This document shows positions 1 through 35,749 of a stretch of 35,749 nt of DNA, one piece after another (position 1 is the stretch's first letter; every line of letters begins with the position of its first letter). The notes below the pieces were generated by a model. It saw nothing but the letters and a program-made list of their open reading frames with translations. It was not told where the DNA came from and searched no databases. The stretch lies in contig CANGLU010000027.1 of NCBI GenBank assembly GCA_947455025.1, forward strand, positions 1 to 35,749. The letters are read 5' to 3'. A program made the translations under genes and the position numbers. This DNA comes from Hyphomicrobiales bacterium. Its GTDB lineage: Bacteria > Pseudomonadota > Alphaproteobacteria > Rhizobiales > Beijerinckiaceae.

Positions 1-398
1 CAGATTTTTAGACGCATCTTAATTTTTAATTCTTCACTTGGCGCCACTTTTGCTGCTTCTGTACCGTCCCGTGAGATTATAAAAAGTGCCGTTGCCTCAA
101 GCGCATTTACGGCATGGCGTCTCGCGGAACGGCCTTCCACACCTGCTTTTTGGGCAAAAGCCGTGCTTATGATTGCTGGCTTACCACCGGAAACTTTGTA
201 ATGCCAAAGTACCCACAGAGCCAACGGCCAAGCCTTTGCAGACATTTCTTTTGAGGCAAGGGCTGTAACGCATGCCATCGGGATATGGAGGTAGTAGTGT
301 GGGACATTCGGCGCAGGCGGTATTTTACGACGACGTTTAGCGGCTACACCATCAACCATAACACTTTCTTCAATGTAGCCTTCGGATGTGGGTTTCAT
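1..398 (-). CDS. Partial hypothetical protein, possible helix-turn-helix, last visible gene of the mobile-element operon
   Basis: An open frame begins with ATG at 398 and runs without a stop to the window edge, about 132 codons, so the C-terminus is missing. Its ATG overlaps the TGA of the DNA polymerase gene (ATGA overlap), which indicates translational coupling. The product starts MKPTSEGYIEES, has a basic KRRRK stretch near residues 21-25, then a helical region (SKEMSAKAWPLALWVLWHY) and a stretch with the feel of a winged helix (AFAQKAGVEGRSARRHAVNAL). This resembles HTH domains of plasmid or phage replication proteins, but I do not recognise the family. No function is assigned. Confidence 0.7.
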   Translation of the reverse strand, partial: MKPTSEGYIEESVMVDGVAAKRRRKIPPAPNVPHYYLHIPMACVTALASKEMSAKAWPLALWVLWHYKVSGGKPAIISTAFAQKAGVEGRSARRHAVNALEATALFIISRDGTEAAKVAPSEELKIKMRLKI

Positions 399-2296
399 TT
401 GATACCCTTCAGTGCGGAGTTGCCTTCCAGAGCCTTAGAAACGACGGCCCACATCTTATCACCCTTTTTAGGCCTCCAATTGTCGCCTGGTAAAACCCAT
501 TGACGGTCTACGGGGATTCTTGCACCTAGAATGGTTAGGGCTGCCCTTTCCATTATGTTGGCAACGAGATTGCCGACCTCTTCACGGCATGAAAGATCGC
601 AAAGAAATAAAATGGCATCATGGACAGGGCATATTACCTCCACGCCTGCCGTTGTTAGTGCCGCGCAGGTCAGACGGATAATATCGGCCCCTGTCGCCTG
701 CATTTGCCAATTCATGAGGGTGAGTGGCTTAGTGCCGTATTCTTGCCATCGCCCATTCTCAAGCACCCGTGTAGAAGGGTCCCCTACAAGCATCCGCCAA
801 CCCATTCGCGTTTCAATTGAGCCAGTTAGATAGGCGTTCTGGGCAACTTGGGCCACCCAATCCCAAAATACCTGATGGGTGGTATGATGCTGTTGGTAAA
901 TGCGCTGAGCCAGTGATAGGTCGGCTCGATAAGTTGCTGGATTGCCACCCCCAATAGCAGAGGCAATACCTTCGGATTGACGGCCATATTGAAGCCCAAG
1001 AAGCACGGGTTTTAGGACCCTGTCCCTAAATTCACCGTGTGTGGATTTAGTTGCACCGACGGGTATTAGGCCAGACCGAATACCAAGAGGGATATATACT
1101 TCGCCTCCAAGATAATCCTCAATCATATATTGGTCGCCACTTAGATAAGCGGCTATGCCATATTCTTGAGATTTAAAATCAAAATAACCGATCGCTTTGC
1201 CGTCTGGCGGGGTGACTAGCGTGCGCCACCAAGAAGCGGAGGCGGGTAAAAATTCAACGGCGCGAGGTTGGTTTCTTCCAGTCTTAGAGCGGTATGCCCC
1301 AAAACCTACCGACGCAGTATTGTCGGTGCTGAAACCTAAACGCCGATTGCCAAATTCGCGACGCCCAAGCCTTATTTTTCCATCTGAACAAATTGGAAAG
1401 GGAGATGCTTTTGGCGTCGACGCAACAGCTTCATAGACTGCCCTAAATTCTTCCATTTGCGGGTAAATTCCCGTCATGCGTCGGAAGTCTGATGATTTTG
1501 TTGAATATTGGCCGCTAGGTGTACGCGGCCAGATATCGCTAGCTCCTAAGCTTTCAACAATAGTTGCAAAGCGGTCGTACTTAAAGGTTCCTTCATTATC
1601 AAAAATTCCATAGTGCCTTACACTACTTATAAGTTCACCTTTAACGGTATCCCAATTCGTTACAATAGCGTCGTGTAGGGGAACGTTAATTGGCAAGCCG
1701 GTACGGGTCATTTTTGCCAAAGATTTTGCATATTCACCACGTAACAGTGCCTGATTTAAATAGTGTGGGTTACTAGCGCTTAGCCTATTAAATAAAGCCC
1801 AAAATAAGGCTTCGGCGTCGTCAACATCCTGTTGGCAATACGAAAGAATTTCAATTTTTTCGGCATCGCTATAGGGCGGCCCTGCAAGAATACGTTCAAT
1901 TACACTTTTTTTCTCAGTTGCTTCGCGTGCTTCAAGGCCGTTGCATTTTAATGCAGCAAGAAGCCCACCTCGCGCGCTTGACCCCATTGGGATATCTGCC
2001 TCATTCGTATCATTCATATGCTCTGCATAGGTGCAGTAAACATTTGTTGGAAATGCCCACCCCATAGCGAGGTGGGCCTCCATTTCGGCCTGCGCATTGT
2101 GTGCGATTAACATTGCGCTATGGCCAAATTCGAAGAACGGCGTGCGGTCCATTTCATCACGCCACACGCGGGTGATTTCTCCCGTAAGTAAATTTTTAGC
2201 GACGCCGCAAACGACGTCTAACCCACCGTCGGACAGCGGAATATATTCGTAGTCGACAGCAATTGGGATGAAAGGTAGGCGCACGCCGCTCTTCAT
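395..2296 (-). CDS. Phage-type family A DNA polymerase (PolA-like, with N-terminal exonuclease-like region)
   Basis: A 633-aa DNA polymerase of the PolA superfamily, presumably copying the mobile element. The C-terminal half carries the three palm/finger motifs: motif A with Asp373 (FDFKSQEYG), motif B around 424-438 with Lys429, Leu433 and Tyr437 (KPVLLGLQYG), and motif C with His559-Asp560 (CPVHDAILF). The N-terminus (VDYEY near residue 14) looks like the start of a DnaQ-type 3'-5' exonuclease; no 5'-3' nuclease domain is evident. The length suits phage or plasmid polymerases rather than the chromosomal PolA of about 900 aa. Leu433 aligns with E. coli Phe762. The ATG directly follows the TAA of the upstream gene, and the stop overlaps the next start, so it lies inside a coupled operon. 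Family is confident; its role in element replication is inferred. Confidence 0.9.
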   Translation of the reverse strand: MKSGVRLPFIPIAVDYEYIPLSDGGLDVVCGVAKNLLTGEITRVWRDEMDRTPFFEFGHSAMLIAHNAQAEMEAHLAMGWAFPTNVYCTYAEHMNDTNEADIPMGSSARGGLLAALKCNGLEAREATEKKSVIERILAGPPYSDAEKIEILSYCQQDVDDAEALFWALFNRLSASNPHYLNQALLRGEYAKSLAKMTRTGLPINVPLHDAIVTNWDTVKGELISSVRHYGIFDNEGTFKYDRFATIVESLGASDIWPRTPSGQYSTKSSDFRRMTGIYPQMEEFRAVYEAVASTPKASPFPICSDGKIRLGRREFGNRRLGFSTDNTASVGFGAYRSKTGRNQPRAVEFLPASASWWRTLVTPPDGKAIGYFDFKSQEYGIAAYLSGDQYMIEDYLGGEVYIPLGIRSGLIPVGATKSTHGEFRDRVLKPVLLGLQYGRQSEGIASAIGGGNPATYRADLSLAQRIYQQHHTTHQVFWDWVAQVAQNAYLTGSIETRMGWRMLVGDPSTRVLENGRWQEYGTKPLTLMNWQMQATGADIIRLTCAALTTAGVEVICPVHDAILFLCDLSCREEVGNLVANIMERAALTILGARIPVDRQWVLPGDNWRPKKGDKMWAVVSKALEGNSALKGIK

Positions 2297-3031
2297 TTAT
2301 GCCTCCCCGCGAATCTTAACGATAAGTGGATCGTCGCGATGCTTAATTACATTTCTCTCACCAAAAGCACGGTTAAGGATCGAAGCTGCCGATACATCTT
2401 CGGGCCATTTGGGTTCGGAAATTTCGCCTTCGGCAGTGTAATCATCATATTGCTTGTCAGTTTTGCTCCACTCCAAACGTTTCCATTTAGTACGCGCTGC
2501 TTCTACGGCATCAATTTTTTGCTCAATAGCAGAGTGATGGCGCCCAGTTGTCGGGTCAGGAACAGGTGCAAGGAATAAGTATAATGCCCCGCCCTTCGTT
2601 GCCACGAGATAGCAGACAACCTCGTGAATAGCGTTCTCAAAAGCCGTACTTTCCATCCGCAGTTCCTCCGCCAATTCTGGAAGAATGAATGTAGGCTCGT
2701 CAGAGAGAATACCCTCATCTTTAGGGTCAAAGATGTCGATTGGGCCGATCAGAACCGTCGGGTGAGTACGAAACCACCCTTTGATCCTCTTGGTAGGCTT
2801 TATGCGCGAAGGTGCTTTGACAACACGTGCCGCCGTGTTCGCTGCCGCATCACTTTTGGATTTTAAAGCAAGCTCAAAGATGCTCTCTACGGCCTTAGAT
2901 CCTGATGGGGCCTTAGGTGGAGTTTCGGGGACTGTAAGGTTACTGGTATTTTCAAGGTCAGGCATTTTAGCGGCCTCAGAATTTTCGATACGGGAAGGGT
3001 CTTCTGCTTTGGGAGGAGTCACAGGCTTCAT
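2297..3031 (-). CDS. Hypothetical mobile-element protein (244 aa)
   Basis: I do not recognise this family. The first 85 residues or so are rich in Pro, Ser, Ala and Lys and look disordered. The rest looks like a compact mixed alpha/beta domain beginning around KGWFRTHPT and ending near VIKHRDDPLIVKI. The ATG is preceded by a strong GGAGGAG ribosome-binding site and overlaps the stop of the HTH gene upstream. The polymerase ATG follows its stop with no gap. That close coupling suggests a polymerase accessory or DNA-binding function, but this is inference from position only. Confidence 0.75.
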   Translation of the reverse strand: MKPVTPPKAEDPSRIENSEAAKMPDLENTSNLTVPETPPKAPSGSKAVESIFELALKSKSDAAANTAARVVKAPSRIKPTKRIKGWFRTHPTVLIGPIDIFDPKDEGILSDEPTFILPELAEELRMESTAFENAIHEVVCYLVATKGGALYLFLAPVPDPTTGRHHSAIEQKIDAVEAARTKWKRLEWSKTDKQYDDYTAEGEISEPKWPEDVSAASILNRAFGERNVIKHRDDPLIVKIRGEA

Positions 3032-3321
3032 GACTGTTCTCCTCCGTTTTGGCAGGATGATTGCCCACCCGGCATGGCATTACCGAATTTTGCCTTTGGT
3101 AAATTACGAAGGCGACGGCGGATGCTTTCGACAGTCACCAGAGTACGGCGGCCACGCTTGATTGCGTGGAGTTCGCCGGCGGCAAGAGCACGGTAGAAAG
3201 ATGAGCGACTTTCATTGCCGCTCATACGGCGCCCTTCATCAATTGAGACAATCGTTGCCTCATTCATTTCAACCAATTTTGATTGATTTTTATGCATACT
3301 AGGCATAGCAAATAACTCCAT
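3028..3321 (-). CDS. AlpA/excisionase-like helix-turn-helix protein
   Basis: A 97-aa basic protein whose centre (SIDEGRRMSGNESRSSFYRAL, then ELHAIKRGRRTLV) has the layout of AlpA/MerR-type winged HTH proteins: a recognition helix followed by a small wing that ends in a conserved Arg/Thr strand. Such proteins in integrative elements act as excisionases or as activators of integrase expression. The C-terminal tail is Gly, Ser and Gln rich. Its stop overlaps the next start (ATGA). Internal methionines at residues 6, 9 and 19 are possible alternative starts. The short palindromes just upstream (3335-3400) are plausible binding sites for it or a partner. Family call is good; specific role is inferred. 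Confidence 0.8.
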   Translation of the reverse strand: MELFAMPSMHKNQSKLVEMNEATIVSIDEGRRMSGNESRSSFYRALAAGELHAIKRGRRTLVTVESIRRRLRNLPKAKFGNAMPGGQSSCQNGGEQS

Positions 3322-3334
3322 AAACGCTTCTTGA

Positions 3335-3397
3335 ACCCACTGTGGGTCCCCTGAAGTATTTTGGAATTTATGGAGTAAATTCCCCGGTTAAGCGGGG
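3335..3397. promoter_or_regulatory. Cluster of three short palindromes upstream of the AlpA-like gene
   Basis: The 91-bp gap between the 238-aa gene and the AlpA-like gene contains three inverted repeats. ACCCAC-T-GTGGGT lies at 3335-3347. GGAATTTA with TAAATTCC and a 5-bp spacer lies at 3363-3383. CCCCG with CGGGG and a 6-bp loop lies at 3382-3397. The first two look like operators; the third could be a weak hairpin, although no clear U-run follows on the minus strand. The repeats are read directly; operator function is inferred. Confidence 0.5.
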
Positions 3398-3412
3398 GGC
3401 TTTATCAGATTT

Positions 3413-4129
3413 TTAAGGGACGACTGTTCCGCTATGCTTTAAAGCCAATATGCAGTTAGGGACAGTTTTCTTGGCATCGTTATCGGTTGCATTTGGGCCT
3501 AGCATCCTCTTCAATTCAGTTTCTATGCCCCGATAAATTGCTAGGGATTCAGGTGGGTTTCTACTCCCCATTTCTTCGCGCCAACGCCTTATCGTTTCCC
3601 ATTTTACGAATTTGGACCCGTTGTTATTAATCAATTTTTCTTTTTCGAGCGCGCGTAAGACGAATTTACAAGCTTCTTCAACTGTTATGCCATAATGAAT
3701 GAGAACTTCCGCACACGCTGCAGCAGTCGCTTGTCTTGAAATCAAGCCTGATAATGAACGAGGGCGGGAGCCTGTTTTTTTGGTCGGTCTAAGAAATTCA
3801 GGCTTCGCACCTAGCGTAACATCGCGAATAACCGCTGCTAACATCGCAACCGGCCTTACAATGCCGCTTTGGGCTATTATCGGGTCTAGTTCCAAAAATC
3901 GTTTAACTGCAACAATAGCATCGAGGCATTCTTCGAGCGGATTAGCTGACGTCGACAAATCCTCGTTCAGCTCTTTCAAAAAAAGGATCAGGTCAAAATA
4001 ACGATCCGCCAGTTCGGCTACTTCTACTTCAACTAAAACAAATTCTTTAGCAATTATCGCCCCATCGCCTTCCTCTGGATGGCCCATTGGGGTACTTTTT
4101 AGATTCTCAGCCTCGCTATCTGTCACCAT
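3413..4129 (-). CDS. Hypothetical protein downstream of integrase (238 aa)
   Basis: A soluble 238-aa protein with no signal peptide or membrane segment. The N-terminal half is acidic and helical. A central basic patch (RPTKKTGSRPRSLSG, near residue 120) precedes a helical part containing FVKWETIRRWREEMG, which could be a DNA-binding helix pair. It lies 12 bp after the integrase stop, so the two are very probably co-transcribed. I cannot place it in a named family. Position suggests a recombination or regulatory partner of the integrase, but nothing in the sequence proves that. Confidence 0.7.
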   Translation of the reverse strand: MVTDSEAENLKSTPMGHPEEGDGAIIAKEFVLVEVEVAELADRYFDLILFLKELNEDLSTSANPLEECLDAIVAVKRFLELDPIIAQSGIVRPVAMLAAVIRDVTLGAKPEFLRPTKKTGSRPRSLSGLISRQATAAACAEVLIHYGITVEEACKFVLRALEKEKLINNNGSKFVKWETIRRWREEMGSRNPPESLAIYRGIETELKRMLGPNATDNDAKKTVPNCILALKHSGTVVP

Positions 4130-4141
4130 CTTGTCCCCCGT

Positions 4142-5422
4142 TTAATCCGCCAACCGAACAATATTTGAGTCGGGCACAATTCCAAGTTTTGGGAGCGAAG
4201 CCCGGATCGTATCGGCTACGTAAGATGGGGCGAGGTGGGCGTAGTGCTTTTCAGTCATGCGAGTGTCCGAATGTCCCAGTTGGGCGGCAATGACCCCCAT
4301 TGGCACTCCGGCCATCGCTAAAAGGCTAGCGTAGGTGTGACGGAGAACATGGAAAGTGGCGGGAGGATCAATGGCAGCGACTTTGGACGCCTCGATGAGG
4401 GGGCGTCGTTGATGCGAAGCGCCCCATTTGTCGCCGTCCTCCCGGTTAAAAATACGCGCGAGAGATGAGCGGCCTGAAGTTAATTGGCGGAAGAGGGCTT
4501 CCCCTTCATCGTTCAGGGCTATTTGTCTTGGCTTTTCGCCCTTGGTAACTCTCGCAAGAATAGTCTTGGAGTTAGCGTCAAAATCTCTGACCTGAAGGCG
4601 AGTTAATTCCCCGTAACGGCATCCGGTCAATAATGCGCCTCGAACAAGGTTCCTGAAATCCTCAGGGCAAGCATTTACAAGGCGCTCCGCTTCAGAAGGT
4701 TTAAGGTATCGGATAACTGCTGCATCCACGCCTCGAAACGGTTTCACCTTTCTCCAAGGCTCATCAGATGCAACCTTGCCCTCTTGGAAGGCATGATTTA
4801 GGGCGGCCTTTAGGATCGTAAGGACGCGGTTTGCGGTTGAACGGCGTGCCCGAACTGCGTCGGTGTCTGACAAATCCACACGGGCGGTAGCCTGTTCTGG
4901 GGCAAATTTCCTTGTTCTTATTAATTTAGGCCCCTCAGAGAGGATAAAATGCCAATCCCGAATGCGCTTTGACGTTAGTCGGCTGATTTGAATATTACCA
5001 AGATCAGGCATTATCCGAGCGTTGGCTGCATATTTATCAGCCTTTACACCTTTAGATCCACGGCGTTCCCTGGCCTTGAAATAGTCATCAAGCGCCATCG
5101 CCACCGTATAAGGGCCTTTTATAATTTCTTCTCCGCGGCCTTTCCGGACAAAAAACGTACGCGCCTTTTCCTGCGCCTGGCTAAAGGAAAGGCAAGAGGT
5201 GGCGTCTGCATCGCGGACATCGTCTGCGGCACCTATAGACTCGTAATTTTGCCGCCCACCTTCGTCCCGAAAACGTGCAATCCAAGTGCCTGCTTTGGCG
5301 CCTTTGCGATAGCCAATGGCACACCCCGTTGAAATGACATGCCAATACGGCTCACGGCGGGGCAATAGCGGATCACGTGAGGTTCGAGTGTTAAGCCGGG
5401 GGTCTTTTACGCTACGGGCCAT
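4142..5422 (-). CDS. Tyrosine site-specific recombinase (phage/ICE integrase)
   Basis: A 426-aa tyrosine recombinase that would integrate and excise the element at tRNA-Glu. The catalytic set is visible: Arg269 in LLTGCRYGELTRL, a Lys in the RVTKGEKPRQIAL beta-hairpin, HVLRHTY (His-x-x-Arg), the LGHS histidine, and nucleophile Tyr394 in EKHYAHL. The N-terminal half contains an arm-binding type domain and a SAM-like core-binding domain (about 105-215). An AAGG ribosome-binding site lies 8 bp before the ATG at 5422. It is the first gene of the leftward operon and lies 160 bp from the tRNA fragment. All active-site residues are present, so it may be functional. Confidence 0.95.
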   Translation of the reverse strand: MARSVKDPRLNTRTSRDPLLPRREPYWHVISTGCAIGYRKGAKAGTWIARFRDEGGRQNYESIGAADDVRDADATSCLSFSQAQEKARTFFVRKGRGEEIIKGPYTVAMALDDYFKARERRGSKGVKADKYAANARIMPDLGNIQISRLTSKRIRDWHFILSEGPKLIRTRKFAPEQATARVDLSDTDAVRARRSTANRVLTILKAALNHAFQEGKVASDEPWRKVKPFRGVDAAVIRYLKPSEAERLVNACPEDFRNLVRGALLTGCRYGELTRLQVRDFDANSKTILARVTKGEKPRQIALNDEGEALFRQLTSGRSSLARIFNREDGDKWGASHQRRPLIEASKVAAIDPPATFHVLRHTYASLLAMAGVPMGVIAAQLGHSDTRMTEKHYAHLAPSYVADTIRASLPKLGIVPDSNIVRLAD

Positions 5423-5456
5423 GCTGCGACCTTATTTGAGGATGGACAACCAAACA

Positions 5457-5476
5457 TACGGAAAACGTACGGAAAA
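5457..5476. repeat. Tandem direct repeat next to integrase and att site
   Basis: TACGGAAAA occurs twice, at 5457-5465 and 5468-5476, with an 11-bp period (one helical turn). It lies between the integrase start and the tRNA fragment. The position suits arm-type binding sites for the integrase, or an operator in the integrase promoter. The repeat is read directly; function is inferred. Confidence 0.5.
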
Positions 5477-5582
5477 GTCACGCAGAAACATTCAGATACG
5501 TGCTTGGAATAAATTTGTTGAAAAATATGACTTTTTATACGTTATTGGTGTCCCAGATTGTATCCAAATGTAAACGATTTCA

Positions 5583-5628
5583 CTCTTTCACGGCGAAAAC
5601 ACGGGTTCGATTCCCGTAGGGCGCGCCA
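5583..5628 (+). other. 3' fragment of tRNA-Glu(TTC), probable attachment-site duplicate (att)
   Basis: The stretch reads as the 3' part of a tRNA. It has an anticodon loop CTTTCAC (anticodon TTC) at 5585-5591, anticodon-stem strand GGCGA, variable loop AAAC, T-stem ACGGG and CCCGT around TTCGATT (5601-5617), acceptor strand AGGGCGC, discriminator G, and encoded CCA at 5626-5628. Loop, variable region and discriminator match bacterial tRNA-Glu. The expected 5' half (an acceptor strand GCGCCCT near 5553) is absent, so this is a fragment. Next to an integrase, the natural reading is the duplicate created by integration into tRNA-Glu, with the intact gene at the other end of the element, left of this window. 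Confidence 0.85.
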
Positions 5629-5722
5629 AGGAAATTTTCAATAAATCAATGGTTTATGAGGCAGTAGACTTTTTAGAGGTCTTGGCCGTCGCTTTACCAT
5701 CCTTATTACAGTCGAATTTCCC

Positions 5723-6895
5723 TTATAATTTTGTCCACCGTCCTGCTTTTGCCGATGAGGCGACCGCCGCCTCGATAAAGGCCAGTCCTTTGACGCCGTC
5801 CTGGATCGTTGGGAACAGAACGGCGGCATCAGGCTGTGTGCCGCTCCGTGATGCGTGGATTGCGTGGGCAATTTCGGTATAAATATTGGCGAACCCTTCA
5901 AGATACCCTTCCGGATGTCCCGGAGGGACGCGCGTCATACGAGCGGCTTCGGCGCCTGAGCCCGCGCCACCGCGTGTAATCGTATAGGTCGGCTTGCCGA
6001 TGGGTGAAAACTGAAGATAGTTCGGATTTTCTTGCGACCACGACAATCCGCCCTTGGTGCCATAGACGCGGATGCGCAGCGCATTTTCGTTACCAACAGC
6101 AACTTGGCTCGCCCAAAGCGTGCCTTTTGCGCCATTGGCATAATGCATGCGAACATGCGTATCGTCATCCAAGCGACGGCCTTGCACAAAGCTTGTCAGT
6201 TCGGCCGATAGTTCCACTACCGGAATATTGACGATGAAATCGGCCAGATTAAACGCGTGCGTGCCAATATCGCCGATGCATCCACCCGCACCCGAGCGCG
6301 ATGGATCAGTGCGCCAATCGGCTTGCTTTTGTCCCGTTTGCTCAAGCGGTTCGGCTAGCCAATCTTGGGGATACTCGATTTGAACAACCCGGATTTCGCC
6401 CAGTTCCCCGGCGGCGATCATCGATCGGGCCTGTCGCACCATGGGGTAGCCCGTGTAATTATGGGTAACGGCAAAAATCTTACCGGATTTTTCAGCGGCC
6501 GCCTGCAATTTCAACGCTTCTTTGAGCGAGGTCGTTAAAGGTTTATCGCAAATGACATGGATGCCGGCTTTTAAAAATGCCAGCGCGGGGCCGGCATGCA
6601 TATGGTTTGGCGTCACAATGGCGACGGCTTCAATGCCATCTTTGCGGCGCCCTTCTTTTTTGGCCATTTATTCATAGGTGCCATAGACACGTTTCGGGTC
6701 GAGGCCAAGAGACGCGCCGGACCGCAATGATTTTTCGGGCGTCGAACTTAATGCCCCGGCCACAAAGCTGTAGTGATCGTCCATTCGTGCCGCCAAACGA
6801 TGAATGGCGCCGATAAAGGCACCTTCACCGCCACCGACCATGCCGAGGCGAATGCGACCGCCGATGCTACCGTCATCTTTTCCTGTAATCGCCAT
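5723..6895 (-). pseudogene. Gfo/Idh/MocA-family oxidoreductase interrupted by an in-frame stop
   Basis: Two consecutive frames, 6895-6668 (75 aa) and 6667-5723 (314 aa), are in the same phase and separated only by a TAA at 6670-6668. Together they make a normal 390-codon NAD(P)-dependent oxidoreductase. The first piece holds the Rossmann nucleotide-binding motif ([12 protein letters not shown]). The second holds AIVTPNHMH, the CDKP motif and the C-terminal substrate domain. The break falls in the Rossmann domain, and one base change from GAA would explain it. An ATG follows the stop immediately (TAAATG), so reinitiation is conceivable, but a product lacking the nucleotide loop would not bind NAD. 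A sequencing error cannot be excluded. Substrate unknown, likely a sugar or inositol. Confidence 0.85.
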
Positions 6896-7105
6896 CGTGT
6901 CCGTTTCCCTCTGCGGTCGTTTTTATAAATGCGGGGCATTCGTTTGATTAGCTTTTATAGAGCTCATTGCCGTCGAAATCGTCAATGGCTAATTACATGT
7001 CCTGATTTCGGCATCGTTTGAGAATATTAGACCCAATCTGCGTACTTCGACGAAGCGTTGGTCGAATATGCGATTTGCCGTCGTTCTGGCCTAAATCTTG
7101 CTGAG

Positions 7106-7139
7106 AGGATCACATCTTTCTTTGAATGGCTGTGATCCT
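7106..7139 (+). promoter_or_regulatory. Perfect 9-bp inverted repeat just before the EF-hand gene
   Basis: AGGATCACA at 7106-7114 and TGTGATCCT at 7131-7139 are exact reverse complements with a 16-bp spacer, ending 6 bp before the ATG at 7146. The left arm includes the only Shine-Dalgarno-like stretch (GAGAGGA, 7103-7109), so folding in mRNA would affect translation; alternatively it is an operator. The rest of the 250-bp gap 6896-7145 shows nothing else I can identify, though it must hold divergent promoters. Confidence 0.55.
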
Positions 7140-7145
7140 GGCTAA

Positions 7146-8657
7146 ATGGTCGATGCGAACCCTTTAACGACGTCTTCAACGCCGACGGCAGCGAGCCGTT
7201 CGGCGACGGCTAATAAATTATTTCAGATTTTGGATCCCAATAACACGGGAAAGATCCAAAAATCGGACTTTCTCGAGCTCTACTCGATGCTTGGAAATGG
7301 CGGTGCGCGCGGTGGTCCGCAAACCGATTCCTTTGGGATCACCCAGACAACCTACTCCATTCAGGAGACGAGCTATAATATCGTATCGGAAAGCTATGTT
7401 GCACCCGATCGCTTTTTAGAAACGAGCTCCGCGGCCGTTGTCCATGCGGCCAATGTGTTTACCAGCTTGGATGTAGACAAATCGGGTGCCCTGTCGCGCG
7501 CGGAGTTTATGGTGGGCCTTGGCGCAGGTCCTTCGACGACGCCTACAGATCCGTCGACGACCTCTTCAACCGATCCATCGTCGCAAACGACCGCGTCGAG
7601 TGGCACGGGAACAGATGCTGCCTCGTCTACCGGTACAACGTCGAGCGCATCGGATGCTCTTGTGGCCGATGCGACCAGCCAAGCCGATCAGGCTCTGGCG
7701 CTGTTTGACCCGACAGGCAAAGGCTATTTCGATGCCAATGATGTTGTGGCAGCGTTTACCCAATCTCCTTCGCTCGGTGATCCTGCAACAGCCGCACAAA
7801 CCGTTTCGGCATGGGATGACAATGGCGATGGTAAAGTAACCCGCGATGAGTTGATCAGCGGATACACGACGATGAACCTCGCCGATGCCCTGATGAACCA
7901 GCTTGATCCAACAGGACAGGGCTATATCGATACGTCGTCCCTTTCTTCTGTCGCTCTGCCGAATTTCCCGAACGCTTCGACGATTATTGCGGGTTGGGAT
8001 ACCAACAAAGATGGTCAGGTGAGCCGCCAAGAAGTGATTGATGGCTTTCATGCGTTAAACGCAAAGGCCAGTTCGAATACAGCGTCTTCCGAAACGACGG
8101 CTCAAGATCCTGCGGCACTCTTTGCTCATTATGACGCCAATAAAGACGGGTCGCTTGATCTTTCGGAGATCACATCGGCTGCGGGTCCATCTGCTGCAAC
8201 CGATCCGTCCCAAACCTTGGCAGCATGGGACACGAATGGGGATGGCACGGTTTCGCAGCAAGAATTTACGGATGGCTTTAATCTGATTAAGCAGGCCACG
8301 GGCATCATTGCGCAGTATGATACGGCGGGTAAAGGCTATTTCGATCAAGCCGATTTGCAAGCGGCCATTGACTCCGACCCAACGAGCAATAATGGGACGA
8401 GTGCCTCTGACCTGATGAAGTTTTGGGATTCAAACGGGGATGGCAAAGTGACGGTTCCCGAAGTTTTGGCGGGGCTTGCCAATGGCGGGACGGCGGCTGC
8501 AACCCCTGTTGCATCAACCACGCCTGATCCTTCAACAAGCAATAGTGTGCCGGACGTATCCAATCTTTTATCGGCCTATGGCTACTCGGCCGCGCCTGTG
8601 ACGCCAGCGCTCACAGACACTTCATCGGCCGCCTCTGACCCGACGGTTAGCGCGTAA
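7146..8657 (+). CDS. Protein with ten EF-hand-like calcium-binding loops
   Basis: A 503-aa acidic protein with ten 12-residue EF-hand-type loops, starting at about residues 30, 109, 188, 224, 254, 285, 330, 362, 392 and 428. Loops 4, 6, 7, 8 and 10 are canonical (WDDNGDGKVT, WDTNKDGQVS, YDANKDGSLD, WDTNGDGTVS, WDSNGDGKVT). Loops 1, 3, 5 and 9 are degenerate DPTGKGY-like versions that pair with canonical ones. A Ser/Thr/Pro-rich linker fills 128-178, and the C-terminus from about 455 is similar low-complexity sequence. No signal peptide is visible, so it is cytoplasmic or exported by a route not obvious from sequence. An in-frame TAA directly precedes the ATG and fixes the upstream limit. Calcium binding is expected; cellular role unknown. 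Confidence 0.88.
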   Translation: MVDANPLTTSSTPTAASRSATANKLFQILDPNNTGKIQKSDFLELYSMLGNGGARGGPQTDSFGITQTTYSIQETSYNIVSESYVAPDRFLETSSAAVVHAANVFTSLDVDKSGALSRAEFMVGLGAGPSTTPTDPSTTSSTDPSSQTTASSGTGTDAASSTGTTSSASDALVADATSQADQALALFDPTGKGYFDANDVVAAFTQSPSLGDPATAAQTVSAWDDNGDGKVTRDELISGYTTMNLADALMNQLDPTGQGYIDTSSLSSVALPNFPNASTIIAGWDTNKDGQVSRQEVIDGFHALNAKASSNTASSETTAQDPAALFAHYDANKDGSLDLSEITSAAGPSAATDPSQTLAAWDTNGDGTVSQQEFTDGFNLIKQATGIIAQYDTAGKGYFDQADLQAAIDSDPTSNNGTSASDLMKFWDSNGDGKVTVPEVLAGLANGGTAAATPVASTTPDPSTSNSVPDVSNLLSAYGYSAAPVTPALTDTSSAASDPTVSA

Positions 8658-8748
8658 CACTTTCCAATCCTTTATAAATCTGTCTTTGTGGTTTTCTATT
8701 CCTGTGAAAGAGTGGGAATCAGAAGCACAAGCGTTAGAGGGCATGGAA

Positions 8749-9744
8749 ATGAAGCCGATTAAATGGGGAATTCTATCGACAGCGAATATCGGCGTCGAAA
8801 AAGTTATTCCGGGAATGTTGAAAAGCAAGGATATCGAGATTGTCGCGATTGCCTCGCGCGACAAACGGCGCGGCACCACATGGGCTAAGAAGCTCGGTAT
8901 TCCGAAAGCCTACGGGTCTTACGAGGAATTATTGGCCGACCCCACGATTGAGGCGATTTACAACCCTTTGCCCAACCATTTACACGTGCCGCTCACACTG
9001 GCTGCTGCAAAGGCCGGGAAACATGTGTTGTGCGAAAAGCCGATCGCGATTACGGCCAAAGAAGCCAAGCTTTTGCTGAAAGCGCCGCGTAACGTTCTGA
9101 TCCAAGAAGCGTTTATGGTGCGGCATAATCCGCAATGGATCGAGATCCGCAAGTTGATCGCGAAGGGTACGATCGGCCGTGTTCAATCGGTCCATATGAT
9201 GTTTTCCTATCATCTGGTTGATCCGAAAAATGTCCGCAACCTTGCTAATATTGGCGGTGGCGGGTTGCTTGATATCGGATGCTATCCGGTTACCTTGGCG
9301 CGTTTCATTTATGGTGCGGAGCCGCTTCGGGTAACGGGAACGTTTGACCGTGATCCGAAATTCAAGACGGATCGTTTGATGAGCGGGCTCGCCGATTTCG
9401 GTAAGGCACGTCATCTGTCCTTCATTATTTCGACGCAAGGCGCACCCTATCAAAAGACCGTGATCATGGGTGAGTTTGGGACGATCGAGGTTGAAGTGCC
9501 GGTTAATGCTTCGCCCGATCATCCGAACCGCTTTACGGTCAATGTGACGGGCAAGAAGCCAAAGCTCATCGAGATGCCGGTGGTTGACCAATATCAGTTG
9601 CAGGCTGAAGATTTTGGCAAAGCCATTCGCAAAAAGACCAAAGCGCCATATGATGTCGCTGACGCGATCAAAAACATGCATATACTCGACGCGTTTTTCC
9701 GTTCGGAAAAATCGGGTAAATGGGAAGTGGTCAAGCAAGGCTAG
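8749..9744 (+). CDS. Gfo/Idh/MocA-family oxidoreductase
   Basis: An intact NAD(P)-dependent oxidoreductase of about 331 aa. The N-terminus KWGILSTANIGVEKVIPGM is the nucleotide-binding beta-alpha-beta unit. YNPLPNHLH and the CEKPIAITAKEA motif (catalytic Lys of EKP) follow, then the C-terminal beta-sheet domain with GGGGLLDIGCYPV. The frame is open from 8686, but TAGAGGG at 8735-8741 lies 7 bp before the ATG at 8749, which favours that start over ATG 8743. It resembles the dehydrogenases acting on sugars, inositols or dihydrodiols; the substrate cannot be read from sequence. It differs in subfamily from the broken oxidoreductase on the other side of the EF-hand gene. Confidence 0.9.
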   Translation: MKPIKWGILSTANIGVEKVIPGMLKSKDIEIVAIASRDKRRGTTWAKKLGIPKAYGSYEELLADPTIEAIYNPLPNHLHVPLTLAAAKAGKHVLCEKPIAITAKEAKLLLKAPRNVLIQEAFMVRHNPQWIEIRKLIAKGTIGRVQSVHMMFSYHLVDPKNVRNLANIGGGGLLDIGCYPVTLARFIYGAEPLRVTGTFDRDPKFKTDRLMSGLADFGKARHLSFIISTQGAPYQKTVIMGEFGTIEVEVPVNASPDHPNRFTVNVTGKKPKLIEMPVVDQYQLQAEDFGKAIRKKTKAPYDVADAIKNMHILDAFFRSEKSGKWEVVKQG

Positions 9745-9766
9745 GTTCTTGTGAGAAGGGCTCTGA

Positions 9767-11164
9767 ATGTCTGAGCAACCTACCCACGCGCTGGACGAAA
9801 TAGGATCGGCCGCAGCCTTTGCGCCCGATCCTGATTTTGTTGCGCGTGTCGAATTCGCGATTGCAGCCGATGATGCTGATGCGCTTGGTCCGCTGATTGA
9901 AGGGTTGCACGAGGCCGATCAGGCGAGTTTGCTTGAAGCGCTGGATCATGATTCCCGCCCCAAGCTGATTGAGCTTTTGGGATCACGCTTTGACTTTGCG
10001 GCGCTGACCGAAGTGGATGACTCGGTCCGCGAGGATATTCTGGACGAGCTTGATACCGATACGCTTGTCGAAGGGATGCGTGAGCTCGAAAGCGACGACG
10101 CGGTCTATATTCTCGAAGATCTGGATCAAGACGAGCAAAACGAAATTCTTGAAGCATTGCCCGCGATTGACCGCGCGCAATTGCAAAAGAGCCTTGATTA
10201 TAAAGAAGGTTCAGCCGCGCGTTTGATGCAAACGCATTTGATTGCGGTGCCGCCTTTTTGGACGGTTGGGCAGGTGGTGGATCATTTGGCGGAAGCTGCC
10301 GATTTGCCCGATAGCTTCTTTGAAGTCTTCGTTGTCGATCCGGGCTATCATCTCTTGGGCAATGTGTTTTTAGATCGGCTTGTGCGGGCTCAGCGCACGG
10401 CTCCGATCGAGAGCGTGATGATTGCGGATCGCCGCCGTGTGCGGGCGGATGATGAGCAGGACGATGTAGCCCGCTTGTTCCAGCGGTATAATCTGGTCTC
10501 GGCACCCGTGGTCGATGAAGCGGGTCGGTTGATCGGTGTTGTAACCATCGATGATATCGTCGACGTGATGCAGGAAGAAGCCGATGACGAGATCAAAGCG
10601 CTCGGCGGCGTTAAGGCGGAAGAAGAGCTCTCGGATTCGATTTTCTCAACCACACGCAATCGCTTCGGCTGGTTGTTTGTGAATTTGCTGACGGCCTTTT
10701 TGGCGTCTTCCGTCCTAGGCTTGTTTGAGGAAGAATTGTCCAAGATGGTCGCACTGGCCGTACTGGCACCGATTGTAGCAAGCCAAGGCGGCAATGCCGC
10801 CACTCAAACGATGACAGTTGCCGTGCGAGCCCTGGCAACGCGTGAATTGGGGCCTGCCAACGCTTTCCGGATTACCTTCCGCGAAACGGCAGCAGGGCTT
10901 TTAAATGGTCTGGCTTTCGGATTGATTACGGGTCTTGTTGCAACCTTATGGTTTCACGACTGGAATATTGGCATCGTGATCGCGCTGGCCATGACGGTTA
11001 ATCTCGTTGCGGGTGCTTTAGGCGGCATTCTTATTCCACTGGGGCTCGAGCGGTTTAGAACGGATCCAGCGGTATCATCGGGCGTTTTTGTCACGACGAT
11101 TACGGATGTTGTCGGCTTTTTCTCGTTTTTGGGCATTGCTACGCTGTGGTTCCATCTGCGCTAG
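9767..11164 (+). CDS. mgtE: Magnesium transporter MgtE
   Basis: A 465-aa inner-membrane Mg2+ channel. Domain order is typical: an acidic helical MgtE-N superhelix (about 40-135), tandem CBS domains (about 140-265, with PVVDEAGRLIGVVTIDDIVDV), a connecting helix, and five membrane helices from about 295 to the end. The pore signature ASQGGNAATQTM is present in the second membrane helix. MgtE gates on cytosolic Mg2+ through the N and CBS domains. GAGAAGGG lies upstream of the ATG, 22 bp after the oxidoreductase stop, so the two may share a transcript, although their functions are unrelated. Confidence 0.96.
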   Translation: MSEQPTHALDEIGSAAAFAPDPDFVARVEFAIAADDADALGPLIEGLHEADQASLLEALDHDSRPKLIELLGSRFDFAALTEVDDSVREDILDELDTDTLVEGMRELESDDAVYILEDLDQDEQNEILEALPAIDRAQLQKSLDYKEGSAARLMQTHLIAVPPFWTVGQVVDHLAEAADLPDSFFEVFVVDPGYHLLGNVFLDRLVRAQRTAPIESVMIADRRRVRADDEQDDVARLFQRYNLVSAPVVDEAGRLIGVVTIDDIVDVMQEEADDEIKALGGVKAEEELSDSIFSTTRNRFGWLFVNLLTAFLASSVLGLFEEELSKMVALAVLAPIVASQGGNAATQTMTVAVRALATRELGPANAFRITFRETAAGLLNGLAFGLITGLVATLWFHDWNIGIVIALAMTVNLVAGALGGILIPLGLERFRTDPAVSSGVFVTTITDVVGFFSFLGIATLWFHLR

Positions 11165-11270
11165 GGCGTCTTTGTTACCGATTTATTAAAAATTTCCATG
11201 CTATCGGCCAAACCTTAAGTTCACCAATGGGTATGGGTTCGATTACATGCAGTGGAATAGATGGCGTGAT

Positions 11271-12119
11271 ATGAAACGGTTTTTAGCCTTAGGGCTTGTG
11301 GCTTTTGCGTTATCGGCCTGTACGACCATGACCGCCGAGCGCGCGCCAAAGCCGGGCTCTTCTGCCGCCATGATCCCCGTTGCCCAAAGCTATCCGGTCC
11401 ATGGTGTCGATGTGTCGCGCTATCAGGGACAGGTGAATTGGCGGGAGGCGAGGGCCGCCGGTACGCGCTTTGCCTATATCAAGGCCACCGAGGGTGGCGA
11501 CCATGCCGATGAAAACTTTATGGTCCACTGGATCTCGGCGCGCGATGCCGGCATGCCGCGGGGTGCCTATCATTTTTATTATTGGTGCCGGCCTGTCAAA
11601 GACCAGATCAAATGGTTCTTTAAAAATGTGCCTGTCGAGCGCGACGCACTGCCGCCTGTGCTGGATGTCGAGTGGTACGGCGCCGCATCGGAAAAATGTC
11701 CGAAAAAAGTACCAAAGGCTGAAGCGCTTGCCGATATGAAGCTCTTTTTGCAGGCGGTTGAGAAGCATTATGGCAAGCGTCCGATGATTTATACGAGCAT
11801 CGATTTTTACCGCGATGTGATCGTCGGCGAATTGCAAGAATACCCGCTCTGGGTGCGCACCGTGAATGCGGAGCCGATGGAACGCTATGGCGACCGGCGC
11901 TGGATGATGTGGCAATATACCGATATGGGCCGCGTGCCGGGCATCAAGGGCAATGTGGATCGCAATGCGTTTGCCGGCACTGAAGACGATTGGGCGCGGT
12001 TTACCGGACAAAGCATGATGCGGGTAGCCGAGGCTGCTCCCGCTGCACCTGTTGTTCGCCTTGCTCCAATGGCGAATGTGCCTGTGCCACGGCCTAAGGG
12101 ATTGATTGCGCGGAATTGA
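11271..12119 (+). CDS. Lipoprotein with glycoside hydrolase family 25 (lysozyme-like) domain
   Basis: A predicted muramidase of about 282 aa. From the ATG at 11271 the N-terminus is a lipoprotein signal (MKRFLALGLVAFALSAC) with lipobox LSAC and lipidated Cys17. An in-frame ATG at 11247 would add eight residues before it. The GH25 domain follows: HGVDVSRYQG with the conserved Asp, YIKATEGG, GAYHFYY, and the acidic pair in LDVEWYG, then MIYTS and WMMWQYT near the end. A Pro/Ala-rich tail closes the protein. It should be membrane-anchored and cut peptidoglycan in the periplasm. Nothing nearby fixes its purpose. The adjacent flagellar cluster lacks a muramidase domain in FlgJ, so a link is possible but unproven. 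Confidence 0.9.
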   Translation: MKRFLALGLVAFALSACTTMTAERAPKPGSSAAMIPVAQSYPVHGVDVSRYQGQVNWREARAAGTRFAYIKATEGGDHADENFMVHWISARDAGMPRGAYHFYYWCRPVKDQIKWFFKNVPVERDALPPVLDVEWYGAASEKCPKKVPKAEALADMKLFLQAVEKHYGKRPMIYTSIDFYRDVIVGELQEYPLWVRTVNAEPMERYGDRRWMMWQYTDMGRVPGIKGNVDRNAFAGTEDDWARFTGQSMMRVAEAAPAAPVVRLAPMANVPVPRPKGLIARN

Positions 12120-12260
12120 ATGGGTTGCTTATCTCATTGACGACGCGTCTTGCTGTGATGAAAGGCCATGTGGCTGCCATCCACGACTGCGTTTAATGGC
12201 GCGCTCCGCGCAAGACGTGGATAACCGCGTCAAGGGCGGCATGGCAGGATAGGGGCACTT

Positions 12261-12307
12261 CAACACAGCGAAAGTGTTGCAATAAAAAAGCGGGGCCTGA
12301 GCCCCGC
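12261..12307 (-). terminator. Rho-independent terminator of flagellin (bidirectional hairpins)
   Basis: GCGGGGC (12290-12296) and GCCCCGC (12301-12307) pair across a 4-nt loop. On the minus strand the stem is followed by six U residues, about 32 bp after the flagellin stop. A second hairpin, CAACAC with GTGTTG (12261-12279), follows. On the plus strand a shorter T-rich tail could also end the GH25 transcript. The rest of 12120-12260 shows no gene. Confidence 0.85.
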
Positions 12308-12338
12308 TTTCTCTGTATTTTTATTCCAACCGTTTCGA

Positions 12339-13826
12339 TTAGCGGAGAAGCTGCATGATCGACTGATCGGACTGCTTGGTGTTCGCCAGAATGGTCTGGG
12401 CGAAGCTCTGCTGAACTTGCAGGGCGGCCGTCTGAGCGGCAACCTCGGTCATGTCAGCACCAGTCAGACTGTTGGTGGCATCGTTCAAGAGAGAAACAAT
12501 GCTCTTGTTGAAGTCCACGCGGTTCTGCGTTGTGGCTTGGAACTGGGCGACTTGCGAGTCACCAAGATTTAGGTTCGATAGCGCATTGGTGAGCTTGTCA
12601 ATCGCTGCGTTCAATCCAACAGCGCCGCCCAGAGCATTCTTGGCTTCGTCGTTGGTGGCAAAGTTGTTGGTGATATCTGCAGATGCGAGCGTACCTTCAT
12701 CCACCAAACCAAGGCTTGCCGCTGTGAACGTCAATGCATTATTATTTGCATCCTGAAGCTGGAACGAGGAGCTCGTGCCTTTTTCGTCAAAGGTCACCTT
12801 TAATATGTCACCATTGAGCAAGTTTGTGCCGGATACCGATGCCGATTTTAGATACTGGCCAATTTGGTCAATCGCGACTTTATAGCTCTTCGCCGCTGCT
12901 GCGCGACGTGCATCTGCTGCCTGACCGCCTGAGCCGCCAGTAGGGGTAACGGTTGTACCCGTAATGGTAAATTTTTGATCGAAGGTGTTTGCCGCACCAC
13001 CGATACCCGTCTTTTTATCGTAGGTGTACGCATTAGCGGGATTTGCCTGTTGGGCTCGTCCGCCATTGCCGAAGATGGTATCAAGATTGACTGCACCGGC
13101 GGTGCCTTGGTCAGCAGCACCTTGCGTGACGTTCTGGATACTCACGGGTGAGTTGGCCGCAGATTGTAATTGGAACTTGAAATTGGCGGCATAATTAGCG
13201 CCGGCAGCAGCGCGGTTTGTAACGTTTAGGCCGGCACCGACAAGCTGGTTAAGCAAGTCATCCAGCGTCACCACTTTTGCAGCTGTAGCTGCTGATGTAC
13301 CGTCACCAGCAACTGCCGTCTTTTCGGCTGCCGTTGAGATACGTACATATTTTGTCGTTGTTCCAACTGATATCGAAAATGTAAGCCCTTGCGTCAATAC
13401 AGCGCCGCCAAAATTGGCGCCGATGAGATTTCCGGCGCCCGTCATCGCAGCACCTAAAGCGCCCATATTAACGTTGGTTCCGCCACCATCAGACTCAGGG
13501 TAGGTTTGACCCGTTGCAGCTACATAGCTCTGTGTTTGAGAAGCAGCCTTCAACGTATCAAGGGCATCCGAAACGGTCGAACGAATGGATTCTAAGCCCT
13601 TTTGCGCTGCCTTAATCGTTTGCAAATTGGTGCCGAGCGTATCGTTGACGTTCGAGAGACGACCCGAGCGGTCGGTATAGTTTTTCGCGCTGAGATAGGC
13701 GGCGAGGCCATCCGATGCGCTGTTGATCTTTTTGCCCGATAGAGCCTGTGCCTGAAGATCGGAGAGTTGCGAGTTGATGCTGATCAGAGCATTCATGCCC
13801 TGAGCCATTCCAATAGACATTGACAT
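12339..13826 (-). CDS. Flagellin (filament protein)
   Basis: A 495-aa flagellin, the subunit of the flagellar filament, exported through the type III gate encoded nearby. Conserved helical ends are clear. The N-terminal D0/D1 region has LISINSQLSDLQAQALSGKK and SDGLAAYLSAK. The C-terminal D1/D0 region ends with QVQQSFAQTILANTKQSD and a final LLR. The middle (about 110-390) is Ala, Gly and Thr rich and variable. The N-terminus departs from the usual NTN-type start (MSMSIGMAQGMNAL), so it belongs to a divergent alphaproteobacterial flagellin group. AGAAGGA lies 9 bp before the ATG. The 268-bp upstream gap carries a CtrA-like box and an inverted repeat. Confidence 0.93.
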   Translation of the reverse strand: MSMSIGMAQGMNALISINSQLSDLQAQALSGKKINSASDGLAAYLSAKNYTDRSGRLSNVNDTLGTNLQTIKAAQKGLESIRSTVSDALDTLKAASQTQSYVAATGQTYPESDGGGTNVNMGALGAAMTGAGNLIGANFGGAVLTQGLTFSISVGTTTKYVRISTAAEKTAVAGDGTSAATAAKVVTLDDLLNQLVGAGLNVTNRAAAGANYAANFKFQLQSAANSPVSIQNVTQGAADQGTAGAVNLDTIFGNGGRAQQANPANAYTYDKKTGIGGAANTFDQKFTITGTTVTPTGGSGGQAADARRAAAAKSYKVAIDQIGQYLKSASVSGTNLLNGDILKVTFDEKGTSSSFQLQDANNNALTFTAASLGLVDEGTLASADITNNFATNDEAKNALGGAVGLNAAIDKLTNALSNLNLGDSQVAQFQATTQNRVDFNKSIVSLLNDATNSLTGADMTEVAAQTAALQVQQSFAQTILANTKQSDQSIMQLLR

Positions 13827-13949
13827 TGGTATTCATCCTTCTGACGAAAACACCTTGTTCGCGTGATTGCGAAAAGGACGACGCTTTCTGCGACGTGGCT
13901 CGAAGGATGGCGGTGAAAGGGAGGTGCTAAAATAAGAACCCGTGGCGCT

Positions 13950-13971
13950 CTGATATCGTGGTTAATATCAG
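13950..13971 (-). promoter_or_regulatory. Inverted repeat in the flagellin leader region
   Basis: CTGATAT (13950-13956) and ATATCAG (13965-13971) form a perfect 7-bp inverted repeat with an 8-bp loop, about 125 bp upstream of the flagellin ATG. If transcription starts near the CtrA-like box, it would be a hairpin in a long leader mRNA. In related bacteria FlbT binds a structured flagellin leader. A DNA operator is the alternative. Confidence 0.4.
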
Positions 13972-14067
13972 GCCAAATTTAAATTTGCGATTGAAAATTG
14001 CGGCTTTGCAACTTGATTAAACTATATTGAAAATTTTAATTAGAGGCTGGCGCAACGTAGGCGAGCG

Positions 14068-14082
14068 TTAACAAAGTGTTAA
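14068..14082 (-). promoter_or_regulatory. CtrA-like box upstream of flagellin
   Basis: On the minus strand the site reads TTAA-N7-TTAAC, an exact match to the full CtrA consensus. It lies between the FlaG-like gene and flagellin, 242 bp before the flagellin start. I could not identify a convincing -10 element beside it. The match is seen; CtrA binding is inferred. Confidence 0.6.
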
Positions 14083-14094
14083 TGTGCGCTGGAA

Positions 14095-14436
14095 TTAACC
14101 TTTTGTCTGCGCCTTAGGAACTGTTGGCACAGGTTGTTTTGCTGCATCCAATTGCCGTGCATAGGCTCTGATCCGTAGAATGGCTTCATCCGGCGACTGG
14201 CTGATTTTTTGACCCGTGTGATCATCGATCACTTGCAGGATAAATTCGCCGGTCGATTGATCGAGCGTTGTGCGACGTGACGTTGGCGCTGCAAGGGGCG
14301 CCTCGCTCGTTTTGGGTGATGGGTTCGCCGCGGGTGTGACGGGCTGTGGCGATTCAGCCGGCTTGACCGGTTGAATGACGGGTTCCCGTGGACCCGGAAC
14401 GGGAACCGGGTTTTGCGAGGTTGAACTGATGGCCAT
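14095..14436 (-). CDS. FlaG-like flagellar protein
   Basis: A 113-aa protein with a Pro-rich, presumably disordered N-terminal half (to about residue 55). A short folded C-terminal half carries TGEFILQVIDDHTGQKISQ followed by SPDEAILRIRAYARQL. This matches the FlaG pattern (a strand, a D-x-x-TGE-type turn, Q-x-P/S-x-E, then a helix). FlaG proteins influence filament length or assembly and are usually encoded beside flagellin, as here. AGAAGGAGAT precedes the ATG. The C-terminal match is reasonable but short, so the assignment is moderate. Confidence 0.6.
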   Translation of the reverse strand: MAISSTSQNPVPVPGPREPVIQPVKPAESPQPVTPAANPSPKTSEAPLAAPTSRRTTLDQSTGEFILQVIDDHTGQKISQSPDEAILRIRAYARQLDAAKQPVPTVPKAQTKG

Positions 14437-14531
14437 GACGATCTCCTTCTGGATGTCTGGCCATCACATTAGCAAAGATGATTTTAGAAATGTTTGCGGG
14501 AATAAAGACAGTTTGTGTTAAATTTAACCGA

Positions 14532-15005
14532 TTAATAGCGGACAGAGACCATTAAAGGCGGCGTTGCGCTTGCGCCCTTCAGAGCGTTGACGCGACCGCC
14601 TTTGCCATAGGTCGATAAAGAGCGTGTGGACGCCACTTCTTTGGCTACACCGCGCAGAATGCTTTCAGAGACACTTGTAAGGGTTTGCAGGGCTTTTAGA
14701 TTGGCCTCAAGCGAGGATTGAAGCGCGCCTTGCCGCATCTTGATCCGTTCGACGCCGCTTGGCTTATAGCGTGCCAGCGAAATAAAATTATGACGAAAGG
14801 CTAAGTAGCATCGCTCGTAAGAGCTCGCTTCCATGGCTTTGCGTTCATGTAAGGCGAAGGCTTCGGCAAGTTTTGCGGTGGCCAGATAATCCGTTTCCTG
14901 CCGAATAACGGCTTCGAGTGCATCCAAGCGTTGTTCCAACATGGCACAGAGTGCTTCTGCTTGCTCGTTGGATCGTATGGAAGGAATATGGGGTGTCGCT
15001 GTCAT
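14532..15005 (-). CDS. flgN: FlgN-like flagellar chaperone
   Basis: A 157-aa, almost wholly helical cytoplasmic protein. Its N-terminal coiled region (NEQAEALCAMLEQRLDALEAV) and length fit FlgN-type export chaperones, which hold the hook-filament junction proteins FlgK and FlgL before export. It lies 11 bp after flgJ in the flgI-flgJ unit, the usual place of flgN-like genes in alphaproteobacteria. FlgN sequences are poorly conserved, so the call rests on context, size and helical character. The tail (YGKGGRVNALKG, then PPLMVSVRY) resembles alphaproteobacterial members. Confidence 0.65.
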   Translation of the reverse strand: MTATPHIPSIRSNEQAEALCAMLEQRLDALEAVIRQETDYLATAKLAEAFALHERKAMEASSYERCYLAFRHNFISLARYKPSGVERIKMRQGALQSSLEANLKALQTLTSVSESILRGVAKEVASTRSLSTYGKGGRVNALKGASATPPLMVSVRY

Positions 15006-15016
15006 GGTTTGGTTTC

Positions 15017-15322
15017 CTATTTGGCTTGAAGCCGAATGAGTTCGGAATACACTTGAGACGCAACGCCAACACCACCTGACTGTGCCACGGACTTACCAAG
15101 TTCATCGGTGAGCAAGGAACGCCAAGCATCACCGCCCGCGCCCTGTCCACCGAGCGGGCCATCGCCCGATAACTGCTTTGTAATCTCACCAAACATCGAG
15201 CCTAAAAAGACGGATTCAAAATCTTGCGCCGTTGCCCATAGTTTCTTGTTTTTACCCATCGCGCTGTAATTGGCACGGGCATCGGCAATGGGGGTTGAAT
15301 GAAGGGCTGCTTGTTGCATCAC
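15017..15322 (-). CDS. flgJ: Rod-binding protein FlgJ (short CheL-type, no muramidase domain)
   Basis: A 101-aa rod-binding protein corresponding to the N-terminal domain of enteric FlgJ and to Caulobacter CheL. The signature FESVFLGSMFGEI and the Gly-rich GDGPLGGQGAGGDAWRSLLTDELG are clear. It would cap the growing rod in the periplasm. The C-terminal glucosaminidase domain of enteric FlgJ is absent, as is normal in alphaproteobacteria, so rod penetration needs a separate enzyme. Its start overlaps the flgI stop by 4 bp, giving translational coupling. Confidence 0.9.
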   Translation of the reverse strand: MMQQAALHSTPIADARANYSAMGKNKKLWATAQDFESVFLGSMFGEITKQLSGDGPLGGQGAGGDAWRSLLTDELGKSVAQSGGVGVASQVYSELIRLQAK

Positions 15323-16452
15323 ATCACCACAATATCGGCTTGAAGTGCGCCGGAGGTTTTGATTGCTTGCAAGATCGAGATAATGTCGCGCGGGCCTATC
15401 CCTAAAGCGTTCAACCCGTCGACAAGTTCCTTCAGCGTTACGCTCTCCTTCAAGACGGCCAGTTTATTGTTGGCGCCTTGATCCACCTGAATCGTGGTTC
15501 TTGGTACAACAACGGTTTGCGCTCCATCGCCGCTGAAGGGACCAGGCTGGCTAACCAGCGCCTGTTCGGAGACCGATATTGTCAAATTACCCTGTGCGAT
15601 GGCAACGGTTGAAACCCTTACGTCTTTTCCCATCACGATAACGCCGGAGCGTTCATCCACGACCACACGGGCGACTTGATCGGGATCGATCCGCAGCTGC
15701 TCGATCTCGGTCAGCAATTGCACCATATTGCCTTTGAAATTTTTCGGGATCGTCAGATTGACGGTTGATGGATCGGTCGGCTCGGCAGAATTGGCGGCCA
15801 TATATTCGTTGATAGCGGTTGCGATGCGTTTGCCGGTCGTGAGATCCGGATTGCGCAAGGCCAATTTAACAGATCGTGAATCCTTAAATTGAAACTCGAT
15901 TTCCTGCTCAATCAGGGCGCCATTGGCAATTCGGCCGACGGTAGGCACGCCGCGTGTTAGCGTTGCCGCTGCACCTTCTGCTTGAAACCCCGCTATAGCG
16001 ATGGAACCTTGGGCGACGGCATAGATTTCACCCGATGCCCCCATTAGCGGCGTGACAAGCAGCGTGCCGCCTTGAAGGCTCTTGGCGTCACCCAAAGCAG
16101 AAACGGTAACATCGATGCGCGAGCCGCGACGACCAAAAGCGGGGAGGTCGGCCGTTACCATCACAGCTGCAACATTGGCGGTGCGCAAATTGGCGCCTCG
16201 CGTGTTTACGCCCAAGCGCTCTAACATTGCGGTTAAGCTTTGTTTGGTGAAGGGCGCGTTGTTGAGTGTGTCGCCCGACCCGTTCAGACCAACAACCAAG
16301 CCGTATCCCACAAGTTGGTTTTGACGGACGCCTTCAATGGATGCGAGATCCTTGATCCGCGATGTCTCGGCCATGGCTGTCAGGCCTGAAAGGCCGAGCG
16401 CCATGAGGATAAGGACGATCGGTTTTAGAGCGCGCATGGGTCTCACATTCAT
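15319..16452 (-). CDS. flgI: Flagellar P-ring protein FlgI
   Basis: Forms the P-ring in the peptidoglycan layer around the rod. The mature protein begins near AETSRIKDLASIEGVRQNQL with the family hallmark LVGYGLVVGLNGSGDTL, and the C-terminus LNALGIGPRDIISILQAIK is typical. A Sec signal peptide precedes it (ALKPIVLILMALGLSGLTAMA). The frame is open to 16506, but the extra residues are unlike a signal peptide. I chose ATG 16452 (377 aa); ATG 16437 is equally possible, because neither has a strong ribosome-binding site. It is divergent from fliX across a short promoter region, as in Caulobacter. Confidence 0.95.
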   Translation of the reverse strand: MNVRPMRALKPIVLILMALGLSGLTAMAETSRIKDLASIEGVRQNQLVGYGLVVGLNGSGDTLNNAPFTKQSLTAMLERLGVNTRGANLRTANVAAVMVTADLPAFGRRGSRIDVTVSALGDAKSLQGGTLLVTPLMGASGEIYAVAQGSIAIAGFQAEGAAATLTRGVPTVGRIANGALIEQEIEFQFKDSRSVKLALRNPDLTTGKRIATAINEYMAANSAEPTDPSTVNLTIPKNFKGNMVQLLTEIEQLRIDPDQVARVVVDERSGVIVMGKDVRVSTVAIAQGNLTISVSEQALVSQPGPFSGDGAQTVVVPRTTIQVDQGANNKLAVLKESVTLKELVDGLNALGIGPRDIISILQAIKTSGALQADIVVM

Positions 16453-16614
16453 CTTGGGCCTGACTCTTTCATTGACGTAGAGTAAGCGAAGACTATGCCA
16501 CAACAAAAAAACTGATAACTGTATGAAAGAACAGGGAAAATTTTAATCAATTTGGATTTTTTCGATGCCCCGGATCGGCAAAATCAGTCATAGGGGAAGT
16601 ATTTTCCTATATAA

Positions 16615-16629
16615 TTAATCAATTGTTAG
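16615..16629 (+). promoter_or_regulatory. Imperfect CtrA-like box upstream of fliX
   Basis: TTAA-N7-TTAG, one base off the TTAA-N7-TTAA consensus, lies 50 bp before the GTG start of fliX in the divergent flgI-fliX gap. Caulobacter fliX is a CtrA-controlled gene, which gives the match some weight. The region is AT-rich, so chance is a real alternative. I found no -24/-12 pair in this gap. Confidence 0.35.
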
Positions 16630-16679
16630 TAATAATTATCCTTATATTACTTCACTTTTTTCAGCTCGCGGAGGGTTTC

Positions 16680-17096
16680 GTGCGGATTGTGGATCAACTT
16701 CCAAGCGGTATAGCGGCGCCGCGCCGGGGTGTTGCTCCTTTACAGCAGGCAGCGACGTTTGCCGTTCCGCATCATGAAACCGCCATCAGCCAGCCCTCGG
16801 TGACGGCACAGCGGCAGGGAATTGATTCGCTGCAGGGCTTGATGGCGTTGCAGGAGGTGGTCGAGCCGGCGACAATTCGTCGCCAGAAGGCTACCAAACG
16901 CGGGTTTCGACTTTTGGATGCCTTGGGGGGGCTAAGGGTCGGATTATTGGGTGGGAAACTGGATGAATTGGCCTTGGCCAATCTTCGGCAAGGGCTTGAT
17001 GAAGCGAGAGAAAATCACGACGATCCGGATCTCGGGCGGATTTTGAATTCAATCGAGACGCGCGCGGCCGTCGAACTTGCAAAATTGGGTCGATAA
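16680..17096 (+). CDS. fliX: Flagellar assembly regulator FliX
   Basis: A 138-aa FliX, close to the roughly 140 aa of Caulobacter FliX. It has a basic, Pro-rich N-terminus (LPSGIAAPRRG) and a conserved C-terminal helical half (RRQKATKRGFRLLDALGGLRVGLL, then ILNSIETRAAVELAKLG). FliX couples early basal-body assembly to the sigma54 activator FlbD and so to rod, hook and flagellin expression. The start is a GTG at 16680 with CGGAGGG 5 bp upstream. The ATG at 16623 would add 19 hydrophobic residues and has no ribosome-binding site. FlbD itself is not in this window. Confidence 0.88.
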   Translation: MRIVDQLPSGIAAPRRGVAPLQQAATFAVPHHETAISQPSVTAQRQGIDSLQGLMALQEVVEPATIRRQKATKRGFRLLDALGGLRVGLLGGKLDELALANLRQGLDEARENHDDPDLGRILNSIETRAAVELAKLGR

Positions 17097-17191
17097 CTTC
17101 CCACAGCACGTGATTGTCGTAGCGCCGTCATGAAATTCGCGCTAACAGACAACGCGGTATTTAACCCCCCACGAGTATAGGGCGGATCGAT

Positions 17192-17665
17192 ATGGGACTT
17201 AAGAAAAAGGGTGCACGGTCCGCTAGGGCTGGTGTAGCAAATATGAGCATTGCTGAGACGATGAATACTTCATATGCGCCTTCTGAAGAAGAGGCCTTTA
17301 TGAACGAGCGGCAACGGGAGTATTTCCGTAAGAAGCTGCTTGATTGGAAAGAAGATATTTTGAAGGAGTCCCGCGAGACCCTCGCTAATCTTCAAAACGA
17401 TAGTGAAAATCATCCCGACATCGCGGATCGTGCCTCATCAGAGACTGATCGGGCGATTGAATTGCGCTCGCGCGACCGGCAGCGGAAATTGATTTCTAAA
17501 ATCGACGCAGCCTTGGCGCGTATTGATGATGGTACCTATGGCTATTGCGAAGAAACAGGTGAGCCTATTTCGATCAAGCGCCTGGATGCACGGCCTATTG
17601 CTACGCTTTCGATTGAAGCCCAAGAGCGGCACGAGCGGAACGAGCGCGTCCATCGCGACGATTGA
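17192..17665 (+). CDS. dksA: RNA polymerase-binding transcription factor DksA
   Basis: A 157-aa DksA/TraR-family protein that binds the RNA polymerase secondary channel and works with ppGpp. The coiled-coil hairpin spans roughly 45-110 and carries the tip acidic residues (DIADRASSETDRAIELRSRDR). The C-terminal region GTYGYCEETGEPISIKRLDARP is the zinc-finger-like globular part, with only one Cys of the first pair retained, as is common in alphaproteobacterial DksA. The conserved ending ERVHRDD is present. A dksA gene beside fliX and flgI is a familiar alphaproteobacterial arrangement. Confidence 0.94.
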   Translation: MGLKKKGARSARAGVANMSIAETMNTSYAPSEEEAFMNERQREYFRKKLLDWKEDILKESRETLANLQNDSENHPDIADRASSETDRAIELRSRDRQRKLISKIDAALARIDDGTYGYCEETGEPISIKRLDARPIATLSIEAQERHERNERVHRDD

Positions 17666-17682
17666 GTTAGACTCATAAAAAT

Positions 17683-17724
17683 GCGCCCCCCGTGGGAGAA
17701 ACGGGAGGCGCCCGACCGGGGCGC
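17683..17724. terminator. Two overlapping hairpins between dksA and flgH (probable bidirectional terminator)
   Basis: The first stem pairs 17683-17693 with 17701-17711 (11 bp, one C-A mismatch, 7-nt loop). A second stem, GCGCCC (17708-17713) with GGGCGC (17719-17724), shares bases 17708-17711 with the first, so only one can form at a time. It lies between the convergent genes dksA and flgH. There is no strong U-run, so termination is plausible but not certain. Confidence 0.5.
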
Positions 17725-17761
17725 TTATAGCTTGGGGAGCGTGCGCTTCCGGTGGTGTCGG

Positions 17762-18511
17762 TTAGAACGGTAAAACAATGTCCATTACTTGCTGGCCATA
17801 ACGCGGTTGCTGCACATCGCTGATTTGGCCCCGTCCGCCATAGGCGATGCGGGCTTCGGCAATTTTCATCGACTCGATGGTGTTGTCGTTTTCGATGTCT
17901 TCCGGACGGATGACGCCGCCTACGATCAATTCTCGCACTTCGAAATTGACGCGGACTTCTTGCTTGCCTTCGATCACCATATTGCCGTTGGGCAAAATCT
18001 GGGTCACGACGGCGGCCACATTGGTCGCCAGTGTTTCGGCGCGTTTGACGGAGCCAACACCGTCACTGGCCGAGGTGGATTGCGCATTGATGAGGGAGGA
18101 AGGATTGACGCCGGGCAGGGCCTTATCGGCATTCGTTTCCAGACCCAATAAATTGGGCACGCCCATCGTATCCGAATTTGTTCGGGCGCGTTTTGTTTCA
18201 TTGGCAATATCGGCGCTGTCTTTGAAATTGACCTTCACGGTAACAATATCGCCAATCTGTCTGGCGCGTTGATCTTTAAAGAAGCTTCTTGATCCTTGTT
18301 GCCAAAGCGAGTTCGCCGCATGGGTTACTGGCACCTGTTCGGGCATTGGCATTCGAACGGGTTTATAATCAGGGCTCGCGGTTGGATCATCAATGGCGGA
18401 GAGGGAGGGCGCGCGACCGACGGAAGCCAAGCGCTCGGCTGTATTGCACGCCGTGAGGCTCGTGGTGATAAGCGCCAGCACCAGTGTTTGCTTGAACAGA
18501 GAGGATTTCAT
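17762..18511 (-). CDS. flgH: Flagellar L-ring lipoprotein FlgH
   Basis: Forms the outer-membrane L-ring. The start at 18511 (249 aa) has AAGGA 7 bp upstream and gives a proper lipoprotein signal (MKSSLFKQTLVLALITTSL) with lipobox LTAC. The longer open frame to 18565 adds residues that do not fit. Conserved FlgH segments include SLWQQGSRSFFKDQRARQIGD, VTVKVNFKDSADIANE, NMVIEGKQEVRVNFE, and a C-terminus ending QQVMDIVLPF. It lies 10 bp after flgA in the flgF-flgG-flgA-flgH operon. Confidence 0.96.
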   Translation of the reverse strand: MKSSLFKQTLVLALITTSLTACNTAERLASVGRAPSLSAIDDPTASPDYKPVRMPMPEQVPVTHAANSLWQQGSRSFFKDQRARQIGDIVTVKVNFKDSADIANETKRARTNSDTMGVPNLLGLETNADKALPGVNPSSLINAQSTSASDGVGSVKRAETLATNVAAVVTQILPNGNMVIEGKQEVRVNFEVRELIVGGVIRPEDIENDNTIESMKIAEARIAYGGRGQISDVQQPRYGQQVMDIVLPF

Positions 18512-18521
18512 GGGGGTGTCC

Positions 18522-19520
18522 TTATTGAACAGTGGTGGTGGTTTGGCGCAACACCATATCCGCATTGGGGGGCGTTAATACAGCAACCGCTCCGGGGCCG
18601 ATGACTGTTGCAAAAATCACTTTCTTGGATTGCGGATTAAGGACGGAAATCATGTCGCCGAGGGCGCCTGCGTCATTCGCTTTGCCTCTGAGCGTGAGTT
18701 TCAATCCACCAACGGCGTAGGTAACGCTGACCGCCATGGCCTTATCCACCAGGATGGGTTTGTTCACGAGTTCATCCGTTAATACGACGCCGGATGGGAG
18801 CGCCTCTCGCGCCGCTTGGCCGATAACCATCGACGGCTTTAGGATGTTGGTGCCTGCTAAGGATTTCCGCTCACGCTTTTCAATTTTGATATCGTTTGCC
18901 GAAAGCACATCGCCCTTTGTTAGAGGGTGGGTTGAAACGGCAATATCGACGAGATCGGCAATCTGTCCTTCGAGAAGAAGGGGGGAGACCGAAAGCGCGC
19001 GACTTCCCGGAACCGTTAGAGTGGCGGTGAAGTGCAAATTCGTTGGGTCAATTTTGAGGCTCGAAATCGTAGGGCGCGTCGTTATAGTGTCTTCAACAAA
19101 TACATCCGAGGTGGCGCTAGGTTTTGTGAAGGTCAGTTGGGCCTGTTCGATACCGGCTTTTTCATGGATGGCTTGTTTAAGCTCGGCTTCAATTTCTTCA
19201 AATGAAATGAGGCGACCTTTTCGCGTGACAGTGACGCTGCCGGACACATCACCCAATATTGAAGGAATTCCGGCTTTCTTTGCAGCCTCTAGAATGCGCG
19301 ATGATTTAATGACACCCGTCTGACCAGGAGCCGGTGCCGCATATACGCCATTGGTTGGAAGGTTGGTGCCCTCTATCAAATCGGCCAATGAAATCGTATC
19401 GCCCGCAACAACAATCGCGGAGCGAAGAATGGGAAGCGGAGATTGGTCGGCCCAAGAAGGATTAAACGATGCCAGGGTGAGACCGGCAGCCAACATAAAT
19501 GTCAGGTTCAGTTTAAACAT
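18522..19520 (-). CDS. flgA: Flagellar P-ring assembly chaperone FlgA
   Basis: A 332-aa periplasmic chaperone for P-ring formation by FlgI. A signal peptide is visible (MFKLNLTFMLAAGLTLASF, cleavage near SWA-DQ). The C-terminal 130 residues hold the SAF/FlgA domain: DIAVSTHPLTKGDVLSANDI, GQAAREALPSGVVLTDELV, and a final AMAVSVTYAVGGLKLTLRG followed by GDMISVLNPQSKK. The N-terminal extension is longer than in enteric FlgA, as in other alphaproteobacteria. AAGGG precedes the ATG, and flgG ends 4 bp upstream, so it is part of one operon. Confidence 0.93.
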   Translation of the reverse strand: MFKLNLTFMLAAGLTLASFNPSWADQSPLPILRSAIVVAGDTISLADLIEGTNLPTNGVYAAPAPGQTGVIKSSRILEAAKKAGIPSILGDVSGSVTVTRKGRLISFEEIEAELKQAIHEKAGIEQAQLTFTKPSATSDVFVEDTITTRPTISSLKIDPTNLHFTATLTVPGSRALSVSPLLLEGQIADLVDIAVSTHPLTKGDVLSANDIKIEKRERKSLAGTNILKPSMVIGQAAREALPSGVVLTDELVNKPILVDKAMAVSVTYAVGGLKLTLRGKANDAGALGDMISVLNPQSKKVIFATVIGPGAVAVLTPPNADMVLRQTTTTVQ

Positions 19521-19524
19521 GCGC

Positions 19525-20316
19525 TTAACCCTTGAACATTTGAGTTGTGGTTTGCTGCATTTGGTCAGCCGCCGAGATAACGCGGGAGTTCATCTCATAA
19601 GCGCGCTGAGCCGTGATGAGCGACGATATTTCGGTTACCGCATTGACATTCGACTCTTCGAGATAGCCTTGCTGGAGATCCCCCAAACCGTCTGTGCCGG
19701 GATCCGCCGTAATCGGATCGCCTGAGGAAGCCGTTTGGGCGAAAAGATTGTCGCCAATGGCGGCTAAGCCCGTTTTATTGGCAAAATGCGTGAGCTGAAT
19801 CTTACCAAGATCTTGGGGCGTTGCCTGAGAGGGTAGCTGGGCTTGGACAAGCCCCGATGCGCTTATCGACACGCTCGTTGCATTGTTTGGAACCGTTATA
19901 CCCGGATCAAGCACGAAGCCTTGGCTCGTTACCAATTGGCCCTGTGCGTCCGTTGTAAACGAACCATCCCTCGTATAGCCGATGGTACCATCGGGGCGTT
20001 GGATGCGAAAGAAACCTTCACCGCGAATGGCGACATCAAGGTTACGATCAGTTGCGGTGATGGAGCCTTGCGACATGGCACGCGACGTTGAGACGAGTTT
20101 TACGCCCGACCCGATTTCAATGCCCGCGGGCAATAGATTGCCAGCGTCCGATGTGCTTGAACCAGAGCGCTTCAGCGTTTCATAGAGTAAATCCTGAAAC
20201 AATGGACGCTGAAGTTTGTAGCCTGTTGTACGAACGTTGGCGACATTGTTGGAGATTAACTCGACGTTTTTCTCCATGGCAGCCATTCCAGACGCAGCCG
20301 TATATAATGCGAGCAT
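19525..20316 (-). CDS. flgG: Flagellar distal rod protein FlgG
   Basis: A 263-aa distal rod subunit. It begins MLALYTAASGMAAMEKNVELISNN, the rod/hook N-terminal helix with the ANVRTTGYK motif. FRIQRPDGTIGYTRDGSFT follows in the centre, and the protein ends with YEMNSRVISAADQMQQ and NVNAVTEISSLITAQRAYE, the C-terminal coiled-coil partner. The start at 20316 has AAGGAGA 7 bp upstream. The open frame to 20376 adds unrelated residues and is rejected. The length matches the family. Confidence 0.96.
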   Translation of the reverse strand: MLALYTAASGMAAMEKNVELISNNVANVRTTGYKLQRPLFQDLLYETLKRSGSSTSDAGNLLPAGIEIGSGVKLVSTSRAMSQGSITATDRNLDVAIRGEGFFRIQRPDGTIGYTRDGSFTTDAQGQLVTSQGFVLDPGITVPNNATSVSISASGLVQAQLPSQATPQDLGKIQLTHFANKTGLAAIGDNLFAQTASSGDPITADPGTDGLGDLQQGYLEESNVNAVTEISSLITAQRAYEMNSRVISAADQMQQTTTQMFKG

Positions 20317-20326
20317 GGTAATCTCC

Positions 20327-21067
20327 TTATGCTGGTACTGTAGCAAGACGCTCAAGCGCGCCTTTTTGCGTATCATCGAGCCGCTGCATCGATGTGGTGA
20401 GCGCAGAATAGGCGCGTGTAACTTCGATCAAACGGCTCATGGCTAAAATCGGCTGGACATTTGATTTTTCGATTGATCCGGTGCTTAACAGCGGAGCCTT
20501 TGACACTGTGAGAGGCGATTTGGTGCTATAAAGATTGCTGCCCTCGTTCACCAATTGCGAAGGGTCAGACACATCGACAATTTTAAGTTTCCCGATCGGA
20601 CCGCTGTGATTTCCTACAGTGCCGTCTGACGTGATCTCTAGGGGACCATCGGCGGGATCGGCAATGATGGCGCCACCAGCCCCCAGAACAACGTGGCCGT
20701 CACTGGTGATGATCTCGCCTTTTGAATTGGTCGCAAGCGAGCCATTGCGTGTGTAGCGTTCACCCGCTGCGGTTTTTACCGCGAGTAGAGTTGACCCATG
20801 AAGCGCAATGTCGGTGGCGTTACCGGTATGTTCAATCGGACCATCGTTAAAATCGAGCGTAGCGCCGCGATCAATCACAAAGGAAATTGTCCGTGCCGCG
20901 CCTTTAAACGAATCTGATTTCGCATTGGGTTGCAAAAATTCGCTGAATTGTAATCCGCGCGATTTGAAGCCGTTGGTACCGGCATTCGCGATGTTGTTTG
21001 CCAATATATCCAATTGCCGTTGCAAGGTTTGTAACCTTGAGTGAGCAACGAGTTGAGCGTTATCCAT
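20327..21067 (-). CDS. flgF: Flagellar proximal rod protein FlgF
   Basis: A 246-aa proximal rod protein of the FlgF type. It has the N-terminal helix LDILANNIANAGTNGFKSRG, the central GERYTRNGSLATNSKGEIITS, and the C-terminal SRLIEVTRAYSALTTSMQ. GGGAG lies 8 bp before the ATG at 21067. The ATG at 21073 lies almost on top of that site, and the open frame to 21103 has no ribosome-binding site. It is the first gene of flgF-flgG-flgA-flgH, with a sigma54-type promoter and a leader hairpin upstream. Confidence 0.92.
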   Translation of the reverse strand: MDNAQLVAHSRLQTLQRQLDILANNIANAGTNGFKSRGLQFSEFLQPNAKSDSFKGAARTISFVIDRGATLDFNDGPIEHTGNATDIALHGSTLLAVKTAAGERYTRNGSLATNSKGEIITSDGHVVLGAGGAIIADPADGPLEITSDGTVGNHSGPIGKLKIVDVSDPSQLVNEGSNLYSTKSPLTVSKAPLLSTGSIEKSNVQPILAMSRLIEVTRAYSALTTSMQRLDDTQKGALERLATVPA

Positions 21068-21088
21068 ATTCATTCTCCCAACAAAGGC

Positions 21089-21114
21089 GCTCGGCCCAAT
21101 CAAGAAGGCCGAGC
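21089..21114 (-). promoter_or_regulatory. Hairpin in the flgF leader
   Basis: GCTCGGCC (21089-21096) and GGCCGAGC (21107-21114) are perfect 8-bp complements with a 10-nt loop. They lie between the sigma54-type promoter and the flgF start, about 21 bp before the ATG. There is no U-run, so this is not a standard terminator. An mRNA stability or translation element, or a protein operator, is possible. Confidence 0.5.
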
Positions 21115-21168
21115 CTTAAGAAGAGTTGTGCGAGCTCCCCAGCCACACAATGCTTCCCCAGAGGAATA

Positions 21169-21184
21169 TGCAGTGGATATGCCA
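21169..21184 (-). promoter_or_regulatory. Sigma54-type (-24/-12) promoter for flgF-flgG-flgA-flgH
   Basis: Read on the minus strand the site is TGGCATATCCACTGCA: the invariant GG and GC have the exact 10-bp spacing of RpoN promoters, and the flanking T, C, A and TGCA bases fit the TGGCAC-N5-TTGCA consensus well. The start point would be near 21158, about 90 bp before the flgF ATG. Class III flagellar operons in Caulobacter use such promoters with FlbD and FliX, which fits fliX lying in this cluster. Confidence 0.65.
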
Positions 21185-21308
21185 ATTTTCGGAAAATATA
21201 AAATTCAATCAATTCAACGGCTTATTTTGTTACCGATGGAATTTAAGGAGAGACGAGTTTCTCTTTTTGCTTGGTAATCGGCAGAAATTTCCTGCGTTAA
21301 TAAACATT

Positions 21309-21323
21309 TTAAGAAATCATTAA
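21309..21323 (+). promoter_or_regulatory. CtrA-like box upstream of fliL
   Basis: TTAA-GAAATCA-TTAAC is an exact TTAA-N7-TTAA(C) CtrA site, 74 bp before the fliL ATG. The fliL operon is a CtrA-controlled class II operon in Caulobacter, which supports the call. The remaining divergent gap (21104-21396) holds the flgF promoter and no gene. Confidence 0.65.
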
Positions 21324-21396
21324 CTTTAAAAAGCCAAGGATTAATTGAGCTCATCGAATCAAAGCTCAATTTTTTTACTTTAGGGAAGCCGATCAC

Positions 21397-21885
21397 ATGG
21401 CCGAGGACGATAAAGTAGATAAGGCTGAGGCCCCCAAGGGTAAGAGCAAGATGCTGATCCTCATCATCGCGGCGGTGGTGGTCTTGGGGGGTGGTGTTGG
21501 CGGCTATTTTTTTCTGTTTGCCCCCAAAAAAGATAAAGCCGAGCATGTAGAGGCCGAGAAGAAAGTGACGGCCTTCCTCGATATTAAAGACATGATGATC
21601 GGTATGAGCCCGGATACGGCGCAGCCCACCATTGGTGGCGCGCGCATGATGAAATTACATGTGGCGCTCGAAATTGCCGATGGCAAGGAATTGCCTTCAA
21701 TACAAGCTTTGCAACCGCGCATCGAAGATATTTTTCAAGTTTATCTTCGCGAAATGCGACCAGTTGATTTGCAAGGGTCCGCTGCCATTCTCCGGCTGAA
21801 AGAGGAATTGTTGCATCGGGTCAATTTGGCGGTTCAGCCTAAAAAGATCGATGCCGTATTGATTAAGGAATTGCTGATCCAATGA
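21397..21885 (+). CDS. fliL: Flagellar basal-body-associated protein FliL
   Basis: A 162-aa inner-membrane protein that surrounds the stator and supports motor output. A short Lys/Glu-rich cytoplasmic N-terminus is followed by one membrane helix (about 22-44, MLILIIAAVVVLGGGVGGYFF). The periplasmic FliL domain ends with the typical LQGSAAILRLKEELLHRVN and VLIKELLIQ. The stop overlaps the fliM start (ATGA), so the two are translationally coupled. A CtrA-like box lies upstream. Confidence 0.94.
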   Translation: MAEDDKVDKAEAPKGKSKMLILIIAAVVVLGGGVGGYFFLFAPKKDKAEHVEAEKKVTAFLDIKDMMIGMSPDTAQPTIGGARMMKLHVALEIADGKELPSIQALQPRIEDIFQVYLREMRPVDLQGSAAILRLKEELLHRVNLAVQPKKIDAVLIKELLIQ

Positions 21886-22937
21886 GCGAAAATTCCAACC
21901 TTGAAACAGATGCGGCCGCAGCCAGCGATCCATGGGCCACGATGCTTCATGCGATTGACGAGCCGCGGATGGGCAGCCATCCCGATACGATTTTGGGGGA
22001 TGAGGAAATTGATCGCCTCATGGGCCTATCCGTTGATCGCGCAGATGGATCGGGCAAGGTGGCGGTTGCTGAAGCGGCAACGCTGGCAAGCGGTCTTTCC
22101 CCCTCTATGCGGTCGATTGCCGATACATTCGTGGATAGTTTGGGTCGAGCGATCCGCCAAGGCGTGACGGGGTTAATCGATGTTAGCCTGTTGGATTTAT
22201 CACTTATCCGTTTGGCGAGCGGGATGGCACAATTGCCGCTGCCATCCTTAATCGCCACCATGGCATCGCGAAGCTTGGGCGGAGCGGGTCTCATTGTCGC
22301 TGACCAGACGCTCGCTGCGGCCTTTTTCGATTTAATGTTGGGGGGCGGAGAGGCCAATGACAGCGTGCAAAGCGTTTTGCGCCCTTATTCCTCGATTGAG
22401 TTGAAACTCTTTAGAAGATTGGCGGAGTTCGTTGCACGGGGTTTTGAGGATGCGTTTGGCGAGGTGGTTAAGGCAGACTTCGCAATCGATAAAATTGAAA
22501 CAAATCCTTATCTCTTGGCCTTCGGAAAATCGACTGAGAATGCTGTCCGGTTGCGGATGCAAATTCTCTTTGGCAGGCGGGGCGGAAAAGTTGATCTATT
22601 GCTGCCGCTCAGCATGTTCGGCTCCTATGAGCCGCTGATCCGTGCGGATGAAACGGAGCGCAAGACGGTTGATGAAACGGGCTGGCGTCAACATCTTGTT
22701 CGATCGGCTGCAACATCCGCGATTGGCATCGAAGCGGTATTGGCGAATTTTAAATTACCGCTCCGTTCCGTGCTTGGATTTTCTGTCGGTGAGGTCATTC
22801 CCCTTCATCTTAATCCGCAATCGCCCATTTGGTTGAGAAGTGGTGATACGCGCCTTTGTCTGGGGCTAATTGGGCGCTCGAGAGGGAAAATCGCCTTGCG
22901 TGTGATTGGGCCTTTAACATCAAAAGAACAGAAGTGA
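21882..22937 (+). CDS. fliM: Flagellar motor switch protein FliM
   Basis: A 351-aa C-ring protein that receives CheY-P and sets rotation direction. Features include the early acidic segment with ILGDEEIDRLMG, the CheC-like middle domain (SSIELKLFRRLAEFVARGFEDAF, then ENAVRLRMQILFGRRGGKVDLLLP), and the C-terminal SpoA/FliN-like domain (FKLPLRSVLGFSVGEVIPLHL, then LCLGLIGRSRGKIALRVI). The N-terminal CheY-binding EIDAL-type motif is not obvious. fliG and fliN are not in this window. It is coupled to fliL by overlapping ends. Confidence 0.93.
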   Translation: MSENSNLETDAAAASDPWATMLHAIDEPRMGSHPDTILGDEEIDRLMGLSVDRADGSGKVAVAEAATLASGLSPSMRSIADTFVDSLGRAIRQGVTGLIDVSLLDLSLIRLASGMAQLPLPSLIATMASRSLGGAGLIVADQTLAAAFFDLMLGGGEANDSVQSVLRPYSSIELKLFRRLAEFVARGFEDAFGEVVKADFAIDKIETNPYLLAFGKSTENAVRLRMQILFGRRGGKVDLLLPLSMFGSYEPLIRADETERKTVDETGWRQHLVRSAATSAIGIEAVLANFKLPLRSVLGFSVGEVIPLHLNPQSPIWLRSGDTRLCLGLIGRSRGKIALRVIGPLTSKEQK

Positions 22938-22944
22938 GGTCATC

Positions 22945-23301
22945 ATGACATTTTCAGCGGCATTGACGGTTTTAACAGACAGCTTGATTGCGCTGACCTT
23001 AATCTATTGCATCGTGCTTGAACGTCGAATTCGCGCCTTTCGGAAACAGGAGCAGTCTTTTCGCAGCCTCATCAGCGATGTGTCTGAATCAACGCGGATG
23101 GCGCAAGGGGCGGTTTCGTCGCTGCGTCAATTATTGACTGAATTTTCAACCCTAAAGGCAAATGCGCCCAAAGTGACATCAGCGGATAGGTTGAAACCCG
23201 AAGGCCGGACCGAGCGAGAGATTGGACCGCAGCGGTTTGGCGATACCGAAAATTCAATCGCGACCTTAGCCGCCCGCATTGCGGCGTTGCGGAGCCAATA
23301 G
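22945..23301 (+). CDS. DUF6468 domain protein of the flagellar operon
   Basis: A 118-aa protein with one N-terminal membrane helix (about 6-24, LTVLTDSLIALTLIYCIVL) followed by a helical cytoplasmic part with FRSLISDVSESTRMAQGAV and a Ser/Leu-rich amphipathic helix. This matches the alphaproteobacterial DUF6468 proteins, almost always encoded between fliM and motE. Their biochemical role is not known to me; context implies motor or switch assembly. It lies 7 bp after fliM and 8 bp before motE. Confidence 0.8.
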   Translation: MTFSAALTVLTDSLIALTLIYCIVLERRIRAFRKQEQSFRSLISDVSESTRMAQGAVSSLRQLLTEFSTLKANAPKVTSADRLKPEGRTEREIGPQRFGDTENSIATLAARIAALRSQ

Positions 23302-23309
23302 GATTTATT

Positions 23310-24086
23310 ATGTCGAATGTCGGCATTCGCCTTCTCAAACTGACCTCGTTTGGGCTGCTCGGCCTTCTTATGCTGCATATGGGTGAATGGTCATCACGTC
23401 TTTTGTCGTCTGAACAAGGCATTAGGACAGCCGCCGCTTCCGACGATTTGGCCAATGGTATTGCACGCTCAATCAGTGCCTATCGCGATAAGGCGCTTTT
23501 TATTCCCGATATCATCACCGGGGCATCGGATACGCCACCCACGACAAATAGTGCTGAAACTAAAAAGACCGACGACAAGGCCTCAAATACCAAAGAGGTT
23601 ATATCGGACACAGCGGCCCTTGAATCGCCGGAAAAGACGATTTTAGAACGGTTGTCAGCGCGCCGAACGGAATTAGATCGGCGTGACAAGGAGCTCAGCG
23701 AACGGGAAGCTCTGTTGGCGGCCGCCGAAAAGCAAATTGAAGGTCGGATGTCGGAATTGAAAAGCTTGGATGAGGCGATCAAGACCGATATGGCCCGTAA
23801 AGAGGCCGAACAAGTGACCTTGAAGCCTTTGATCATCATGTATGAGGCGATGAAGCCAAAAGAGGCGGCACGGATCATCGAGAAGCTTGATTTGAAATCG
23901 GTCCTGCCAATTGCAAGTGCGATGAATCCCAAAAAACTATCGGAAATTTTGGCTCAGCTTGATCCGGTTATAGCCGGTAAGCTCACCGTTGGACTTGCGG
24001 CGGCAACGTCGACACAGGTGGCAGGTCAAAATGACAAGTCGGAACTGCCGGAATTGCCCGATGCACCGGCCACAAAGATCCGCTAG
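23310..24086 (+). CDS. MotE-like flagellar motor chaperone
   Basis: A 258-aa protein with an N-terminal membrane or signal segment (about 8-25) and a Thr/Lys-rich spacer. A long coiled coil runs about 108-160 (ERLSARRTELDRRDKELSE). A C-terminal MgtE-N-like fold follows (LIIMYEAMKPKEAARIIEKL, then LSEILAQLDPVIAGKL). This is the architecture of alphaproteobacterial MotE, the periplasmic chaperone for MotC. The partner motC is not in the window. The similarity to MgtE is only in this small helical domain. Confidence 0.85.
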   Translation: MSNVGIRLLKLTSFGLLGLLMLHMGEWSSRLLSSEQGIRTAAASDDLANGIARSISAYRDKALFIPDIITGASDTPPTTNSAETKKTDDKASNTKEVISDTAALESPEKTILERLSARRTELDRRDKELSEREALLAAAEKQIEGRMSELKSLDEAIKTDMARKEAEQVTLKPLIIMYEAMKPKEAARIIEKLDLKSVLPIASAMNPKKLSEILAQLDPVIAGKLTVGLAAATSTQVAGQNDKSELPELPDAPATKIR

Positions 24087-24147
24087 CCATTCATTAACAC
24101 ATAGTGGTCATATTCCGTAGCGTAAGTTTACTCTCTGCGGCAATGGA

Positions 24148-27100
24148 ATGTTAAAACTGTATCGAAATCGGACTGGCTTTTTTACTATCGCTCATCGAAC
24201 CGCAGGTTTCGCGCTGTGGTTGTTTTTTCTGTCTTCTTGTTTAATAGGCGTCGCGCGTCCTGCCTCTGCCACGGCGGTTCATGGGAGTGAAATGCCGGGG
24301 TTCGGGCGTGTTGTCTTTTCCTTTGAACGTTTGCCTGGTGTGGAGATCAGTCAGGTTAACGGTGTGTTAATTTTAAATTTCGACGCGCCGGTCGATTTAG
24401 ACCTCGGCCATCTTGGATTTGAAATTCCGAATTATATTTCGGCCGCTCGGCTTGATCCGGATAAGCGCGCGGTTCGCTTTGCTTTGGCTAAAACACTCAA
24501 GCCCAATGTGTTGGAAGCGGGCAATGATCTTTATCTCGATCTTCTCCCCACGACATGGAAAGGCGCGGCCCCAGGACTGCCGACAGAGGTGGTGCAAGCG
24601 CTCTCGCGAAAAGCGCGGAGCGCCGAGGCAAATGCTCAGGTAAATAGTATAAAGTCGAACGGAACGTTGAGTGTGGATGCCGCATCGTCCACAAGAATGT
24701 CGCGATTAATTTTTCGCGGAACCGGCAGTGATGATGTCAAAATTTCTAAAAAGGGTCAGGTTCTCGAACTGGCCTATCGAGGTCAATGGCAATTTGATCT
24801 CCCGCGCGTGCGATCTGAGTTGCCGCGCGGGTTTGAGTCCATTGAGACCGCTGAACGGGATGGCAATCTCATTATTACGCTAAGGGCCGTTGACGGCGTG
24901 AAGATTGATGGTCGGTTCGAAGATAATGGTGTGGTTGTTGATGTCTCATTGAAGGGCGTTGGAGCCTCAGACGTTCCGCTTGATGTGCCGATGATCATAA
25001 CGGGGGCCACATTGGCCGAGCCCGTCCCTGCGCGCAACCGCGAATTGGAAAGCAAAAAAAAGGCCGACAAGCCTGCCGATCCTTCGCGACTAAGAATTTC
25101 TTTGGGAGAAGGCGAGGGGGCGCTTCGACTGTTGGTGAAGTCGGAAGCGGCGTTACCAATCGCATCTTTCGTCCGGTCCAACCGATATTGGTTGGTGCTT
25201 GATACAAAAATTGACCCTGAAATTCAGCCCGATTTTAGAATGGATGGGGGACGCATAAAAGATTTCAGGACGATGCGGATCGGACCATCCTACGTCGTGA
25301 GTTTTGAACTAGGCGAAGCCGGGTTCCCCGCCATTCAAAAAGCGGATGCGGGGTATGAGATATCATTTTTGAAAGACCCAAAGCCTGACACGCTATCGCC
25401 TCGCATGGCTTTCATGCCCCATCCGTCCGGTGCCATGCAGGTAGGCATACAATTGGGCCATATTGGACATCGCGTTGAGGTCCATGATCCCGTAAGCAAT
25501 GATCGGATGATTGTGGTTCCGACGTTGACACAAGGGCTTGCGCACCAATTGCCCTTACGATTTGCGGAGTTTACTTTATTGCCTTCGTCCCAGGGTGTCG
25601 CTGTTGTCCCGATTGCCGATGATATTGAAATTCAACTCTCCGGCGAACGTGTAACCATTAGCCGTCCCGAGGGCCTGGCGGTTGGTGATGCATCGGATGT
25701 TGCCTCTGAGATGAATGTTCACCGAAGCGTTATTAACCGCGCGCGTTGGACGCGGGACAAGGCCGAGGATGTTTTCGAACGCAAGGCGGAATTTGCCGAA
25801 AAAATTAGTCGTTCCATTGCGGCAAAGCAGCAAATCGCGTGGCGGGAATATGCCCGATTTTTGGCGGCAAATGGTTTATACCGCGAGGCGGCGGCAGCCT
25901 TTAGAAGCGCCTTTGAAAGCACCAATGAAACGATCGATGCGCCGCGCGACCGTATCGAATTGGGTATCTATCAAGCGTTGGGGTTGGACTGGCGTGTTGC
26001 GACCGATACGCTAAACGATATTAGGCTTACGGAACAGGAAGAGGCCATTTTATGGCGAGGGTTTATTGCAGCGGAGCAGGGACGCTTTGCGGAGGCCCTT
26101 GATGCGTATCGCCACTCGTATGGCATTTTAAACGATTACCCTGGTGACGTACAATTCATCCTCAATCGGGCCTTGACCGAAGCTGCCATTGAAACGGGCG
26201 ATTGGGCACTGGCCGAAGACCGTTTGAATGCGCTTGAACGACAAAAGAATTCCGAGGATCGTGGCAGCCAAGACTATTTTAAAGCGCGTCTCTTGGAAGC
26301 ATCGGGTGATGTTGAAAATGCACGTGCCATGTATGAGAAATTGGCCCTATCGGGGAACCGTTCAATAGAGGTAAGGGCGATTGCGGCGCGAACCGCGCTG
26401 GATTTGCGGTTTGGAAAGATTGATCCGGCGCAAGCGCTATCGACCTATGAGAATTTAGCCCAATTTTGGCGCGGTGATTTTTTAGAGGCCAAGATTCTGG
26501 TATCAGCTGCGCGTGTCGCGCTCGATTCAAAGAAATGGCAAAATGCCTTTTCCGCTGTTCAAAGGTTAAACCGGCTTTATGCCGACACGGATGGCATTAG
26601 GCCTCTCTTAGAAGAAGTTACCTTGAAATTTGACGGGCTGATCAGCGGCGATCAATCGGAAGGTCTTTCGAATTTAGACGCCGTTGCTTTGTTTATGGAG
26701 TTTCGTGAATTCATGCCCGTTGGACATCGGGGGGACGAGCTCATTCGAAAATATATCGAGCGTTTGATTGATCTCGATTTGATGTCGCAGGCGACAGAGC
26801 TGTTGCGATATCAAATCGATTATCGGTTGGATGGCGTGCCACGCGCGGTTGCCGCTGTTCGTCTCGCCGGCCTATATCTTTTAGAGCGGAAGCCCATTGA
26901 AGCCATAAGGGCGCTTTCCGATACACGCTATGCCGGGTTGCCTGACGAGCTGAAACTTTCGCGCCGGTTGGTGGAAGCGCAAGCCCGCAGTGATTTGGGC
27001 GAAACTCAAGTCGCCTCCGAATTGTTGGAGGGATTAGAGTCACGCGAGGCAATGATCCTCAAAGGTGATATTTTTTGGAAGTCAAAAAATTGGAACAATG

Positions 27101-27468
27101 CCGGCATACAGTATGAATTGGCTTTGGGAGATGTTTGGCGAAAAGGCAATCCTCTAACGCCCGACGAATTGAAAATCGCTCTAAGGGCGTCTGCAGCCTA
27201 TGTCTTGTCGGGCGACACAATGTCGGGTGATCGCTTTGGCCGGCGCTATCGTGAATTGGTTGCAGCAACGCCGGATGCGGGTGTGTTTCGGCTTCTATCG
27301 GCGCCGGCCGCTATGCAAGCCCCTATCGCGATGGCCGTGGCGGATGAAAAGGCGAAGTCCGGATTGCTTGACTCCTTTTTGAAATCCTATCGCATGCATT
27401 ATGGTTTGGAAGGCAATGGCGAGCAATCTCAGACCGCGCCGAACCTTGCGGGTAAACCTGCAGGCTGA
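24148..27468 (+). CDS. Large exported TPR-repeat protein of the flagellar operon (1106 aa)
   Basis: A very long protein after motE. The N-terminus carries a basic region and a signal or anchor (about 20-42, ending near ARPASATA). A beta-rich region (about 45-520) contains repeated FSFERLPGVEI-like strands and a Lys-rich linker near 300. A helical region from about 555 to 1060 has TPR-like units such as AWREYARFLAANGLYREAAA, GFIAAEQGRFAEALDAYRHS and KARLLEASGDVENARAMYEK. It is probably periplasmic. Large TPR proteins occur at this position in other alphaproteobacterial flagellar loci, but I know of no assigned function. A 61-bp gap separates it from motE, and it is convergent with fliP. Confidence 0.85.
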   Translation: MLKLYRNRTGFFTIAHRTAGFALWLFFLSSCLIGVARPASATAVHGSEMPGFGRVVFSFERLPGVEISQVNGVLILNFDAPVDLDLGHLGFEIPNYISAARLDPDKRAVRFALAKTLKPNVLEAGNDLYLDLLPTTWKGAAPGLPTEVVQALSRKARSAEANAQVNSIKSNGTLSVDAASSTRMSRLIFRGTGSDDVKISKKGQVLELAYRGQWQFDLPRVRSELPRGFESIETAERDGNLIITLRAVDGVKIDGRFEDNGVVVDVSLKGVGASDVPLDVPMIITGATLAEPVPARNRELESKKKADKPADPSRLRISLGEGEGALRLLVKSEAALPIASFVRSNRYWLVLDTKIDPEIQPDFRMDGGRIKDFRTMRIGPSYVVSFELGEAGFPAIQKADAGYEISFLKDPKPDTLSPRMAFMPHPSGAMQVGIQLGHIGHRVEVHDPVSNDRMIVVPTLTQGLAHQLPLRFAEFTLLPSSQGVAVVPIADDIEIQLSGERVTISRPEGLAVGDASDVASEMNVHRSVINRARWTRDKAEDVFERKAEFAEKISRSIAAKQQIAWREYARFLAANGLYREAAAAFRSAFESTNETIDAPRDRIELGIYQALGLDWRVATDTLNDIRLTEQEEAILWRGFIAAEQGRFAEALDAYRHSYGILNDYPGDVQFILNRALTEAAIETGDWALAEDRLNALERQKNSEDRGSQDYFKARLLEASGDVENARAMYEKLALSGNRSIEVRAIAARTALDLRFGKIDPAQALSTYENLAQFWRGDFLEAKILVSAARVALDSKKWQNAFSAVQRLNRLYADTDGIRPLLEEVTLKFDGLISGDQSEGLSNLDAVALFMEFREFMPVGHRGDELIRKYIERLIDLDLMSQATELLRYQIDYRLDGVPRAVAAVRLAGLYLLERKPIEAIRALSDTRYAGLPDELKLSRRLVEAQARSDLGETQVASELLEGLESREAMILKGDIFWKSKNWNNAGIQYELALGDVWRKGNPLTPDELKIALRASAAYVLSGDTMSGDRFGRRYRELVAATPDAGVFRLLSAPAAMQAPIAMAVADEKAKSGLLDSFLKSYRMHYGLEGNGEQSQTAPNLAGKPAG

Positions 27469-27473
27469 GGTCT

Positions 27474-28217
27474 TTATGACGTGAAGCTTTTAACCAATGA
27501 TCCGGCGATCATGCTCCACCCATCCACGAGTACAAAAAAGATCAGTTTAAAGGGAAGCGATACGGTTGTGGGCGGCAGCATCATCATGCCAACCGACATT
27601 AAGATTGAAGCGACCACCAAATCGATGACGAGAAAAGGCATGAACAATAAAAAGCCGATTTCGAAAGCCCGTCTCAGTTCGGAGATCATGAAAGCGGGGA
27701 TGAGGCTCGTTAAGGGGGTGGCTTCAGGAGCGGCTGGTAAGGGTTCTTTTGCAATATCGAGAAAAAGCGTCAGATCTTTTTCCCGCACATGCTGAAGCAT
27801 GAAGTTTCGTACCGGATTGGAGCCGCGCTCAAAGGCGATATCCGCTGTAATAGCGCCGTTCAGCAAAGGTGAAACGGCCTTTGCATATATTTCTTTGCCT
27901 GTTGGCGTCATGATAAAGGCGGTCAGAAAGAGCGCTAAACTCACAATAACCGTATTGGGCGGCGCTGATGCCGTTCCGATGGCCGAGCGCAAGAGCGATA
28001 GAACGACAATAATGCGCGTGAACGATGTGACCATGATGAGGATGGCCGGCGCCAGCGATAAAATGGTGACAAGGGCAATGAGCTGCAACGCACGCTCTGT
28101 GGCTCCACCCGTCGGGCCAAGGTCCAGACTGATTGACTGGGCATTGGCATAGCCCGCGGACAGGCACCATGCCGCGAGGATGAATGGAAAGAAATATCGG
28201 GTCTTGATTCGGTTCAT
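27474..28217 (-). CDS. fliP: Flagellar export-gate protein FliP
   Basis: A 247-aa core subunit of the type III export gate (FliP5-FliQ4-FliR1). A cleavable signal peptide is seen (FFPFILAAWCLSAGYANA). Conserved segments follow: ILIMVTSFTRIIVVLSLLRSAIG, PPNTVIVSLALFLTAFIMTP, LIPAFMISELRRAFEIGFLLF, and the C-terminal SVGMMMLPPTTVSLPFKLIFFVLVDGW. It is complete and of normal length. It lies 81 bp after fliO on the same strand. Its partners fliQ, fliR and flhB are in the neighbouring plus-strand operon. Confidence 0.96.
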   Translation of the reverse strand: MNRIKTRYFFPFILAAWCLSAGYANAQSISLDLGPTGGATERALQLIALVTILSLAPAILIMVTSFTRIIVVLSLLRSAIGTASAPPNTVIVSLALFLTAFIMTPTGKEIYAKAVSPLLNGAITADIAFERGSNPVRNFMLQHVREKDLTLFLDIAKEPLPAAPEATPLTSLIPAFMISELRRAFEIGFLLFMPFLVIDLVVASILMSVGMMMLPPTTVSLPFKLIFFVLVDGWSMIAGSLVKSFTS

Positions 28218-28298
28218 ATCGCTGTTCTAGCGCCAGAGGCGCCAAAAATCACGCAATATTCCCTAAGGTAAGCTTAAGGCTGGTTTGGCCAGCCGGCT

Positions 28299-29114
28299 CT
28301 AATGTTCACGGGTACGGCCTAAAAGTTGGCGAAGCGTGTCGTTTAACGAGCCGATATCGCGCGCAGGAATAGGTTGAGTGGTTGGTTCGGGGGATTTTTC
28401 AGCGGTTTCCATGGGTGGAATAATACGTTCCATCGCCGGAATAATGGCTTCGCTTTCCGGCTGCGACGGCGGTGCTACTTCGGGCTCTTCTGCGGTTAGG
28501 GGCGGCGTAGGGCGGGCCATAAAAGGAATGGTCGAGGCGGCAGGCATCGAAGCCTCGCGCTCGGCGATCATTGGCTTTGCCCCTGCGGTTTGAAAACGAC
28601 TAGCGATTTCGGCAAGGTCCGAGGTCTTTGGTACGACGAAGGCCGAAGCCATTTCGGAGCTTATCGCGGGTGCCGATTGGAACGTAGGCTCAGGTGCAAA
28701 GCTAAGTTCGGTTGTCGCCGTTGTCGTGACTGTCCCCGCCGATTTGACCGGGGGGGCGGGCTGTGGTGGAGCGGCGACGCGGGCCACCACCCCCGTCTCG
28801 CGGCTTTGCGTTTGCGACGCCATGGACCGTACAATGCTGTTCTCAACCACAATATCGTTTGTTCCGCCGAGAAGAAGGAGATGCTCCACCGAATCGCGGC
28901 GAACAATGACGAGTTGCCGCTGCCGATCGAGCTGGAACGTATCAACAATACCGAGGCGGGGTTGGCGGCCGCGAACATTGCCTTCTGCTTGGGAATTATG
29001 GCCCGAGATTTTACGCAAAATCCAAGCAAATATGGCCAAAAGCAATAATATGACCGCAAAAGCGGCGATATAAACGAGCGGCTGGGAAAGTTGGAGGCCA
29101 AAAATGGATTGCAA
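28299..29114 (-). CDS. fliO: Flagellar assembly protein FliO with long Pro-rich tail
   Basis: A 271-aa FliO-family protein, a membrane scaffold for FliP assembly. One membrane helix (about 11-32, LVYIAAFAVILLLLAIFAWIL) is followed by the small conserved FliO domain (RQPRLGIVDTFQLDRQRQLVIV, then EHLLLLGGTNDIVVENSIV). The remaining 170 residues or so are Pro, Ala and Glu rich and look disordered; they make the protein about twice the size of minimal FliO. Such tails are common in alphaproteobacteria. It is divergent from flgB across 83 bp. Confidence 0.88.
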   Translation of the reverse strand: MQSIFGLQLSQPLVYIAAFAVILLLLAIFAWILRKISGHNSQAEGNVRGRQPRLGIVDTFQLDRQRQLVIVRRDSVEHLLLLGGTNDIVVENSIVRSMASQTQSRETGVVARVAAPPQPAPPVKSAGTVTTTATTELSFAPEPTFQSAPAISSEMASAFVVPKTSDLAEIASRFQTAGAKPMIAEREASMPAASTIPFMARPTPPLTAEEPEVAPPSQPESEAIIPAMERIIPPMETAEKSPEPTTQPIPARDIGSLNDTLRQLLGRTREH

Positions 29115-29138
29115 ACGCTCAGCTCCGAATAAGTTTTC

Positions 29139-29153
29139 TTAATTAAATTTTAA
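29139..29153 (+). promoter_or_regulatory. CtrA-like box upstream of flgB
   Basis: TTAA-TTAAATT-TTAAC is an exact TTAA-N7-TTAAC match, 44 bp before the flgB ATG in the 83-bp fliO-flgB gap. An additional 6-bp inverted repeat, CCCAGT with ACTGGG (29163-29187), lies between the box and the start codon. It would control the rod, export-gate and cckA operon. AT-rich context raises the chance rate. Confidence 0.6.
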
Positions 29154-29197
29154 CCATAATAACCCAGTCTCACCCTACAAAACTGGGGATTTACGGT

Positions 29198-29575
29198 ATG
29201 TCTTTATCGCTTATGGACGGACTAAAGGCAAGAATGCAATGGTTACAAACGCGTCAATCGCTTGTTTCATCTAACATTGCGAATGCAAATTCACCCGGAT
29301 TTCGGCCGCTTGATTTGCAGCCTTTTTCATATGCCAATCCGAACGCTTCGCTCGGATTATCGACCACATCGGGTGGGCATCTGGAAGGTACAGACGGGCA
29401 AGTAACGAGCTCGACCTCGCGTCCATTGCCGTTTGAGACCAAGCCATCGGGTAATGCGGTCTCCCTTGAAGATGAAATGACCAAACTTGCCGATATCCAA
29501 TTGGATTATCAGATGGCGACGCAACTTTACACGAAGAGTTTGGGACTGATCAAAACAGCGATTGGCAGAAAGTAA
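29198..29575 (+). CDS. flgB: Flagellar proximal rod protein FlgB
   Basis: A 125-aa rod subunit. The N-terminal helix carries RQSLVSSNIANANSPGFRPLD, the hallmark of rod proteins. The C-terminal helix has EDEMTKLADIQLDYQMATQLY and KSLGLIKTAIGRK. It is first in the run flgB-flgC-fliE-fliQ-fliR-flhB-cckA, all on the plus strand with gaps of 4-35 bp or overlaps. It has a CtrA-like box upstream. Confidence 0.95.
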   Translation: MSLSLMDGLKARMQWLQTRQSLVSSNIANANSPGFRPLDLQPFSYANPNASLGLSTTSGGHLEGTDGQVTSSTSRPLPFETKPSGNAVSLEDEMTKLADIQLDYQMATQLYTKSLGLIKTAIGRK

Positions 29576-29579
29576 GATC

Positions 29580-29990
29580 ATGGATTTTGGCGGTATTTTA
29601 TCGATCGCGACGAGTGGATTAAAAGTCCAGGCCAAGCGAATGGAAGTAATTTCCGAAAACATCGCGAATGCTGATTCAACAGCTTCGACGCCGGGCGGCA
29701 ATCCGTATCGGCGTAAGGTTCCGGTGTTTCGTGTAATGGCTGATCCGAAAAGCCAGCAGCCTTCGGTGGTTTTTGCCGGGGTGAAGCGGGACAATAGCGC
29801 GTTTGGTACCCGTATTGACCCTGGCAATCCTGCAGCGGATGCGAGCGGTGTCGTCAAAATTCCGAATATCGACCCTTTGGTCGAGCAATTGGATATGCGC
29901 GATGCCCAACGCAGTTATGAAGCCAATCTGAATGTGATTTCGGCAACACGCCGCATCTTGTCGCGCACCATTGATATTTTACGAGCCTGA
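29580..29990 (+). CDS. flgC: Flagellar proximal rod protein FlgC
   Basis: A 136-aa rod subunit beginning MDFGGILSIATSGLKVQAKR with SENIANADSTAST and GGNPYRRKVPVF, and ending LDMRDAQRSYEANLNVISA with RRILSRTIDILRA. The frame is open from 29562, but that start lies inside flgB. ATG 29580 lies 4 bp after the flgB stop and gives the normal N-terminus. Confidence 0.95.
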   Translation: MDFGGILSIATSGLKVQAKRMEVISENIANADSTASTPGGNPYRRKVPVFRVMADPKSQQPSVVFAGVKRDNSAFGTRIDPGNPAADASGVVKIPNIDPLVEQLDMRDAQRSYEANLNVISATRRILSRTIDILRA

Positions 29991-30004
29991 TCAGGAGGCG
30001 ATGA

Positions 30005-30304
30005 ATGGCTATTCCGGTACTTGCCGCCAATTCTTACGCTGCCGCGCAGAAATTAATGGAGGCCGGCTCTTCAGCAACCTCTTCAACCGGCGGCTTTTCC
30101 GATCTTGTCAAACAAAGCATTGCTGCCTTTGAAGGACAGGCGAGACATGCCGATCAACAAATGTCGAATGCGATTTCGGGACATGTCGATTATGTCAGCG
30201 CCGTAACGGCCGTCGCCGAAACTGAGACAGCCGTCGAAACGCTGGTTGCCGTGAGGGATAAAGTCATCGCCGCGTATGATGATATCATGCGAATGACCAT
30301 ATAA
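30005..30304 (+). CDS. fliE: Flagellar hook-basal body protein FliE
   Basis: A 99-aa adaptor between the MS-ring and export gate and the rod. It has FSDLVKQSIAAFEGQARHADQQMSN and the C-terminal VAETETAVETLVAVRDKVIAAYDDIMRM, both typical. AGGAGG lies 6 bp before the ATG. It is the third gene of the flgB operon. Confidence 0.94.
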   Translation: MAIPVLAANSYAAAQKLMEAGSSATSSTGGFSDLVKQSIAAFEGQARHADQQMSNAISGHVDYVSAVTAVAETETAVETLVAVRDKVIAAYDDIMRMTI

Positions 30305-30315
30305 GGATCCTGCTG

Positions 30316-30582
30316 ATGACCGGTCCCGAACTTATTGATATCGCGCGTGATGGCTTGATGACCTATGCGCGCGTGGCCGGGCCCTTAATGGTTGTTATTC
30401 TTATTGTTGGTGTCGTCATTTCGTTTTTACAAGCCGTCACCCAAATTCAGGAACAGACGCTGACTTTTGTTCCGAAAATGGTGATTGCGGGTTTGAGCCT
30501 ATTCTTTCTGCTGCCTTTTATAGGCGATGCGCTTTCTGGATATATGGCTCGTTTGGCTTCGCGAATCGCTTTCGGCGGTTAA
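30316..30582 (+). CDS. fliQ: Flagellar export-gate protein FliQ
   Basis: An 88-aa export-gate subunit with two membrane helices (about 17-39 and 53-75). The conserved core ISFLQAVTQIQEQTLTFVPK lies between them. Its length is exactly that of the family. It is 11 bp after fliE. Confidence 0.96.
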   Translation: MTGPELIDIARDGLMTYARVAGPLMVVILIVGVVISFLQAVTQIQEQTLTFVPKMVIAGLSLFFLLPFIGDALSGYMARLASRIAFGG

Positions 30583-30617
30583 AGTGGACGTAACGTCATG
30601 TCGATGGTGGCCAGACA

Positions 30618-31379
30618 ATGAAACTATCCCTGCCGATCGATTTCGCCATTGCCCTTCTGCTCGTTTTTGCGCGGACGGGTAGTATGGCGATGCTTCTGCC
30701 GGCGATTGGTGAGCGCTTTATCCAAGTCAGGCTACGTCTTGTTTTTGCCCTCTTTGTTTCATTGCTGCTTTTACTTCCGCTCAAACCCTTTCTCGCGCGG
30801 GCCTTAAATAATGGCCAGTCGGTATTCGGGGTTTTATTGATTGAAATCTTAATCGGTCTTGCCATCGGATTGATTGTTAGAATGATTGTTTTGGCGGTTG
30901 AAATGACCAGCCAATTCATATCGCAATCCCTTGGTCTTTCATTGGGTGAAATTTTAAATCCGACCTATGAATCGCAATCGAATACGCTTGGCCTTTTTAT
31001 GTCGCTGTTGGTGGTGACGTTTATATTTTTAACCGATTCGTATCAGGCCGTTATTTCGTCGATTGCAGGAAGCTATGACGTTTTGCCGCCGGGTATGAAT
31101 TTTGATATGGGTGATTTATCCCGTTTGGCGGTTGAAGCCACGGGCAAGGGCTTCTTACTCGCCATTAAGATCGCAGCGCCCTTCTTTGTGTTTAGCCTCT
31201 TGTTCAATTCAGGATTAGGCTTTATCGCGAAATTAATGCCGCAAATTCAAGTCACCTATTTGGCCGTTCCTCTTTCGGTACTTGCGGGCTTTGCGATTTT
31301 GATCGTGTTGATCGGAAGTCTCATTGAGCGATTGACGGGTGATATTTTATCGAGCCTCGCGCAATTTGGTGGGGTTTGA
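30618..31379 (+). CDS. fliR: Flagellar export-gate protein FliR
   Basis: A 253-aa membrane protein of the export gate with about six membrane helices. Typical segments are FARTGSMAMLLPAIGERFIQ, ILIGLAIGLIVRMIVLAVEM, SLSLGEILNPTYESQSNTLG and FSLLFNSGLGFIAKLMPQIQV. The stop overlaps the flhB ATG (TGATG), so translation is coupled. Confidence 0.96.
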   Translation: MKLSLPIDFAIALLLVFARTGSMAMLLPAIGERFIQVRLRLVFALFVSLLLLLPLKPFLARALNNGQSVFGVLLIEILIGLAIGLIVRMIVLAVEMTSQFISQSLGLSLGEILNPTYESQSNTLGLFMSLLVVTFIFLTDSYQAVISSIAGSYDVLPPGMNFDMGDLSRLAVEATGKGFLLAIKIAAPFFVFSLLFNSGLGFIAKLMPQIQVTYLAVPLSVLAGFAILIVLIGSLIERLTGDILSSLAQFGGV

Positions 31380-32461
31380 TGGCAATGGCCGAGACGGACG
31401 ATGACGACAAGACCGAAGCACCTAGTCAAAAGCGGCTTGATGATGCGCGTGCAAAAGGCGACGTTCCCCGAAGTATCGAAATTAATTCCTGGTTCATTTT
31501 GTCGGGCTTGGCGTTGATTGTAGGGTTTTATCATTCCTCTGTTTCAAGCGGATTTTCTTTATCGATTTTCTTTGTTCAATCGGCTTCGTTTGCCGCGAGC
31601 CCGGCTAATTTGATGCATGTGTTTGATGAGGTTTTGGTTTCATTCCGCCAGTACCTCTTAATTCCGTTTTCGGTTGCAACAATAGCGGCGCTGACGGGGC
31701 CATTATTACAACATTTTCCGACACCATCGCTTGATCATGCGATGCCGAAATTTTCGCGTATTTCCCCGTTTGAGGGTGTCAAACGGGTTTTGGGTTCTGG
31801 AGCGCTCGCCCAATTTATCAAAAGCCTGGCCAAACTCGTCATTATAGGAACGGTTGTTACGGTTTCACTCTGGGGTGAACGCCAGCATATTGGCGAATTG
31901 CCCGATATGGATGCGCAGGCTTTGTTGGATTTTGCCCAGAAGGCCTTGTTGCGCATCCTTATTGCCGTTGTTTCGATTTATGCACTTGTGGCGGGTGGCG
32001 ATTATTTTTTCCAATGGATGAATTGGCAAAAGCGGCTGAAGATGTCGCGCCAAGATTTAAAGGATGAATATAAACAGCAGGAAGGCAGTCCTGAAATCAA
32101 GAACAAGTTGCGGCAAATGCGTCGTAAATTCTCGCGCAGTGCGATGATGGGACGAATACCTAAAGCGACCGTGATCGTGACCAATCCGACCCATTTTGCC
32201 GTAGCGTTGCAATTTGAAGAGGGGATGCGGGCGCCTATCTGTGTTGCGAAAGGGGTTGATGTCTTGGCCCTTCGTATCCGGCAATTGGCGAATGACCATG
32301 ATATCCCGATCATTGAAGACCGCCCTCTGGCGCGTTCACTTTACCGTTTGGTTGATGTGGATGATGAAATTCCGCTTGATTTGTATAAGCCGGTGGCTGA
32401 AATCATCGGTTATGTCATGCGTTTGCGCATGCGCCGTCGGCGACCTGTGTATGAGAGATAG
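31379..32461 (+). CDS. flhB: Flagellar export switch protein FlhB
   Basis: A 360-aa export-gate protein that switches substrate class. It opens with the acidic stretch and TEAPSQKRLDDARAKGDVPRS, then four membrane helices. The cytoplasmic domain contains the autocleavage motif NPTH at residues 269-272 (TVIVTNPTHFAVAL), with RMGRIPKA-type sequence before it and PIIEDRPLARSLYRLVDVDDEI after. ATG 31379 overlaps the fliR stop; the in-frame TTG just before it is a less likely start and the ATG at 31385 is possible. It is 11 bp before cckA. Confidence 0.96.
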   Translation: MAMAETDDDDKTEAPSQKRLDDARAKGDVPRSIEINSWFILSGLALIVGFYHSSVSSGFSLSIFFVQSASFAASPANLMHVFDEVLVSFRQYLLIPFSVATIAALTGPLLQHFPTPSLDHAMPKFSRISPFEGVKRVLGSGALAQFIKSLAKLVIIGTVVTVSLWGERQHIGELPDMDAQALLDFAQKALLRILIAVVSIYALVAGGDYFFQWMNWQKRLKMSRQDLKDEYKQQEGSPEIKNKLRQMRRKFSRSAMMGRIPKATVIVTNPTHFAVALQFEEGMRAPICVAKGVDVLALRIRQLANDHDIPIIEDRPLARSLYRLVDVDDEIPLDLYKPVAEIIGYVMRLRMRRRRPVYER

Positions 32462-32472
32462 AGTTTTGAGCC

Positions 32473-35010
32473 ATGAGTGAGCGCTTCGACACCGTGGGAA
32501 TGCCCGCTTCGCCGGCTAATGTGGCCTTTCGTGCCTTGAGCTTTATCGCCATTGGCCTGATGATTGTGGGCGTGGCGCTGATTATTTTTGGTTTTGTTGG
32601 TGCGGCAACGGATCGCGACGGGCTTATGTTAGGCGCTGCTGCGGCGTTAATTGTATGTGTTTTAGGCATCGTCGCGTGGTTTGGCAGGCGACGCGATGGC
32701 GAAACCGCGAAAGCCATCACTGCGCGAATCGCTGAAACGACGGGTGAGGGATTTTTGGTGGTCGAGCAGGCCTCCAAGCGGGTTCTTTACGCCAATCAGG
32801 CTTATTTGAAACTGATTGGCGTTAAGGGCGAACGTTCGGTCTCGCCGGGTACGGTGCCAAGCATTGATTGCGTGTTTGGTGCGGCAACCGAGGCGGCGCA
32901 ACCGATTTACCGTTTGTCGATGTTGGCGAATGCCGGACAGGAGGGCCATGAGGATGTCCGGCTAATTAACGGTTTAACGGCATCTGGCCCGACATGGTAT
33001 CGCGTTCGTACCGCACCAATGCCATCGTCTTCGCGGCGTAAGCTGGTCTTGTGGAGCGTGAGCGACATTACGCGGGAGCGCGAAAGACAGGAAAACGTCT
33101 TTCAAGAATTGCAATATGCCATTGATTATCTTGATCACGCGCCAGCGGGCTTCTTATCGCTCAATCCAGAAGGTGATGTCGTTTATTTGAATGCTACGCT
33201 CGCGCAGTGGCTTGGACATGATCTCGCCGATTTTGCTTCGTCAAAGCTGAAATGGGTTGATCTTGTGCCTGCGAATGGGGAGGCTTTATTGGCGCCCAAG
33301 CATGGGCGGCCCGGGGAAACGCATACCGAAACGATTGATCTTGATTTTAGGACCGTTACAGAAAAGCTCATTCCTGTTCGTTTAATCCATCAGGTTATTT
33401 TTGATTCCCTCGGACATCAGGGTGCCAGCCGCACTTTGGTTCTTGATCGCTCGGCGGGTGCGCCAGCCGATGAGGCGCAGCGGATTGCCGAAGTTCGGTT
33501 TACGCGATTTTTTAATAACTCACCTTTCGGCATCGCGACGGTCAGTTCCGAAGGCCATATTTTGCGGATGAACCCAACCTTTGCTCGGCTTTTGCCGAAA
33601 CAAGATGGAGCGGGTTTTGAAAATGCCAAACCATCGCTTTGGTCCATCATTCCCGATAGTGAACTTAACGCCCTTCAATCCAGGCTTCAGCTCGCTTTGG
33701 ACGGCAAAGGCGATTTGCCGCCGCTTGATTTGCAGCTCGCGCTCGATAACCGTTCAGCCCGTATCTATGTCATTAATTTTAATGTCGGCGGAACCCATAG
33801 CGAAGAAGCCATCGTCTATGTGCTGGATACAACCGATCAGCGCGCGTTAGAGGCCCAATTTGCCCAAGCGCAGAAAATGCAAGCCGTTGGCGAATTGGCT
33901 GGTGGTGTTGCCCACGACTTCAACAATGTCTTGCAGGGCATATTAGGGTATGCGGATTTGTTGTTGGCCAATCACCGTCCAACCGATCCGTCCTTTCAGG
34001 ACATTATGCAAATTAAGCAAAATGCTAACCGTGCGGCGGGGTTGGTGCGTCATCTTTTGGCGTTTTCTCGGCGGCAAACGCTGCGGCCCGTCGTGGTTCA
34101 CTTTACAGAAGTGCTCTCCGATCTCTCAACCTTGTTAAAGCGCCTGCTTGGGCAGCGCGTTGAACTTGATGTGCGCCATGACCGGGATTTGTGGCCGGTA
34201 AAGGCGGATCCGACCCAATTCGAGCAGGTTATTGTCAATCTCGCGGTTAATGCGCGTGATGCCATGCCAAATGGCGGACATTTAAATATCCGCACCTCCA
34301 ATGTAACGGCAGCCGCCTGTCGTGCGCTTGGCGATTCAACCATTCCGCCGGCGGACTATGTGATGGTGGAAATCACCGATACGGGCGAGGGTATCCAGGC
34401 CGATATTTTGGATAAAATATTCGAGCCCTTTTTTACAACCAAAGAAGTGGGCAAAGGCACGGGCCTTGGGCTTTCGATGGTTTACGGTTTCGTGAAACAA
34501 TCCGGCGGTTATATTGTCTGCGACAGTACGGTTGGGCAGGGAACGAGGTTCCGTATTTTGCTGCCGCGCTTTATTGCCACCGAGCAGGCGGCACCGCAGC
34601 CCGAAGAAATTGCCGTTCAAAAACCAGCCATTGTTGACCTTTCGGGGCAGGGGACGGTTCTGCTGGTGGAAGATGAGGATGCGGTCAGGGCTTTCGGTGC
34701 CAGGGCGCTTTCCCAGCGGGGATACAAGGTTCTGGAAGCCGCATCTGGCATCGAGGCGCTCGAGGTGCTTGAGGAAAATGACCGTCAAGTCGACCTTATT
34801 GTATCGGATGTTGTAATGCCCGAAATGGACGGGCCGACCTTTTTGCGGGAAGCCCGGGCCCGGGGCATTACCGCCAAGATCATCTTTGTTTCGGGCTATG
34901 CCGAGGAAGCCTTTAGCAAAAACCTGCCCGAGGGCGAGGAATTTGGCTTCCTGCCCAAGCCATTTTCACTCAAGCAATTGATCGAGACCGTTAAGGCGGC
35001 GATTAGCTGA
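32473..35010 (+). CDS. cckA: Hybrid histidine kinase CckA (CtrA phosphorelay)
   Basis: An 845-aa membrane hybrid kinase at the top of the CckA-ChpT-CtrA relay. Two membrane helices lie at about 17-37 and 47-68. PAS-like domains fill about 75-455, including [19 protein letters not shown] and [17 protein letters not shown]. The HisKA box has His481 ([20 protein letters not shown]), the HDFNN form typical of CckA. The ATP-binding domain shows the N box ([13 protein letters not shown]), G1 (ITDTGEGI), F (EPFFTT) and G2 ([13 protein letters not shown]). A C-terminal receiver follows with Asp779 ([12 protein letters not shown]) and the LPKPFS lysine. All catalytic residues are present. It lies 11 bp after flhB and may share the flgB transcript. 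Confidence 0.95.
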
Positions 35011-35049
35011 TAACCCTTTATAAGTCTCGATAATGGCTTTTTTAAATGA

Positions 35050-35064
35050 GAACAAAAATAGAAC
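35050..35064 (+). promoter_or_regulatory. LexA (SOS) box of recA
   Basis: GAAC-AAAAATA-GAAC is the direct-repeat SOS box of alphaproteobacteria (GAAC-N7-GAAC, the same as GTTC-N7-GTTC on the other strand), 86 bp before the recA ATG. A third GAAC half-site lies at 35075-35078. A TTGCAT just after the box (35065-35070) is a possible -35 element, with an AT-rich ATAAT stretch at 35091-35095. LexA repression of recA is expected from known alphaproteobacterial regulation. Confidence 0.8.
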
Positions 35065-35150
35065 TTGCATATGAGAACAAATCGTGATCAATAATTTTTC
35101 AAGCTTCCGCTTTGAGACTCATATTTGGCTCTGTCATAAGGATCCGTACA

Positions 35151-35749
35151 ATGTCGCAACCCTCCCTCCGTCTCGTTGAAGGTCAATCCATGGATAAGTC
35201 TAAAGCACTTGATGCCGCGCTCTCTCAAATTGAAAGGGCCTTTGGTAAGGGCTCGATCATGCGGCTCGGCAAGAATGAAAAATCGGTCGAGATTGAGACG
35301 GTTTCAACCGGGTCATTGGGGCTGGACATCGCGTTGGGCGTGGGTGGTTTGCCCCGTGGACGGGTGATCGAAATTTACGGTCCTGAATCATCGGGTAAAA
35401 CAACGCTGGCGCTCCATACGGTTGCCGAGGCGCAGAAAAAGGGCGGCGTTTGCGCCTTTATCGATGCCGAGCATGCGCTCGATCCGATCTACGCCAAGAA
35501 ATTAGGCGTCAATTTGGAAGATCTGCTAATTTCCCAGCCTGATACGGGTGAGCAGGCCTTGGAAATTTGCGATACGCTGGTTCGCTCAGGCGCGATTGAC
35601 GTCCTTGTCATCGATTCGGTGGCAGCCTTGGTGCCCCGCGCTGAAATTGAAGGCGAGATGGGCGATGTGCAGCCGGGCTTGCAGGCCCGCTTGATGAGCC
35701 AGGCCTTGCGCAAGCTGACGGCTTCGATTTCGCGGTCAAATTGCATGGT
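35151..35749 (+). CDS. recA: Recombinase RecA (5' part, cut by window edge)
   Basis: An open frame from ATG 35151 to the window end, about 199 codons of a protein normally about 350 aa. AAGGAT lies 7 bp before the ATG. It has the alphaproteobacterial N-terminus [20 protein letters not shown], then [16 protein letters not shown], Walker A GPESSGKT at residues 77-84, EHALDP, the Walker B strand [20 protein letters not shown] and the L2 neighbourhood up to ASISRSNCM. RecA coats single-stranded DNA, drives strand exchange and triggers LexA cleavage. The C-terminus lies beyond the window. Confidence 0.97.

Follow-up and report, generated by a model that had tools for sequence, protein, structure and literature searches.

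Genes at the integrase end

The window (the whole stretch of 35,749 nucleotides analysed) carries six leftward ORFs at 3–5422, all of which had been listed in a first-pass annotation of this DNA. All six lie on the minus strand. The gene at 4142–5422 encodes a tyrosine recombinase (integrase) of 426 aa (Phage_integrase PF00589, 1.6e-23; phrog_1, 1.6e-59). Adjoining it is a gene for a 238-aa protein (3413–4129), whose counterparts show no sequence conservation. A gap of 91 bp on the same strand (3322–3412) precedes the alpA unit, and we infer that it holds the control region. The unit comprises an AlpA-like HTH protein of 97 aa (3028–3321), a 244-aa protein termed DUF244 here (2297–3031), a family A DNA polymerase (PolA) of 633 aa (395–2296; DNA_pol_A, 1e-13; phrog_17, 1.7e-27) and a wHTH-like protein of 132 aa (3–398).

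The 238-aa and 244-aa proteins, previously listed as unknown, kept that status: the family search returned no family for the former and no credible family for the latter. There was no credible family for the wHTH-like protein either. The AlpA-like protein matched HTH_17 with an E value of 2.6e-4 and 21.6 bits, which is below the curated cut-off of 27. In related loci, Phage_AlpA (L072, L112, L149 and L150) or HTH_17 (L069 and L102) scored above the cut-off, and the protein is a probable excisionase or activator. An inverted repeat (arms 3310–3324 and 3367–3381, 13 of 15 positions paired), found in the copy of the element in a second species (G009), extends into the start of alpA.

A single operon ending in the polymerase had been proposed. 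The last gene is that of the wHTH protein, and the spacing within AlpA-DUF244-PolA-wHTH is −4, 0 and −4 nt. Compared with the 91-bp gap, this points to two transcription units, probably the integrase with the 238-aa protein and then the four genes from AlpA to wHTH. Promoter-like sites were not more frequent than in shuffled sequences (5 vs 6.3), and neither were terminator-like sites (4 vs 7.7). The 132-aa gene had been regarded as partial, but the G009 copy stops after the same 132 residues; the window begins inside the stop codon, which lies at the contig edge. The G009 copy continues for 515 bp beyond the wHTH gene, where the sole ORF (71 aa) is on the opposite strand.

As the first-pass annotation had stated for capsid and conjugation genes, none was found among the six window proteins, and the same was true of portal, large terminase and relaxase genes. 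The family search of these six proteins gave no match to a DUF3987/DUF5906 primase or to pri-rep. No small terminase gene (TerS) was seen in the assembled part of the window element. The middle of the element is unassembled and may hold a primase, TerS or structural genes.

Integration site and element ends

The 3' fragment of tRNA-Glu(TTC) described earlier next to the integrase gene is real, while its extent had to be corrected: the shared repeat begins at 5585 instead of 5583 and includes 44 bp of the tRNA instead of 46 bp. An intact tRNA-Glu(TTC), which the first-pass annotation had suggested looking for together with a direct repeat, was found at G000:C31:26447–26522, where G000 denotes this assembly and C31 the contig. 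The two ends have a core of 48 bp in common. In the window, this attR core (5585–5632, plus strand) consists of the 44 bp of tRNA (5585–5628, 100%) and AGGA, and it is identical to the 3' end of the intact tRNA on C31 plus the next four bases. An arm-type repeat, TACGGAAAACGTACGGAAA, lies at 5457–5475 (no strand assigned). Its partner on C31, TACGGAAAATATACGGAAA, lies directly beyond the intact tRNA at C31:26570–26588. The pattern TACGGAAAANNTACGGAAA has two copies in the 2.5 Mb of G000, one per element end, and two copies in G009. There are none in G008, G004 and G010, and the reversed control pattern was absent from all five genomes. An integrative element inserted in tRNA-Glu(TTC) has its integrase end at positions 1–5632 of the window (no strand assigned) and its other end on C31.

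The ends sit on separate contigs (C31 and C27), and the middle is unassembled in G009 as well as in G000. Searches to bridge the gap did not close it: L038:1–520 matched itself alone (G009), with no match in G000, and L039:9707–11478 matched C121 and C31 alone. Both genomes carry an IS insertion close to the intact tRNA, truncated in G000. Either a rearrangement or a misassembly accounts for the C31 junction beyond this truncated IS. The PQQ genes on C31 were considered as cargo of the element. This is unlikely, as PqqE relatives (82–89% identity) occur elsewhere in G004, G006, G009 and G010. These PqqE contigs carry no tRNA-Glu(TTC); the one of G006 holds another tRNA-Glu-like gene (84% identical) about 7 kb off.

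Distribution within the genus

Window positions 1–5632 are 99.8% identical to G009:C4:517–6148, with 11 differences in 5632 bp. Matching chromosomal blocks are just 66–77% alike, and the flanks of the element are diverged, a contrast in line with transfer of the element. In G004, G008 and G010, the left flank from C31, the tRNA-Glu and the right-hand genes of the window lie on one contig. The flanks of G006 fall on separate contigs, both of which end close to a copy of tRNA-Glu, so this genome is uninformative. The polymerase is present in three of the 12 genomes of the genus, the source genome included. Fixed chromosomal genes, which had been named as the finding that would speak against a mobile element, are ruled out by this distribution and by the joined flanks without the polymerase in G004, G008 and G010.

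It is very improbable that the element is a defunct remnant retained by chance. The IS near the intact tRNA would suit this reading, and so would an insertion of one residue in PolA motif B (see the following subsection). Against it, the six frames are all open in the window, and each gene differs by three residues at most from the copy in the other species.

The polymerase and its neighbours

PolA carries 3'–5' exonuclease motifs and the polymerase motifs A, B and C. The additional residue in motif B is absent from the other 12 rows of the alignment and may impair the window polymerase. The invariant Leu433 corresponds to position 762 by motif mapping. Leucine at position 762 is a type reported from cultivated temperate phages (PMC6302109). 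In a tree built without the PolI candidate L075, all 18 polymerases of the elements fell, together with one partial polymerase from a phage, on one side of a branch with 100/100 support, which is to be read with long-branch warnings. Besides the window, 17 loci have a polymerase of this clade. Weak polymerase matches (15 of 17 genomes in one search, 66 of 68 in another) were not counted as relatives, because their scores were at the level taken for chromosomal PolI.

The neighbours of the polymerase were largely constant. In 16 of the 18 loci, a DUF244-like gene lies immediately before PolA or is separated from it by one small gene, and a wHTH gene directly follows PolA in 16 of 18. For loci outside profile building, the values were five of seven for each of the two genes. 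None of four phage PolA loci had this arrangement. The single case among 109 control loci was a second copy of the element locus L102. A search for the synteny in other alphaproteobacteria had been proposed, and it did recover the gene set there.

The fold of DUF244 gave no further lead. An AlphaFold2 model of the L072 protein, made from an alignment of three sequences, reached a pLDDT of 54, and Foldseek, at E 0.001, matched it to nothing in PDB or BFVD. The single match of DUF244 to PDB sequences had an E value of 0.84.

Complete relatives and packaging genes

Three relatives appeared to be complete. L115 (8.9 kb) is bounded by a 41-bp tRNA repeat, and G735, with a 42-bp tRNA repeat, measures 9.9 kb assuming a circular contig. 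In both, the 5' half of the tRNA forms the repeat, as opposed to the 3' part in the window element. L121 is a contig of 9,177 bp with an exact terminal repeat of 99 bp, giving a unit of 9,078 bp. It is a circular or concatemeric contig and would be compatible with helper-induced excision and packaging. The stretches searched in L069, L072, L112, L116, L117, L040, L149, L150 and L152 contained no exact direct repeats; several of these loci are cut by contig ends. Rfam recognised no tRNA fragment beside the integrase gene in L069 and L072, and it also missed the known fragment of the window. By eye, the fragments beside the integrase gene in these two loci look like tRNA 3' halves.

Positions 1–5632 could also belong to an ordinary prophage, as its integrase end, with the structural genes in the missing middle; a prophage end was one of three options named in the first-pass annotation. 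The middle is indeed missing in G000 and G009, and the phrog_17 match is to a phage DNA polymerase. We nevertheless consider a prophage quite improbable. In the ORF lists of the three complete relatives (8.9–9.9 kb), read mostly by eye and with some family searches, we saw no gene for structural proteins, conjugation, a primase or a helicase. In G009, the copy enters stretches without long ORFs at each of its two assembled ends (judged by eye for the C121 end).

TerS genes were found in four of the 18 loci, shortly after the DUF244-PolA-wHTH module (Terminase_2 above the cut-off in L115, L116 and L121; phrog_57, 7.5e-22, in L069). Four other loci tested have an HGG_STG gene with weak or no similarity to TerS. 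With an integrase, a packaging gene and no full structural set, L115 and L121 appear to fit the general description of phage satellites.

A self-replicating integrative element similar to pipolins would have its own polymerase and no phage helper. It would spread by transformation or chance transduction, and the terminase-like genes of the relatives would be later additions. The proofreading motifs of the polymerase agree with this, as does the restriction of TerS to four of 18 loci and its absence from the window part. Furthermore, no cos, pac or origin was identified, and a search for an origin in L038:1–6200 found no direct repeat of at least 12 nt within 600 bp. This explanation is unlikely, however. 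TerS comes soon after the same module in four relatives, no primase or helicase was seen that would make the element autonomous, and the AlpA-type regulator and the order of integrase, small gene and alpA are those of phage satellites (PMC10803314, PMC6092414). Of the three options, the relatives favour a satellite, here with its own polymerase, over a prophage end or a self-replicating element.

Comparison with known systems

The phage-inducible chromosomal minimalist islands (PICMI) of Vibrionaceae are defined by an integrase, AlpA (PF05930 or PF12728), a DUF3987 and DUF5906 primase and a site next to fis, in a model made for a Vibrionaceae set (PMC10803314). The element resembles them in its few genes, in the succession of integrase, small variable gene, alpA, one unknown gene and replication gene, and in having no capsid-remodelling genes (PMC10803314). 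The 238-aa protein shares its position with iolg of PICMI. The element has an integrase (PF00589, 1.6e-23), but falls outside the definition because its site is tRNA-Glu instead of fis and a primase was not seen in its assembled part. PolA, DUF244 and wHTH stand where PICMI have the DUF3987/DUF5906 primase, and the element family resides in tRNA genes of Alphaproteobacteria, while PICMI reside at fis (PMC10803314). The best reading is a phage satellite of PICMI-like layout with a family A polymerase as the replication gene.

Gram-negative PICIs share the integrase, the AlpA-type regulator, a replication module and, in some, terS; they have pri-rep, whereas here a polymerase is present and a primase was not seen (PMC6092414). 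VEIMEs and tycheposons are likewise integrative and come from aquatic bacteria; a tRNA border and a tyrosine recombinase are features of tycheposons, and VEIMEs are named after their presence in virions (PMC10803314, PMC11389934, PMC10872708). Some relatives may already be listed among these two groups, and the element type may have been described before. Pipolins are also mobile elements defined by their own DNA polymerase, but theirs is the primer-independent family B piPolB (PMC9710591). The polymerase here belongs to family A and has no sign of priming. Virioplankton phages with PolA share the family A polymerase (PMC6302109).

Proposed life cycle and significance

The element is probably a phage satellite of small size that integrates into the 3' end of tRNA-Glu(TTC) and brings its own replicative polymerase. 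Infection by a helper phage would switch on the alpA unit. AlpA and the integrase, perhaps with the 238-aa protein, would then produce an excised circle. The wHTH protein and DUF244 could bind the origin or load PolA, and PolA would copy the element, using a helicase of the host or the helper. The DNA would be packed into helper capsids, and some relatives would mark it by their own TerS. Such an element would bring the polymerase and depend on others for helicase and primers, which would invert the scheme of primase-carrying satellites.

More tentatively, and with rather less confidence, we propose that the elements form an old phage satellite family of their own in Alphaproteobacteria, from Rhizobiales to SAR11-like cells, built around the DUF244-PolA-wHTH module. 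Its members would bring a proofreading polymerase and no primase or helicase, taking helicase and primers from the host or helper, the opposite arrangement to that of P4, PICI and PICMI. Such elements can be traced by using the DUF244-PolA-wHTH triplet as a marker, and the triplet offers two protein families without known function a role that can be tested, in binding the origin or loading the polymerase. If the proposal is true, minimal parasites would have a further means of seizing replication, namely a proofreading polymerase of family A with a fixed partner of unknown function before it and a wHTH gene after it.

Integration site and the two ends

The integrase end of the element, a putative phage satellite, lies at 1-5632 of the window and has a 3' fragment of tRNA-Glu(TTC) at its border. 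The first-pass annotation had reported this fragment, and an intact gene with a matching repeat was found on a second contig of the assembly (C31:26447-26522). The repeat starts at 5585 and not, as annotated, at 5583: the 44 bp of 5585-5628 match the intact gene's 3' part perfectly. Together with AGGA, they form a 48-bp core common to both ends. The arm repeat TACGGAAAATATACGGAAA is shortly beyond the intact tRNA, and TACGGAAAACGTACGGAAA adjoins the integrase. We take both as putative arm-type sites of one integrase and, because such sites are at both places, C31 and the window contig (C27) as the ends of one element. The shared arm pattern was found twice each in the source assembly (G000) and in G009 of the same genus, and not in their congeners G008, G004 and G010. 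The reversed pattern, as a control, was found in none of the five genomes.

In G004, G010 and G008, the C31 DNA left of the tRNA and the genes right of the window fragment were on one contig around tRNA-Glu. The right-hand genes began at the equivalents of 7646, 7146 and 7087, respectively. The two flanks were on separate contigs in G006 (L050 and L051), which is uninformative. G008 has a related element at a place other than the tRNA-Glu flanks. In several genus members (loci L042, L047, L049 and L003), a tRNA-Glu gene or fragment is followed by a TTTCAA-type tail containing a motif similar to GTTTGTGTCCC or GTCTGTGTCCC, which suggests that several integrases use this gene as a site.

By eye, window positions 5633-7086 hold an oxidoreductase-like gene; G008 has only ~130 bp from tRNA-Glu to the equivalent of 7087. 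Next, at 7146-8657, comes an ORF of 503 aa in which EF-hand-like DxDxDG motifs recur (by eye).

Gene layout of the integrase end

C27, which the window covers in full, is 35,749 bp long and belongs to a 2.5 Mb assembly of 87 contigs (98.5% complete). The point where the element is cut off coincides exactly with the start of C27. Six genes on the minus strand fill 3-5422: integrase (426 aa), a 238-aa protein, AlpA-like HTH (97 aa), DUF244 (244 aa), family A DNA polymerase (PolA, 633 aa) and wHTH-like (132 aa). This leftward order agrees with the annotation. The single operon proposed there was not retained, since the gaps, from integrase to wHTH, are 12, 91, -4, 0 and -4 nt and read more naturally as two putative transcription units, int-238 and alpA-DUF244-PolA-wHTH. 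The 132-aa gene had been called partial, and the G009 copy revealed it to be complete. An inverted repeat surrounds the alpA start (found in the G009 copy). Counts of promoter-like and terminator-like sites did not exceed those in shuffled sequence.

The DUF244-PolA-wHTH module

The window and 17 further element loci were compared (n=18; the G009 copy was not counted separately). A DUF244 relative was upstream of PolA in 16 of the 18, either directly or one small gene apart (L117, L121), and a wHTH relative was downstream, likewise in 16. DUF244 was absent from L113, a remnant that lacks the start of PolA, and from L153, cut by the contig end; wHTH was absent from L069 and from L114, which is cut. 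Each profile was built from 11 of the loci; in the seven loci outside profile building, DUF244 and wHTH were found in five each. None of the four phage PolA loci had module partners, the record of one (L154) stopping at the polymerase. The only match among 109 control loci was L073, a second copy of L102; 27 loci that overlapped element places had been excluded beforehand.

An integrase was identified in 14 of the 18 loci: above the Pfam cut-off in nine (window, L069, L072, L102, L112, L114, L115, L150, L152), below it in L116, without a Pfam match but at 35% identity to the L115 integrase in L121, and by eye in L113, L117 and L149. L151 had no visible integrase, nor had L040, L105 and L153, whose contigs are short or cut. 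Phage_AlpA was above the cut-off in L072, L112, L149 and L150, and HTH_17 in L069 and L102; the AlpA-like protein of the window matched below it. The HTH candidates of L114, L115, L116 and L117 had no clear Pfam family, and that of L121 none in NCBIfam. Counterparts of the 238-aa protein were only variable, as PMC10803314 reports for iolg of the PICMI satellites.

The L112 integrase is at the opposite end of the element and oriented back. Type I restriction-modification-like genes (by eye) adjoin the module in this locus (1328-7543; genome G778) and are possible defence cargo. In G008 (L040 4618-6243), a long repetitive Thr/Ala-rich ORF adjoins the module.

Polymerase and distribution of relatives

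Motif A Asp373, motif C His559-Asp560, ExoI Asp15-Glu17 and ExoIII Tyr153-Asp157 were kept in every row covering them, and ExoII was Ala-Glu in all rows covered. Leu433 was invariant in the 13-row alignment; by motif mapping, it would correspond to E. coli position 762. The window PolA has one additional residue between Arg424 and Lys429 that none of the other 12 rows has. A 28-row tree had a 100/100 branch with all 18 element polymerases on one side, joined by a partial polymerase of a Silvanigrella phage; on the other were three phage PolA and six presumed PolI rows. The tree tool warned of long branches, including that of the window, whose place inside the element group is unsure.

The polymerase was present in three of 12 genus genomes (G000, G009 and, at 35% identity, G008). 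A strong match was found in two of 397 genomes of the order (G000, G080), with 15 more at presumed PolI level, and one far above that level in two of 398 genomes of the phylum (G000, G735), with 66 more at this presumed level. A five-row profile matched six of 385 class genomes at 1e-32, G000 and G735 among them, and four of 247 genomes in the order of G735. A 13-row profile matched ten of 136 genomes in the order of G957, some cut or stop-broken; loci were taken from G957, G1366 (two places), G1372, G1457 and G1432, and the other five were left out. The two places in G1366 hold one module copy each (L149 and L153), of which L153 is truncated at a contig end. Genome size (1.2 Mb) and codon make-up suggest that G735, G1335 and G1322 are SAR11-like.

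Two IMG/VR contigs matched (L072 and L121). Phage records matched three polymerases (1, 911 and 32 records), and none covered 80% of the query. Plasmid records gave no match for the window polymerase.

Comparison of the element in two genomes

Window 1-5632 and G009:C4:517-6148 showed 11 differences. Ten were in genes (wHTH 1, PolA 0, DUF244 1, AlpA 3, 238 aa 1, int 4), and the eleventh was within the tRNA fragment. Chromosomal blocks that match between G000 and G009 were 66-77% alike. Similarity was 69% in the kilobase that ends with the tRNA and 51%, with poor alignment, in the first kilobase to the right of the tRNA fragment.

At the tRNA-side end, the first 237 bp past the tRNA were identical, 213 of these ahead of an insertion, and the whole match was 1158 bp at 85%. 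We read the insertion by eye as an IS3-type element. It is at the same point in both genomes (L004, on C31, 14637 onward; L039, in G009, 9920-11141). Its two copies differ (85% over the match), unlike the identical 213 bp before them, and neither G000 nor G009 yielded a second copy. A hot spot, gene conversion and an assembly effect are candidate explanations. The element middle was absent from both assemblies, neither end matching a further contig. On C31 (L004 15581-19025), the truncated IS leads directly into pqq genes. In four relatives, these genes are on contigs other than that of tRNA-Glu(TTC); the junction is either a rearrangement or a misjoin.

Complete relatives, terminase and possible cargo

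tRNA-Met (1715-1791) delimits L115 on one side and a 41-bp repeat at 10633 on the other; no repeat in shuffled versions of these stretches exceeded 17. In G735, tRNA-Arg lies 9.9 kb from a 42-bp repeat, provided the single contig is circular. Both repeats are the 5' half of the tRNA, whereas the window has a 3' fragment. The exact 99-bp terminal repeat of L121 (9,177 bp) makes it a circle or concatemer unit of 9,078 bp. Inspection of the three ORF lists, by eye save for the proteins family-searched, revealed no capsid, portal, large terminase, relaxase, primase or helicase.

A terminase small subunit was found in four of the 18 loci, several others being cut. Terminase_2 was above the cut-off in L115, L116 and L121, and L069 matched phrog_57 (7.5e-22). 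The L121 gene is divided between the two ends of its contig, and its second part shares 56% identity with its L116 counterpart. In place of this subunit, L040, L150, L151 and L152 (four of four tested) have an HGG_STG gene. Three of these were scanned against PHROGs; L152 matched a TerS family at 1.1e-5, L150 at 0.038 and L040 none.

Several SAR11-like elements encode, close to their end and on the opposite strand, a small CxxC protein (L102 15702-15914, L103 1586-1933, L115 9832-10032, L121 756-959); the three tested had no Pfam family. The 9.9-kb element of G735 has a glycosyltransferase-like gene (by eye; L103 554-1486), possibly cargo.

Proposed mechanism

According to PMC10803314, PICMI excision needs alpA, int and the int-adjacent gene, and alpA expression alone sets it off. 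PMC6092414 describes AlpA as an activator in a PICI and terS as carried by some PICIs. The open-licence literature searched listed no paper on a polymerase-bearing satellite from Pelagibacter, SAR11 or Alphaproteobacteria. The element may already be in the VEIME or tycheposon tables. By analogy with PICMI and PICI, AlpA and Int would excise it. It would be replicated by its own PolA, because the DUF244-PolA-wHTH set is constant, and packaged in helper particles, because relatives carry TerS.
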